From Tilletiaria anomala UBC 951 (lineage: Eukaryota; Basidiomycota; Exobasidiomycetes; Georgefischeriales; Tilletiariaceae), in the NCBI RefSeq assembly GCF_000711695.1, contig NW_013547009.1, positions 62,001-126,000 on the forward strand: a stretch of 64,000 nucleotides of DNA. Reading direction: 5' to 3'. A program made the translations under genes and the position numbers. Shown here piece by piece: positions 1 through 64,000 of this stretch (the first letter of the stretch is position 1; each line of letters opens with the position of its first letter). A model generated the notes under the pieces. That model searched no databases. It was not told the origin of the DNA and saw nothing but the letters and a program-made list of their open reading frames with translations.

Positions 1-1159
1 GTCAAAAGCTGGTAATACTCGGCCCTTGTGGCGTGGAGAATTCGCAGCTGAAGAGGCCGCTGAAGTTGAAGGTGAAGCTGAAACCCCTTTCCAGCGCGTT
101 CTAACAGCGGCGAGCGGTGCATCCTCCAAGTCTGAGTCCAATGCTGTTACTGCTGCTTTTCTTGCTGACGTAGACAGAGATGAATCTCGAGATCTCCAAC
201 GCGAAGGCCGTGCATCATCCTCAAGCGAGAGTTCCAACTTTGGTGCAGCGGGTAGCAGCGGCGAGACTGACACTGTTGCATTCGACTGTTGTCCCTGCTC
301 CTGCAGGTGTTGTTGATGCTGCTGGGTTTCACACCTGTGCATTTGATGCGATGCCCCCCGGTCTTGTGCGATTCCTAGAGCATCGGCCATTTGAGCTGTA
401 ACGAAGCGCAGAACGTCCAGCCTCCCTTTCAAGCTTCCCAGCCGTCGTCCGAGCGGCACACCAATATCCGCGAAGGCCTCATCAAATCCTTCCTGCAGTG
501 TCGAGAGCTTGCCTGCTGTAATACCCTCTCGGTAGCCGGTCTGAAAGGGGGGGCAAAGAGTGAATAGCAGGAGCAGGACAGAGTCAGCAGAGACATTAGG
601 AAGGCCATGGCGCGAACGCGGAGCGACTAACATCTTCGAATGTGGCCATCAATTTCCTGCTGTCCCTTTCTTCCATGCCGATAGCATGGAATGGGCGTTC
701 AGTACTGTGCGGATCTTCACTGGTTGACAGCTTCAAAGGAAACGTGGGCGGCGTAGCCTGCAAGACTCGCGCAGAGTCGTCTATGTCGCCTTGACCCATG
801 CTCCTTGCGTCGGAGCCTGGGTCATTTAGAATGCGTTCCGAGTTGGCAGCGTTGATGGGATATCGAGTAGAGTGGTACATCTGCCGCTGCTTTTGTCGTT
901 GAATACCTTGACCGAGATGCGTGATGTCGGTATCGCTGAAAAGCCAGTCATCGTCTTCGACTTCTTCATCGTCTTCCACTTGACCTTGGTCTCTCCTTTC
1001 ATCAGCATCCATGCGATCCGCATCGCTAGCAGCATTGGGCCCTGCACTGGATGTGTCTTGATCTTCCTGCTGCTGTGCTGTCTTAGCGGCGACTTTAGCT
1101 TCATGATTGGCTTGACTTGAGGTGCCGAGCGATGCGGCCCCTGGCGCAGCGGTATCCAT
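1..1159 (-). CDS. YAE1: Yae1-family protein (Lto1-Yae1 Fe-S adaptor), 3' end outside window
   Basis: Two exons are visible: 1159-632 and 540-1, with an intron at 631-541 (GTTAGT donor, CAG acceptor, phase 0). The join creates the Yae1 signature: exon 1 ends in ATFED and exon 2 opens with TGYREGITAGKLSTLQEGFD, followed by GRRLGSLKGRLDVLR, the glycine-every-fourth-residue (deca-GX3) pattern. Upstream lies an acidic stretch with DDDWLF, also usual before this domain. In yeast, Yae1 with Lto1 recruits the ABC protein Rli1 to the cytosolic Fe-S assembly machinery. That role is family knowledge, not seen here. At least 356 residues are encoded, and the tail after the motif is low-complexity Ser/Ala/Gln. 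The frame is still open at base 1, so the C-terminus is missing. The ATG at 1159 is the first in frame. Confident in family, less so in the true end. Confidence 0.8.
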
Positions 1160-2678
1160 GCCTGCTACTTGTTGGGCTGAGCAGTTCGCCTAGCGGGTCT
1201 GCTTTTACACTCTTGTCAAGGGTCGAGTCGTATGGAGAAAAGGCCTCGAGTGTTCAAAGGAAAGCACAGAAGGCCAGGGCCACTACCACCTCACGTAGCC
1301 GTTGCGCTTCTCAGTTAACAGTGCTTGCACAGCAGAGGAAGATGGGGCCTTGAGCCAAGCCGTTTCCCGTTTCCCTTCGACGATACCCCACGACGTGCCA
1401 CGCTGGTGTGTGTGATATGCAGGCTACAATCATCAGCTGCGGGACGCGGGTCACAAGATTAGAAGTATTGTCACCACGCAGCACACCGGCGAGAACCCCG
1501 TTCCCGAATCCCGATCACGAAATACTTTGTGGTAACCGTTGGTTTTAATAACCGCAGATCTTTGCGGAATTCGGGTTCCTCTCCGTCGACCCACCCCACT
1601 GTGACACTCGCAAGCGTGGCATGAGCATTGCAGGTTGCGCCCCTTCGCCGCAGACCAAAAGCGGATTGTGGACTTGCGTACACCCGGTGAACAAAGTAAT
1701 AACAACCGCACAAAGAGAGCAAGCTTTGTTTTAGCACGTCATCTGCGTCGCACACACTCGCCGCATCGGGCGCATTGTCCCTTGGGGGATATGTATGTAA
1801 ACTTGTGGCTACAAGCTAGGCCCGCGTCCGCTCGCGCGCACGCTTGCGATCCATGATCGAGTATTCGAGTTGGAATTTGCAATTCGAATCACTCAGATAC
1901 CTGCTGCGAGCTTGTAACACGCACAATGCAAGGCTCCGTCAAGTGACATCCACAAAGCTGCCTCTCACCCCACGTATACAAGAACATAGAAGATCACAGT
2001 CTCCCAATGGTAGCTAAAGGCTGTATTATACCATCCATGTGTATGTGACTCTCGGTGAAAACGCGCACTGAGAGCTGCCACGCTCCAGCGCCCAGCAGAT
2101 TTAAAGTTCCGAGTCCCGTACATCCGCTCAGATGGCACTCGCTGCGTTTTTCGTTCGGTGCAATCATGACCGCATGTGCCATTGCTCTCCTCGCCTCTTC
2201 GTAACACGCGGTAAGCCTTTTGCAAGGCATATGAGCGTATCTCATGTAAACTCTTCGCCAGCTTGTAATTTTGCACGTTGGGCTCACGATTTCTGGTCTC
2301 TCTGTCGAAGTTACGGTGGACACATTTCGCGGCTCCACAGGAAATACGGTCCAGCTCACGCAGCACGGTCCGTGCTGGGGTATTTCAAGGACCAAGCCCC
2401 TCGCTAGACGCGACGACGACGACATAATCTTCCTGGTGTACGCTGGGAAAGCATCAGGACACCGTCATCCAGTCCGAGTCAGTGACTCGTACAAGAAATT
2501 GAAGGGACGAAGCATACCCTCCGCGGTGCACGTACGATGGACGGCGACGTCCAAGATACCACAAGGTACAGCGGTACGTCCAGCGCCCTTCAACCTCGTT
2601 CACGTGTGCATCGAATGCGCTTGCTTACGCAACTGTTGCCACGACTTTTTCACAGGGTGGCAGTACAGCGGAAAAGTC
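1160..2678. other. Intergenic, divergent YAE1 / JmjC promoter region
   Basis: About 1.5 kb between two divergent start codons. Several short ORFs exist but none resembles a protein and none has a good splice partner. A possible acceptor (pyrimidine tract then CACAG near 2655) just upstream of the JmjC ATG hints at a 5'UTR intron for that gene. I see no repeat, tRNA or transposon. Confidence 0.5.
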
Positions 2679-5600
2679 ATGATCCCGCACGAACCATCCA
2701 GCCTTTCGCCGCATGTGTTTTGGGAAAAGTACATTAGTAAGCGCCGGCCCGTCGTTCTTGACGGTTTGCTGCCAGAGCCTTCGTTCCAAGGGCAAAAATG
2801 GGTACGTTTCCGTGCCTCCCTCACGTCTTTGTGATGATCCGGAGCAACATGATATGCGCGGAATCTGATGTTGTACTCGCTTTGCATGGCGCGCCAAGAC
2901 GGACCTCAACTATCTCTCCACAGTGGCAGGCGATGCACGCGTCAAGATCGAGCCCATGCATCCCGAACTGCAGCGGTTCGGAACAGCCATGACACGACGC
3001 ACGGTTCATCTGGCAAGATTCATCGACATGTTACAACATCCGGACGCAAAGGAGAGAGGCGCATACTACCTTACGACCCAGTACGACTCAGAGTCTGAAC
3101 TAGACGGGTCGGAAGCAGAAGTGGAGGAAGAGGAAGAGTCTGAGGGGGAGATGGACGGTGCTGCCGGTACTGGATTAGGCAAGCGTAAACGTCAGGAGCA
3201 AATGGCTTCTTTAGATCGCGATGATTTATCTTCGTCTTCCAGCGAGTCTACGATGAGCTCCTCAGAAATAAGCCTGACACCCGATGCATCCGACTTGGAC
3301 CCGGTTCTGCCGTCGCCCACCCATGCGCTCATCCGTGACTTTCCGGCTCAACCATCGCTCATGGGTGGCCTCGTCCTACAACAGTGCAATCTGTGGCTCG
3401 GAGCTGCTCCAGATACAACGCAGCCGAATGGAAAGGTGGCAAACGGCGGCATGAGCACTGGCGCCACTGCTGCTACCGGCACCAGCTCCGGCTTGCATCA
3501 TGATTTTCACGACAATCTCTACGTCCTTCTCTCCGGTGCGAAGCGTTTCTTGCTTTTTCCGCCTACGGCACACGAACACTTGCATATCCGAGGGAAGGTG
3601 CAGACCGTCCACGAGAACGGATTGATTGTATACGATGATAAGACTGATGGGAGTGAAGAGGAGGACCTCGAGGACGATGAAGACTCAGATGAAGACTCAG
3701 ATGAAGACGAGGGGATGGACATTGATTTTGACCCTCATCGCTTGCGCAAACACCTCGCCTTCCTACGTCGCGGCTCTCTCTCGGGTGGGGTTGGGACTAG
3801 CGCCTTGACGCAAACGATCAGAGCCGATGGCCTCCCGCGCGTTCAAGCGGCGCAGTGGCGCCTGCGCGCGCGGCTGCGTCTGCTGCGCGAGCTCGAGGAG
3901 CTCGCAGCGCAATCTGCTGGCGAAGCCGAGCGCAGTCGTGCGCAGCGCAAGGGTAAAGGCAAGATGAGTGCCGCGATGGAGGATGCTCTGAGGCGCTACG
4001 AAATCGCCAGGAAGGATTGCGAGAGGGAGAAGCGCATGGAGGCTGGAGAACTGATTCTCAGCGACGACGACGAAGATGGAGAGTCAGATGAAGACAGCGA
4101 TGAGGATGATTCAGACGAGGACACCAACGATTTTCTCGGATCCTCAGATAGCATCTCCATCGACTCGGACATCCTCGCGGGGCTCGACGATACCGGTGCA
4201 AGCAGCAGCGATGACGAAGCCAAGCGGTCGTCGCCACATGCCCTGCAGCAGTCTCAGCAACTCAGTCCGGTACCCAAGCGCAAGCGAAAGCTCACAAGCA
4301 GAGCCGCCAGCGCAGGCGGTAGCTCTAGCAACATTCAGGTCGAAGACGTCCTGCCCTCTGGCGGTGGCGGTGATCATGAGTGCATCGACAGCGGAGGCGA
4401 CGAGGAGGATGACGAAAGTGGATCAGACGTCGATGAGGATGAGCTTGCTGGGCTCCTCGAGGATGCTACGGCGCCGATCGACGAGGCGCTCGTGCGTGCT
4501 AGGTCCGCCGGAGCGAAAGTTCCATCCACCTCTTCCACCTTTACAGCAGTCATCGCAGCGCAGCAGCGAAGCGCTAGCAGCGGCAACGAAGCTGCTCTTG
4601 GCGTGGAGGGCGAGGGAGAAAGTGACACTGAGCGTAGCGAACAGAGCGTACAAAGCGCAGATCGCTTTGGCTTTTTGACACCTGCGCAGCTGCGTGATCT
4701 TCAGTGGCGATTTGGGAAGGCCGGCGCGACGGAAGGTTCTAGCAAGGCGAAGGCGCAAGTCGTCAACGCGGAACCAGATCTTGATATTCTCGAGGAAGAT
4801 GGAGTGGAGGAGGACGGCGAAGATGAAGATGAGGAAATGCAAAACGCGCAAGGAAGCGACCACAGCAATGGCGAGATTGACGAAGACGACCTCGATGCTC
4901 AACAACCAACACGTTTGTTTCAAGGCAGTCTCCTTCCGCCGTCCAAAGTGCGTCTTATCATCAAACGCGCTACTGGCAAAGCGCTGTTGGATGAATTCTC
5001 GGACCAGGATCTTATCGAGCTGATCTATGCCACACCAGTCCAATGGGCGGCCAAGGGATGCAAGGCCTTGCTGAGGGAGGATGTCGCGATGAAGCTGCGA
5101 CTGACGTGGCGTATCCTCGCCGAGGTCGAGCGCAGAGACGAGGACCACACCCCTGGGGAGGATGAAGAAGGGGAGGAAGACGATGCAGATGATAGGTGGC
5201 GTTTCTTTGATGAAGACGAGGGCGAAGACGAAGGCGAAGACGAAGACGAAGACGAAGACGAAGACAAAGACGAAGACGAAGACGAAGACGAAGACGAAGG
5301 CGAAGACGAAGACGAAGGCGAAGACGAAGACGAAGGCGAAGACGAAGAGAGCGAGGCTGACTCCCATGAAGTCGAGGAATGTACTCTTGTCTTCTCGGAC
5401 GCGGGTTCGATCGGCACCGAAGACTTTCCCGGCATCGAAGACGGCGAAGCAGCGCTTGCCGCACTCCTAAGAGACGCCGAGCGAGGGACTGGCGTAGCAT
5501 TCGAAGGAGCCGCTCGTAACGGTGCTGGTTCCGAAAGGATCAAGAAGGAGCCACAGAGCTTTTCGCGTATAAAGCCAGCTGTGCTGCATGCGCATTTCGG

Positions 5601-6393
5601 CATCGGCCTGACTGCGGAGGAGAAAGCGGCAGCGAAGCGCGAGCGCAAGAGGCTGAAGAAGCAGCTGCAGCAGACAAATCGGAAGCAGCAAATGAAGCAG
5701 AGGGCACGAGGTAAGTTCGAGAGCGACGATCTCGATGAAGATGACGATGAAGATGATTTGCGCCCGCTGCCTGGTTGCCCGCAACCCATCGAGGTGCACC
5801 TCCAGGCCGGCCAAATGCTGTATCTGCCCGCGTCTTGGTTCCACGAAGTCACTTCATACGCGGTCAATCCGCTGGTGGGCGAAGCAGGCGACAAAATGCT
5901 TGAAAAAAACAAGAAGTACGGTAGCAAGTGCAACGGCAAAAAGAAAGCGCAAAGTACCAATTTTCACATGGCGCTCAACTATTGGTTTCACCCACCTACG
6001 CAGCTGGAGCCGCCGGCCCAACCATCCAATGTGAAGCAAGCTGTTGTAGCTGCGGAGGGAGGCAGTGCCGGCATCGCTCGTGAGGCAGGCGGTGCTCCTC
6101 CCGCGCCTGCTGACTCCCTGTTCACGGGGACGTACGACAGGCCGTATGCGGACCCGGAAGTGTGGGACGAGATCGCGCTCGCTGTGCGCCAGCAGGTCGA
6201 CGCTGCAGCGCGTGTGGCGGCGCAGCGCGCGCTAAGGGAGGCGGAGTCGAAACGAGAACAGGAGTTGCAGGTGCCAAACGTCGCGGTGAAGAGGCTCAAC
6301 AAGACGAAGACGAAGCAGCAGGTGCAACAGCACAAGCATGGGCTAAGTGGTAAGGAAGACGAGCGCCAGACAAAGAAGCGCAAGGCCGCCTGA
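2679..6393 (+). CDS. JmjC/cupin-8 2-oxoglutarate oxygenase with very large acidic insertion
   Basis: Exons 2679-2801 and 2899-6393 (intron 2802-2898, GTACGT donor, AAG acceptor) give 1205 residues. The N-terminus matches JmjC oxygenases of the JMJD7/cupin-8 kind (FWEKYISKRRPVVLDG). The double-stranded beta-helix begins with LHHDFHDNLYVLLSGAKRF: the HxD iron ligands are His241 and Asp243, and the Lys of AKRF is the usual 2-oxoglutarate contact. The distal iron ligand lies far away, in LPASWFHEV (His1023), followed by HMALNYWFHPP. All three Fe(II) ligands are therefore present, so an active hydroxylase or demethylase is plausible; the substrate is unknown. Between them lie about 780 residues of Ser, Asp and Glu-rich low complexity, including a (DE)n tract. 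The C-terminus is a basic coiled stretch with KKRK. The start ATG at 2679 fits the fold, but an upstream 5' exon is possible. Confidence 0.8.
5209..5350 (+). repeat. GACGAA hexanucleotide repeat coding for (Asp-Glu)n
   Basis: An almost pure run of GAAGAC/GACGAA hexamers with GGC interruptions inside the JmjC gene. It encodes alternating Asp and Glu with occasional Gly or Lys. It is in frame, so length changes in steps of six bases would be tolerated. The antisense ORFs across it are artefacts of the repeat. Confidence 0.85.
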
Positions 6394-6827
6394 TGAGGCC
6401 TACACAGCCGATGGGCCGCGGCTATGTAAGAGCACATGTGCATGACTACCTGCCATCACCCACAAATTTCAATCAACCTACCTGCTGCTCTGACGCTCGA
6501 CTCTGTGCATGAGTCTGAGTCTGTGTCCGCGCCAGTGCTCGTGTGTCGGGGACGGGCGCTCGATGATACCATAGTGCAAAAGTAGATGGCGTCAGGGGAA
6601 GCACAGTGCGAGACGACGTCGGTGCAACTTGAAAACAAGAAAAAGCTGCGGTGGCGGCGGGCTGGAGCAAGGAAGGGGAGAGTATGAGAGGGAGCAAAGA
6701 GAAAGTGTCTAGAGATGAGGAGATGATAATACAGACAGACGGAGGTGTGGGCCATGTGCGTGGGGGAGACCAACGAGAGCGAGAGGAAGCGAGACACGAG
6801 CGAGGCAACAAGGGCAAGCGCATGCGC
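6394..6827. other. Convergent intergenic between JmjC gene and RAB5
   Basis: 434 bp separating two converging stop codons. It should contain the 3'UTRs and poly(A) sites of both genes. I see no ORF with protein-like composition. Confidence 0.5.
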
Positions 6828-7864
6828 TCAGCAATTGCACGCGTCCTTGCTCGCCTGCGCGCCAGCATTCAGGTCAACATTCCCCCCTGCGCCGGCGCCG
6901 GCGCCCGCTGCGCTTGGCCGGCCGGCTGTGGCGCCAGCAGCGGCCTGCGTAGCCTGGCTGGCGAGGATGTCGTTGATGGGGATCTTCTTTGCAATCTCGG
7001 TGAATACCTCGATGATCCCCTCGCCCGTTTTGGCAGACGTCTCGAAGAAGAGCAGGCCGGCCTCCTCAGCGTACGCCTGCGCCTCTTCCTTCGGTACCGC
7101 TCGTGTTGGCGCCGCACCGCTGCTCCCGCCCGCTGCGCCTGTGCCTGCTGCGCCAGTGGTGGTGGCGTTGTCATCTTCCTCGTCCTCTGCATCGCCGCCG
7201 CTGGAGGAGAACGAAGGCGCGCTGGTGGCGCTGGCAAGCAGATCAACCTTGTTGCCGACGAGGGCGATGACGATGTTCGGGTTCGCCTGCCGTTGCAGCT
7301 CCTTGACCCATGACTTGGCCTTTTCGAATGAGCTCTTTTGTGGCATACAAACAGCTCGGGTCAGCTACTTTCAGCTCATCTCAGCAGTCACAGGACGCTT
7401 CGAAAAATACAATGACGCACCGTTTTCGTCACGTCGTAGACGACTGCACTCGCCTGGGCATTCCGGTAGTACATGGGTGCCAGCGAGTGGAAGCGCTCCT
7501 GGCCGGCCGTGTCCCAGATCTCAAACTTGATGATCTTGTCCTCCAGGCGGCATTTTTGCTGTGGAAAAGGACGGTTTGCTCGTCAATCTCCTGAGCGAGT
7601 GTCCTCCGGCAAAAAGAAGGGTGAAGAGCCGGTGTCAAAAGAAGTGAAGGAGGAGAGACTCACAGTGAGAAACGCTGCGCCGATGGTGGGCTCCTTATTC
7701 TCCTGGAAGTCATCGCTGACGAAGCGCAGCACGACGGAGGACTTGCCGACGGCCGCATCACCGAGCAGAACGAGCTTGGTCTGGAATGGTTTCTGGGCGG
7801 CGGCGATGGCTGCGCCTGCGCTTGGCGCAGTCGCCGAGGAGGTGGCCGCGCTGTTGTTGGACAT
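6828..7864 (-). CDS. RAB5: Rab5-type small GTPase
   Basis: Three exons: 7864-7664, 7558-7421 and 7334-6828, all phase 0, giving 281 residues. G motifs are intact: GDAAVGKSS (residues 35-43), the Rab5-type switch I sequence [17 protein letters not shown] (83-90), NKVDL (from 141) and ETSAKT. The effector-region sequence identifies Rab5 (yeast Vps21/Ypt5x), which controls early-endosome fusion and vacuolar sorting. The protein ends in CNC, a CxC geranylgeranylation signal. It is about 65 residues longer than usual. The excess is an Ala/Gly/Ser/Asp-rich insert of roughly 45-50 residues between NKVDL and the alanine-rich helix before ETSAKT, plus a longer hypervariable tail. It is divergent from VPS36, another endosomal gene. 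Confident. Confidence 0.93.
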
Positions 7865-8434
7865 GTTGGGACTCGACTGGCCTGGCGGGGCGGCAAGCAG
7901 TTTGGCTGTGCTAGGGGTGCAGGTTGCGGATATAGGAAATGCTTGCTGCCCCCAGTATGATCTCAGAGCGCTTTGAGTTTGCTACTGATGCCACCTCTAT
8001 GTGTGTTTGTGGGACAGGTGTGTGGGTGAGGTTGTCGAGGTCGACGATTGCCCACCATGTTGGAAAAGCAGACGGATGGGCGGCGGGTTACGGGTGGCGC
8101 GTAGCGCGTAGCGGAGCACTATGGCTGTGTCACTGCTCAGGCACTGCGCCACTCAAACGCTGGGCAGTGCATGCAGCGTCAATACAAGCGTGCACCGAGC
8201 GTGCATACATCCACATAAGTTGTGCTCGAAAAGGACCAACCATCGCAAGGGACACCCGTCTCCCAATGGACGAGAAGCCGATGGACAGGTCGGATGGTTA
8301 GTTACGTTGCCATAGATAGCCACACGTTCAGAACGCCGCCCGAGTTAAAGTCCGACGGAGCGGCGTGCAATCAATCTCCCTGCTGCGCCGAGGCGAGGCG
8401 AGGCTAGGCCTTCAAGCATGTCCGGCTCCCATCA
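7865..8434. other. Divergent RAB5 / VPS36 promoter
   Basis: 570 bp between two divergent ATGs, presumably holding both promoters and 5'UTRs. A short GCGCGTAGCG duplication near 8097-8112 is the only local repeat I noticed. Confidence 0.5.
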
Positions 8435-10783
8435 ATGGACCGCTTCAAGCAGTTGGACGCGACCAACTCGTCCATCGGGACCCTCCTCGACGATGACGAA
8501 GAGGTCATATCCATCCAGGCTAGCGTAGGCCTGTACGATGGAAAGGATAAGGCTCTCCACCACACCGCCGGAACCATCTACCTCACCTCCCACAGACTCA
8601 TCTATGTCGATGACGCCCTCCCGCACAGGTACAGCTGCCACCTGCAGCTTGCGCTGATCAAGGCAACAGAGCACTACACCGGCTTCTTCAAGAGCTCGCC
8701 CAAAGTCACCCTCTTCCTCGCCGACGCGCTCGCGGATGCGTCCACATCCGCCAGCAGCAACGGTCCTCTCGAGAGCATGTCCTCGTCCTCGCCGCTGCTG
8801 CTCCCAGATCAGCACCTTACTGCTGCTGGTGCGTCATCTCTGCACCAAATTGGAGAGGCAGCTAGGCAAAAGAGCGCAACGCCCTCCTCTCGCAAGTTAG
8901 GCGACTGGCGCGCCTCGGTGCAGGCTTTTGACACGGGCAGTGACCAGTCGCAGCTGCAGCCTCCATGGATCTGCCGTATCTGCGGCTTCAGCAATCGCAG
9001 CAGCAGTGGAGGCAGAGCGGAGACCTGCCAGTTGTGCGGCGTAGCGAGTGGTCTCAACAACTCGCCCTCACAGCCAGCCCCTCTGACATCTGCTGCCACC
9101 CATCATGCCACAGTCTCAGCATCTCCTGCGCCTGCTGCGCGCAGCGCGGGGGACACAGGCGTCCCGTGTCCGGTATGCACGTTCGTCAATCACCCTTCCA
9201 TGGTCGTCTGCGAACTGTGCGAAGCAGCGCTCGGCACCCATTTCCCACTGACACAGCCGCAGCAGAAGCAGAAGCAGCGCACAAATGACTCCGCAACAGC
9301 AGCTTCGAGCTCCAGCACAAGTCCGAGCCCAAGCCCAAGCCCCAAGCCCAGCCCAAGTACGAATCCTACTGAACGGCATGCAGAAGGCTCCCTGCCGGCC
9401 CGGTCGCCCGCACCGGCCACGCCGCAGTATCCGTGGAGCGTTACACTACCGCTGCGAGCGGAAGGAAGCAGCGGGAGGAGCCCCGCTGGCGTGTCTGCCC
9501 CACTTCGCATAGCAACAGCCGCAGACCACGTCAGGCTGAGCTTCAGGAAAGGAGGCGATAAGGAGTGGTATGAGCACATCAAGTCAACGCTCAAGGCCAA
9601 AGCGTGGGTCGCGTCTACGTCTTCCTCCTTTCTCTCGGGGAGTGCCGCCTCGAACATTGCCATCAACGGCGAGGTTCCTCGCACATCAGCAGCAACGACA
9701 TCGACGACCTGGCGCGCAAACGGCCGTTCGGCCGCCGCGACAGCGACGACGGACATTGATGGGCGTGCGGCGGCGATGCGCAAGGCAGGCATTGAAGGAA
9801 TTTTGCGTGCCGCAGACGACACAGCGCGCGAGCAGCACGCTGGCATGGCGGACGCGCTCAAGGATCTCGAGGCGCTCATGCACAAGGCTAAGCAGATGGT
9901 CCGCCTCGCTGAGACGCTCAACGAGAAGCTCGTCCGCCAGGAGGCCCAGCAGCAGCAGCAGTCAAAGGGGGAGGAAATCAGCGTCGAAGGTCAGGTTGTC
10001 ACACAAAGCTCAGAGGCTGCGACACTCATCCGCAGCTCGCTCGTCCGCCTCGGCCTGCCAGCGCCCGCAGTGACAGAGGACATGGCGAAGGATGAGATGG
10101 AGTACCACATGGAGTTGGCTAGGGAGCTGGCGGGCTTGCTGCTCGGCACCAGCAGTGAAGGTGGAAGCTCTACCAATGGTGCTGCTAGAAGTGGCCCAAA
10201 AGCTACAACAGGGCTCATGGGCAGCGGGACTGTTCTTCGCAAAGGCACAGCCTCTGCTCCCACATCCACCATTTCCACCTGTGCATCCGCTACAAAGCAT
10301 CAGCAACAACACCAACGACAGCAAGGCCTCGGCCTCGTCAACCTCGACGAGGTGTGGTGCCTCTGGAACCGAGCGCGTGGCGTAGCGCTCGTGTCGCCCC
10401 TCGTCCTGCGCACCGTCACGCGCTTCCTGCCTCAAATCACCTCGCCGCCGATCGCGCTGCGCACGTTCCGCTCCGGGCTGTGCGTGCTGCACACGCCGTA
10501 CTACAGCCTCGAGGCGTTTGAGGCGCGGCTGCTGTGCGCGCTCAAGGCGGACACTGTACCCCGAGACGAGGCCGAGCCGCGTGACGCGGATTCTCTGCCG
10601 TGGGGGACAGGCCGGACGAGCGTCGAGATTGCGCGGATGGAGGATGTGCCGATCCTCCTTGCCACGGAGATGATCGAGCTGGTCGAAGCGACGACAGGCA
10701 CCGTTGCACGCGATGATGGCGCAAAGGAAGGGACCAGGTGGTATCCGAACTTCATCTCGCCTGGCTCTGCCATTGCAGGTTGA
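8435..10783 (+). CDS. VPS36: ESCRT-II subunit Vps36
   Basis: Single exon, 782 residues. The N-terminus is a GLUE domain (IYLTSHRLIYVDD, about residues 1-95, resuming near residues 365-390 at VRLSFRKGGDKEWYEHI). As in budding yeast it is interrupted by NZF zinc fingers. Finger 1 is WICRICGF...CQLCG (from residue 178) and finger 2 is PCPVCTF...CELCE (from about 243), both CxxC...CxxC. The C-terminal half carries the winged-helix EAP45 region and ends YPNFISP, as Vps36 proteins do. In the family the GLUE domain binds phosphoinositide and ubiquitin, and the protein pairs with Vps22 and Vps25 to sort ubiquitinated cargo into multivesicular bodies. Linkers are Ser/Pro/Gln-rich, including an SPSPSPKPSPS run near 9326-9360. 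The protein is longer than yeast Vps36 because of these linkers. Confidence 0.95.
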   Translation: MDRFKQLDATNSSIGTLLDDDEEVISIQASVGLYDGKDKALHHTAGTIYLTSHRLIYVDDALPHRYSCHLQLALIKATEHYTGFFKSSPKVTLFLADALADASTSASSNGPLESMSSSSPLLLPDQHLTAAGASSLHQIGEAARQKSATPSSRKLGDWRASVQAFDTGSDQSQLQPPWICRICGFSNRSSSGGRAETCQLCGVASGLNNSPSQPAPLTSAATHHATVSASPAPAARSAGDTGVPCPVCTFVNHPSMVVCELCEAALGTHFPLTQPQQKQKQRTNDSATAASSSSTSPSPSPSPKPSPSTNPTERHAEGSLPARSPAPATPQYPWSVTLPLRAEGSSGRSPAGVSAPLRIATAADHVRLSFRKGGDKEWYEHIKSTLKAKAWVASTSSSFLSGSAASNIAINGEVPRTSAATTSTTWRANGRSAAATATTDIDGRAAAMRKAGIEGILRAADDTAREQHAGMADALKDLEALMHKAKQMVRLAETLNEKLVRQEAQQQQQSKGEEISVEGQVVTQSSEAATLIRSSLVRLGLPAPAVTEDMAKDEMEYHMELARELAGLLLGTSSEGGSSTNGAARSGPKATTGLMGSGTVLRKGTASAPTSTISTCASATKHQQQHQRQQGLGLVNLDEVWCLWNRARGVALVSPLVLRTVTRFLPQITSPPIALRTFRSGLCVLHTPYYSLEAFEARLLCALKADTVPRDEAEPRDADSLPWGTGRTSVEIARMEDVPILLATEMIELVEATTGTVARDDGAKEGTRWYPNFISPGSAIAG

Positions 10784-11104
10784 GTAGAATCCGATGAATT
10801 TCAATCATGGTTACTCTATCATAGACTTCATTGAAAAGCATGTGGCCAAATATGCCCAACCGAATCTAGACGGGTTTGGACGCCGCTGCTTGCATATAGT
10901 GCACAGTGATGGTGATGGCTATAGTACAGATTGAATGCTGTTGATGCGAAATAACCCATGATCCCAACGTCCTAAGGGGGGACGAACGAATGCGAAAGTT
11001 CGAAATGCCTGCTGCTGCGATGTCAGTTAACTGACTAGCTGGCGAATATAATGAATGACCTGCTTTCGATGCGGTAATGAGTGTTGCTGGTGAAACCGCA
11101 CCTA
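10784..11104. other. Convergent intergenic VPS36 / SIZ1
   Basis: 321 bp between converging stop codons. It probably holds two 3'UTRs. No gene is seen. Confidence 0.5.
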
Positions 11105-13628
11105 TCAAGTCCCAGATCTATCGCCGCTGACGTCAGCAGGAGAGTCCGCGCGGAAGAAGCGGTCCATCGTCTCGGGCGACACCTCTGATCCGTCCGCGAG
11201 GCGCGAACGCTGCGAAGCTGTCTGCGGGCCATCAGCACCGTCTCCATTGCCGCTTCCCATCGAGTCGAGGGTGCTTCCATTCGCCATTCGATCGTTAGGG
11301 TCGATGGACGAATGCGAGCGCTTCGGTGCAGGAAAGCGGCCGACCATGCCTTTGCTATCCAACAGCTCCTCTTCAGCAGGGCGTTTCTGTCCCGCAATGG
11401 TGCTCGTAGTCATTGGTGGCAGCAAGATAGCAGGCTCATCATCGTCACTGTCGGCAGTCAGGTCGATCACATCGCTCGAGCGTCCTGGAGTCGACACGCC
11501 ACTCCCGCTCAGCCTGCTTACTCCTCCGAGACGTGAGATTCGCGCCGTTACTGGATTTGGCGGGGAGTCTTCAACATCGCGCAGATCGATTGCAGAAGGG
11601 TTGGCGTTGGTAGGCTGATCCATAATGACCCCGCTGTCCTCCTTCCTGCGTGGCGTATTCGCCTCGGGTGATTCTTCACCCTGAACGTGCCAGCTTCCGT
11701 CTGGCTCCACGATGACCAACTCAACATCCTTCCCTACATTGGCGATGATGTCGCTCATGTATCTAGGTGGGCATAGGGGTAACATCATATAGTCAGCCTC
11801 CAGCACTTTGCAGCGAGTTGTAGAGACTCACTCATCGATAATGACATCGGACCACCTAATCTTGTTCGAGCAAATTGGGCACGACCACGAAGGCGACTGC
11901 TCGTGCGTGCGCAAAAACATCATGGGATCAAAGCATTGAACGTGGTCGCAATTCTTTGACCGTGCGGGCTTCGTCATCTTCATGAGACTCAGCTGAATGG
12001 GCGGCGCGGCATTCAAGTCAGTCAAGCCCCATCACCAGCATGTAACCCGAGGAATACTCACCGGATCCTTCAAGCTGACAGTCGCAGCTCCTGCAACGAT
12101 GTCGTCATCCTGTGCTCTTGCTTTCACTGTGAAGACACTGAGCGTGAATAAGAGCTGTGCTCGTACGCTGTAAGAGAAACACTCACTCGTTGCCAGGACG
12201 CTTTCCTTGGAAAGAATGTTATCTTGCAATGCTGCGACCAGCTTCTCGACAGGTATCTTTTCGACATGTACAATCGCACAAGCGTAATCTCTTGTTGCGC
12301 AGACGTACCAGAACTCGATGGTGTTCAATGGAATGGAAAACACATCACCTAGTGTGTCTCCGATATTCTTGAGGTCGGGAGGAGCGACGCGCCCGGGGTA
12401 TTTCTTTGTTCCCTTGAAACTGTGAGTCAAGGTTTTGTCGTTGACGCGAACTTCGGCTTGTGAGGGAAACTCTATCGGAGCTGGGCAGGCGACCGAGCTA
12501 ACGCTGTATTGTTCAAATGGCGAGCAGAGCAAAAGCAATGTGTGTGTTGCGCTGTAATACCGTGCTTATCAGTAAGCGTCCGCTCGGTGCGGGGCAGAAT
12601 TCTGCAGCTCACTTAGGTCCTTTGAGGCTCTCGAATTGTTGAGTGCTAAGGGTGATACGAAAAGTGACACGTTTCCGCTCATAGGGGCCTCCTGCAGCGT
12701 ATCGAAGCAGAACATTTAGTAAATCTGTTTGATGTTGAGGTCAGATATACGCTCACTCGTAGCTTTTGCAATTTGACCGACAACACTTTTAAATTGGTAG
12801 AAGGGAGAGATGGCGAAGCTGCCGGTTTGTGGTACTGAGTGCCGTAACACGGAGGCATTCAGCGGAGAAAGAAAGGCGAACTTCGGAAAAAAAGCGTCTT
12901 ACCTGTTGCTGCATATGTGACATCAGCGCTAGCGCCGAAGGGCCGCTGAAGAAGGCAAAAAATGCTATGTGAGGGATCGCAGAAGCGCCGATCATTCAAA
13001 GCGCAAGTCCTTACCGCATAGGTCGATGTGTGATAGGTCGGTTTTGGTGGAATGTAGGGCGGTGCGACCGGCGTCGATGATGCACCATAAGTGCTAGCAG
13101 CCGGCGTGCTTCCAAGCGTTTGAGGGATTTGGGCACCGTTGTAGGTCCTGTGGTTGTAGGAATAGCTGTATTACAAGTTGAGAGATTATGTCAGTCCGTC
13201 TTACTTTAGCGTACCAGACTGTTCGCCACTGCAAGCGCACCCTGACGACACGAGATTCCTTTTCGAAGCGAGCAGATCACAAAACTTCTTGTAAAAGATG
13301 GTATTCTCAGGCGTTCTGTTTCTCTCGTAGGCATTGGCAACAGCGAGCAACTTAGCGATCAGCTCTGCCTTGCGTCCTTGATAGCTAATCCTTGGACCTC
13401 TGTAGAAGTGATGCGCCTCTTTGATCATCGATTGCAGCTCAGCTACGCGCAGATAACTGAGATTCGACTCAAGCATCTAAAGAACACGACATGGAAACAG
13501 CCATTCAATATTTAACTTCATCCACCAAGGTAACAGTAGTAAACAGGCGAAGTTGGAAGACAGATACTCACATGGTGCTGGCTAAAGGGGTCGCCCGCAG
13601 AGGCGCCAGATCCTAATGCAGCGGCCAT
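11105..13628 (-). CDS. SIZ1: PIAS/Siz1-type SUMO E3 ligase
   Basis: Ten exons: 13628-13572, 13476-13205, 13165-13015, 12945-12903, 12834-12757, 12724-12613, 12551-12187, 12126-12062, 11992-11832 and 11762-11105. Every join keeps frame, giving 653 residues. Order of domains: a SAP DNA-binding helix pair (SNLSYLRVAELQSMI, from residue 22), a PINIT domain (FAISPFYQFKS then NTIEFWYVCATRDYACAIVH), an SP-RING (from residue 382; C396, H398, C419 and C422 in CDH...CPIC), and a SUMO-interacting motif VIDLTADSDDDE. This is the full PIAS/Siz architecture; the family transfers SUMO from Ubc9 to nuclear substrates. The first SP-RING position, Cys in most relatives, is Asp here (SLKDP), but it is not one of the four zinc ligands. 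Introns of 39 nt (13204-13166) and 32 nt (12756-12725) are extremely short. The next upstream in-frame start would be a non-ATG codon, so 13628 was chosen. Confidence 0.9.
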
Positions 13629-14209
13629 AGCTTTTCCAAATCCAGATGCGTCCCTAAGACCACTTAAGGGTGCTCCTGCGCAGCTGTACGCGCAGGCCAA
13701 GAGATTGATGGCGGGTGGCTGCCTTCTTTGGCTCCTTTAGCCGCGTTGGGTCCTCGTCGCGATGCAGCTCAGTGATCTTCGGTCGCCTTCGAGCCGACGC
13801 TCGGCTTCCGCATGGACGATTTGGCCACCATGAGATACCTGCTGCGCTGCTGCAACCGCCAACCGCGCGAGGACCATCGGCTGAATGATTTGATGCAAGA
13901 GAACCACTGCGAGGGTAAGGATGAAGCTGAAAGAGAGGCAGGCGTGTACATGAATCGTATATGACCGAGTGACATAACGCGATGTAGTTGATTCTTTTTT
14001 CGAGACGAGCACTCACCTCTTTTTTTAAGGAGAGTCGTGTTGCCGTGGCTTGCCGTGGAAAAAAAATGGCGGCATTTTCTTTTCGACCATAGCAAGTCTC
14101 CAAAACGCCCAAGCCTCAACGTCCAACGAGGTACGAAGGGGTTTATGGACTCGGAAGAACCTAGTATATGAGTAGCGCCCATATAGTGCAACACCTGGAA
14201 ATTGCGGTG
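13629..14209. other. Divergent SIZ1 / PUS7 promoter, with unassigned short ORFs
   Basis: 581 bp between divergent starts. On the minus strand a GTGAGT donor (about 14016) and a pyrimidine-rich CAG acceptor (about 13935) are visible. They could define a 5'UTR intron or a tiny gene, but no reading-frame combination gives a recognisable protein. I leave it unassigned. Confidence 0.4.
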
Positions 14210-17068
14210 ATGACTACCGAAGAGACTGCTCGCGAGAGCAAGCGGCCTCGCCTTGAGGGTGCCTCCAAGGAGCAAAATGGCGACGTTCGGAAGGATGAAT
14301 CCTCGACGGCCGCCGCTGCCGTCCTCGCATCCGCCCCAGTCGTCCTCCAACGCAAGATGCTGAAAGAAGCGGACGTAGGTATTACTGAATACATGGATGC
14401 AAGTGTGCCCGCATTCACAGCTATCATCAAGCAGAGGTGAGTGAGGCTACAGTAATGTTGGCAAGTGGACTTGCTCATCATTGACATTTCATTGGTTGCA
14501 GATTTTCAGATTTCCAGGTTCGAGAAGTCCGTCCTGACGGTACCGTCTGTCGAATTCTGTCCTTACACCCTCCCGATGGCCCTCTCAAGGAGTTTCTGAA
14601 CCAAGAGACGGCAGAGGAGGAGAACCCTGAATTAACGCGTCATCGGCTTGAGAAAGAGCGCGAGGAGGCACAGCAAAAGAAGCGGGATGCACAAGAGCTA
14701 GAAGACGATCGCACATGGCCTGACGGTGCCGACAACAGACTGGAAGGGGACGGCTGGTCAACGGAGAAGATTGCAGAGATTAGAACACTGTGGGAGGCAG
14801 GTCGCGCCGTTCCCAAGGGACTTCCGCAGCCAAGCTCTTCTACGAACCCTGAGCAAAGCTCATCGAAAGGTGCCCAGCCCCGTGACAAGCGCAAAGGCGA
14901 TCGAGATGGCGGAGCATCGTCTCGAGATTCGCGCTTTGTTCTGTCCGAAGGGAGCAGCGATAAAGCCCAGCGCTCTAAAGCGCACGCCTCGATTCGAGAG
15001 CTATTCCACGGGCAGCTCATCACTGAGACGGTGGACGCTGCCAAGGCAGCGCAGATGCGGTCGATATCAAGCAATGGCGCAGCTCCTATGAGGGAGAATG
15101 TCAAGGCGGACGACGATGACGCTATGAATGCTACGACTGACATGTTCGTCGTTGTACGGTGGGGAGCCAAGGGTTCAGGGCGCCGTGACCGTGACAATCG
15201 CGCCCCTGGTGGAGCCGACAACAACCCACCTTACATTCAATTCATGCTTCAAAAGACCAATCGCGACCTTTCGGATGCCCTTGGGATCTTGACGCGCAAT
15301 CTCGGTCTACATGCAAAGGGCGGATCTGTCAGCAAAGACTTGAACATGGCTGGCACCAAGGACAAGCGAGCCGTTACTGTACAAGCCATCACCCTCAAAC
15401 GTGGGCGTAAGACTCTAGAAGATGTCTGGCTGCAGGCTCATCTGGTCTCACTAGATGGGCGTGGACAAGGCGGTGGTCGGGGTGGAGGAAGAGGAGGCCG
15501 TGGTCGGGGAAGAGGGCGGGGAGGCGGATCATCAGGTGATCGGCCAGTACGAACACGGGTTAGCGACGCCCTTGATCAACGCGGAGAGAGGGGTATCCGA
15601 ATCGCGCACCTTGAATACGTCGATGTACCGATGCGTCTTGGTATGTTGAAGGGCAACGAATTCGTTATCACTCTCCGCAATGTCAAACTGGCGCAGAAGT
15701 CTGACGCGGAGGAGCCGCCAGACTTGCAGCAAACGCTCGACCGAGCTGTCGACGTTATTCGACAGAGAGGATTTATCAACTACTTTGGTCTTCAGCGCTT
15801 CGGGACATCTGACGTCTCAACACATTCGGTTGGTGTCGCTATCTTCAAGCGCGACTACAAGCTTGCAGTCGAGACGATCATGGCTGATCGGTCGGGGGAC
15901 AGCGAGGAAGCCACCAGGGCCCGCAGACTTTATCGTGAAGGCAAGTACGGACCCGCTCTTGACGTCATGCCGCGACACTATGTTGCTGAGCGAGGCATCT
16001 TGGGCAAGATGGTACAAGACGTGAAGAGGAAGCCCGCCGGTACACCCCTCAATGACTGGGTCGCCTACTTGCAAGGAGCCCCACGCACGTTGCGTATAAT
16101 GTACGTGCATGCGTTCCAGTCGCTCGTCTGGAACACGATGACTTCGCAACGGATGCGTATGTCGCAGTCGCCAATGCCGGGGGATCTCGTCATCATGGAC
16201 GGTCCCGAGGCTGCGGGCGGGGACGCAACAGACCTGCCACAAGATAGCGATGAGGCAGACATTGAAGGAAGTGGTGAAGGTGAGGGCGAAGAAAATGCAT
16301 CCAAGGGCCCACCGCGAGTGCAAGTCAAAGTGCTCGCAGTAGAGGACCTACCCAACTACACCATGCATGACATCGTCATGCCGCTGCCAGGCTCAGACGT
16401 GCACCTCTCTGGCTGGCTGCAAGGAGCATATGAGGACTTGCTCGCAAAGGAAGGCTTAAAAGCAGAAGATATATACTCGTCCTCGTATCCGTGAGTGCTT
16501 CACAGGCATGGTTGTGCGCAACTTGGCAAACTTTACTGAATGGCTGCTGCTCTATCGGATCCGCAGGGAATATGCCATGCAAGGCGCGTACCGCAAGGTC
16601 CTTGGCAAACCGAAGAATGTCCGAGCGTCCTTTCTACGATACTTTGACCCGGACATCGACCTTGCCATCTCTGACGAGGACCGGCTGCTCGGGTATCCTG
16701 AACCGCAAAGCGATCCGAAGGGCCCTTTTGTTGCCCTGCAGCTCACTTTCGAGCTCGGAGTCAGTGCATATGCTACCATGGTCCTGAGGGAAGTGCTCAA
16801 AACGGACACTAGCCCGGAGAGTCAGAAAGCCCTGACGATGCAGAGCGAGGATCAGGCGTACAAGGGATCGGGGGGCGGCGGGGGGCGCAGGGACGTCAAT
16901 GCCATTCAGCCAAAGCGCAAACGCGCCTGGGGTACGTCGGGTGTTGCGGCTAGTCCTGCGTCAAGTTCAGCAGAACACGCTGCTGGCGCCGACAGTACCT
17001 CAGCCATCGAATCCGGCGCGCGGGCTGAAGCCCCTGAGGAGCAGCCCCAGCCTGACATGTGCACTTGA
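14210..17068 (+). CDS. PUS7: TruD-family tRNA/mRNA pseudouridine synthase Pus7
   Basis: Exons 14210-14436, 14502-16490 and 16567-17068 give 905 residues. The catalytic motif NMAGTKDKRAVT carries the nucleophile Asp363. RGFINYFGLQRFG and the LPGSDVHLSGW segment are further TruD signatures, and the C-terminal block GAYRKVLGKPKNV...YATMVLREVLK matches eukaryotic Pus7. The second intron (16491-16566) restores frame exactly there. Pus7 modifies U13 of cytoplasmic tRNAs, U35 of pre-tRNA-Tyr, U2 snRNA and some mRNAs. Fungus-specific extras are an Arg-Gly repeat (15460-15535) within the first TruD segment, charged linkers, and a Gly/Ala/Ser-rich tail. An in-frame ATG at 14168 would add 14 residues; 14210 was preferred because the product then starts MTTEETARESKRPR, a simple basic N-terminus. 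Confidence 0.93.
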
Positions 17069-17433
17069 ATTCGCACGAGTCTGTCAGGAACAAGCCAATC
17101 TGCTAGACTCGGTCGCTGAATCGAAATTAGAAAGTACACAAAGTGATGCCGGGGGAATCTGCTGTGTCAAATGAGTGTGTATCTGTGTAATGGCAAGTGC
17201 TCGGAAGATCGTTGGCTGAGTCCGAAGCCTTGCAGAGATGGTGGTATGCGTGTGCGTGGCAAAGACATTGTGTGGTGTGAGTGTCAGTGTGGGCGTGAGA
17301 GTCTGCAGGAGCCCTTGCGACCGGGTGTCCGGTCGAAGTGTATTCGGCGCTGTAGCTGTGTCTGACGCCAGGGGGGGGGCGTGTCCTTCGCGCGCCAACG
17401 AACAAGAGAGGAAGGTGCAGTGAACGACATGGT
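17069..17433. other. Convergent intergenic PUS7 / kinase
   Basis: 365 bp with a G9 run near 17370 and GTGTG-rich stretches. No ORF of interest; probably two 3'UTRs. Confidence 0.5.
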
Positions 17434-19173
17434 CTACGTAGCATACCCTGACTTCTCTGGATCTGCAACATGTCCATTGGACCGAGCGTCCGAGATGACC
17501 TCCTGGCCGGCGTCCGCGCCGGCACCCTTCTCGCTCCGCAGGCCGACAACGGCGACCTTACCTGTAGCTGATGCGCTCCCCGGCCTAATCGTGTACTGCG
17601 GATGCGCTTGCCCGTTGCTCCCGAGTGTCAGCGAAACATTCGAGGCGGCGACACTGCTGGTCGAGTGTGGTCGCGGACAAGGACCTCCCGGCGCGTCCAT
17701 CTCGGCCAATGGCTGGTCGGCTAGTGCGACGCCAGTGCTCCCCGAAATTTGCGAAACGGTGCCCACGTCGTTAGTGCCTTGTCTAGGCGTCTTGAAGTAG
17801 GAGCGTCGCCGTTGCTTGAGGTGGTCGAATGGCAAGAAGCTGAGGGGGAATGATGGGAGCGTATTCCAGGTTATCCTCATTGAGCTCCCATCTGGAAGCG
17901 CACCATCCACTCACTGATCTTCCATCAGACGCAATTCTGGCGGAAGAGAATTAATGTCTACATCCTCTTTTCGTTTCCTGGCTTTTAGCGGATTGTCCTC
18001 GAGCAGCAGCTCCTCGAGCTCGTGCGTTGCATCAAAGTTCGCCTTCTTACTCTGCAAGGCGCAAAGAAGAGATGGTTGAGGTGCTTGTTCAATTGTGAAT
18101 AGGATCGCCTCTTGTGAGCGCGACTCACATCTGGTTCGAATGGCGGAATCGCTTCTTTCGCCTCAAGCGCTTCCCAGTCCATGCCCGCAAAGAATGGATG
18201 TGATTTGATGTCTGTGATGCCCCCTCGGCACCCGATCCTCTTCTTCACGTCCCGCTCCAGCAAGGCATTGATGAACGACACCGCCTCGGCACTAACCATC
18301 TTGCCGACATTGTCCGGAAAGATGCACTTGTCGTGCATGATGCTGTGCGTGAGCGCACTGTTCGTTTTCCCGCGGAACGGCCGTCGCCCAAAGAGCAGCT
18401 CGTACGCCATCACGCCCAGGCTCCACCAGTCCACTGAGTTGAGGTAACCGCGCTTGGCAAGTACCTCTGGCGCCATGTATGCCATGCTCCCCGCGACGCT
18501 GGTGAGAGCTCGCCGCGTAGAGAAGTGCACTGCGATGTTGAAGTCGGTTATGTGCGCATGGCCCTTTTCGTCGAGCAGGACATTGTCTGGCTTCAGGTCG
18601 CGATGCACAATCTGAATCGAGTGCAGGTAGGCGAGCGCTAGCGAGATCTCGGCAACATAGAAGCGCACAATGTCTTCACGCATGTTGCCATTGCGGTCCA
18701 GGTGGAATCGGAGATCGCCACCAAGCATGAGATCCAGCACCATGAACATGTTCTCGTCATCTTGGAATGCGTACTGCAAGCGGTGGCGACGAGTTCGTCA
18801 GCATAGGAGGCTCGCCCCTCTGGACCAAGTTGCTGCTCTCACTCGAAGATTGCAAACAAATGGACTCTCAATCTCTTCTAATAATCTGCGCTCCTGTATA
18901 ATGTTCGAGACCGCTCGCATCTTGATGCATTTTGCTTTGTTGATGTACTTCAGCGCATACAGATTCTGTGGGTAAAGACATCGCTTCAGCGCTCGCACAT
19001 CGCAGACACGGACATAATGCAATCTGCTTGCCGATCACCTTTGTCTGCTTGTGTTGCACGACCCGCACCTTGCCAAAAGCACCCTTGCCTACGGCTCGAA
19101 GCAGGTAAAAGTGGTACAAGTCCACCGGGCCATCAAAGTCGACCGGCTCCGGCTTGCAGCACAGGATGCCCAT
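17434..19173 (-). CDS. YANK/STK32-type AGC serine/threonine kinase
   Basis: Five exons: 19173-19039, 18965-18843, 18773-18129, 18051-17915 and 17839-17434, giving 481 residues. The N-terminus MGILCCKPEPVDFDGPVDLY carries a Gly2 myristoylation context plus a CC palmitoylation candidate, as in YANK kinases. The kinase motifs are complete: GKGAFGKV, the ATP lysine in YALKYINK (Lys51), HRDLKPDN (His143-Asn150), YMAPEV, and a DFN in place of DFG (ITDFNIA). DFN is the normal YANK signature, so it does not suggest a dead kinase. After the kinase core comes FDATHELEELLLEDNPLK and EDHFLPFDH, the YANK equivalent of the AGC tail. The substrate is unknown; membrane attachment is inferred. The end of the last exon is low complexity, and a further small intron there cannot be excluded. 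Confidence 0.9.
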
Positions 19174-20768
19174 CTTGGCGATACTGCGATGGTGCGGACT
19201 TTCTGAGGTTTCTCCAGTTCAGACGCCTGTCGTGACGGATGAGCGGAGTCGCACCTATATGGGAGCCTCTGTGCTCAATGTCCTTCGATGTGCCCTTCCG
19301 ATTATCAACGGCGCAAAAGTGCTGTTTGCACAACGCAGACGATGGCAGAATGCAACGTTTGCTATTGGTGTGTTTGCAGCACAATCCTCGCAGCCCTTCT
19401 CCGACCGCAGCCGTGATCCTTTATCAGGCTGCTTAATGTGAGCCCAGCGCAATCAGGCTGAGAGGCAAGCGCGTTGGTTTTGATTGGCGCCCTCTCGGGC
19501 GACTGGTACGGGTGCCTTTCGATGAAAGGCTCAAGTGCGTGCCGTTCCGATGGGCCAGGCGCGGGGTGAGTTGGGGACGACAAAGCTGCTGGGAATGCGA
19601 GGGGTCCACAATATCCAGGCGTCCAGTCGTGAGCCTGTGATGCAAGCAGGGCATGTACTCACTTGGGCGACCTTGGGAAGCTCTCCGCTGACAACCAGGC
19701 CCTACTGCTGCACAAAGGTAGACCCGTCTTCCAATCTGCTCTGTTCTCCCTTGATCCACGCACGCGCTTTAGACGTCCAAATCCGCTGGGCGCTGGCTAC
19801 TTATGGCGTGAACTTTGGAGCCGGTCGGTGGGATCGCACCCAAAGTGCAAGCCGCTATCGCCTATGAGCAAGTCTGTACTTGCGCTCGCACAAGCCCAAT
19901 TGCAAGGCATGCCTGAGACTTGAGAGGAGATTTCCATCATGTTACCAATAAGGCCAGGAGATCAAGAGCATGTCGACCAGCGAGAGCGAGGTTGATTGGA
20001 AAAAAGTGTCCTCGTCGCCCTATTGCAGTCCAGAGTTGGCGGGCGCTGGGCTGGTTGAGGGTGAGGTGGCGCGGCGACGCAGGAGCCTACAGGACACAGG
20101 TGCAGGGGCATCGGCCAACGCAATGTCACGTAGTTCGGACGTCCTATTCGCAGGCCCCTTCTGCCTTCTGCCGCTGCGCCTCTGTACCACAGTGTCTCCC
20201 ACCCCACCCAAAGCCAGCCGGCTGCTGCCAAGTGCGGCTCTCCTGGCCTCGGCGACCTTTCGCAACGAGACGGCTGCGCTCTGCTTCCATTTGTGCGCAG
20301 CTCTCCATCTGTGGCCACGCTCTACATTCTGAAGTTCTGGGGCCTAGAGCCGTGAGCCCGGAGGGTGCTCTCTCGTGCGCCTGTCCGCCCAGCCTGCCGC
20401 AGGCTCGCTCTTTGCCGCCGCACGCCACCAAGCTCACCAAGATGCCAGACGGTCACAAAGATGAACTGCGTGCCGCACGGTGCAACTCCGCCAAAAGCAT
20501 TGGAATCTATGGCTTATGTTACTGCAAAGCCCTCCAAATGCCCCGTTTTTGGCCCTCGTCTGGCCTCGCATCCCGGCTTGTTCTCGACACTGTGACATCA
20601 CTTTCCCGGGACGCGGGGTTCTCTGCTTGTCTCGCCCTCGTCCGAGTCTTCCAAAGCTCCAATTGAGGCACCGTCGTCCTGCTGGTCTCATGTACATCAC
20701 GAAAGCGGATACGTACGGGTAGGGGATGATCAGCTCATAGGCCATCATCGCGGAGGAGCGCGGTATCG
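19174..20768. other. 1.6-kb divergent intergenic between kinase and WRAP53 gene
   Basis: A large gap between two divergent ATGs. ORFs up to about 250 codons occur on both strands but have Arg/Cys/Pro-rich compositions typical of chance frames in G+C-rich DNA, with no domain, signal peptide or splice logic. It could hold promoters, a long 5'UTR or a non-coding RNA. Nothing specific can be supported. Confidence 0.4.
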
Positions 20769-23138
20769 ATGTCAATGTCGCAGCAAGTGAGCTACGATGG
20801 TCGCTCTGGTCTACAAGACTCGAGCCTGCAGCCGGTTGCGGACGAGAATGCGATAAAGAACAACGAGCCGTCGCAGCCGGTGCCGCCTCCATATCACTTC
20901 GACTTAGGCCGGCGCCCGCCCACCTGCCTCGCGTGCACACCTTCGCCCAACGCCGCACGGGTAGTGGACACCAGGCCTCGCCGCGATATATATCCCAACA
21001 AGAAATGCAGAGGCACCGAGCGGCACGCTCAGGCACCAAGGCGATGCGTCTTCTGGCGCAGGGCAAGGTGGTCGCCAGATGGTGGTTCGCATATCCTGAC
21101 GCAGTCTGAAGACCACCGGATTGAGATCTTCAAGGTGGTCAACACTTCTGCCGCACTACGTAACTTGAAATGCGAGACTCTGGTCAACGGCAAAGGTGAC
21201 AAGAGCAACCCGAAGGCTGAAGGTGTGAGTGAAGTGGGGCATGCCTTGCAGCTCGAGCGCACCCTAGAGTGGATCGCGCCAAGTCCCATTGTTGAGGGGG
21301 CCTGGTACCCTTATGCGGCGTATGCTCCTCTGCAAGAGAATCAACCGCAACACGCTTCGCACCCGTGGCTGTTCATCGTCAGCTGTCGTGATACTCCAAT
21401 CAAACTCGTTGATGCGCATACAGGCAAGGTGAGCAGCGCTGCACTTCACGGAAGATTTTCCTACGGGACTATGGAACTTCTGACCTTTGCTCTTGTCGCC
21501 ATGCAGACACGCTCGAGCTATAGCCTCGAATCACACATCGAGACATTGCTCTCGGCGCACACTTTGGCGTTCTCTCTCTATCCGTCCATGACCTCGTCTG
21601 AACACCCACCGCAGCTGGTCATGTACGCCGGCCTCTCCAGCACCGCCCAGCTGGGGCTCTTCAACTTGGCGGAAAGCGAAGGTATCAATCGGGCCGGACG
21701 CGTGAGCCTCGGACTCAAGGCAGGCCATTCGGCAGCTAAAGCTCTCGCTGCTACACGCCAGGAGCATGCGGCGCACGACCGGGCAGTCAAACGCCGAAAA
21801 CGAAATCAAAGCATCACCTGCAACGCTGTTGGTGGCTCGATCGGCCAGCGCGGTATCATCTCTTGCTTCGACATTGCGTTTGACTGCGCTTCGGTAGAGC
21901 GGGGCGGCGATGACCCATCAGCCAAGGCGGGCGAGGAGATCCTCGCGATTGCGACGCTCGACGGCGGCATCGGGCTCTACTCGACAGCTGCTCTACGCTA
22001 TCTGGCGGCAGCGGACGGTGCTGCTTGGGATCCGCACAAGATGGAAACGCTAGCGGGCATCGGGCTGAATGCTTGTCTTTCTGGTTGGCGCGCTGGACTG
22101 CCTTCAGCCAGTAATGCCGATGATGATGATTACAATCACGGGGTTCAAGGCGACGGCGAAGAAGACGCGGCGGCCTCGCAGATCCTCTTTCACCCGACGA
22201 TACCATACCTGCTCTTCGTTGCGCAACGACGACACAAAGGAAGGATCATCGTGTACGATACTCGCTATCTCCCCAGACGGAAACATAGCACCGGCTCGTT
22301 CGACAATCAGGGTCTGTCGTTCGACGAAGTCGACTTTGAACGGACAGCAAGCGCCCAGTGCATCGCTGCTGTGCTTATGACTGGGCGGGTCGAGCGCTCT
22401 GCGTCACCGTCACCAGTCGCAGCAGCGGCGGCGGCAGCACGTTCCAGCACGCGTACAGCTCGGCCGAACAATCAGAGGGTCTTTTTTGATGTCGACTGGG
22501 CGGGCCGGTGGCTCGTCTCCGGCGGGCCCCCGCCTGCGTCGCTTATCGACGGTAAACAGGAGGAGGGAGAAGGAGGGGGATGGGTGCACGTCTGGAATAT
22601 CAGCGAGGATGCGCTACTCAGCGGGCCTTCAGGGCCCAACAAATCCGAGGCAACACAGGGAAAGGACTGGTTCAAGTTGCCTCAATACAGCTTCCACTCT
22701 CACGAAGGTGTGTCGGACTCCTTCCCTTGCGCTACAAGCTCCAGAGCTTTATCGGAGCCTGCGACTAACATGATTGGTTTATTCGCATGCTGCCATTTGG
22801 ACTTGCTTATCATAGATGTCGTTACGAGCTGCGTGCTGCACCCCTACTATCCAATGTTACTCACGACTGCAGGCTCGCGGAGAGCACTGTTCGAGGCGCA
22901 GCAGCTGGTAGACGATGAAGAGGAGAGTGACAGTGACGAAAGCGGTAGCGGGGAGCCTTCCGGCTTGTCCTCACCGTCGTCTTCACCGTCATCTTTATCC
23001 GCGACTTCGACTTCTTCGCCAACGATGAGCGCGCCTTCCGACGAAGGCGGAGATGCTTCTCCAACAGCAGCAACCGCTCCTGCCTCCAACCTTATGTGGG
23101 ATGCGAGCATGAAGCTGTGGGATCTCCGCCGAGGATGA
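20769..23138 (+). CDS. WRAP53: WRAP53/TCAB1-like WD40 protein
   Basis: Proposed exons 20769-21428, 21507-22707 and 22816-23138 give 727 residues. Both introns (78 and 108 nt) are multiples of three without stops, so the unspliced frame is also open. Splicing restores the family sequence: LVDAHTGK joins TRSSYSLESHIETLL and AHTLAFSL, and FHSHE joins DVVTSCVLHPYYPMLLTTAG. Other matches are RWSPDGGSHILTQSEDHRIE, QRGIISCFDIAFD, NQRVFFDVDWAGRWLVSGG, and an ending in KLWDLRR. WRAP53/TCAB1 binds the CAB box of scaRNAs and telomerase RNA in animals; yeast Swt21 is a distant relative. The role here is inferred from homology. The N-terminal 100 residues before RWSPDGG are poorly conserved, and a missed intron near 20900-21050 is possible. 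Confidence 0.82.
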   Translation: MSMSQQVSYDGRSGLQDSSLQPVADENAIKNNEPSQPVPPPYHFDLGRRPPTCLACTPSPNAARVVDTRPRRDIYPNKKCRGTERHAQAPRRCVFWRRARWSPDGGSHILTQSEDHRIEIFKVVNTSAALRNLKCETLVNGKGDKSNPKAEGVSEVGHALQLERTLEWIAPSPIVEGAWYPYAAYAPLQENQPQHASHPWLFIVSCRDTPIKLVDAHTGKVSSAALHGRFSYGTMELLTFALVAMQTRSSYSLESHIETLLSAHTLAFSLYPSMTSSEHPPQLVMYAGLSSTAQLGLFNLAESEGINRAGRVSLGLKAGHSAAKALAATRQEHAAHDRAVKRRKRNQSITCNAVGGSIGQRGIISCFDIAFDCASVERGGDDPSAKAGEEILAIATLDGGIGLYSTAALRYLAAADGAAWDPHKMETLAGIGLNACLSGWRAGLPSASNADDDDYNHGVQGDGEEDAAASQILFHPTIPYLLFVAQRRHKGRIIVYDTRYLPRRKHSTGSFDNQGLSFDEVDFERTASAQCIAAVLMTGRVERSASPSPVAAAAAAARSSTRTARPNNQRVFFDVDWAGRWLVSGGPPPASLIDGKQEEGEGGGWVHVWNISEDALLSGPSGPNKSEATQGKDWFKLPQYSFHSHEGVSDSFPCATSSRALSEPATNMIGLFACCHLDLLIIDVVTSCVLHPYYPMLLTTAGSRRALFEAQQLVDDEEESDSDESGSGEPSGLSSPSSSPSSLSATSTSSPTMSAPSDEGGDASPTAATAPASNLMWDASMKLWDLRRG

Positions 23139-24644
23139 TGACGACGAATCACGTCTCCGCGCGAGCAAGCAAAGTGACTGAACGAGGATGTAGCACGAGA
23201 GCATTGCGCATGCGCGCTGATGAGGCTTTCCTTTCTGCTGTTCTACGTGTCCCTGGCGCTAGTGTTGTAAACGTCGAGCGAGCTGAAAAGAATTTTGAGA
23301 ACTCGCTCGAGCTGTGCACGCACCGGCCTGAAAGCGGGCGAAAGCAGCTCATCTCTTTCGTGAGCCAGGCATTCTGTGTACAGCGTGTAGCTTTCAGCGG
23401 GGACCCCGCACTCAGCGCTGACAATTGAGACCTCAGAAATCGAGTGCCACAAAGCGCGGCGCCCCGCGATGAGGGTCGCCGTGGCTGGTGAGTCGGCCAG
23501 GCAGAAAACGCATGGCCGTGAAAGGAAGCACGTTGTACGCACCTGTCGCATATAGGACGTGCAGAAGCAGCAGAGAACAGTGAGTGGGCCAAGCGATGGA
23601 GGGAATGGCAAATGAGCTTCCCAGCAGCCAAGTCGACGATGACGCCGAGCGCTGTCCAGTGCATGGTTGCCTCATCAACACTGATCACGCATTTATGAAT
23701 ATTAATAATATTGGTATGTCCGCAGAGAGAGGGCGCCGAGAGCAGCCTTCGATCTTTGGGCTCCTCGGTGATACCGTGAGCTATTATTATTAGCAAGCAC
23801 ATGGTTTGCCACGGCCATTAGCGAGAGTGGGCACCGGTCGCCCCTGGGGTCGCAGCGGACCCGGATGAAGGCACGTCAGGCCCCCGTGCCAAAAGTAACG
23901 ATCGTTGTGATCTTGGCCATCGGAAGAGGAGCGGAAAGACTTTCGCCGTCGTATGCATGGGCAGCAGCAGCGACGACGGCAGCGGTTGCGCTGAGCTCTC
24001 CCTTATATGAGGGAAGAGAGATGAACGAGCGCTGCGTGATGATGTGAAGCTGGCACTTCTCGAACTCCTGCCACCAGGATCTATTTTCCGGGGCAGGAAA
24101 TATTGCATATTTTCGGGGAACACCCGAAAATAGACCGAAAAAGAAACGGAAATTTATAACGAAGGCTTGGGTTGGAGGCGCTTCCTTTCTTTCTTTTTGG
24201 AGTGCTAACACGACAACATTACGTCGGCTGGCTCTCTGACTGGCTGATCTGCGCACCTATTGGGCGTATGTACGTAGTCAGGGTGTTTGCTGCTGAGGAA
24301 AGAAACCCATTCGGATGGAAGATGGAAAGGGAGATCAGAGTTGGATGTGTATGCTGCTGGGAACCTCTCCCTTGGCGGGGCAAGCTTGACTGATAGGAGA
24401 GAGCTGACTTGGACATAAAGGTGTGAGCGGCTTGTTCAGCTCATCTTTGCAAATCCTCCCCCTGCCCACGGATATATGCCAGTTCAAACATCAGCCTCTG
24501 CAACTACCCCTTCGTGCTTTGTGACGCCGACTTCTCTGCATATCTTCACTTTCGGTTGCCATCGATAACCTCACTTGCCGAGAGCAGGATCTATCCCCAT
24601 CATACCTCAAGGCCCGGGAACTAGACGAGGGATTTTGCAGCGCC
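23139..24644. other. Intergenic, WRAP53 end to SEC14-MoaD start
   Basis: 1.5 kb without a gene I can name. A minus-strand ORF (23802-23149, non-repetitive but with no recognised motif) and its overlapping frames were not convincing. The segment 24060-24200 contains an AT-rich inverted repeat (listed separately). The last 200 bp before the ATG are C/T-rich, as expected for a promoter and 5' leader. Confidence 0.4.
24108..24132. repeat. Perfect 10-bp inverted repeat with 5-nt loop
   Basis: Arms TATTTTCGGG (24108-24117) and CCCGAAAATA (24123-24132) flank GAACA. A related half, TATTTTCCGGGG, lies about 25 bp upstream (24082-24093). It could be a hairpin in a transcript, a protein-binding site, or debris of a mobile element; the sequence does not decide. 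Confidence 0.7.
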
Positions 24645-27590
24645 ATGTCCGCCGCGGGGCTTCACAAGATGGAATCGCGCAAGTCGCAGCGCTCCGTGCT
24701 CTCCAGCGTATCCCCATTTGTCTCCGGACACGCTCGCGCATCGACCGAGTCGGCAACAATGGATGACGGTAGCAGTAGCAGCAGCAGTTACCCCAACGGG
24801 AGCGCCAACGGCAGCGGCCATGACGGGCGCTCTCGTCCCTCACTCCTCACACGCGCCAAGTCCAGGGCGACCCGCAAGCGCCCTCTGTCCTACGTCCCGA
24901 CCAGCGTGTCCTCCCTGCTTGCAGATCCAGATCCAGAGAGCTTTTCCGACAAGGAGCTCAAGGGCTTCAACGGTGTTTTTCCACAGCCGGAAGAAGGCTG
25001 CCTACCGAAACTGCCGGCACGGCTGACCGAGGAGCAGCAGCACAAGTACCAACAGATCCTGGAGCATTTCCAGGGCGTGAAAGAGTACCCCATCGTGTTG
25101 CCAGACAAGCGTGCGACCGGAAAAGCGGCCGAGACGCGCGCACCGAGCGAATGGGAAAAGATGCGCATGCTGACGCGCGACAGCATGCTGCGCTACCTGC
25201 GTGCGGCCAAGTGGGACGTTGAGGTGGCCAAGAAGCGACTGACGGACACGATTGCCTGGCGCAGAGAGTACGGCGTCGACTCGATCTCGCCGGAGGAAGT
25301 CGAGCCGGAGGCCAAGTGCGGCAAGGAGACCGTGCTCGGTTTCGACCGCCACTGCCGGCCGTTGCACTACATGCATCCGCACAGGAATGACACGGAGGAA
25401 TCCCCGCGCCAGATGCGCTTCGCAGTCTGGATCCTCGAGGCGTGCATTGACATGATGCCGCCCGGCGTCGAACAGCTCGCTTTACTCATCAATTTCGAGC
25501 ACAAGAGTCGCAACCCGACAAGTATCAGCAACGCCAAGCTCATGCTTTACATCTTACAAAATCATTACGTCGAGCGCCTCGGTATTGCGCTTTGTATCAA
25601 TGGTGAGTCCAGCGGGTAAATGGTCGTCGTGCATGCATATTCATTCTTGAGGTCATCCGCAATGTGCTGATCGCGCTTTGGACTCGTTGCCTTGGCAGTC
25701 CCGTGGATCTTCAAGGCCTTCTACAACGCAGTTCAGAGCTTCATCGACCCAAACACCAAAGCCAAGGTCAAGTTTGATGCGAGCATTAAGGATGAGGTAC
25801 CGCTTGCGCAGCTGAGCGGGGACTTGTAAGTGGCCGGCGGGCATGTTAGCAGACCTGCATTCATTTTATTGACCTGTGCTGGGCTTTCTCTTTTAAGTGG
25901 TGGTCAGCTCGACTTTACATATGACCATACAGCCTACTGGCCCGACCTGGTACGCGTCATCAAGGAGCGACGCGAGCAGATGCTGAGCCGCTTTCTGGAA
26001 AAGTGCAATGGTGAGATCGGAGCTGCCGAGTGGGTCATCCGCGGCGGGGAAGATTACGCCGATGCGCCGCTCTCTAAGGAGACGGGGAAGGAGCCCACGA
26101 AGGAGATTGTGCCGGAGAGCTTGCTCACGGGTGGTGCAGCTGCAGATGCCAGCGCCGATGCTGTCGCCCAGACGCCGACGCTGATGGCGGCCCAAGCGCC
26201 AGGCTCAAGCGGTGCGGATCAGGAAGGGCGACAGCAAGCGATCGAAGCTCCACAGATGCGAGAGACACTCTCCGCCTCTGTTTCTGCGGCATGCATCACA
26301 GAACTGGCCACATTGTCCGCCACTGTAGGGTCCACAACGAAGGCCAACGGCCACGCTCAGCAAGCCAGCGGCGATGAACGTGCCGACGGTGGCGCGAATC
26401 TTGCTGCTGCAGGAACTGCTGATGCACACGTAGCAACGCTTGGAGAGAATCGAGGCATGTCCGAGCTGGACCGGACGAGCTCTGTGGTGATGAGCGGTGG
26501 CGAGGTCTTCGCGACGCCGTCCACGACACTCAGCGACAATCCGCTCGAGCGGCAATTCAGCATCGCAACGACCACGGGCACACGGGAGGACGTACAGCTG
26601 GAGAGCACCATCGAAGAGCCCGCTACGATCATAGGGGATGCCATGGTCGTCGCCTCTGGGATTTCGCCTTCGCCGTCCATCTCGGTCGCAGCCACGCCCG
26701 AGACGCCCAAGAATAGCAAGCACCCGTTCATGGAGAAGCTGACCAAGCGCAGCTCCACATCGCCGAGCAAGGAGAACAAGAAAAACAAGCATGATAAGGA
26801 CGACTCGGTCAGCTCTGTCCCTGATCCAGAGACGCCGCGTGATGCGCGACACTGCCTCGGCCACGAGCACGATGATGCTCAGCACCACAGTGGCCAGTTC
26901 AAAGACGGCTTCCAGGACTTTGTCCGCGGGGGCTCGCACTTCTTCAAGAACCTTAAGGCCGGCGTAGCCGGCGTTGGGCTGGGCCATGCAGGCGGCCACC
27001 ATTATAAGCGCGCCGACAGTCGAAACATCAGTGCTGCGAGCACGGTTGTCGGCGAGGATGACAAGAAGCCCCGGCCGCCGTCGTCATCATTACACACCTC
27101 GAGTCCGCGCAAGCAAGGGTCCGCTGATTCGCAGAAGACTTTTCCGATGGCCAATGGCCATGCGCACGGCGCGGATGTTAACGCTGCGGAAGGGGCAGGC
27201 GCGGTGGGCGTAGCAACGGTCAGCGCATCAAAGATCAACGGACACGCACACGAGCCTAACAGCGCGGAGGAGGACTCGTCAGCAACGGTGGCAGCAGCGC
27301 CTTTGAGCGGGAAGACGGTTAAAGTGCTCTATTTTGCTGGCGCACGAGCGGCGATCAAGAAGAGCGAGGAGGACGTCGAGCTGCCCGAGACGCCGTTTGC
27401 ACTGGCGCAACTGACCGCAATGCTGGTGAAGAAGCATGAAAAGGAAGATCTGCTCGGCGATTTCGAGAGGACGGTCAAGGCGTCCAAGTGGAGCGTCGAT
27501 GAAGAGATGGTCGACGTCGAACATGCAGCGTCGACGATGCTCAACGGAGGCGAAGAGGTAGCTGTCATTCCGCCCGTTAGTGGCGGTTGA
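24645..27590 (+). CDS. Sec14 (CRAL-TRIO) protein fused in frame to MoaD/MOCS2A domain
   Basis: Exons 24645-25602, 25699-25825 and 25898-27590 give 925 residues. Residues about 115-385 are a Sec14 lipid-transfer unit: a CRAL-TRIO N helix (MLRYLRAAKWDVEVAKKRL), the lipid-binding core (LLINFEHKSRNPTSIS, VPWIFKAFYNAVQSFIDP, KVKF), and the closing GGQLDFTYDHTAYWP, closest to the Pdr16/Csr1-type fungal subgroup. A disordered linker of about 450 residues rich in Ser, Ala, Gly and His follows. From residue 836 the chain reads VKVLYFAGARAAI and closes with GGEEVAVIPPVSGG directly before the stop, the beta-grasp fold and C-terminal Gly-Gly of the molybdopterin-synthase small subunit (E. coli MoaD, human MOCS2A, Aspergillus CnxG). 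The Gly-Gly carboxyl end becomes a thiocarboxylate that donates sulfur to molybdopterin. No stop or obvious splice signal separates the halves. An in-frame ATG at 27147 could alternatively start a short MoaD-only product. Confidence 0.88.
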
Positions 27591-27872
27591 AAGTACATCT
27601 CGGGCTACGAGTGAAGAAAAGAGTCGGCAAAACAATGATGTCTCGTCTTCCCGTTCGTTAGGCCCTTTTCAATGGGTCTGCGTGTGGCTTCCTGAACAGG
27701 ATTCGGGAGGGGCTAACGTGTCACCCTGAGGTCCGCACTATCATTCCCCGTCAACATTTGTACCCACCCTGCAATACTGCGTGCAACGGATTCCCCATTC
27801 GTCCGTTTCAAGCGACGCTCACTGCTACACGTAATTACAGTACATATTCAACTATGACATTTGCGTGTGCGA
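27591..27872. other. Short convergent intergenic SEC14-MoaD / XRN1
   Basis: 282 bp between converging stops, holding the two 3'UTRs. Nothing else is seen. Confidence 0.5.
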
Positions 27873-30800
27873 TCACTGCGAATGAACAGGAGCCGACTGG
27901 TGCTGCGGTGGCCGGGCTCCCCCGCGGCCGCCCCGATGGCCTCCGCGGTGTCCCCCACGGCCTCCGCGTCCTCTGCCGGGCTGTTGTCTGCCAGCATGAC
28001 CGTTGCCGAGCCCAGCGTTCAGAACAGCAAGATGAGGGTTGACGTTGGCCTGCGCGCGAGCCTGCGCCTCGCTCGGGCGAGCTCTGCCTGCAGCGACGCC
28101 TGCAAAAGGTGCTTGGGGCGTCACAGTGGCATGAGGCGGGCCTTGGCGCTGTAGCAACCTGACTGGACCTCCGCGTCCGCGTCCGCGAGCGGCTTGCGGC
28201 GCAGGTGTAAATGTACTCGGAGGCTTAACGACGGCTCCGCGTCGTCCTCCAGCAGCCTCCTCGCGCCTGCCTGAGCCCCCAATGTGACCGGCGTGTCCAT
28301 TGGAAGGCGAAGACCCCTGGAGGCTGAGACCGTTGAGAGCACTCAGCGTTCTCTCGAGCGGGTCCTTGGCAGCCTCAATAGTGAAGTCTTTCGTTGTATC
28401 CGTGACGAATTGTGGCATGCTCAGGTTGAGGGCAGAGTGGAAACTAACAGTACCGCCGCGGTAAGGGCTGCACCTTCCTGATAATGTGCTGCCAGATAAG
28501 AAGGGCACATCGAAGACGACATCAATGTTGCTTGTATTGATGCCAACAACGACTCCACGAGCTGCGAGTGGCACGTTGCCACTGTCCTGCACGACGACGA
28601 CACGGTCGCCCAGCCCGAATTTCTGTCCGCGCAGACGGAAAGGCGCATGGTTCGGCTTGATGAGCGCCATACGTGGGATACCTTTGATCACCATGCGCTT
28701 GACACTGGCAGCACCTTGGAGGTTTGATCGCGCTTGTGCCAACCGTTCCGTGAACCCTTCTATCGTCTGCACGACCTCGCGACCAAGCGACTCGGCAAAT
28801 AGAGGCACCGCCTCCAAATCCCGGACACCCTTCTCCTTAATCCACTGCTTCAGTTCCTTCATGCGGCCATCAACAACATTCGGGTCAGGTCCAAAGAATT
28901 GCTGTGCCGACTTCAGGTCGTCTCTGGCATTGTTTTCCAGCCTTTGCATGATCTCCGGGAACGCATTCTTTGCAACGAAGGCCAAGTCAGTGGCAGCGTC
29001 TAGAGTAATGCCTGCTGCAGGAACTCACCTTGAACTCTTTGATGAGCGCCACTGCTCGATCGCTATACTCCCATCCGTGAATGTTCTTGCGACTATACCC
29101 CAGGACTTTTTGACTCTTTGCCTCGAATTTGAGGTTCAACCCCACGTGGACCTTCTGGTCCTTCCACTGAACGAGCATGCTGCTGGTGACCTTAGCCAGC
29201 GTGAGTCCATGCAAGCCGCACATCTTTGCGACGACGTGCGAAGGGTAGAAGACTTCTTCCGTGCGTCGTTCGATGAGACTACGTAGCGCGGCGTTCTCCT
29301 TTGCCTGATTCGAGTAGACTGCCAGCTCGATAGCAAGCGAATCCTTAACAGATCCAACAACGCAGGCTGGCGTACCGTACAAGTCTTTCCCGAGGAAGAA
29401 AGCTTTGGTGCCTGCGGGCAGCTCGTGCCTGACGGGTATGGCGGCTTTTTCCAGGTACCGCTCGTCCTCTTGTACGACTTGAGGCACGGAGAGCTGCAAC
29501 GCCTGGTCGAGCTCTTTCTCCGGGCTCAGTTCGTACTCCTTGATGAACGAGCTGTCCTGCAAGCGCAACAAGCCTTTGAGGGTACGCACGTGCAGCAGCA
29601 TGTCGATTTTGCCAATGATGACACCGTACCTGCGACTGTAGTGCTGCTCGATGCGCTCAGCTTTGCGCCTGAACGCATTAGCCGCCTCGGGCGTATGCGG
29701 ATTCGAGACGATGCGCTTAGTACCGCCGACGGAGGCCATCTCGTAACGGAAGAGCTCGTCGCTGACGCCGACAACAAGTGCCTCGGTCAGGTACGGCCAG
29801 CCGATGAACGTCCGCTGGCCGATCGTCTGCGCCGCCAGGTCTTCTGATTTGGTACCTTCGAATGTATTCTCCACGTGAATGATCATGGAATCATTTCTGC
29901 TCTCGCTCTGGAAGACGCTGACACCGTGGTGGCCGAGCTGGGCAAAGTGCGGGAGTGTCTTAATGCTTGGGAAGCCGGCAAGTGCATTGACACCGAGGTG
30001 CACACCGTCGCAGAGCCCTTGTACAAGGTGCAGTCCGTCGAGCGTGGGTAGATGGAAGTCTAGGATCTTGGCTTTGGAGTGGAGAATGTCTGGAAAGCTG
30101 CCGGGCAGCGAAGAAGGGTGGAAGTATTCGTTGTTCGCATCAAACGAGAATTTGACTGTCGGCCCGAACGAATTGCGGAATTTCTCTTCTGGGCTCAGCA
30201 GGCCATCACGTCGCTCGAGCGCGTCGAGCAGGCGCTTCTCTTCGATGAAGGGGATCTTGACGACGGCCTCCCAATCCTGCTTCTTGCCGTTCAGGTCGGC
30301 CTCAAAGTTGAGCGGGTAGAAGTCGATGAGCGGTGATGTCGGGTCAGTCATTAGGTCGCGGAAAGCCTCGGGGACAAGCATCTTGCTGAGCGAAGGCAGG
30401 ACACCCATCAGCTGTGCAAAAGGCTTGAATGGCTTGCCGAGATCGAAGCTGAATTTCATCGTGCCGATGTCATTCAGGTCGGAGATACGCGGCGCGTAGT
30501 GATAGTCGTAGAACCAACCCCAGGAAGCGACACCGCCATAATAGTAATGTAGGACCCATTGTAGCCCTTCGACGTATCGGTACGCAAGCTGATGCATCTG
30601 CTTCTTGTCGCCAGAATCCAAGCCCATCTTTTCCTTGTAATACTGCTTTTTGGACGCCTCGATCTTCTGGTGCATCTTGCGGCGATACTCATCTTCGATA
30701 TCCGATGAACTACCCGAGTCGGATGCACTGTTGGCGCCCTCCACTTTGGCCTGCTGGTACTTCTTCAGAACGCAGTCGACCGCCGCGGCGCTCTCCGCTG

Positions 30801-32414
30801 CGGCAATCGCATCGCCTCCACCCCCTCCTCCATCATCATCTTCATCGTCATCCTTGTCGATCAACGATGGCAGCTGTGAGACTACCGTGTGCGTTGCGTC
30901 GCTCTCTGGGTCGTAATCGTCAAATGACAGCTTGAGATGGAGACTGGTCACGAGATCCTGCAGGAAGCTGCGATCCGCTTGCGACGCGGTCTTATCGCTG
31001 GGTAGGACGAGCTCCTTGGGAGCGGCGCTCGCTTTGCTGGCGGGCTGCCGCAGCGCAAGCACGAACTGTGCGACCTGCTCGAACAACTTCTTCTGCCCAG
31101 GCGATAGCACCATTTTGCCTTTGGCCTTGGCGCGCTGCACAGCCTTGGTATTGGTATTCTGCACCTTCTTGCTATTCAGCCAGTTGGCATCGCCAAACTC
31201 CTCCTTGAGCTTCTCCAGTTCGAATCTCTTCAGTTCGTCGATGATCATCTCGAGTCGGTCAACGCGCAGCGTGCCCGCTTCATTCAGGTATCCGCCAGCG
31301 CTTGGGAGGATGCGCTTGTAGATACCAAAGAGCAGATTCAGCGCTCCTTCGTTAATGTGCAGATGCGGCAGATGCGGCAGGAAGTCGTTGCCGACAAAGA
31401 TGTTGAGGAGAATGAAATCGTCGATGATGCACTCCAACGAATACTCGAAGGGCAGTGTCGAGCGGATATCTTGGAATTCGAGGTCGAGATACTCGCGGAA
31501 GAGGGAGAGGTGCAGCAAGAAAAAGTTTTGTGACTCCAAACTGAAGTGATGAAAAAGCAGAGATATCAGCATCACCAGAGATTAAATCGCATGTTGCTGC
31601 CGTGGCTATTGCAATTGCTGCTCACCTTCCCTTCGCCTTCTTCCTGGGGCCGAATTGGACCTCTTCACGCAGCAAGCAGAAGTGAGGATCGTGGCTGACG
31701 AGGCCGAGCATGATCAGATCTGCGTCGAGGCCGTAGAGACAATGTCTCGTGTTGGGATTGTATCCAGGCTGCGCCTTGCTGAGGCGGATGTACTCCATGA
31801 TCTTGTGTTCTCCCTCTCCCGGTACGTCGTGCCCAGATAGAACGACAGTGACGTCCCTCCATGTCGAGTCCTCTGTGATCTTCTTTGCGACAAAGTACTT
31901 GAGCTGCAGCGACAAGCGTGTCATGAACGGTGTACCCGGCGTGATCGCGTTCGAGTCGAACGCGTCCTCCTCCGGCAGAACCTCACCCTTACGCAGCGCC
32001 TTTTCCCGCGTCTCCTTCGCCTCCTTGGCGGTCCGGAAGCGGCGGCTGCGCTGCTGATTCATCTTGGCTCGCGGTGCAACGCCATCGATAGCCATGAAGA
32101 AAAACTTCTTGGGCTTGATGATGCTGAAGAGATGCTCAATATATGCGAAGATCGCTAAGAATAAAGCCGCTTCGGACTGTCGGAAGGAGGCATCGTCGTC
32201 GTTGGGATGCGAGCAGTTGTGGATGATGCCGTTCATATCAAGATAGAGGTTGTCGAACTCTGGAATCTTGTTCCCCTCAATCAGCTGGGAGATCAAAGGA
32301 TACCGCTCCGACATGAAGCGGAAGAATTTGGGGATACCTGCGATGGGTTAGATGTGATGAGCTTTCATCCCATTCAACTGCACTCTAGCTCACTCTTCAA
32401 TCGTACTCACCCAT
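27873..32414 (-). CDS. XRN1: 5'-3' exoribonuclease Xrn1
   Basis: Exons 32414-32411 (only ATGG), 32337-31626, 31540-29029 and 28967-27873 give 1440 residues. The first join produces MGIPKFFRFMSERYPLI, the invariant Xrn N-terminus. Active-site blocks follow: LDMNGIIHNCSHPN, AIDGVAPRAKMNQQRSRR, SGHDVPGEGEHKIMEYIR and LDADLIMLGLVSHD, then HLSLFREYLDLEF and NDFLPHLPHLHI. The long second half matches the Xrn1 (cytoplasmic) rather than Rat1 layout, with SH3-like and PAZ/Tudor-like regions and SGRCSPYRGGTVSF. The tail is Arg-Gly-rich (RGRGGRGGHRGGHRGGRGG). Xrn1 degrades decapped mRNA in the cytoplasm. The acceptor of the last exon (AAG at 28968-28970) was chosen because it gives KEFK-NAFPEIM in phase. 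Confidence 0.95.
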
Positions 32415-33457
32415 GATGACTACTGTTACTGATTGGGATGAGACAAGCGTTGCTGTAAGGTGCTGAAACGTGAGGAAGGTGTGCACTCAACGCCACAGCG
32501 GACAAGAGACTAGTGACTTGCTTGCGAGCGACCTAAAGAAATGACTTGCACTGAAATGCGTGAAGAAGGATTCGGCTTTGGCTTTCGATTCTTTTATGGA
32601 GATGCACGTGTTGCAATCAACTGTGATCGTAGATAACGAGTGGCCAGACGAGCAGGCGACGTGGCTGGTATTGAATGGAGAGGACCTGCTGTTCGAGGTG
32701 CGCGCCGGCCGTTAGGTTCACCCGACGCTGTCGACTGTAAGGTGATGTCGCAAACGTTGTGCTCTGCGATGCGGCGTTAGTCAATAGGGTTGCCTCCGCC
32801 TGTGATCGGGGCTACCATAGATGCTCGCTGCTATTCGTCTGCTTCGATGTGCAACCAGTTCCATCGAGGTCATGGTCCAGATGAAGCAACCAGCAAGCAA
32901 GGGGGGAAGCCGATTCTCTCTGCTGAGCTGGTGGGCCACCAGGGATGAGTGGCAGAACCTCACTGCTCCAGTGCCACCACCGCCACCACCACCACCACCA
33001 CCAACAACTTGCAGGTTGAGTCACGCACATTCGAACACAGCGCAGCAGGTTGTTCAGCGACTCCGCCCGCATGGGCCATGGCTGGAGCAGGCGAACAGGC
33101 GCCGGGCTCCCTCATATTGAATCGATTACGTAATTGGTATGCCTTCCTGCGTACGTCAGCCTTCTCTTTGTTGGCGTGCTTCAAGTTTGATACTCGAGCG
33201 ATCAATCTGATTTGATCCTCATCTCGACAACGCCGAGGTCAAAGGACACACGGACAAGTGCATGTGCGTCTCGCTTTGAAGCTGTAGAACGGCTGCGTTC
33301 AACCCCAAAGCGGGAAGCGGTGAGTAGTGTTGCTGTGGATACAACAACAGCCATACACCGCTGATCCTCGCGCTCGTGACCTTCCTGCAGAAGTCAATTA
33401 CACTCCGTAAACGCTTGGATAGCATAGCTGGACTGCCTCCGTCCGGTAACAGCTACC
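32415..33457. other. Divergent XRN1 / LON promoter region with CCA microsatellite
   Basis: About 1.04 kb between divergent starts. It contains a CCACCGCCACCACC-type trinucleotide run (about 32974-33003) that creates poly-Pro and poly-Thr chance ORFs. No gene is supported. Confidence 0.5.
32974..33003. repeat. CCA/CCG trinucleotide microsatellite
   Basis: About ten consecutive CCN triplets in non-coding DNA between XRN1 and LON. Probably a simple-sequence repeat that varies in length between strains. Confidence 0.8.
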
Positions 33458-36400
33458 ATGATGCTCCCTTCGCAGAGGATGCTCGCTTTTCGAAATTTAT
33501 CGCCTCTCTCAGCGTCCATGTCCGCAGCAAGAGCATCGCCGCTTGTAGCAGCGCGCTCTACCAGAGCCAGGTCCTTATCTACGCCGACCGCGTCCTTGAC
33601 CACCTCCGCCATCAGATGCACCTCCTGCCTGAACGCTGCCGCTGTCGCCGCAGCAGCAGAACAGGCACAATCGCAGCGCTGTAGTTCAAGGGGCACGATC
33701 TCCGCCCGGTGCTCATCGTTGGCAACATCGGCAGTGCGAGGGTATCGGCGTGCGTTCTCTACGAACACACGCATTCTCGCATATCCTCGAAAACGCTTTT
33801 TGGTCCCCGCTCAACCGTTTGAAGAAGCGTCTGCCAGCTCTTCAACAGCAGAGGGGTCAGCAGCTGTAGGCACAGGATTAAGGGCGGCCACTTCAACTGT
33901 TGAGCAAGCTCAGGCAGACGGGTCCAGATCAGTGTCAGCGTCTGAAGGAAAAGGCGACGGAAGCTCCGGTGCGCCTGCTTCATCAGGAGGGAGTGGCAGC
34001 GGAGACTCAAGTTCCTCAAAAGGTGACAGCAGTGTACCTGGCGGCCAAGACGGCTCAGACGGCAAAGGCTCTTCAGCTGGATCAGGGCCAGGAAGTGGCA
34101 GTGGCAACAGCGGGGCAGCATCCGGTGGAAGTGGCGGCCCTTCCTCTTCCTCTTCCTCGGGCATTAACAACACGTCTCTCTCGCGTCAGAGTGTTCCAGA
34201 TGTGTACCCGCAAGTTCTTGCTTTGCCCATTACCCGTCGTCCCCTATTCCCAGGCTTTTACAAGGCAGTCGTGATAAAAAACCCCGCCGTCTGCGCCGCG
34301 ATCCGCGAATCGCAGCGGAGGGGGCAGCCGTACGTTGGAGCCTTCTTACTTAAAGATCAGGAGGAGGACAGCGATGTGATTACAGATATAAATAAAGTAC
34401 ACCGCACTGGTGTCTTCTGTCAGGTCACCAGCACCTTTCAGGCCTCCTCCTCTTCACCCAGTATCAATACATCCAAGCGCAGCGGCAAGGAAGGCACAGC
34501 TGAAGGCGGCTCAGGCTCAGGAGCAGCCCCAGTTGAGGAAGAAGGCCTTACAGTGGTACTGTATCCACATCGGAGAATCAAGATCGATGAGCTCATCACT
34601 CCGCATGGGCTGCTGTCATCGGATGGAAAGCCAGCGGCTAGCGAGTTGGGAGACGCTTCGCCGATCAAAGCGCGCGTGCATGGAATCCAAGAGGAAGCGA
34701 GGGGCGAAGGCGTCCTCTCCAATGCGAACGGCGATGGTGCGCATCAAGATGTAGACGAAGCGGTCAACACGACGCGACAAGGTGAAGACACACCTGCCCC
34801 TGCCCCTCATGACGAAGCATCTGCTGCTGCATCCTCCTCGGAATCGGCGCACACGCCCAGCTACCAGACGTCTTTTCTGCAAGACTACGCCGTCTCGCTG
34901 GTCAATGTGAGCAACCTAGAAGCGCAGCCGTACAGCAAGCAGTCGCAAGTCGTGCGCGCGGTCATGGCCGAGCTGATCAGCGTCTTCAAGGACATCGCGA
35001 CGATGAACCCGCTGTTCCGGGACCAGATCGCCAATTTCAGCATCAGCCAGGGTGCCGGCAACGTCTTCGACGAGCCGGAGAAGCTCGCGGACTTTGCCGC
35101 GGCGGTCAGCAGCGGCGAGGTGGGCGAGTTGCAGGCGGTGCTTGAGGCGCTCAACGTCGAGGACCGACTGCAGAAGGCGCTGCTGGTCCTTAAGAAGGAG
35201 TTGATGAATGCGCAACTTCAGAGCAAGATCTCCAAGGATGTTGAGAGCAAGATCCAGAAACGCCAGCGCGAGTACTACCTGATGGAACAGCACAAAGCCA
35301 TCAAGAAGGAGCTGGGCATCGAGAGCGATGGCAAGGACAAGATGGTGGAGAAGTTCAAGGAGAAGGCTGCCGAGCTGCGCATGCCCGAGGCGGTCCGGAA
35401 GGTGTTTGACGAAGAGCTCAGCAAACTGCAGACCCTCGAGCCAGCTGCAAGCGAGTTTAACGTGACCCGCGGATACCTCGAGTGGCTCACCAACATTCCC
35501 TGGGGCGTGCACTCGCCGGAGAACTACTCGATCGCCAACGCGGCTGGCGTGCTTGACGAGGATCACTATGGCCTGAAGGACGTCAAGGATCGCATTCTCG
35601 AGTTCCTTGCGGTTGGTAAGCTCCGAGGCAGCGTCGAAGGCAAAATCATCTGCCTCGTTGGCCCTCCCGGTGTTGGCAAAACGTCAATCGGGAAATCCAT
35701 CGCGCGCGCTGTACAGCGTCAATTCTTCCGCTTCTCTGTCGGCGGCCTCAGCGACGTGGCGGAGATCAAGGGGCACCGCCGCACGTACGTTGGCGCCATG
35801 CCGGGAAAAGCGATCCAGGCTCTCAAGAAGGTTGGCACAGAGAATCCGCTGATCCTGATCGACGAGGTGGACAAAATCGGACGCGGCCATAACGGCGACC
35901 CTTCCTCGGCGCTACTAGAGATGCTTGATCCGGAACAAAATGGCTCATTCCTCGATCACTACATGGACGTCCCAGTCAATCTCTCGCGCGTCCTGTTCGT
36001 CTGCACGGCGAACACGCTCGACACGATCCCGCAACCGCTGCTTGACCGCATGGAAGTGATTGAAGTGTCCTCGTACACGGCTGACGAGAAGCGACACATC
36101 GCGCGCAACTACCTTGCTCCGCAGGCCAAGGATACGTCCGGGCTCAAAGACGCCAACGTCAACCTTCCGGACGAAACGATTGACTTCTTGATCAAGCACC
36201 ACGCGCGCGAGTCTGGAGTCCGCGGCCTGCGCAAGTTGCTCGAGAAGGTTTACCGGAAGATCGCGTTTAACATCGTCAAGGAGCATGGAGAGAGCGTCAT
36301 TCCCGAGCCGGCGGACGAGACTGCGCCTCAGGGCGAGGTTGCTGCTACTGCAAACAAGGATGCACCAGTCCATAACGATACAGCACGAGCGGTTGGTAGC

Positions 36401-37494
36401 ATCGCGAGTGACTCGCAGTCTGTGACATCTTCGTCTACGCCGGAGGACGCGTCATCTGTGCAGTCTTCGGACCGCTCAGAGGGAGACAAGCCGCTAGCAG
36501 CATCGCAGTCGTCGTCCTCGAGGACAAGCGCGAGCAACGGTAGCGAGAAACCCACGGAGACTGAGGAAATGGACGGGATGAAGGCGGAGGTGGGTACACA
36601 AGCACGCAATACGCCGCCGAGCCCGGCGCCAAAAGTGACGACGCAGCAGCGCAAACCGATGGCGGTGCCGCCTGAAGTCAAAGTAGAGATCACGGTCGAG
36701 AGCCTGCACGACTACCTCGGCCCGCCGGTGTACCACAAAGACAGGCTATACACCAAGACAATGCCCGCAGGCGTGTCGACAGGGCTCGGCTACCTTGGCA
36801 ACGGCTCAGGCTCGCTGATGCCGATCGAAACGACAATCATGCCGGGAAAGGGCGGGCTTCAGCTGACGGGCAAGCTGGGTGATGTGATCAAGGAGTCTGC
36901 GAGCATCGCGCTCAGCTGGCTCAAATCGCACGCGCATGCGCTCGGCATTACCAAGGATGAGGCAGAAAACCTGCTCGAGAACAAGGACGTGCACCTGCAC
37001 ATGCCCGAAGGAGCCGTCGGCAAGGATGGCCCCAGCGCGGGTGTTGCGTTCACCACGAGCCTCGTTAGCCTGCTGACGGGCCGCACCCTGCCGACGACGC
37101 TCGCCATGACGGGTGAGGTGTCTCTGCGCGGAATGGGTGAGTTTGACCGAGAAGTGGCCACCGCTTGCGTATGACAATTCGATACCGAATGAAGTGATCT
37201 TTAACACACATCCATTACTCTGCTCTTCTCCTAGTCCTTCCCGTCGGCGGCCTCAAGGAGAAACTGCTCGCGGCGCACCGTGCGGGAATCAAGAAGGTGA
37301 TCCTACCCGCTCAGAACCAGCCAAACGTCGAGGCGGACGTGCCCAAAGCTGTGCTGAATGACCTGGAGGTGCACTATGTGCACAACGTCTGGGCGGCCTT
37401 GGACGTCGCATTCGGTGAAGGCCCGTGGTCGGCGCGGGCGCAGGAGCTCAAGGCGGAGGAAGAGCAGGAGCAGCCGGGGCCGGAGCGGGTTTAA
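33458..37494 (+). CDS. PIM1: Mitochondrial ATP-dependent Lon protease
   Basis: Exons 33458-37136 and 37235-37494 give 1312 residues. The first 60 residues are Arg/Ser/Ala-rich with no acidic residues, a typical mitochondrial presequence. A Ser/Gly-rich linker follows, then the Lon N-domain ([20 protein letters not shown]), the AAA+ module with Walker [10 protein letters not shown] (from Gly735) and Walker B ILIDEVDK, and the protease domain with catalytic Ser1193 in KDGPSAG. The intron interrupts the protease domain between LRGM and [18 protein letters not shown]; the Lys of the Ser-Lys dyad is in exon 2, so splicing is essential for activity. The acidic/Ser-rich insert between the ATPase and protease domains (about residues 945-1060) is usual for fungal Pim1. 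The enzyme degrades damaged matrix proteins and supports mtDNA maintenance. Confidence 0.95.
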
Positions 37495-39147
37495 GGGGGC
37501 GGCATATGTCGGATATGACGGAGACCCGCACGGGTTGGGCCATGACGGTGGCACTAACCAGGACAAACATTTCGTGGAGCTCTTTCTACGTGTACCATAT
37601 GGTACACCTCGTACCTGTAGCACCATTGCAGAAATAGACAGGCCATCACCACTTGGAGGTTGCAGCGGCGTCCCTGTGTTGTGCACACGGCAGAGAGGCC
37701 GAGCAAGCTAGGGAGGAATGGGCAGGGGAAGGCAATGTGAGAAAGAGCAAGTCTCAGACTCCCGGTCGCCCGACCAGGGACCAGTCTTGTGTAAAGGCTG
37801 ACCGATTCGTAGTGAATCCATGGAGCGGAACGGTGACCTGGCGAACTACATGCACGTATGGTGCAATGTGTGGATGCATGACCTTGCTTTGTAAGCCATG
37901 TACACATGTAACGACTGGTGACATTCTCGGTAGCATCCGGGGCGGCCACGACGACGACGGTAATGGGTCTGCCGTCCCATCAATAACGTCCTTCGCCCAC
38001 CACCGTGATCAAGTGGGACACCACCCAGAAGGAGATCAGCTGAGACTTCAGTCTTCACCTGCGAACCTGTACTATACAGTATGTGATACATTAGCCACTG
38101 CACACTCCCGTATATGACCGAGATGGTTGACAGCTGGGAAGAATGATGTGGTATATGGCCGAGATATGCGGCGTAGGAACAAATGGGAATGTCCAGCAAT
38201 CAAGCCCCGTTGTATATAGAAACGCCGAGCCGTATCTACATTGACGGCAGCATTGACGAGTTCGACTGTATTTGGATCGGTGCTCTCGGTCCTCCTCCTC
38301 GTCAATTGGGCTTTGATCATCGAAAGAGCATGCTCTATGGACGACATGTCCGGAGAGCATGGTAGAGGTACTAGAGGCGACAGCCTAGGGTGGTCGGTCG
38401 GCAAGTGGAAGTCTGTGTACAGGCTGCTTTGCGCTTCCGTGCATCCGCTGGGCCTGTAGCTGCACACTGCCATCGCCACCTGACGAACCACGGGGGCTGT
38501 CCGCCTGCTAGCTGATGTAAAAAGACTGTGAAAAGAGAAAGAAGCACCTGCCCGGAAGACAGGCGCACATGGTCTTGCCCCAGGTGTATGAGGCTGGTGC
38601 AAACCTAGATCCTTGGTTGAATGGGGGCGCATTGTATGTTTGAGATCTCTTGCGCGGTGTGCCGCCCGATGTTCCCCGATGAAGGCTATGGCCCAGCCTA
38701 TTTGCAGATGAGACGCAGGTACAGCGAATGGGCCCGATGTGGGCTGTCTCAAGTATTCCAGCGAATGCCAGTGCGCAGACTGATTGCGGCGGGGAGATGC
38801 CGGCGGAGCGGTGCCTGGAATCTGGATGAGAGAGATTGCATCACGCTCATGTATCAGACTGCTGGGGTGGCGACGTGGTTTTTGGGTTCGTTTCTTGGGT
38901 GGCCCACATGGCATGTACAGTGCAGTGCCTCGGCTTTCTGTATGTGTATGGAGTGGGCGAGTTGCAATGGGACCTCTTCTTCTCGTCGAGGTCCACGCTT
39001 CTCTTGCTGCTCACCACCACTGTCATATCATCACCGTCCTCGCCTGCAGCCATACCACCCAGCACCGACCCTGCATCCTGGCCACTATTGCTAGCTACAG
39101 TCGGAGGCGGTCACGACCTGAAACAGCTGCTTCGATCGTGTGTGGTG
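37495..39147. other. 1.65-kb intergenic LON / P5B ATPase
   Basis: It holds the LON 3' region, a perfect 18-bp palindrome (37590-37607) and the P5B promoter and leader. A 280-codon ATG-initiated ORF on the minus strand (38914-38072) has no recognisable domain and overlaps the likely leader, so it is not called. A near-repeat of TATATGACCGAGAT and TATATGGCCGAGAT occurs about 40 bp apart near 38112-38166. Confidence 0.4.
37590..37607. repeat. Perfect 18-bp palindrome centred on CATATG
   Basis: GTGTACCATATGGTACAC reads the same on both strands. It lies about 96 bp past the LON stop codon. It could be a dimeric-factor site or a hairpin in the 3'UTR; its function is unknown. Confidence 0.75.
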
Positions 39148-42100
39148 ATGGTTGGCGTCCAGCATGATCCCGCGGTAGCAACAGCGCCTTCCCTCGGTGA
39201 CGCCCGACAGGCGCACCCAGATCCAAGGGTTAAGTCGCAGCCCGCTCGTTTCCTCTTCCACGAATCCAGCACCGCCTTCGAGCATGCAGTCGGCCTCGCC
39301 TCGGCGTCTGCAAGCCGCGCCGCCTCGACACTCGCCGCGAGCGATGCCGGCCAGAGAAGGTGGCCACAGAGCGGGACGTTCGTCAACGATGCCGGCACCA
39401 CAACCCACGCCGCTTCCTCTTCCAGCTCTTGCAATGCACCAGCCAATGCTGCCATCTCAGTAGTAGTCGAGGGAGAGGGTGCGGAACAGCAGGCGACGCG
39501 TTGGCCCGGATATGGGTCCACCGCTCTGGACGATGCGGCTAACAAGGCACCGGGCAAAAGCGGAGATTACAAAATTGGCATTGCCGTCCTGCCTAACAGC
39601 GAAAGCGGCGGAGAGATCGACGATCCGAGCCTGGAGAGCGATGCAACACAGCAGAAGATCTATCTCCCCGATGAAGACCTGCAGCTCAACTCTAGTTTCT
39701 GGGCCGTCTCTCTGCCGCGCCTACTTGCATGGTATGCCGCTGGCCTGCTCTCCGTCGGCCTCCTCCTGCTCTTCGGGTACTGGTTCCCTGTGTTCCGCTT
39801 GCGTGCCATCGCGCGGCCCGTGAGCTTGCAGCGAGTCGCGACCGCAGAGATGAGTGGACGGCAGAAGCAGCGTGTGCTGGTGTGCATGCGCACAAAACAC
39901 AGCCTCGACGTCGTCCACATGAAGACGGTCCTCCTGCAGAGTCGGATGAGTGTCGAAGAGGCCTTCCCACCGTCGCTCAAGGTGCCTTTCGAGTCGGCCG
40001 CGGCTGCTGCGCGTAATATTCGGCCAAACGCCCCCGCGCCTATTTCCCAGGTTCCTGCTCCTCCTGCTTCATGTTCCTCGACGCTATCTGTCTCGGAGAA
40101 ATTCAGCAGGAACAAAAACAAGGACGTCCCGCAGAAGGATACCATTTCCCAATTCCACTTGATTATCCACCGCTACACCACCTTCATCGTCTCGCCCTTG
40201 CACGGCAAGCTCCTCCCCTTGGCCGCGTGGCGCGACAGCACGTGGACCTCGCTCAGCGCCGTGCAGGCTGCACTGGACGCACAGGCCGTCGCACGGAGGC
40301 AGGCGCTCTTCGGCAAGAACCTGCAGCAGGTCAATGGAAAGAGCGTACCGATGATCCTCTTCGACGAGATCCTGCACCCGTTTCTCGTCTTTACGCTCTG
40401 CGCCATCGCGTTGTGGTCGTATGACGATTACCAGTGGTGTGAGTTTGGATTCTGCCTGCGCGAGTCTTTTCTGTGTGCAGCTAACGCAAGATTCCAATAT
40501 CTTCCTCATACCCTCTTTCGCTCTGTTTCAGACGCACTTATCATCGGCCTCGTCACCATCGCTGGTGTCAGCGTCAGCACGTACACCGCCAAGCGCGCGT
40601 ACAACCGGATGGAGAAACTGTCGGCGTTTACCTGCCCCGTCAGCGTCTACCGCCTGTCCTCCACTTTCACCTCGTCCCGCGGCAACGGCAGCGGCAACGC
40701 AGCGGCCAGTGGATCATGGATGACGATCGACAGCAGTGAACTCGTCCCGGGTGACGTGCTCGACATGTCCGCGCACGGCGATGCGGCGGTCGCTACGCTA
40801 GCGTGCGACGCAGCGCTACTGCAGGGCGGCGTCATCGTCAATGAGAGCATGCTGACCGGCGAAGCCATGCCGGTCGCCAAGACGTCCGCATCGACGGCCG
40901 ACCTGAGGGACTGCCTTGCGGTAGGCAAGGATCTGGCGCAGATCAACAAGCACATCCTCTACTCTGGCACCAAGGTGCTCCGCGTCGCGCCTCCGCTCGT
41001 CGAAAGTGATGGCGACACTGGCGCAAACCACGCAAACAATGACAGCATTAGCAGCAAATGCACAGCTCTCGTCGTGCGCACTGGTTTCAACACAACGCGA
41101 GGGAGCTTGATCCGTGCGATGATGTTCCCCAAGCCGATCCAGTTCAAGTTCTACCGCGACTGCGTCTACTTTATCATCTTCCTTGTTCTCATCGCCATTC
41201 TCGGCTTCCTCGGCTCGCTTGTCAACTTCATCCGCAATGGTGTAGACCCGACGGAGATCGCATTGCGCGCGCTCGACCTTTTTACCATCTGCGTCCCGCC
41301 CGCGATCCCTGCGGCGCAGGCGGCGGTGATCGCATTCGCGCTCGCGCGCCTCCGCATGCGCGGCGTCACGTGCACAAGCCCGCAGCGCATCAACGTCTCT
41401 GGACGGGCCAACCTCTGCTGCTTCGACAAGACCGGCACGCTTACGCACACCGACCTCGACGTCCTCGGGACCCGCGCAACCGCCCTCGACGCGCAGAAGC
41501 TCACCCCGCTGCAGACCAAGGCGATCCCTGCTGCTGCTAGCTTTGGACCCGCTGCTACAGGCGAGGGCGTCTCGCTCACGGAAGGCCTCGCGACAGCGCA
41601 TGACCTCAGCGAGGTGAACGGCACGCTGATTGGCGAACCGCTCGAAGTCAAGATGTTCAAGTTCAGCGAGTGGACGTTGGACTCGGTTGATGCGGCTGTC
41701 GACTTGCAGGTCGAGTTGGGCGAGCAGCAAGGCAAACATTGCGTCGATGCCGGTGCCGCACGCACTGCCGACGGCATACTGGCGACAACGACAATTGTAT
41801 CGCCTCCGCCTTCCCCTTCTGGGGCCCCGTCGACTCGCCGAGCGATTGTTCAAAAGTACGACTTTGTCAGCACTCTGCGACGCATGAGTGTGCTCGTCCG
41901 CCGCGAGGATTCCACCAACACGTTTATCTACTGCAAGGGCGCGCCTGAACAGGTCGAGGCAGTGTGCGACTTGCGCACCCTGCCTGCGGACCTCAACGTC
42001 GTCCTGGGCCACTACACACATGCCGGGTACCGCGTGCTGGGCCTGGCGGGCAAGTGCGTGCCGAACCTCAGTTGGGCGGCGTGCCAGCGCATGCGGCGGA

Positions 42101-43895
42101 GCCAAGCCGAGTCCGACTTAACATTCCTCGGCCTGCTAATCTTTGAGAACCGGCTTAAGGACGGCACAGCACCTGCGCTTGCCAAACTGCATGAGGCTGG
42201 CATCCCGACCAAGATGGTCACGGGTGACTCAGTGCTGACGGCGATCGCCGTCGCCAAGGAAGCTGGCATGGTTGAAAGTACGCAGCCGGTCTTTGTCGCG
42301 CGGCTCTCGGCCACGGGCGCAGGTGCGTGGATGGGCGCCGAAAAAGGCGGGCAGGATGCCGGGGTCGAGTGGATTGATGCGCAGCACGAAGGCTCGACGC
42401 TCAACCCGTACAGTCTTATCCCACACAACGCCGACCTCAAGCTGGCCGACATCGGCCTCGCGATGACGGGGGAAACGTTCCACCACCTGCTCAAGTACGC
42501 GGCGAAGGAGACGCGCGAGCGAGCGCTGGTGCAAACGCAGATCTTCGCGCGTATGTCGCCAGAGCAGAAGCAGGAGCTGGTCGAGCAGCTGCAACAGCTT
42601 GCATACACTGTCGCGTTCTGCGGCGATGGCGCAAATGACTGCGGCGCGCTCAAAGCCGCGGACGTTGGCGTCTCGCTTAGCGAGGCGGAGAGCAGCGTCG
42701 CGGCGCCGTTCACTTCGAGCACCGAGGACATTTCCTGCATGGACGGACTCATCCGTGAGGGGCGTTCGTGCCTGCAAACGAGCTGCACGTCTGTCCTCTT
42801 CCTGGCCATCTATAGGTGAGCCATTAGGAACGTCTTTTTTATTTGTTTGCGTTCGCTGTGCCGTCTGACAAACGCTTCTGGCACGGCTTGTGCAGTATTA
42901 CTGAGTACATGTCGGTCATCTTACTTTACGTACGTGTTTGGGGCACGCTAAATGGCGCAACCGATGTGTTGCTTACCTGACCCCCTTCTTTTCGCTTTAC
43001 ACAGATACGCTTCACCAGTTTCGACAATGCCGAGTACCTCTTCATCGATGTCTTTATTGTGCTATCAGTGATGCTCGGTCTGGCCAACTCGCATCCCGCT
43101 CAAAAGCTGGCCAAATGGGCACCTCCATCTCGTCTCATGTCCCGACGTCTGATTGTGATGCTCATCGGCCATGTAGGGTTGATGATGCTTGCCCAGGCTG
43201 TCATCTTTGGTGGGTTTGGTGCGATGACGATTCCTCTCCAAGCATCATTGTTAACGAGCCTCACACACCTTGCAGTCATCCTCCCAAAGCAGTCGGACTA
43301 TATTCCGCCGGACTTTGAGCCGACAGATCTGCAGGCGAGTTTTTTCTTTACTCAGAGGGCGAGGCCATTAGCTGTACTGACTCCCTTTGGTTTGATCTCC
43401 TGCAGCCGAGCAACTTGGACAACTCTGCGATCTTCCGCATCTCACTCTTCCCGTATTTAGTTTCGACCATCTGCTTTGCCATTGGCCCGCCTCACCGGCA
43501 GATTGTCTATAAGAACCGTGAGCAGACGACGAAACACAACCACACTAGGGCCGCTGGGCAGATGACTCCACAGCATACTGACTCTTTCCGCTGTTGCAGT
43601 CTTGCTTTGTGCGGCGCTATCAATTCTTCTCATCTTCTCCATCTACTTCCTCTTCCTGACGGGCGGGCCATTCTTCACGTTGTTCGGCTTTGTCGACCTT
43701 CCAGCACACTTCCAGTGGCTGATATTTGCCGTCGCGGCAGGCTACACGGCCGTCACATTCACGTTCCACTTCCTGCTGCTCGAGCCGCTCGTCAAGATGC
43801 TCATCCTGCCCGTGCGTGCGGTGCGTAAATGGCGCGGCATCGATGAGGTCAAGAAATTCGTACAGGTGCAAGACGCGATCCGTGCCGGCGTATGA
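39148..43895 (+). CDS. YPK9: P5B-type ATPase (Ypk9 / ATP13A2 family)
   Basis: Exons 39148-40438, 40532-42815, 42896-42929, 43005-43334, 43406-43517 and 43600-43895 give 1448 residues. P5B hallmarks are the CVPPAIPA motif in M4, the phosphorylated Asp729 in DKTGTLTHTD, the actuator MLTGEAMPV, the nucleotide-binding YCKGAPEQV, and the hinge GDGANDCGALKAADVGVSL. Two hydrophobic segments around residues 195-215 correspond to the Ma/Mb helices before M1, and six C-terminal helices are encoded by the small 3' exons. Relatives export polyamines from the vacuole or lysosome and give metal tolerance; transport here is inferred. Intron 1 (40439-40531, 93 nt) is a multiple of three with no stop. The intron at 43335-43405 appears to begin with GC, not GT. 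The start at 39148 gives a soluble N-terminus; an in-frame ATG at 38908 would add 80 residues. Confidence 0.92.
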
Positions 43896-45334
43896 GATGA
43901 CGCCAGATGGGTTGCAATTCCCTTTCGGTAGTAAGCGGGCGAGCGACGGCCCGACGATCCTTTGCGCTCCTGCCCTCTCATGCTGTATTGCACTTCATTG
44001 CCCCGCGGTCGAACCTGCGACTGCTTGCAACTTGTAGAGCACTGTTGTATCCTAGATGCACGACTGGTCTTCCCAAGTCGTCGAATCCAATGCAAGCCCA
44101 TGACGACACGCCTCTCATACGAACGTGGGGCGAAGCGGAAAGCAACGAGGCACAAATACGAAGCCGTAAAAAGCTTAAAAGCTTTTCGACGATAAGCTCG
44201 AATGACAAACGCTATAGCCATGCAGAATGATCCTGCAGATTATGTAGGGTTGGCCGGCTCAAGCCAGAGGCGTACGCCCCTTGGGTGCAGTGCTGCAATA
44301 ACAATCATGGCGCAGTGCCGCGATCATTACATACAGCAAATGCAAGACCCCAGCAGGCTGTCTCTTTAGCTCAATGGGTGGCGAGATTGATTATACACTG
44401 ACTCAAAAGCTGTCGAGGGGGCGGTGGTGTGGACAAGTGCCAGGACACTGTTCGGGCTCGAGTGCAGTGCGGGCGAATGCGGGGCTGGACGTCCGTCTGC
44501 GTCTCGACTCTTCCAGTCTGCCCTCCTACTCCCTCAAAAGCAGTGCCTTTCCGAGTTCCGGGGCTCGGAGATGCAAAGGAACTATGTAGGGACTGCATTA
44601 GCACCAGCATGCACGAGGCGTCCAAAATGTATGTACGTACGCATCGTCGATCGGACAACGTTGGATGCAGCGATGGGAATACGACCGCATGCGGGCGGCC
44701 AGAGCGTGGACATCGTATACTGACTAGCTGAGTACCGAACAGGCCAGATGTCAGCTATGTAGTTGATAAGAGTTAGAAACATCATGGGCCGTGCGGCTTG
44801 CACGCACGGCCTGACAAGACTGCAGGGCTGCAAAGTGCTGGTGGACAGCAAAAGGTAATTCCAGCACAACCCCACGGCGAGACGAATGTCGCGCATTGAA
44901 AAAATATCATGACCATGCACTAATCCAAGGCGCAGCGTCCGAGCTATCGGTCGACCAGTTCCAGTCGAGGACTGCGTTTGGTTGGGTGCGTCCTCCGCAC
45001 ACGGGGATGGCCCTCCCCGGAATCCACAGTTTTGCACATATTGGGCATCCCCATTGTCGTGACCAGGAGGATATGGGGACTGCAGCATCTGCTGCGATTA
45101 CCTCTTGATGAGCGCTCGGCGTCGGTGACGAGATGAGTATGACCGTCGCAGCTCACATCCACGCACGCCGGCTCTTCCTCTCTTTGCCCTTGTGAAGCTC
45201 ACGACGCGTGCACCATTTCGCTTGCTCATTGTGAACAATTCCTTGTTCCCCCCCTTCTTGGATAACTGACGTCGTACGCACCCTCATGGCGTACGCCTGA
45301 CTGCGGGTAGTCCCCCCTCTCGCATATCGACGCT
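43896..45334. other. 1.4-kb intergenic P5B ATPase / methyltransferase
   Basis: No gene is supported. A stretch near 44363 (TTTAGCTCAATGGGTGG) resembles a tRNA A-box, but no matching B-box or cloverleaf follows. Short HindIII-type palindromes (AAAAGCTTTT, near 44176) are present. Confidence 0.4.
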
Positions 45335-47546
45335 ATGCGCACGTCCTCAGCGCCCATGCCGACGCTGCATATGCACCAATCGGAGGCGGCAGCGTCGCTG
45401 CTCGACGAGGCACGCGCCGACGACCGCCGAGGTCGCAGTCCCTCTCATCAAAAACACCGCCACGGCTTCCAAGCATCGCATGTCGGCAGCAACGCCGGTC
45501 TATCTGGCCTCTCCATAAAGGTCTCCAGTGGAGTTGATGATCCAGATGGCAAGGGCAGCGAACCAGACGTCAAGACGACGCATGTCGTTGGTGCTTGGAA
45601 CTCGACCGCTGCATCGACCAAAAAAGGTGCCAAACACGTACCCACACTCCCTCTCACATTCATAGAGCCACAAGGCCTGGAGGGTCAGTCCCTCCCCGTG
45701 CGACTTGGGCTAGCACCACCGACGACTGCCATCAGCCCACCGCCGCCGAAATACTATCTTTGCTCACCGCCGCCGTCGACTTCCCAGAGGGGAGCTGCGG
45801 GTGCATCAGCAAACGACTTGTCGCATGCAACGCCCGGCGCAGCGTCCAGAAACTGCAGCACACCTTCGGAAGATTGGGGCGCTACAGACCAACAGTGGGA
45901 GCCGTCGCAGTATTTTCGCTATGAGCACATCACCTCCCGTGGTCGGCGGCGCGTGCGCAAATGGCATGCATACGACTCCGTCCGTGCGCCCTGGTACTTT
46001 TCGTACGACCCGGAAGTCCTGCAGGCCGACATGCTCCTGCATGGCTTGACGGTCCAATCGATGGACCGGCTGACAATATACCCCTTCCAACCGGACCAGC
46101 TTCCTTCACGTGTGCTGGACGTCGGCTGCGGTGTCGGCATCTGGACGACGGAGACTGCCGCCGAATGGAAGAAGACCGAGTTCATCGGCATGGACCTGGT
46201 GCCGATCCAGACGTCCATGTCGACGTTTGACGATCCAGACCTCGGAGCGCGCGTCAGCTGGGTCGTTGCCAACTTTCTCGAAGAGTGGCCCTTCCCGGAC
46301 GCCAGCTTCGACTTTGTCCATTTGCGGTACATAGACCAGGGCGTACCCGAAGACGCGTGGGACCACGTCCTCAGCGAAGCCGTCCGTGTCGCCGCACCGG
46401 GCGCCGTTATCGAAGTCGTCACTGCGCCGTTCGCTCTTTTCACAAATCCACGATTCATGCCCGCTAGTGAGATGGTCGCCAGGGCGATGGGCACCACACT
46501 GGCAACCGCGCAGGACACGGAGGCAGCGGTAGAGGGAATCAAAAAAACGCAGCAAAAGGATAGCAGCATCTTCAAGCCTGCCTACGAGCCTATCAAGTTC
46601 ATCTTTGCAAAGATGGACAATAGAAGGTGAGGAGCAAAGTATGACGCAGCGGGCCCTGGGCCTGATGTGGCAACCTGTGTCATCTCACTTCTCACGTACG
46701 ATACGTTCCTTCTGCAGGTTCATCAACACACGCAGCGCATCGGTCGTTCCAGGCGCACTGCTAACACATGACGTCGTTGAGCGCAAGCAGACGCTGATGC
46801 GCCAGTTCCCGATCAAGTACCACCACGATTCCTACATGCCCTTCTCGGAGGAGCCTATCACTTGTGCAGACGGCATAGACCGCCGCTACACAACCGGGAG
46901 CGGGCAAAGCGTGACAATGAAGAACTGCATCGTCGACGCGCCTCTCAAGATCGACAACGACATCATGCGCGCCATAATCATCTGGACCAATGCCGCGGTG
47001 CGCACAGCGAGCACGGACCTTGCGTGGGAGGAAGCAGAGCGCGAGAAGGCCGAAGAGCCCCGTCCGCGCGGCCTAACCAGCGCGGCCTCGGCAAAGTACC
47101 GGAACGCGGATCTAGACGCGAACTTACCTTTCATCCACCCATGGAGCTCACGGGCCGACTTTGAAAAGGATATGGACGCGTACAATGAAGATTTGCGCTC
47201 GCACGCCGGCGTCGACGCCATCCTCCGGCGCCTCCTCGGGTGGCGCGAAGGCTGCCTGGAGCTCGTGAGGGAAGGGCGCAAGCAAGCCGAGCGCAAGCGC
47301 ATGCTGAGCGCTTCGCCTGCGTCCAAGGCTGTTCTGTCCAGCAGGCCGAACCAGCAGGCCGAGACACTCAACTCGTTCCATGCCCGTGGAAGAGCCGCGT
47401 CAGAGGGAAAGACCGATCAGGAGAAGGCCAAGCTGCTTGGTAGGGCGGAGGAGGAAGAGACGAAAGCGCTCCAGCCGGAGGAGTTGATCCCCATCTTTGG
47501 CTTTCGAGAAGTCGGCAGTTTTATTCAAAGGCGCGCTTGGACTTGA
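45335..47546 (+). CDS. Class I SAM-dependent methyltransferase, specificity unknown
   Basis: Exons 45335-46626 and 46718-47546 give 706 residues. After about 200 Ser/Pro/His-rich residues, a Rossmann methyltransferase core begins. Motif I is VLDVGCGVGIW (about residues 258-268), followed by the acidic end of beta-2 (FIGMDLVPIQ), NFLEEWPFPDASFDFVHLRY (motif IV and post-motif) and VAAPGAVIEVV. This is the Methyltransf_25/UbiE-like type common in basidiomycetes. The part after the intron (RFINTRSASVVPGALLTHDV...) continues a cap-like domain, then turns into a charged tail with AERKRMLSAS and coiled-coil character. No neighbour suggests a substrate. Only an enzyme class can be given; small molecule, lipid or protein targets are all possible. 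Confidence 0.75.
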
Positions 47547-47807
47547 TCCATGGCGTGTCTTGCAGCTTTTTATTATGCCCGTGTGCTCCATGTGCGGCTT
47601 CCTGCCGCCCCACTTTGCGCGCTTGATGACCCTCTCGTATCGTAAACACTAGCATCCTTTTCTTTCTCAGACTGCTCGAAATCGCTCGTCTGTCCCATTG
47701 CATGCAATACTTCCTTGGATGTCACAAACATATTTTATTGTACACTTGTGTACCTTGGAACACGGAGAAAACCAAGGGCCTGTTGTTGCTGCCCCCTTTG
47801 CGTGCGC
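47547..47807. other. Convergent intergenic methyltransferase / cysteine-rich gene
   Basis: 261 bp between converging stop codons; 3'UTRs only. Confidence 0.5.
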
Positions 47808-49977
47808 TCAAAAGTCTGGCGCAGGCTTCCGTCTGGCTAAGCGCGGCATCGCTTCGGCAGATGGTAGCATGCTGGTTGTGCTAGCCTGCGTAAAGTCCAG
47901 AGGGTTGTGCACCATCTCAGGAACGCCTGTCGGCTGTCGTGTAAATGATTTCTCGTCATTACCCCTGCCACCTTCTTCGGCGATATCGCCATTCGTCTCG
48001 CTGGGTTGCATTGAAGTCACTCCTGCCGCGATGGCTGCAGCGTGCATCGATAGAATCGATTGGCGGTATGTCCATTGCTCGGAAAAGTAGCGGTCAATCT
48101 CTTCGGCTCGAGCAGCACGGTGCACCTGATGAACACGATAGAGTCCAAAGACGGTGCCGCTGATTCCTGCGAGGCGAAGATCCATGACGGACATCGGCGA
48201 GCGGTCAGCAATGAACCAAGGCATACCCAGAAGCCAGACTCAAATGTCAAGTGCTCACCTATCGCTAAGGCTAGGCCAATCAACCCAAATGCCCACGCGG
48301 GAAGCTCGTTCGGTGTCTCCGGAGGTTCCCTGCACTGTCCGCCCGCCCCGCAATTGTACTGAACAGGATCGATCGATTATATTAAAGGGAGAGACTCTTA
48401 AGCGCATATCAACAACACAATGGGACGAACGGAAGCCCTGCTCACATCAATGCATTCCCTATCTTCCTCGCACGCCGCATTGAGAGGCTTCTCTCGCAGG
48501 CACGTAAGGCTTGTACTGTCGCAGTAAAGGCCATCAAGGCAGTTGTCTCGTCTGTCTCGTGGTTCAAGGGCACAGATCAGCATGCCAATCGACCTATCGG
48601 GGATTCAGAAGCAACGGTCGAACTTACGCAACGATATCGGCGACTTGCTTGCCTGCTGCATCGTACCCAATGTATTGTGTATGATCGATGACGCACATCT
48701 GGCCGAGGGACACGTTCGCCACCCTACAGATCCCTTGCAAGCAGATCGATTGAAGCGGAGTGGGGTTTGCCCCGTTCGGGATGAAGGTGGACTCATTGCC
48801 AGAAGAGTTGTTTGCACCCATCTGCCGGGCGACGATAACTCCAATCCGAAGGCGCGATGCCGCAGCTAGATGGATGGTATCAGTGTGCAGCGGTCGCTGC
48901 GTCGTACCTGAGGGACGTGCGCAGGAATCTGAGGGATAGGAAAGGTTATTCAGTTCGTTCCTGGCCGGGTGTATGAAAGAAACTAGCGCCTAGCATGTCC
49001 TTACCATCTCTGTTGAGCTCGCAAGCGCCTCCAATCTGCACCAGTGGCTGACAAGCGTTCTCTGCATCGGGGCAGTACGTGCCAGATCCACACATCGGCG
49101 GCGGTGTGAGTCCCCTGTATCCAAAGGGAAACTCATCTTTTCTGCATCCTTTGGGTTTGCAGAATCCTGACGATGGCACCGGCAAGCCAGTCTGCATTGG
49201 CAGAGCTACAGTTGCAGGACCCGAAGGGACGAAGCTTCCGTCGTTACTGCTGCCGCTGCCAGAGGAGGAACCTGAGCTGCGGGTCGAAGGTGGGACATCG
49301 CGAGAGTTCATGCGCTCGCGGTTGCCTACATGGCGCAGGCGATCCAATGCGGTTTGGTTGAAGATGGGTTTCTGGCGGTCGGCTCCAATGGCTTGCATGT
49401 GCGTGAGCTGATCTCGCGAGATAAGTTGTTCACCCTGTTCGTCGCCCTGTTCGTCGCCCTGTTCGTCGCCCTGTTCGTCGCCCTGTTCGTCGCCCTCTTC
49501 GTTTCCCTCGTCTTCCTCCTCCTCACCTCCCTCCTCTTCAATGCTTGTGCCGACAGGATCTAGCGTTGGGGCCTGGTGTTGCGCGATGCGACCCGCCCTC
49601 GATGAATCCTGGAGTGCTACTGCCCCTGAGCCATTGATAGGCAAGGACGCTGTCGGCGCTGGCGCTGCTGATGATGCCGCCGGAGCAGCACTTTGGTAGA
49701 CGGGCTCACACCATTCGGTGTTGCCGCAGTCGGAATGAAAGCGGTGCGTAAGAGGATCGAGTGTACTGCGCTGCGGGTTGCATGGCAGGCCACCTGTATC
49801 CGACCCTGTCAAGTTGACCGATGTTGCGGACCCTGTACTGGTGGGCGCTGCAACAGCTGCCGCTGAGGAAGAGCTCGATGGTGCTGGGGCAGGGGCTTGC
49901 GCTCGTGCTTGAGCCACAGCACCCAGCTGCGGGTGAAAGAAGAGCGCAGTTGCGGTAAGCAGTCTCAAGTATCGCAT
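47808..49977 (-). CDS. Cysteine-rich type I membrane protein, function unknown
   Basis: Six exons: 49977-49005, 48928-48908 (21 nt), 48865-48628, 48551-48446, 48358-48259 and 48166-47808, giving 598 residues in one frame. A signal peptide is clear (MRYLRLLTATALFFHP, cleavage near AQA). The N-terminal half is Ser/Ala-rich with an acidic GDEQ tandem repeat. The extracellular C-terminal half has about 20 cysteines in spaced pairs, such as GFCKPKGC, MCGSGTYC, ACELNRDDSCA, SICLQGICR, NCLDGLYC, AACEEDRECID and NCGAGGQC, loosely like Dickkopf or small EGF-like modules. One membrane helix follows (AWAFGLIGLALAIG, near residue 470-490), then a basic cytosolic tail (YRVHQVHRAARAEEIDRYF). The cysteine spacing survives all splice joins, which supports the model. 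I do not recognise a named family; a surface or wall-associated receptor or adhesin is one guess. Confidence 0.78.
49433..49492 (-). repeat. Five copies of a 12-bp tandem repeat coding for Gly-Asp-Glu-Gln
   Basis: Unit CCCTGTTCGTCG (plus strand) repeated five times without a change, inside exon 1 of the cysteine-rich membrane protein. Because the unit is 12 bp, copy-number change would lengthen the ectodomain without breaking the frame. Confidence 0.9.
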
Positions 49978-50671
49978 CTTGGTTGCTTGAGCGCGATCTT
50001 GTTGCGGTCATTGGTGATCAATGTTTCGGACCTCAGCAGGAAGAACATAGTGACAATCAGGTGTAGGGATCAAGCTACAGAAGTGGTAAGAACCAGGTTA
50101 TCACGAGGGATGGCGCTGCTCTTGGTTTCAGAGGTGCCCTTTCCGTTCAGTAGAGCTTTACAGTTGCTGAGCACACATGTAGTGGCGATGAAATGATCGG
50201 CGAGGATGGCCGCAAGAGAACGCATTGTCACGCTCTAACAGACCTATGTGCTCAACATATTGCTTGCCCTGCCGTGCGGCCCCATCTTGAAACGAGTCAG
50301 CGGAGCGGCGCCCCGCGAGACCCCCGCTGTGTAGACTGCTGCGTGCAGGTAAAACGCTGCCTGGCTGACTGTGCGCAACCGTGGCCATGATGGATTCATC
50401 TTGGACCGGCCAAAATGGAGCTGCCAACGGTCGAAGCTCTTCCAACGAGACCAATTTCATCTTGCTGAACGCAACGGTCGCTCGCCTTCAGTCATCCTCA
50501 AGCTGTAGTTACGCACGTGGGATTTCACGTGTGCGTGGCACATAACCAGTTACTGTTACAGGGGAAAAAGCATATTCCCGCGCGATCCTAAAGCTTCATT
50601 CCGGGGCCTTCAAAATATAGGAGCCGCTTGATATAAATCCCGGAAGAAATGTCAAAACAAACCAAATCCCT
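49978..50671. other. Intergenic: cysteine-rich gene 5' side and TMEM97 gene 3' side
   Basis: 694 bp between two minus-strand genes. The part next to 49977 should be the promoter of the cysteine-rich gene. A CACGTGGGATTTCACGTGTG near-palindrome at about 50515 holds two CACGT cores. No gene is supported. Confidence 0.45.
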
Positions 50672-51313
50672 CTAATTGGACAACTTTCTCGATTCTCCCA
50701 ATTTCTGTTTCAAGACCATCTTGTTTTTCTCTGCCACCTGTGTGCTCCCCAGAATACTGGACGTGCGAATGATAAAGTCGACCAGCATGATGGCAGGTAT
50801 GATTGTGAAAGGTCCGTAGGATGATAGCAGGAAGCGCAAGTTGTCATGCGACAGCTGTTTGCGCTCATCACCGAAAAGCACCGTTACCATGCACTCAGCT
50901 GTAGAGAGCGTGGCCCAGGATGCATATGCTATGATGATGGGGTAAAAGCGTGCATCATCTGCGGTTGAAGACGCTCGTGCTGGGTCAGCAACTACCAAAT
51001 GAATCCACTATACGAGTGCGTCTTTCTCACCGCGGATGAGCCCATAGGCGCCGGCTATGAAAGCCGGCACCTGCACGACCATCTCGGCAACGAGACATAG
51101 CGTAAACCATGCGTATCGCGGATGCAACGCATTGCCCAGCAGCGGGTCTCTGCTATCCCGCAGGTAATCTGAGCGCACAGATTTGAGCGCCTGTGGCACC
51201 AAAGAAGCTGGATAGAAGGCTTGGCCGTCGATAAGAAGGCTTGCGAAGAGGTGCAGCACGAGGAAGACGACATAAGCCAGGTCGGCCGGACGCGAAGTCA
51301 GCGACCGCGGCAT
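50672..51313 (-). CDS. TMEM97/sigma-2 receptor-like EXPERA-domain membrane protein
   Basis: Exons 51313-51031 and 50979-50672 give 196 residues. Four hydrophobic segments are visible: AYVVFLVLHLFASLLID, YAWFTLCLVAEMVVQVPAFI, YPIIIAYASWATLS and GPFTIIPAIMLVDFI. The fold signature is RPADLAYVVFLVLHLFASLLIDGQAFYP split across helix 1 (RPADLAYV and GQAFYP shown here), SRDPLLGNALHPRYAWF, and VAEMVVQVP with the conserved Glu in helix 2. This is the EXPERA layout of TMEM97/EBP-like proteins. Family members reside in the ER or endolysosome and affect sterol handling; any sterol role here is inference. The Lys-rich end (VAEKNKMVLKQKLGESRK) could be an ER retention-type tail. An upstream in-frame extension uses no ATG, so 51313 is the start. 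Confidence 0.85.
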
Positions 51314-51798
51314 GCTGTTTTGGTTAGGGGGCCCAGACCGTGACTGTTGGTTGCGCTCGCGAGGCGGTCGGCACTTGTAGCCCACTTCGAAAGACGGATC
51401 CACAAAGGGCCCTCACAAACTTCAAGTTTCACCCCGATCTCTGAAGCATGAGGGCTCTGGCTCATGCGCTCAAGGCTACAAATGAAGGCTATCCAACTAA
51501 AACAGTCCCATTACGTCTCCCGTCGAAAGAAGGCCCAGGTCGCATTGCACCGAATGCTCTTGTTGAGTTCTACTGACGCGCTCATGAGGTGCGCCTCATG
51601 ACCCCATCGTCTTCATCATCCTCCTTGCTTCGCATGGACGATAAAGCAAGGCGGACGGCACACGAGAGAGTCACTCCGAAGCCGATGTGTCGAATGAGTG
51701 CCGTAATTCATGCACATGAAGGGTGGAGAAGAGTCTGTTCAACGTTGCGACACCGGAGCTTAGACAATAATCCTTGAGCGAAGCGGACAGCAAAAATC
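51314..51798. other. Divergent TMEM97 / DNAJC8 promoter
   Basis: 485 bp between divergent starts. Nothing beyond short chance ORFs is seen. Confidence 0.5.
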
Positions 51799-52895
51799 AT
51801 GTCAGGCGCACCTCCTCCAGGCCCACCTCCGGGTCCACCCCCCCAGCCGCCTGTGCGACCTACATTGACGTCGCCCCCTCGACTACCATTGGCGGCATCA
51901 CCACCACCACCACCATCACCACCGACAGAAGCTTCACTTCCATTTCTTCCACCGCCCCCTCCTCCAGCTGATGATCGCGCCAGTGCCGTGCCCCCGCCAC
52001 CTCATTCTCCTCCACCACCTCCCCCCACTGCCCACGAGCAAGCACGAACAGCCGGTCCGATCGCCCCACAAGACCCTAACACTGCCACTTCAATACCGAA
52101 AGGAGCGTCATTACCACAATCAGCGTCTTCAACAGTGTCTACTGCTCAAGCGGACGAGAGCAATGCAAGCGCCCTGCCGGAGGATCCAGCTGAGATGGAG
52201 AGGTTTCTAGCGCGTGAACGCAATTCATTCTGGCAAGAACTGGAAATCGAACGTGTGCTAGCGGCCTTCAAGCTGAATCCTTATGAGATTATGGACGTTG
52301 CTATGGAAGCAGATGACAAAGAGATTACAAAAGCGTACAGACGGAAGAGTCTCCTCATCCATCCCGATAAAGTAAAGCATGCAGGCGCGGTGGAAGCGTT
52401 CGACTTGCTCAAGAAAGCGTCAACCGTTCTGCTTGATGAAGCAAAGCGCAAGGCTCTCGACGAGACAGTCATGGAAGCGCGAGTCCTTGTCCTGCGCGAT
52501 CTGTCCTTGCCAGCCGACATTTCTACGGAAGATGAGCGAATAAGGAACCAAGTAGGGCAAGGTAAATTTCAGGAAATGGTCAGGGCCCGCACAAAGGACG
52601 TCATGATCGGCGATGAGTTGAGACGGCGAAAGTGAGTGAAGTATCGTTCATACGAGAGGGCAGTGTGACCTTGTACCGAGCTTGCCTCACCCACTACGTG
52701 TTCAGAGCGGTACGCCTTCAACATGCAGCTGAGGGCGCCGAGCAGCGCAAGAAGGAGGAAGCAGCCACCGAACGCAAGCGCAAAGCCGAGGAGGCTGAGC
52801 GGTGGGAAGAGACGCGCGATGAGCGCGTGGCAGGGTGGCGGTCATTTGTCAAGGGTGGGAAGAAGAAAAAGAAAGGCGATAATGTACTCGGCTGA
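51799..52895 (+). CDS. DNAJC8: DNAJC8-like J-domain protein (splicing-associated)
   Basis: Exons 51799-52631 and 52706-52895 give 340 residues. The first 110 residues are poly-Pro/Ser. The J domain follows (LNPYEIMDVAMEADDKEITK, then KAYRRKSLLIHPDK) with an intact HPD triad (188-190), so stimulation of an Hsp70 is expected. The region after it, including the C-terminal ERWEETRDERVAGWRSF and KKKKKG, matches human DNAJC8/SPF31, which co-purifies with spliceosomes and SR protein kinase. The second exon is a highly charged helix (AEQRKKEEAATERKRKAEEA). The Pro-rich head is not part of the family core and may bind SH3, WW or GYF domains; that is inference. The start is the only ATG before the Pro-rich run. 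Confidence 0.88.
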
Positions 52896-52990
52896 TGCGC
52901 TCTGAGGGCACTCAAGGCGCATACATTTGCTCTTCGATGCTTTGAGCATATCTTTGTTTTATCTTCTAGTGTCATACATACATGAATACA

Positions 52991-54871
52991 CTAGAATTCA
53001 ATCATCTGCTGCTTCAGACTTGTCTCAATCCCTGCATTGTGCAAAGCCTTGAGGCCCTCTTCAATCCAGTATCTCTCCATCTTCTTCCCTTGTGATGCTC
53101 CTGCTGCGTCCTCTTCCTTGGTGCTGGAATCGTGGCTTGAGTGCTTTCTTCGCGTCTCCTCGTTCTCATTGGCATTATGCAATTCGTCTCGCGCACCCGC
53201 AACGACGTGCTCGTTCACCTCACCGCCATACCCGGTCAATCCTCCGTGCTTGATCCAGTAGGCCACGTTCACCTGCGCGCACGCGTGCTGCAGCACGCCG
53301 ATCATCTGCAGCAGGAGACTGTCGTGCGCTTCGATGATCGACAGGGCTTCCTGCGCCTCGGCATCTGCTGTCTCTGCGACAACCGGCTTGAGCGCCCATT
53401 GAAGCGCAGGCGTGACGGATGCGCTCGCTTTCAGTTTTTTGAGTGTCTTAACGTCGTCTTCTCCAAATTCGCTAAGCAGTAAGTGGTTGAACGGCTGCAG
53501 TCTAGCTTTGTCGGGCGTATCGTCCAACAGCACAGTATTCTTCGCGTTCCACGGTCCCTGGGCCTCTGCAAGTTGCGCTGCCTTGCCTGCAGCGCCAGGA
53601 ATCTCGTTTTCGGCAGAGTCGTAACCATCTGGTGACTCGTTGTCGAGTCTGTCGCGATCATCTGCACGAATGCGCTGATCTCCTTGATCGCAACCGTCAT
53701 GGGTAAGGTTCAGCGCGTGCCAAGCGATCTCTAAGTCTTTGGTAGTCTGCACCCTGCTGTCGTAGAAACGCGTGGGGACCAGCGTGTTGCGCGCCCACAC
53801 GCGTAGGAGGCGTGCACGCTGAGTCTCACTCATGATGGAGAGCAGCATGGCGTCTACATTCGCTGGCTGGGCGCTGGACCAGACGATCAGCTCACAGGCA
53901 CCGAGCGAACGTTGGTGAACTTGCGATTGCCCGCTCTCAGAGTGGAATGTTTCCGGGCTGGCGGTATAGAAGTGCGTGCCGAGGATCTCGCGCATTGTTG
54001 GGGAAGCAGTGCTGCTCGGGCTGCTTGTTGCGTGCCTCGTGGACGCAGAACACTCCTGGTTCTCGCCGAGACAATATCGTAGGAATGCGTCCAAGAAGGG
54101 TCGTGGAATAGGTTTTATGCTCCCTGCTTTACTCTTTGCGGTGCGGTATAGTAGAGTACCATTCAAGTCGAGCAATACGAGCTTTCTGTTTGTGGTCTCC
54201 CCTTCCGATCTGCTTTCACCCGAGGAAGCGGATTCAATCGGCTGCGGAGTTTCGCTGGCTTGTTGAAGATAGGATGCTCGTGGACGAGGGCGAATCGACA
54301 TGGATTCTGCTGTTGGCAACGAGTTCCTTGGCCTCCTTTTTATGCCTCTACTCTGGCTATCGAGGCTGCTTGTGTCGAATGTAGCTGCAGATGGTGAGCA
54401 GACGCGTTTTACACTCATTTGCTTTTTGGGGCGCTGTGCTTTCGAGCTTGATGTAGATGTATGGGAAGACGTCCGCTTTTCCATAGGCTCTGAGCCCGGC
54501 TGAACCGAATCAATAAGTGCGGCTTTCTCTGTAGGTAACAGTGAATCGTTTGTACTCTTGCATTTGCATTTGTCCTTAACTTTAGGCTTCCCCTTGCATC
54601 TTGCGTGGTTGGCCGACATCACGGCTAACGGCTGACATGGTGCAATACTCCTTTCTGAGATATTTTGTTGTACGGAGTGCAGCGAAGAGCTGGAAGGAGA
54701 ATCCTGCCGGGTACTGGAGAGCGACGAGGTCATGGGTGTTGACGATAGCGACTTCGGAGTTGGATCGTGGTAACAGTGATCCGAGCGATTGGAAGCGGGT
54801 ATCGCACTACCTGCCCACGGTAGACTCCTCAAGCAAATGACGCTCGGGGAGCGAGCTAATCTTCTGGACAT
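52991..54871 (-). CDS. FCP1/NIF-homology HAD protein with DxN motif
   Basis: Single exon, 626 residues, from the first in-frame ATG (54871). The first 225 residues are Ser-rich and basic with several KR/KK clusters, probably disordered and nuclear. The HAD/FCP1-homology core starts with KLVLLDLNGTLLYR: Asp235 is the expected nucleophile, but the +2 residue is Asn237, where classical CTD-type phosphatases have Asp. Motif II is ELIVWSSAQPANVD, and motifs III-IV include TKDLEIAW and NTVLLDDTPDKARLQP with the paired Asp. A charged insert separates them. The C-terminus (ACAQVNVAYWIKHGGLTGYG) is conserved in appearance. The Asn for Asp change argues for altered or absent phosphatase activity; fungal and plant relatives with DxNG motifs are known. 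No partner can be named. Confidence 0.78.
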   Translation of the reverse strand: MSRRLARSPSVICLRSLPWAGSAIPASNRSDHCYHDPTPKSLSSTPMTSSLSSTRQDSPSSSSLHSVQQNISERSIAPCQPLAVMSANHARCKGKPKVKDKCKCKSTNDSLLPTEKAALIDSVQPGSEPMEKRTSSHTSTSSSKAQRPKKQMSVKRVCSPSAATFDTSSLDSQSRGIKRRPRNSLPTAESMSIRPRPRASYLQQASETPQPIESASSGESRSEGETTNRKLVLLDLNGTLLYRTAKSKAGSIKPIPRPFLDAFLRYCLGENQECSASTRHATSSPSSTASPTMREILGTHFYTASPETFHSESGQSQVHQRSLGACELIVWSSAQPANVDAMLLSIMSETQRARLLRVWARNTLVPTRFYDSRVQTTKDLEIAWHALNLTHDGCDQGDQRIRADDRDRLDNESPDGYDSAENEIPGAAGKAAQLAEAQGPWNAKNTVLLDDTPDKARLQPFNHLLLSEFGEDDVKTLKKLKASASVTPALQWALKPVVAETADAEAQEALSIIEAHDSLLLQMIGVLQHACAQVNVAYWIKHGGLTGYGGEVNEHVVAGARDELHNANENEETRRKHSSHDSSTKEEDAAGASQGKKMERYWIEEGLKALHNAGIETSLKQQMIEF

Positions 54872-55261
54872 CTCTGCCGGTTGCGTTGTAACTGCTGCTG
54901 TTACTGCTGAGTGCACCACGGGACGGTGGGAGGGGGGACACTCTGAGTATTCATATTGATTATAAATACAGGGGAGCAGAGACAATTAAATGTAGGTTGT
55001 TGTTTGTTGTGGCAATAAATGTTGTTTTGGTTAACGGGTAACGGGGTATCGGTGCAACTCCTCCTACACAGGCCCCCTTCCCCCCTTGCAGCTGATTGCC
55101 ACAACGGGACTTCTGCTCGTCACTCTCCCTGCGCTTTCGTCTTCTTTCCGCCCTGGGCACTTTTGCGACCTTGCCTTCTTCTCCTCAGAGAGGCTCCCGA
55201 ACTTAATAACGAATGAGCAAATCGAGTAGCTCCTCTTAGTGGCCAATAAAAGGAGCGGGTG
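54872..55261. other. Divergent HAD gene / ARC1 promoter
   Basis: 390 bp between divergent starts, with a TATAAATA-like stretch near 54961-54967 and TTGTTGTTTGTTG simple sequence. It presumably carries both promoters. Confidence 0.5.
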
Positions 55262-56742
55262 ATGCGCATCTTGCCAGCTCTAATCAGACGACATCCACCC
55301 CTTTCTCGCTCCTTCAAGACTTATCCATTAGCCTGCCGCGCGATGACCAACACAGGCGCATCTGCTGCTCGTCAGCTCATCTATGCCTATGCTGAGCCCT
55401 TCCTCCAGCCCGGTTCAGCCCCTGTTGCGGCGACTGGCTCTACCTCTGGGTCTTTGAAAGACTACGTGAAAGATCTCGCAAGCAAGACAACCAAGCCAGA
55501 GTGCCTTCTTGGCGACAAACAGGCTGACAATGTTGTCAGCTCTTGGCTCGACAAGGCAGAGGCGCTGTTCGGCGCCGCCTTCTCATCAGTCGATGCGAGC
55601 GTGCTTCACCCGCTCGAGAAGGAGGTAGAGCCTGTTGTCTACCTTGCACCAGGCAGCGTTGAACCGACAGCCGCGGATCTCTCACTCTTCGCGTACCTCC
55701 ACCCCCTGCTGTCCTCCCCATCATCCGCAAGCACGCAGCATGCCTACCCATCGCTAGCGCGATACACATCGCACATCTCGAATCTCTTCGCAGTCGCCAG
55801 TGCTGTGCAGAAGGCCAAGCTGGACATGTCAGCTTTCGAGCCCGTGTACGAGGGTATGCCAAAGATCGAGCGTGTGGATCTGAGCAAGGAGAAGGCGAAA
55901 GCGAAGGAGGCCAAAGCAAAGGCTGCGAGCAAGGGCGCTGCCGCTGGGGTGAATGCTAAGCAGGACAAGAAGGAGAAAGCAACTACCGCTGGCGCCACCT
56001 CTGGCGCTGCTGAAGGCGATAGCAAGTCCAAGAAGGAGAAGAGTGGGGGTAACAACAAAGGAGGAGCGGCTGCAGCATCGGAGCCTTCGCGACCACTACC
56101 CTCGCAGATCGATCTGAGAGTTGGGAAGATTGTGGACATCAAGAAGCACCCGGACGCCGACTCGCTGTACCTTGAGACCGTCGACTTTGGGGAGTCGACC
56201 GGTCCGCGCACTGTCCTGTCCGGGTTGGTCAGGTTTGTGCCGATAGAGGCCATGCAGGACCGAATGGTTGTTGGCATCTGTAACCTCAAGCCAGTCGCGA
56301 TGAGGGGCATCAAGAGCCATGCAATGTTGCTTTGCGCGACACACAAGGACGGTGCAGAGAAAGGAGGCGTGGAGCCCATCTTACCGCCCGAAGGCAGCAA
56401 GCCAGGGGACAAGCTTTGGATCGAAGGATTTGAGGGCAAGCAACCCGAGGCTCAGTTGAACCCCAAGAAGAAGGTGAGCGCTTCAGACCTTCCTCGCCCC
56501 TCACTGCGCCTGTGCGCCAAAAGTGTTCCTGGAAATCACAATATCTGTGCATCCGCTTTACTTTCACGCAGGTCTTTGAAACGATCCAACCGGGCTACCT
56601 GACGACAGCAGAGCGAAAAGCAGGCTGGAAAGGCGTCGGGCCAGACGAGGACGCGGACTCTGCGGAGCCCAAGGTCCGCTTGATCATCGGCGAGAATGGG
56701 CCATGCTACGCGCCGAACTTCGACGGCGCGACACTCTCGTAG
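55262..56742 (+). CDS. ARC1: tRNA-binding cofactor Arc1/AIMP1 (EMAP-II OB fold)
   Basis: Exons 55262-56473 and 56572-56742 (intron 56474-56571, phase 0) give 460 residues. Residues about 40-200 form a GST-like N-domain (ends LFAVASAVQKAKLDMSAFEP), followed by a Lys/Ala-rich tRNA-contacting linker (KEKAKAKEAKAKAASKG) and the C-terminal OB-fold (IDLRVGKIVDIKKHPDADSL, GICNLKPVAMRGIKSHAMLL, and the closing VRLIIGENGPCYAPNF). In yeast Arc1 binds MetRS and GluRS and delivers tRNA to them. An Arg-rich, acid-free leader precedes a second in-frame ATG at 55343 (MTNTGASAARQ), so a mitochondrial-presequence-like form and a cytosolic form could both be made. That last point is inference. Confidence 0.92.
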
Positions 56743-57990
56743 CATGCTTGTAGCCTCGCGATAGGGCAAGGGTATTTTCAGCACGCTTGATGGGTATGCA
56801 GCCGCGTCTCTTCCTCTTGGATATCAAGTCTGGCTCGACTGAAACGAGGATTGCTTGGAAGGCGCCGCTGTAGTGTACAAACAGTGCATGCAAGAGAGGA
56901 ATTGAAGACAAAGCAAGCGGAGAGAGAAGTCACGCGGTTTGACTGCGCTCTGTAACATTTTGCAAATGGCCTGTACAGGCCGACGGGGTCGTGAGACGTG
57001 AATTGCCGTCAGTACGGCAAAAAGTCTTGTGCGGCTATATACACACGCCGCTCGTGACGGAGACATGGCTGGGGGTGCAGGAGGCAAGGGCCAGGCTTGT
57101 GGAGCTGCAAAGTGCGATGCATGTGTATGTATGGAGGAGCGGTCTGGGCGAAGCTGATCTGTGCTGTGCTGTGCAGACTACAGCGTATGGTAGGGTCTGG
57201 TCAGGCGTGCTTCGTGGGAGAATGTATGGTCGTTACTCTCTTGGGATGAAGAGAGAGGACGTGCGCACCTCGACCCACCAGCCAAGTCTCGCCAGAAAGA
57301 AAGAGCGCTAAATCGGTTTCGGATCATATGCGTGCAGCCGCAGCAGGCACTGGAGCGCTGATCGCGTTTTTAGATTGTGTCAATCAATAATCGATGCTGT
57401 CATCCTCGCTTGACGGTAGATGCAGCAGCAGTGAGCGCAGGAGGAGAGTGTGTGGTACACTGGCACTTTCGCGAACCAGCTTGTCAGCCACTTGGCGAAG
57501 ACCCCATCGGATATACTTCTATACCTCTCCATTCGTTTCAGCATCTGTCCTTGCGCGCTGCCCTTGTTCACACGCAGATAGAGGTAGATGCACACGGGAT
57601 GAGACTGTGACGCAGCAACGGCAGCACGGGAGATTGCTCTGCGATGTGCCAGGCTGGGCTGACTTCTTTATTTTCCAGCTGCGATCGACACCTGACACTT
57701 GACACCTGTCTCATCTCGTCGCTCGTCCATTCCATTCCATTCTGTCACAACTCACCACATCGCGCCGCGCAACGCAACATGGCACCCGCAGCATCCTTCC
57801 TCACGCCTGCTCTTTTCGCCTGATTGGTCAGTCGTTTTCCCTTTTGGGCTTTTCTCCTCTAGCCAGGCGGGCAATGCAAGATTGAAAGTCGTAAGAGTAC
57901 ACGCCACGCCTACAAGGGGAAGGATCACAGCTACAGTAGCCTCTACAGCCGACTGTCGACCCAGAAGCTCTCCGCTTCCTGCTCCTCAAA
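56743..57990. other. 1.25-kb intergenic ARC1 / DENND6
   Basis: It holds the 3' end of ARC1 and the DENND6 promoter. The 57660-57760 stretch has TTGACACCTGTCTCATC-like and CCATTCCATTCCATT simple repeats. No coding sequence is supported. Confidence 0.45.
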
Positions 57991-60900
57991 ATGGCCGCAG
58001 GTAGAGGCGACGTCTCAGCTGCGATCTGTGGAGACGGGGATATCGGTCTCCTTGGGTTCGACGACAGCGCCTCTTCAGGGCAGATCTCATCGCTTGTGCC
58101 TCGAGAAGCGAGCTCGGCGTCCCTATTTGCTGCAAACACAGGCACTGCGGGTCAATGTTTTACGGAAGGTAGTCGGAGCTTCGGCTCGGGGCTGCATTTA
58201 TATTCGCCGTTCCCTTCAACTTCGGCAAAGTTCCCACCAAAGGCCAGGCCGGCGTTGAGGGTCCCTATGCCTCTTGCTGGCAATAGCAGCTCAGGTCCAG
58301 CAGCAAGCGCAGGGCCAAGCAGTTCCAGCAGACTGGGTCCGCCAGGACAGCCGCCATGCAGCCCGAAGCGTGCCTCTTTCCTGGCAGGGTCTGCCGGGGC
58401 GGAAGGAGAGTCAATAGGCAAGGGACTACCGATCAACAGCGCTGGTATAGGCTCAACAGGTGCTGCACTTGGGAGCATGGGTGACGATGTCCTTGAGCCG
58501 AGCAATTTGGACCCGCCTCTTACGACACAGTCTGCCTACCCACCTTCCTTCCCGACACCGGGTGAAGGTCCATATAGCTCTTCCACGGAAGCAGGGCTGC
58601 ACCCAAATGCTTCGAGTCCCGCTTCGATGTCGCAGAGTCGTCTGACGCCGCCTAAGCCAAAACTACACAGGTCCTCGAACGGCAGCGCTACGTGCGGGAC
58701 TGGCGTGCCGGAACCAAAGAGTCGGAAGGGAATGGTCGCCAATGCAGATGCAGGGGACATTTCTTCATCACAAGCCGGGGACGGGCAGACCTACTACCTG
58801 CGCCTGGCGGAAGCCCAGACGCTCTTGTGGTCGTCGAATGCTGTTCCTGGAGCAGCGCGCTTGCTGTCAAACAAGCGGGAGAGCGTCGGCGCAGGCGATC
58901 TGTCTTGTCCTTCCCCAGGCTTGATGCAAAATATTGCGGGCTTCAGCCCGGTCGTGGCCGAGATGCCTCTGCAATCTGCATTCCATGAAGGCGAAGTTGC
59001 GAGCGCGTACGCGCAGAACAAACAAGCTCTCGAGCAGGATCAACCTATGCGGCGCTCCAGTACTGGCGGCGAGAAAGTGCAGAGGCGCGCATCTCGCGCC
59101 TCCTCCCCGGGCGGCCAACATGGGATACACATGGGCTCGGTCGCGCAGAGAGCTGCTGCAGCGGCGGTGGCTCGGAATATTGGCGCTGGCATCGATGTGC
59201 CGAGCCGCCGGACGTCATTGAACAACATATGCAGCATGTCGCCCAGCATTGCGACCAAGCGCTTGGAGCACGAAGGCAACGCTCCCCCGCGTGTTGCCTC
59301 ATCGACCGGAGAGCAAGAAAGAAGCAAGGGAAAGGGTAAAGGCGCTGCGAAACCCGCAGTCTCCCAGATTCCTGCGTTCGATCGACAGGCGCTGCAGCGA
59401 TGGATCCTGTCTGTCGGCTGCGTCACTTTCGACCTCGACCTCGGGCCGGATCTAGAATTCCTCTACCCTCCATTGGGAATCAGCAAAGAGGAGAAGGACA
59501 ACATCGCCTTTTCCTCCTTTCCTGACACTTCCATCTTTGATGACGGGTACACGACCTTCTCATGGCGTGTGCGCGAAGTCCCGTTGCACTCGTCCTACAG
59601 CGAAGCACCCGTCATCGGCAGGCTGAACAAGCCTCCTCCACCTGGTCCTTCCCCTGCTGCATCTTCGTTTTCTTCTTCACCGGACCGGAATGTGCCGGTC
59701 TCGCCGATCGACACGACCTCATCTGATTCGGTGAAGGAGTCGCCGCTGCCAAGCCCAACGACCAGCGCCTTTGCTCATCGCCACGCTTCACACGCATCGC
59801 TGCAGCCACAGTCTGCCAGCCGCTCCGCTCCGCCGCCGCCGTCGACTGCATCCGCGCTTGGACCGAACGGCGGCGGAAGTGCGCTCAATGGGAAGCTACT
59901 TTCGCAACATCCCTCCATGGCTTCTATAGCTGCCGAGACAAGTCACTCGAGGAACAACAGCGCGACATCTACAGGTACGACCGAGCCTTCCGCCGCGGCC
60001 CTGTCTAACCTCCCGGGTGCCAATTCGACGGATGTGGACCTGTGTTCGTCTCTGATCATGAGGGACTTGGAAGTGCGAACGGCAGGTGGCTTAGCCATCG
60101 ATCACGATGCCGAGGAGAAGCAGGATCGCGCGGCAGCGCCCGCTTGTGCTGCGGCTGAAGCGCCTAATGCAGTGACAAGGAAAGGAGGGGGGAGCACGAG
60201 CAGCTCTTACATCTACGGGGTATGCTTCTTTCGACAGAAGCGCGATCCGTCCATCCGGCGAGGCTATTTCCAGAAATCAGTCGTCATCCTCAGCCATCTA
60301 CCATATGTCTCGCTGCTGACGGAACTTGTATCCAAGCTCGGACGTGAGTATAGTCACGAGCGCTTTGTTTTCACATCTTGGCTCTCCCGAAACATTTACA
60401 CTTTTTATACCTTATCCCCTCAGCACTCTACTTTGAGCACGGACAACCGATGCTTGAAGCCTTCATTCAAGATGTGGTGCGATGGCCAGCACCCGAGTCA
60501 GGCGTGACTTTGACTCTCCCCGCTCTAGGCTCGGTTCTGAAGGTGTCTCTGCCTATCGGCTCGCAGTTTCAGACGGACGCCGCCACGAATGCATACATCC
60601 CCTCCTTGACGAATCCAAACATGGCAACATCACTTCTTACGAAGAAGAAGATCACACAGCCTGGCCGGCAACCCGAGCCTGAGCCCGTGAGTGTAAGCCA
60701 AATCCTCCAAGACTAGTCATATATTGACAATTGCGTTTGCTCCATTCTGTTGCAGCTGCTGGCATCAATACCCACAACGCCACTCATTGACACCTTCCGC
60801 GATGCGCTTGCGGACCTTTGGCTGCTCTGGGAATGTATGCTCCTTGCTGAGTGAGTTTGTGCTTCCCAGCAACACAGAGAGCGTGCGTGCTGACATCTTC

Positions 60901-62657
60901 GCTGCACGAATGCTCAGTCCTATCCTTGTCATTGGACCCGACCCAAAGGCTTGCAGTGATGCTGTTTGGCATCTTCTCGATTTGATCCGACCAATACCTT
61001 ACGCAGGAGATTTTCGGCCCTACTTCCACATTCACGACTATGATTGCGGCGCGCTAGTCACCAAAAACAAGCCGCAAGCAGGCACGCTGCTGGGCGTCAC
61101 AAACCCTTTCTTCGTGGCCGCATGCGGCCACTGGCCAAACCTGCTACGCGTGGGGCGACCGGCGCCAAAGGTAACCCATCATTTTGGCATCGGTCGCAGC
61201 GGGAGCGCGAGCAAGAAGCCCACCGCACCCGGCGTCGCGGGCGGTATGAGTGCTGGTGGTGGCGGGCCGGACCATCAGCCGGGCTTGGCCAGCAAGCGCA
61301 AGCGCAGAGCATCCAAGGACAGGCCTCTGCTCAAGGCGATGGTCGATGCTGTGGAAAAGCAAGAGGGTGGTGCGTTGCAGAATCAACTGCTCGCAACGCA
61401 TCGAGAAGGAAGGCTGACGGCGTCTTCTACCTCGCTTTTCTTTCAGTCGAAGCCGCCAACGGGATGCTGCGTCGCTACTTTTCCGACTTGACAGAGCGCT
61501 TCTTGCAGCCACTCAATCGCTACATTGCTTCTTTGGTTCCGTCGTCTGGTGCGATTCCGACTTTACCTGGCGAGCCGCTGCGCATCAAGCCTTTCAACAC
61601 GAACGATTTCCTGGGCTCGCTAAAAGCGCATGGCACACCTCTGCTGCTCAAGAACCGCAATCTGCCGACGGGCGCTGCAATTCGACAGTCACTCTATCTC
61701 GATTTCCTCAAGTGTCCCAACTTTTCACTCTGGCTGCATGCAAAGTTGGCCGCCGCGGATGATGATAATTGGCGCAGGAGGATCAAGGTTCTCGAGATGG
61801 GTGATGTGCAGAGGTTTGCACAGAGGAATGGCGAGATTGAAACGATCGACTTGCTGAGCAGATTACGAGAAGAGATCGTGAGTATCGCCTTCTCAAATTG
61901 AGGCCTCGCTGCAATGTCGCTGGCCACTGAATCTACGCCGCCGACTTGCGATCGTAATCAGAAAAACGTAGATGCTCGGATTGCAGCAGATCAGAGCTCG
62001 GTAGGGCCGGGCCGGCGCTGGCGTACCGACGAAAGGGCGCCACCCTCCCGGGCAGATTCTGCTGCATCATCAAATTTCGAGCCTTCGTTCGGCGCTGGCA
62101 CAACAAGTATCGGGGTTGGTAGTGGCCATAGTGCGAGCGCCACCGCAGGCTCGAGTACGGACGGATCCACGGCAGCCCACTCGTTCAGCTCTCTGTCAGC
62201 CGCAGCTACACCTGCGTCTACATTTGCTTCTGCGCCGCCAGGCGCAAAACAGGGCGCCCCCATGCCGCCAAGACATTTGCCATCTAGGCAAGGCAGTAGC
62301 AGCACAGACTCCTTCAGCGGCGGCTGTGGTGGTGGCGTCATTGACGAGAACGCGAACGCGGGCGTAGGGACGGGTACGTACGGTCGTACGCTGGCGGCAA
62401 AGAAGCACAAGCTGCTGGATCAATTGGATAGGCTGGCAGAGGTGTTATCGCCGGATCTCAAGTCCAGCTTGCGCCTGAAAGAGTGTGAGCGCGAACGCGG
62501 GCGTGTCACCAAGCGCGGCACAGAAACCGTGTCGCCTGTCGCTCAGAGTTACAAGGATGGAGCTGCGATCCCCGCTCCAGGTGGCGATCGTAATGGCGGC
62601 AGGATCGATAACGTCTCGGGCTCGGAACGGGGTAGCGCAGACGGTTCCATGACGTAG
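57991..62657 (+). CDS. DENND6/Afi1-family DENN-domain protein
   Basis: Exons 57991-60343, 60424-60686, 60756-60850, 60918-61369, 61447-61877 and 61962-62657 give 1429 residues. A poorly conserved Ser-rich N-terminus of about 470 residues precedes the longin/uDENN part (RWILSVGCVTFDLDLGPDLE, YPPLGIS, SFPDTSIFDDG). A Ser/Pro insert follows, then SSYIYGVCFFRQKRDPSIRR, GYFQKSVVILSHLPYVSLL, PLYFEHGQPMLEAFI, cDENN (DPILVIGPDPKACSD, DFRPYFHIHDYDCG, LLGVTNPFFVAACGHWPNLL) and the dDENN region (LTERFLQPLNRYIASLVP, FLKCPNFSLWLHAKL). Animal DENND6 proteins are Rab14 exchange factors; yeast Afi1 is a polarity protein that binds Arf3. GEF activity here is inferred. The last exon is low complexity except for a final helix (KHKLLDQLDRLAEVL), and its acceptor is the least certain join. 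Confidence 0.88.
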
Positions 62658-64000
62658 GGGCAGCGGCTGATCAACCTCGAGCGAGGGGAGTCATCGACGG
62701 GGGCTTTGTATATATGAAAGCCCGAGTACAATTATATTGGCCATTATGCACGTGCCTCTAGCACCTTGCTGATCGCCATGCAGATCAGAACAGGGCAGCG
62801 CAGCGGGTTTGCATTGTATTGTAGCAAGGGTGGAAGGATCAAGGAAGGACACTCGCCAGTCTTAATCTTTGACTGCTTGTCGGAGTGAGGAAGGTTCGTA
62901 ACCCCCCTCCAAGCAAGCATGCTGGAAATCGCAGCCTGTTCCTCCAGGAAGCAACTGTCGATGGGGAACAGACGAAACTTGTCCACGTTCACCGTCCGGC
63001 TTGGCCTGTGCGCGGAATGAGGATCTAACACTTTGTTTGTGACAGGGGTGTGACATCCGTGTTCCTGCGTGACCGCTTTGATTCCTAATCGCCTGCCATT
63101 GCCGGCGGTTGTATTATTTCTGCACCACTGCAGAGCACCGCGCTACGACACAGGAGAACAGTGAAACACACGGTTCATTCGCCTGGACAGCTCAGCGCCC
63201 CTTACTTTCACATCCATCCCCGGCTTACAGAGTGAATGACATATATGTTTGTGCAAAGCATGCACATAGCATCCTACAAAGGGCTAGCTCTACGTACGAT
63301 GATTTCCATCATCATCGCCAGCAAGCCCGCTTGCCGGCCAGCCCGCTGGCCGCCGCACGTCCCATTACATACTGCCATGGAGGAGGGTGAAGACAAGCTG
63401 GGAGAAAGGTTCCAGCGGCACGAGAACGGCCAAAGCTAGAATGGCTGGCGAGATGCCTGAAATTCGAAGTGCGACGTGTTGCTTCGATTTGCCTTTGCGA
63501 CCCACAACTTGCCGGATGGTTCACAGTTAGGCAGTTGGCCTCCGGCAACTCAGCATGCGTCTTCCTCTTCGCTCCTGCACCTTTCTCTTGTTACAGCCGA
63601 GAAGACAAAAAATAATTATTGTTGCGGCCGTGCCTTGGCGGAAGAGCACAGACTGGGGCACCTGCTATAATTCTTTCTTTTTTGGCCAACAGCAGCAGAC
63701 AGGCATGCCCCAAACTGCCATCGTACCCCTTCTCGCCCTTTGGGCTTTGACAGGGATAGAGGGGAGACTGCTACTGCAACCACCCTCCCACCCACACATC
63801 TGGCAGCTCCCACAGTGGTCCAGAGCGCTGCTGGTAGTATGAGGCAACTGCCTTTGTTTGACGAGTATCCATCAAATGGCGACTCGTGAGCGTCTGCCTC
63901 GGTGCTCCGGGACGAATAGCACTCGGCAGTGACTCTCTTTTTCTATTGATCGGATATCGATTGATCGACTTCGCAGGGTCAATCATCAGCTTCAGAATCT
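62658..64000. other. 1.3 kb downstream of DENND6 without a supported gene
   Basis: Short ORFs on both strands (for example 63031-62744 minus) start at non-ATG codons and show no domain. The right end may contain the promoter of a gene outside the window. No tRNA, repeat family or transposon is visible. Confidence 0.4.

What the first reader, a model, noticed from the sequence alone, without database searches (positions are those of the whole stretch)
24645..27590. Sec14 lipid-transfer protein fused in frame to a complete MoaD/MOCS2A sulfur carrier
One uninterrupted reading frame links a CRAL-TRIO domain (to about residue 385), about 450 disordered residues and a MoaD domain (836-925) that starts VKVLYFAG and ends EVAVIPPVSGG immediately before the stop. 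MoaD must have a free C-terminal Gly-Gly for adenylation and thiocarboxylation, and the fusion preserves exactly that. MoaD/CnxG proteins are normally about 80-100 residues and free-standing. The fusion could tether molybdenum-cofactor assembly to a membrane or lipid signal, or the gene could yield a MoaD product by internal initiation (ATG 27147) or proteolysis. I know of no described Sec14-MoaD protein, but could not search.
Basis: partly seen in the sequence, partly recalled or inferred. Interest (0 to 1): 0.82.

Follow-up and report, generated by a model that had tools for sequence, protein, structure and literature searches.

The report
Lipid-transfer protein fused to MoaD
In one group of smut-related fungi, the small sulfur-carrier protein needed to build the molybdenum cofactor appears as the tail end of a lipid-transfer protein instead of as its own small protein, and in the one genome searched this is the only copy found, which makes it an unusual and testable link between two pathways.

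Summary
The window is from Tilletiaria anomala UBC 951; the spliced three-exon gene equals a deposited 925-aa protein. It joins a PDR16/Sec14-type CRAL-TRIO domain, a 422-residue linker and a complete MoaD domain ending PPVSGG at the stop. The last exon is unbroken from the end of CRAL-TRIO through MoaD.

No second MoaD was found in the 18.4-Mb genome, although MoaE, MoaA, MoeA, a ThiF gene and molybdoenzyme domains were. The join is no local error: 23 of 44 PDR16-like relatives end in MoaD with SGG, in five orders of Exobasidiomycetes. Ustilaginomycetes carry the PDR16-like protein without MoaD.

PI-binding residues and Gly-Gly are both kept, so both halves look functional. I conclude this is a real, widely kept fusion that supplies MoaD. 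Whether MoaD works tethered (favoured) or is cut loose is open, as is whether the fusion arose once. No Met is conserved just upstream of MoaD. My full-text searches listed no paper describing it. New variant of a known kind.

The parts
24645..25602 (+). Exon 1: N-terminal low-complexity region, CRAL_TRIO_N and most of CRAL_TRIO
   Evidence: product identical to P0001
25603..25698 (+). Intron 1 (GT...AG, 96 nt)
25699..25825 (+). Exon 2: CRAL_TRIO continued
25826..25897 (+). Intron 2 (GT...AG, 72 nt)
25898..27590 (+). Exon 3: end of CRAL_TRIO, disordered linker, MoaD and stop, without a break
25044..25247 (+). CRAL_TRIO_N domain, residues 134-201
   Evidence: Pfam PF03765
25314..25904 (+). CRAL_TRIO (Sec14/PDR16-type) domain, residues 224-364 (span includes both introns)
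   Evidence: Pfam PF00650; nearest solved structures are yeast PDR16
25572..25574 (+). Glu310, aligned with PI-binding Glu235 of yeast Pdr16
25764..25766 (+). Lys342, aligned with PI-binding Lys267 of yeast Pdr16
26049..27314 (+). Linker, residues 413-834, mostly modelled as disordered; short conserved island around residues 566-582 (FATPSTTLSDNPLERQF)
27147..27149 (+).
27315..27587 (+). MoaD/MOCS2A-like domain, residues 835-925
27582..27587 (+). C-terminal Gly-Gly, immediately before the TGA stop at 27588-27590
   Evidence: SGG end in 23 of 23 fused homologues

Best explanation
The gene encodes one bifunctional protein: a PDR16-type Sec14 phosphatidylinositol-transfer module and, on a long flexible linker, the molybdopterin-synthase small subunit (MoaD/MOCS2A). 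I infer that the exposed C-terminal Gly-Gly is adenylated and thiocarboxylated by a MOCS3/Uba4-type E1 and donates sulfur to cPMP on the separate MoaE, while the Sec14 module stays attached and places part of the pool on lipid-droplet or ER-type membranes. Shown here: the continuous reading frame, recurrence of the fusion and of both active signatures in relatives, and no second MoaD found in this genome. Inferred: that MoaD is active while tethered, and where the protein sits. I think the fusion arose once in Ustilaginomycotina from separate ancestral genes, but the trees do not settle this.
For: One MoaD hit in the genome by PF02597 and by two MoaD queries at E<=10, while MoaE, the MoaA C-terminal domain, MoeA, a ThiF gene that reads like MoeB/MOCS3 and molybdoenzyme domain PF00174 are present. 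23 of 44 PDR16-like homologues end in SGG with a MoaD motif; Pfam ThiS matches 23 of the 34 members of A2, which holds 23 fused and 11 non-fused. PI-binding Glu and Lys kept in 22 of 22 fused rows that cover them. The PDR16-like part is single-copy; other Sec14-type matches are weak, best 5.7e-7. MoaD models at pLDDT 92.8 with a looser C-terminal tail, and the top nine PDB matches by E-value are chains of molybdopterin-synthase or converting-factor entries. The polarity suits both halves: yeast Pdr16-GFP goes to lipid droplets (PMC5748981, passages) and human MOCS2A was used with an N-terminal EYFP in cells (PMC3625234, passages). No conserved Met just upstream of MoaD.
Against: No transcript or protein data. 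The MoaD domain scores below NCBIfam's equivalog cut-off. The rhodanese domain expected of a MOCS3-type E1 was not matched at the ThiF gene on C2 (introns may split it). Linker length and sequence vary widely (201-497 residues in 22 of 23 measured), which would also suit a linker that is cut. Against a single clean origin: in the outgroup-rooted Sec14 tree the non-fused clade is nested among the fused ones (the branch joining Tilletiaria, Tilletia and the non-fused is starred, 99/93), which would mean a later split in Ustilaginomycetes or more than one fusion, though the root is a 3.84-long branch; and the smallest MoaD group holding all 23 fused also holds six free ones (support 74). That EYFP-MOCS2A is active was not tested in the passages I saw. 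Localisation is borrowed from yeast Pdr16.
Confidence: 0.6

Rival explanations
1. The fusion is made as one chain but a protease cuts the linker, releasing a free MoaD and a free Sec14 protein; the fusion only ensures co-expression.
For: The fused MoaD-MoaE protein MoaX of M. tuberculosis must be cut to work (PMC4326299, abstract), and a Deinococcus MoaD-MoaE fusion is cut by a JAMM protease (PMC8832034, passages). The linker is long, mostly modelled as disordered and fast-evolving.
Against: In those cases the cut is needed to free the Gly-Gly end; here the end is already free. The one island that my pattern finds in 18 of 23 fused proteins lies 72-254 residues before MoaD, not at its edge; I did not search for protease sites.
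Confidence: 0.25
2. MoaD is made as a separate small protein from an internal promoter, alternative first exon or internal start such as ATG 27147.
For: ATG 27147 is in frame 56 residues before MoaD; 20 of 23 fused homologues have some Met within 80 residues before MoaD. A Tilletia-like model, P0022, stops about 20 residues short of where its relatives begin MoaD, which could mark an exon boundary.
Against: Those Mets sit at unrelated places (-7 to -78) and 3 of 23 have none within 80 residues; 40 ATGs, the annotated start included, precede 27147 in the spliced mRNA and its -3 base is C. 117 of 120 listed free MoaDs begin with Met, whereas in the fused ones the nearest Met before the domain is 7 or more residues away.
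Confidence: 0.1
3. The MoaD tail has been turned to protein modification (Urm1/SAMP-like conjugation of the Sec14 protein to targets) rather than cofactor synthesis.
For: MoaD shares its fold with Urm1 and SAMP1.
Against: A separate Urm1 gene exists; no other MoaD was found although MoaE and molybdoenzyme domains are present, so cofactor synthesis needs a MoaD; the tail keeps PPVSGG.
Confidence: 0.03
4. Artefact: two neighbouring genes merged by assembly or annotation.
For: Many homologues are unreviewed gene models; P0022 lacks MoaD inside an otherwise fused Tilletia group.
Against: The raw sequence of the last exon is open through both halves with coding-type codon use; the nearest relative, P0002, also reads from just after the CRAL-TRIO domain to MoaD; the same join recurs in 23 proteins.
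Confidence: 0.02

Closest known systems
MoaD/MOCS2A/CnxG, free-standing molybdopterin-synthase small subunit
   Same: Domain, predicted beta-grasp fold, C-terminal PPVSGG; 36-53% identity to the 120 listed free MoaDs and 54% to that of Exidia over the genome match; fold
   Different: Here it is the C-terminal 91 residues of a 925-residue protein, with no start Met of its own
Yeast Pdr16/Sfh3 (Sec14-type phosphatidylinositol-transfer protein)
   Same: Best PDB match over residues 117-423 (4e-57); PI-binding Glu235 and Lys267 equivalents kept
   Different: The matched yeast PDR16 chains are 333-360 residues; here a long tail and MoaD follow
MoaX and other MoaD-MoaE fusions of bacteria
   Same: MoaD inside a longer chain
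   Different: In MoaX the cut falls after Gly82, between MoaD and MoaE, and is needed for activity (PMC4326299, abstract); here MoaD is last and its partner is a lipid-transfer domain
Human MOCS2 bicistronic mRNA
   Same: Unusual expression of a MoaD
   Different: Two overlapping frames giving separate MOCS2A and MOCS2B (PMC9370521, passages); here one frame, one protein

Membership tests
MoaD/MOCS2A | ThiS/MoaD-type beta-grasp domain | tested here: met
   PF02597 above cut-off; model pLDDT 92.8, best PDB matches are molybdopterin-synthase or converting-factor entries
MoaD/MOCS2A | Free C-terminal Gly-Gly | tested here: met
   SGG in 23 of 23 fused homologues, PPVSGG in 22 of 23
MoaD/MOCS2A | Score above the NCBIfam moaD equivalog cut-off | tested here: not met
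   48.3 against 66.15 bits, but full-length 1-80/80 match; the library is made for bacterial and archaeal annotation, and no eukaryotic free MoaD was run as control
MoaD/MOCS2A | Partner MoaE in the same genome | tested here: met
   C14, two pieces; one piece confirmed by hmmscan
MoaD/MOCS2A | Activating MOCS3-type E1 (ThiF plus rhodanese) in the genome | tested here: inconclusive
   ThiF gene on C2; no PF00581 match there among 4 matches
MoaD/MOCS2A | Thiocarboxylation and sulfur transfer to cPMP | not testable with these tools
   needs biochemistry
Pdr16-type Sec14 protein | CRAL-TRIO domain closest to Pdr16 | tested here: met
   PDR16 chains 4e-57 against 1.6e-12 for the next, Sec14
Pdr16-type Sec14 protein | PI-binding Glu and Lys | tested here: met
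   E310 and K342, kept in 22 of 22 fused rows that cover them and 11 of 11 non-fused rows aligned
Pdr16-type Sec14 protein | PI/sterol binding and lipid-droplet location | not testable with these tools
   reported for yeast (PMC4331669 and PMC5748981, passages)
MoaX-type fused MPT synthase | MoaD and MoaE in one chain | tested here: not met
   MoaE is a separate gene on C14

The most novel reading that the evidence does not exclude
In a whole class of fungi the only molybdopterin-synthase sulfur carrier is permanently attached to a PI/sterol-sensing lipid-transfer protein, so that molybdenum-cofactor synthesis is placed at, or gated by, lipid-droplet or ER membrane state. This would be the first obligately lipid-linked MoaD that I know of.
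Probability: 0.25. Interest if true: 0.8.

Novelty: new variant of a known kind. Interest (0 to 1): 0.62.

Why it matters
MoaD is treated as a small free protein that cycles between an E1 and MoaE. Here a group of fungi seems to rely on one carried at the end of a lipid-transfer protein, and kept the join in at least five orders. That asks whether sulfur-carrier chemistry tolerates or exploits a membrane anchor, gives a natural test of N-terminal tethering, and exposes an unremarked link between lipid transfer and molybdoenzymes. It also warns annotators that 'missing' MoaD genes may hide in longer proteins.

Tried and rejected
Considered and rejected: assembly or annotation merge (coding statistics; recurrence); a second MoaD in the genome (none found); a hidden intron between the halves (my narrow donor pattern matched once in exon 3, at 25950, still in the CRAL-TRIO end); internal start at ATG 27147 as a conserved mechanism.

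Weak or inconclusive: the MoaD tree has only 87 columns and does not resolve whether the Tilletiaria pair (P0001, P0002) joins the other fused MoaDs; a single clade of all fused plus Ceraceosorus is not rejected (p-AU 0.408), nor is one that also holds the five Ustilago-like free MoaDs (p-AU 0.453). In the quick tree of all 143 rows the other 21 fused form a group with only P0071 among free ones, but the smallest group holding all 23 fused takes in six free ones (P0071, P0053, P0162, P0091, P0122, P0131; support 74). The Sec14 tree is rooted on a very long branch and flags Tilletiaria, Tilletiopsis and Exobasidium as long rows, so gain and loss cannot be ordered from it. The full-length model is poor (mean pLDDT 52.2, CRAL-TRIO partly low) and was used only for the linker and MoaD. 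No DNA of other Exobasidiomycetes was reachable, so intron positions and codon-level selection in relatives were not tested. The search for the Sec14 part admits only proteins of about 509-1619 residues, so shorter relatives were not sampled.

Dropped rows: P0002 left out of the Sec14 tree (its record lacks that domain); A2 holds 34 of the 44 PDR16-like proteins (23 fused, 11 of 21 non-fused), so the Pfam check and the PI-residue count did not see 10 non-fused ones; the careful MoaD tree used 42 of 120 listed free MoaDs; the quick trees used all 120. One search listed the best 120 of 1955. The taxonomy of nine species was looked up; the class of the other named species is recalled. An earlier count said that all fused proteins end IPPVSGG; P0010 ends ITPVSGG, so it is 22 of 23 for PPVSGG and 23 of 23 for SGG.

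Full report
What the sequence shows. The finding's span reads as a three-exon gene: 24645-25602, 25699-25825, 25898-27590 with GT-AG introns of 96 and 72 nt. The product is 925 aa and is letter for letter P0001, deposited as hypothetical protein K437DRAFT_254528 (CRAL-TRIO domain-containing) of Tilletiaria anomala UBC 951; this names the organism, an exobasidiomycete of the order Georgefischeriales. Pfam finds CRAL_TRIO_N 134-201, CRAL_TRIO 224-364 and ThiS 838-925. The last exon is open from the end of the CRAL-TRIO domain through the linker and MoaD to the stop; the MoaD Gly-Gly are its last two codons. The 1215-nt stretch for residues 430-834 has no stop in frame, against 10 and 14 in the other forward frames; none of 2000 Markov sequences of its composition was stop-free, and of six frames only the coding one has a positive codon-usage score there. 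The join is therefore coding-type sequence, not a chance run-on.

The two halves. The N-terminal half is closest to yeast PDR16 among solved structures (4e-57; the next, Sec14, 1.6e-12). The two PI-binding residues of Pdr16, Glu235 and Lys267 (PMC4331669, passages), align with Glu310 and Lys342 (register read by eye) and are kept in 22 of 22 fused proteins that cover the site and 11 of 11 non-fused ones aligned. The C-terminal half models as a beta-grasp with pLDDT 92.8 and a looser C-terminal tail; the top nine PDB matches by E-value are chains of molybdopterin-synthase or converting-factor entries, human among them. NCBIfam's moaD model matches it end to end, though under its cut-off. The linker is mostly modelled as disordered and measures 201 to 497 residues in 22 of the 23 fused proteins (one not measured). 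A short island of the kind FKTPxxxxxxNPLDRxFS is found by pattern in 18 of 23 fused and 1 of 11 non-fused proteins, 72-254 residues before MoaD.

Is it the genome's MoaD? Three searches of the 18.4-Mb assembly found MoaD only here: PF02597 and two free basidiomycete MoaDs at E<=10. A second copy finely split by introns could escape a six-frame search; neither E<=10 search gave another candidate. The rest of the pathway is present: MoaE as a separate gene in two pieces, the C-terminal domain of MoaA, MoeA, a ThiF gene that reads like MoeB/MOCS3 by eye, molybdoenzyme domain PF00174 on two contigs, and Urm1, the other known client of such E1s. The rhodanese domain expected of a MOCS3 was not matched beside that ThiF gene, which leaves the exact E1 open. 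The PDR16-like part is also single-copy: other Sec14-type matches are weak (best 5.7e-7). So both halves look like the genome's only copy of their kind.

Is it conserved? Homologue searches gave 50 proteins: 44 PDR16-like (one of them, P0002, a record that starts just after the CRAL-TRIO domain) and six CRAL-TRIO/phosphatase proteins used as outgroup. Of the 44, 23 end in SGG behind a MoaD motif and 21 do not. Pfam's ThiS matches 23 of the 34 members of alignment A2, which holds the 23 fused and 11 of the 21 non-fused. Named fused species fall in Georgefischeriales (Tilletiaria), Exobasidiales (Exobasidium), Entylomatales (Tilletiopsis), Microstromatales (Jaminaea, Sympodiomycopsis) and Tilletiales (Tilletia). 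The non-fused are Ustilaginomycetes (Violaceomyces; Ustilago, Sporisorium, Pseudozyma and others, class recalled) and unnamed relatives, 20 rows that group together in the Sec14 tree (85/66), plus P0022, which sits inside the Tilletia group (100/100) and stops about 20 residues short of where its relatives begin MoaD, so is probably truncated. Kalmanozyma, an ustilaginomycete, has a free MoaD, Testicularia a partial model without start Met, and many other basidiomycetes have free ones. One Exobasidiomycete, Ceraceosorus guamensis, has a partial MoaD model without start Met that groups with fused ones.

History. I favour one fusion of two ancestral genes within Ustilaginomycotina. The trees do not prove it. 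Rooted on the phosphatase outgroup, the Sec14 tree nests the non-fused clade among the fused ones, the branch that joins Tilletiaria, Tilletia and the non-fused being starred (99/93); taken at face value this means that Ustilaginomycetes later separated the two, or that fusion happened more than once. The root lies on a branch of length 3.84 and may be wrong. The MoaD trees leave the Tilletiaria pair unresolved.

How it works. MoaD needs a free C-terminal Gly for adenylation and sulfuration, and its N-terminus can carry a large partner: human EYFP-MOCS2A was used in cells with MOCS3, although its activity was not tested in the passages I saw (PMC3625234). Pdr16 tolerates a C-terminal partner: Pdr16-GFP goes to a subset of lipid droplets (PMC5748981, passages). 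The order Sec14-linker-MoaD is the order that leaves both working ends free. Bacterial MoaD-MoaE fusions such as MoaX must be cut at Gly-Gly (PMC4326299, abstract; PMC8832034, passages); here no cut is required. A separate MoaD from an internal start is possible but not supported: Met positions before MoaD are not conserved, 3 of 23 fused proteins have none within 80 residues, and 40 ATGs, the start included, precede 27147 in the spliced mRNA. I therefore favour a tethered, active MoaD, with cleavage in the linker as the main rival. Membrane placement is inference from Pdr16.

Against the reading. There is no RNA or protein evidence; the moaD equivalog cut-off is not reached; the E1's rhodanese part was not found; the linker is fast-evolving as a cut linker would be; the tree of the Sec14 part does not show the fused proteins as one clade; and only the Tilletiaria genome could be searched for a second MoaD.

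In print. Full-text searches for CRAL-TRIO with MoaD (0 papers), Sec14 with molybdopterin synthase (1), Sec14 with MoaD (4), CRAL-TRIO with molybdopterin (1), Ustilaginomycotina with molybdenum cofactor (1) and two wider MoaD/MOCS2A searches (15 of 39 listed) listed no paper whose title or abstract start describes such a protein. I did not read those papers through, and most subscription journals are not held. Of a 2026 phylogenetic study of Mo-insertases I saw passages only; they concern E- and G-domain fusions, not MoaD (PMC13262936). In databases the architecture is visible: 12 of the 23 fused proteins carry precomputed ThiS labels and one source names P0016 a molybdopterin converting factor small subunit.

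Verdict. A real protein fusion, kept across five orders, and a new variant of a known kind of sulfur carrier. It is interesting because the only MoaD found in this genome sits on a lipid-transfer protein; its mechanism is open but directly testable.

Noticed in passing
P0015: A fused protein filed under the fern Adiantum nelumboides sits among Exobasidium-like fungi in the tree, so it is probably fungal contamination of a plant genome.
   Followed up: partly
P0045-P0050: Proteins of Ustilago, Pseudozyma and unnamed sources join a CRAL-TRIO domain to a HAD-type phosphatase (4-nitrophenylphosphatase), another Sec14 fusion in the same subphylum.
   Followed up: no
P0022: A Tilletia-like model ends after PAPALQ, about 20 residues before the point where its fused relatives begin MoaD; this may mark an exon boundary, so Tilletia might splice MoaD on or off.
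   Followed up: partly
window 27873-31575, minus strand: The convergent neighbouring gene looks like the 5'-3' exoribonuclease XRN1 (recalled from its sequence, no search run).
   Followed up: no
P0071: Ceraceosorus guamensis has a MoaD model marked partial and without start Met, grouping with fused MoaDs; it may be the tail of an unrecognised fusion.
   Followed up: partly
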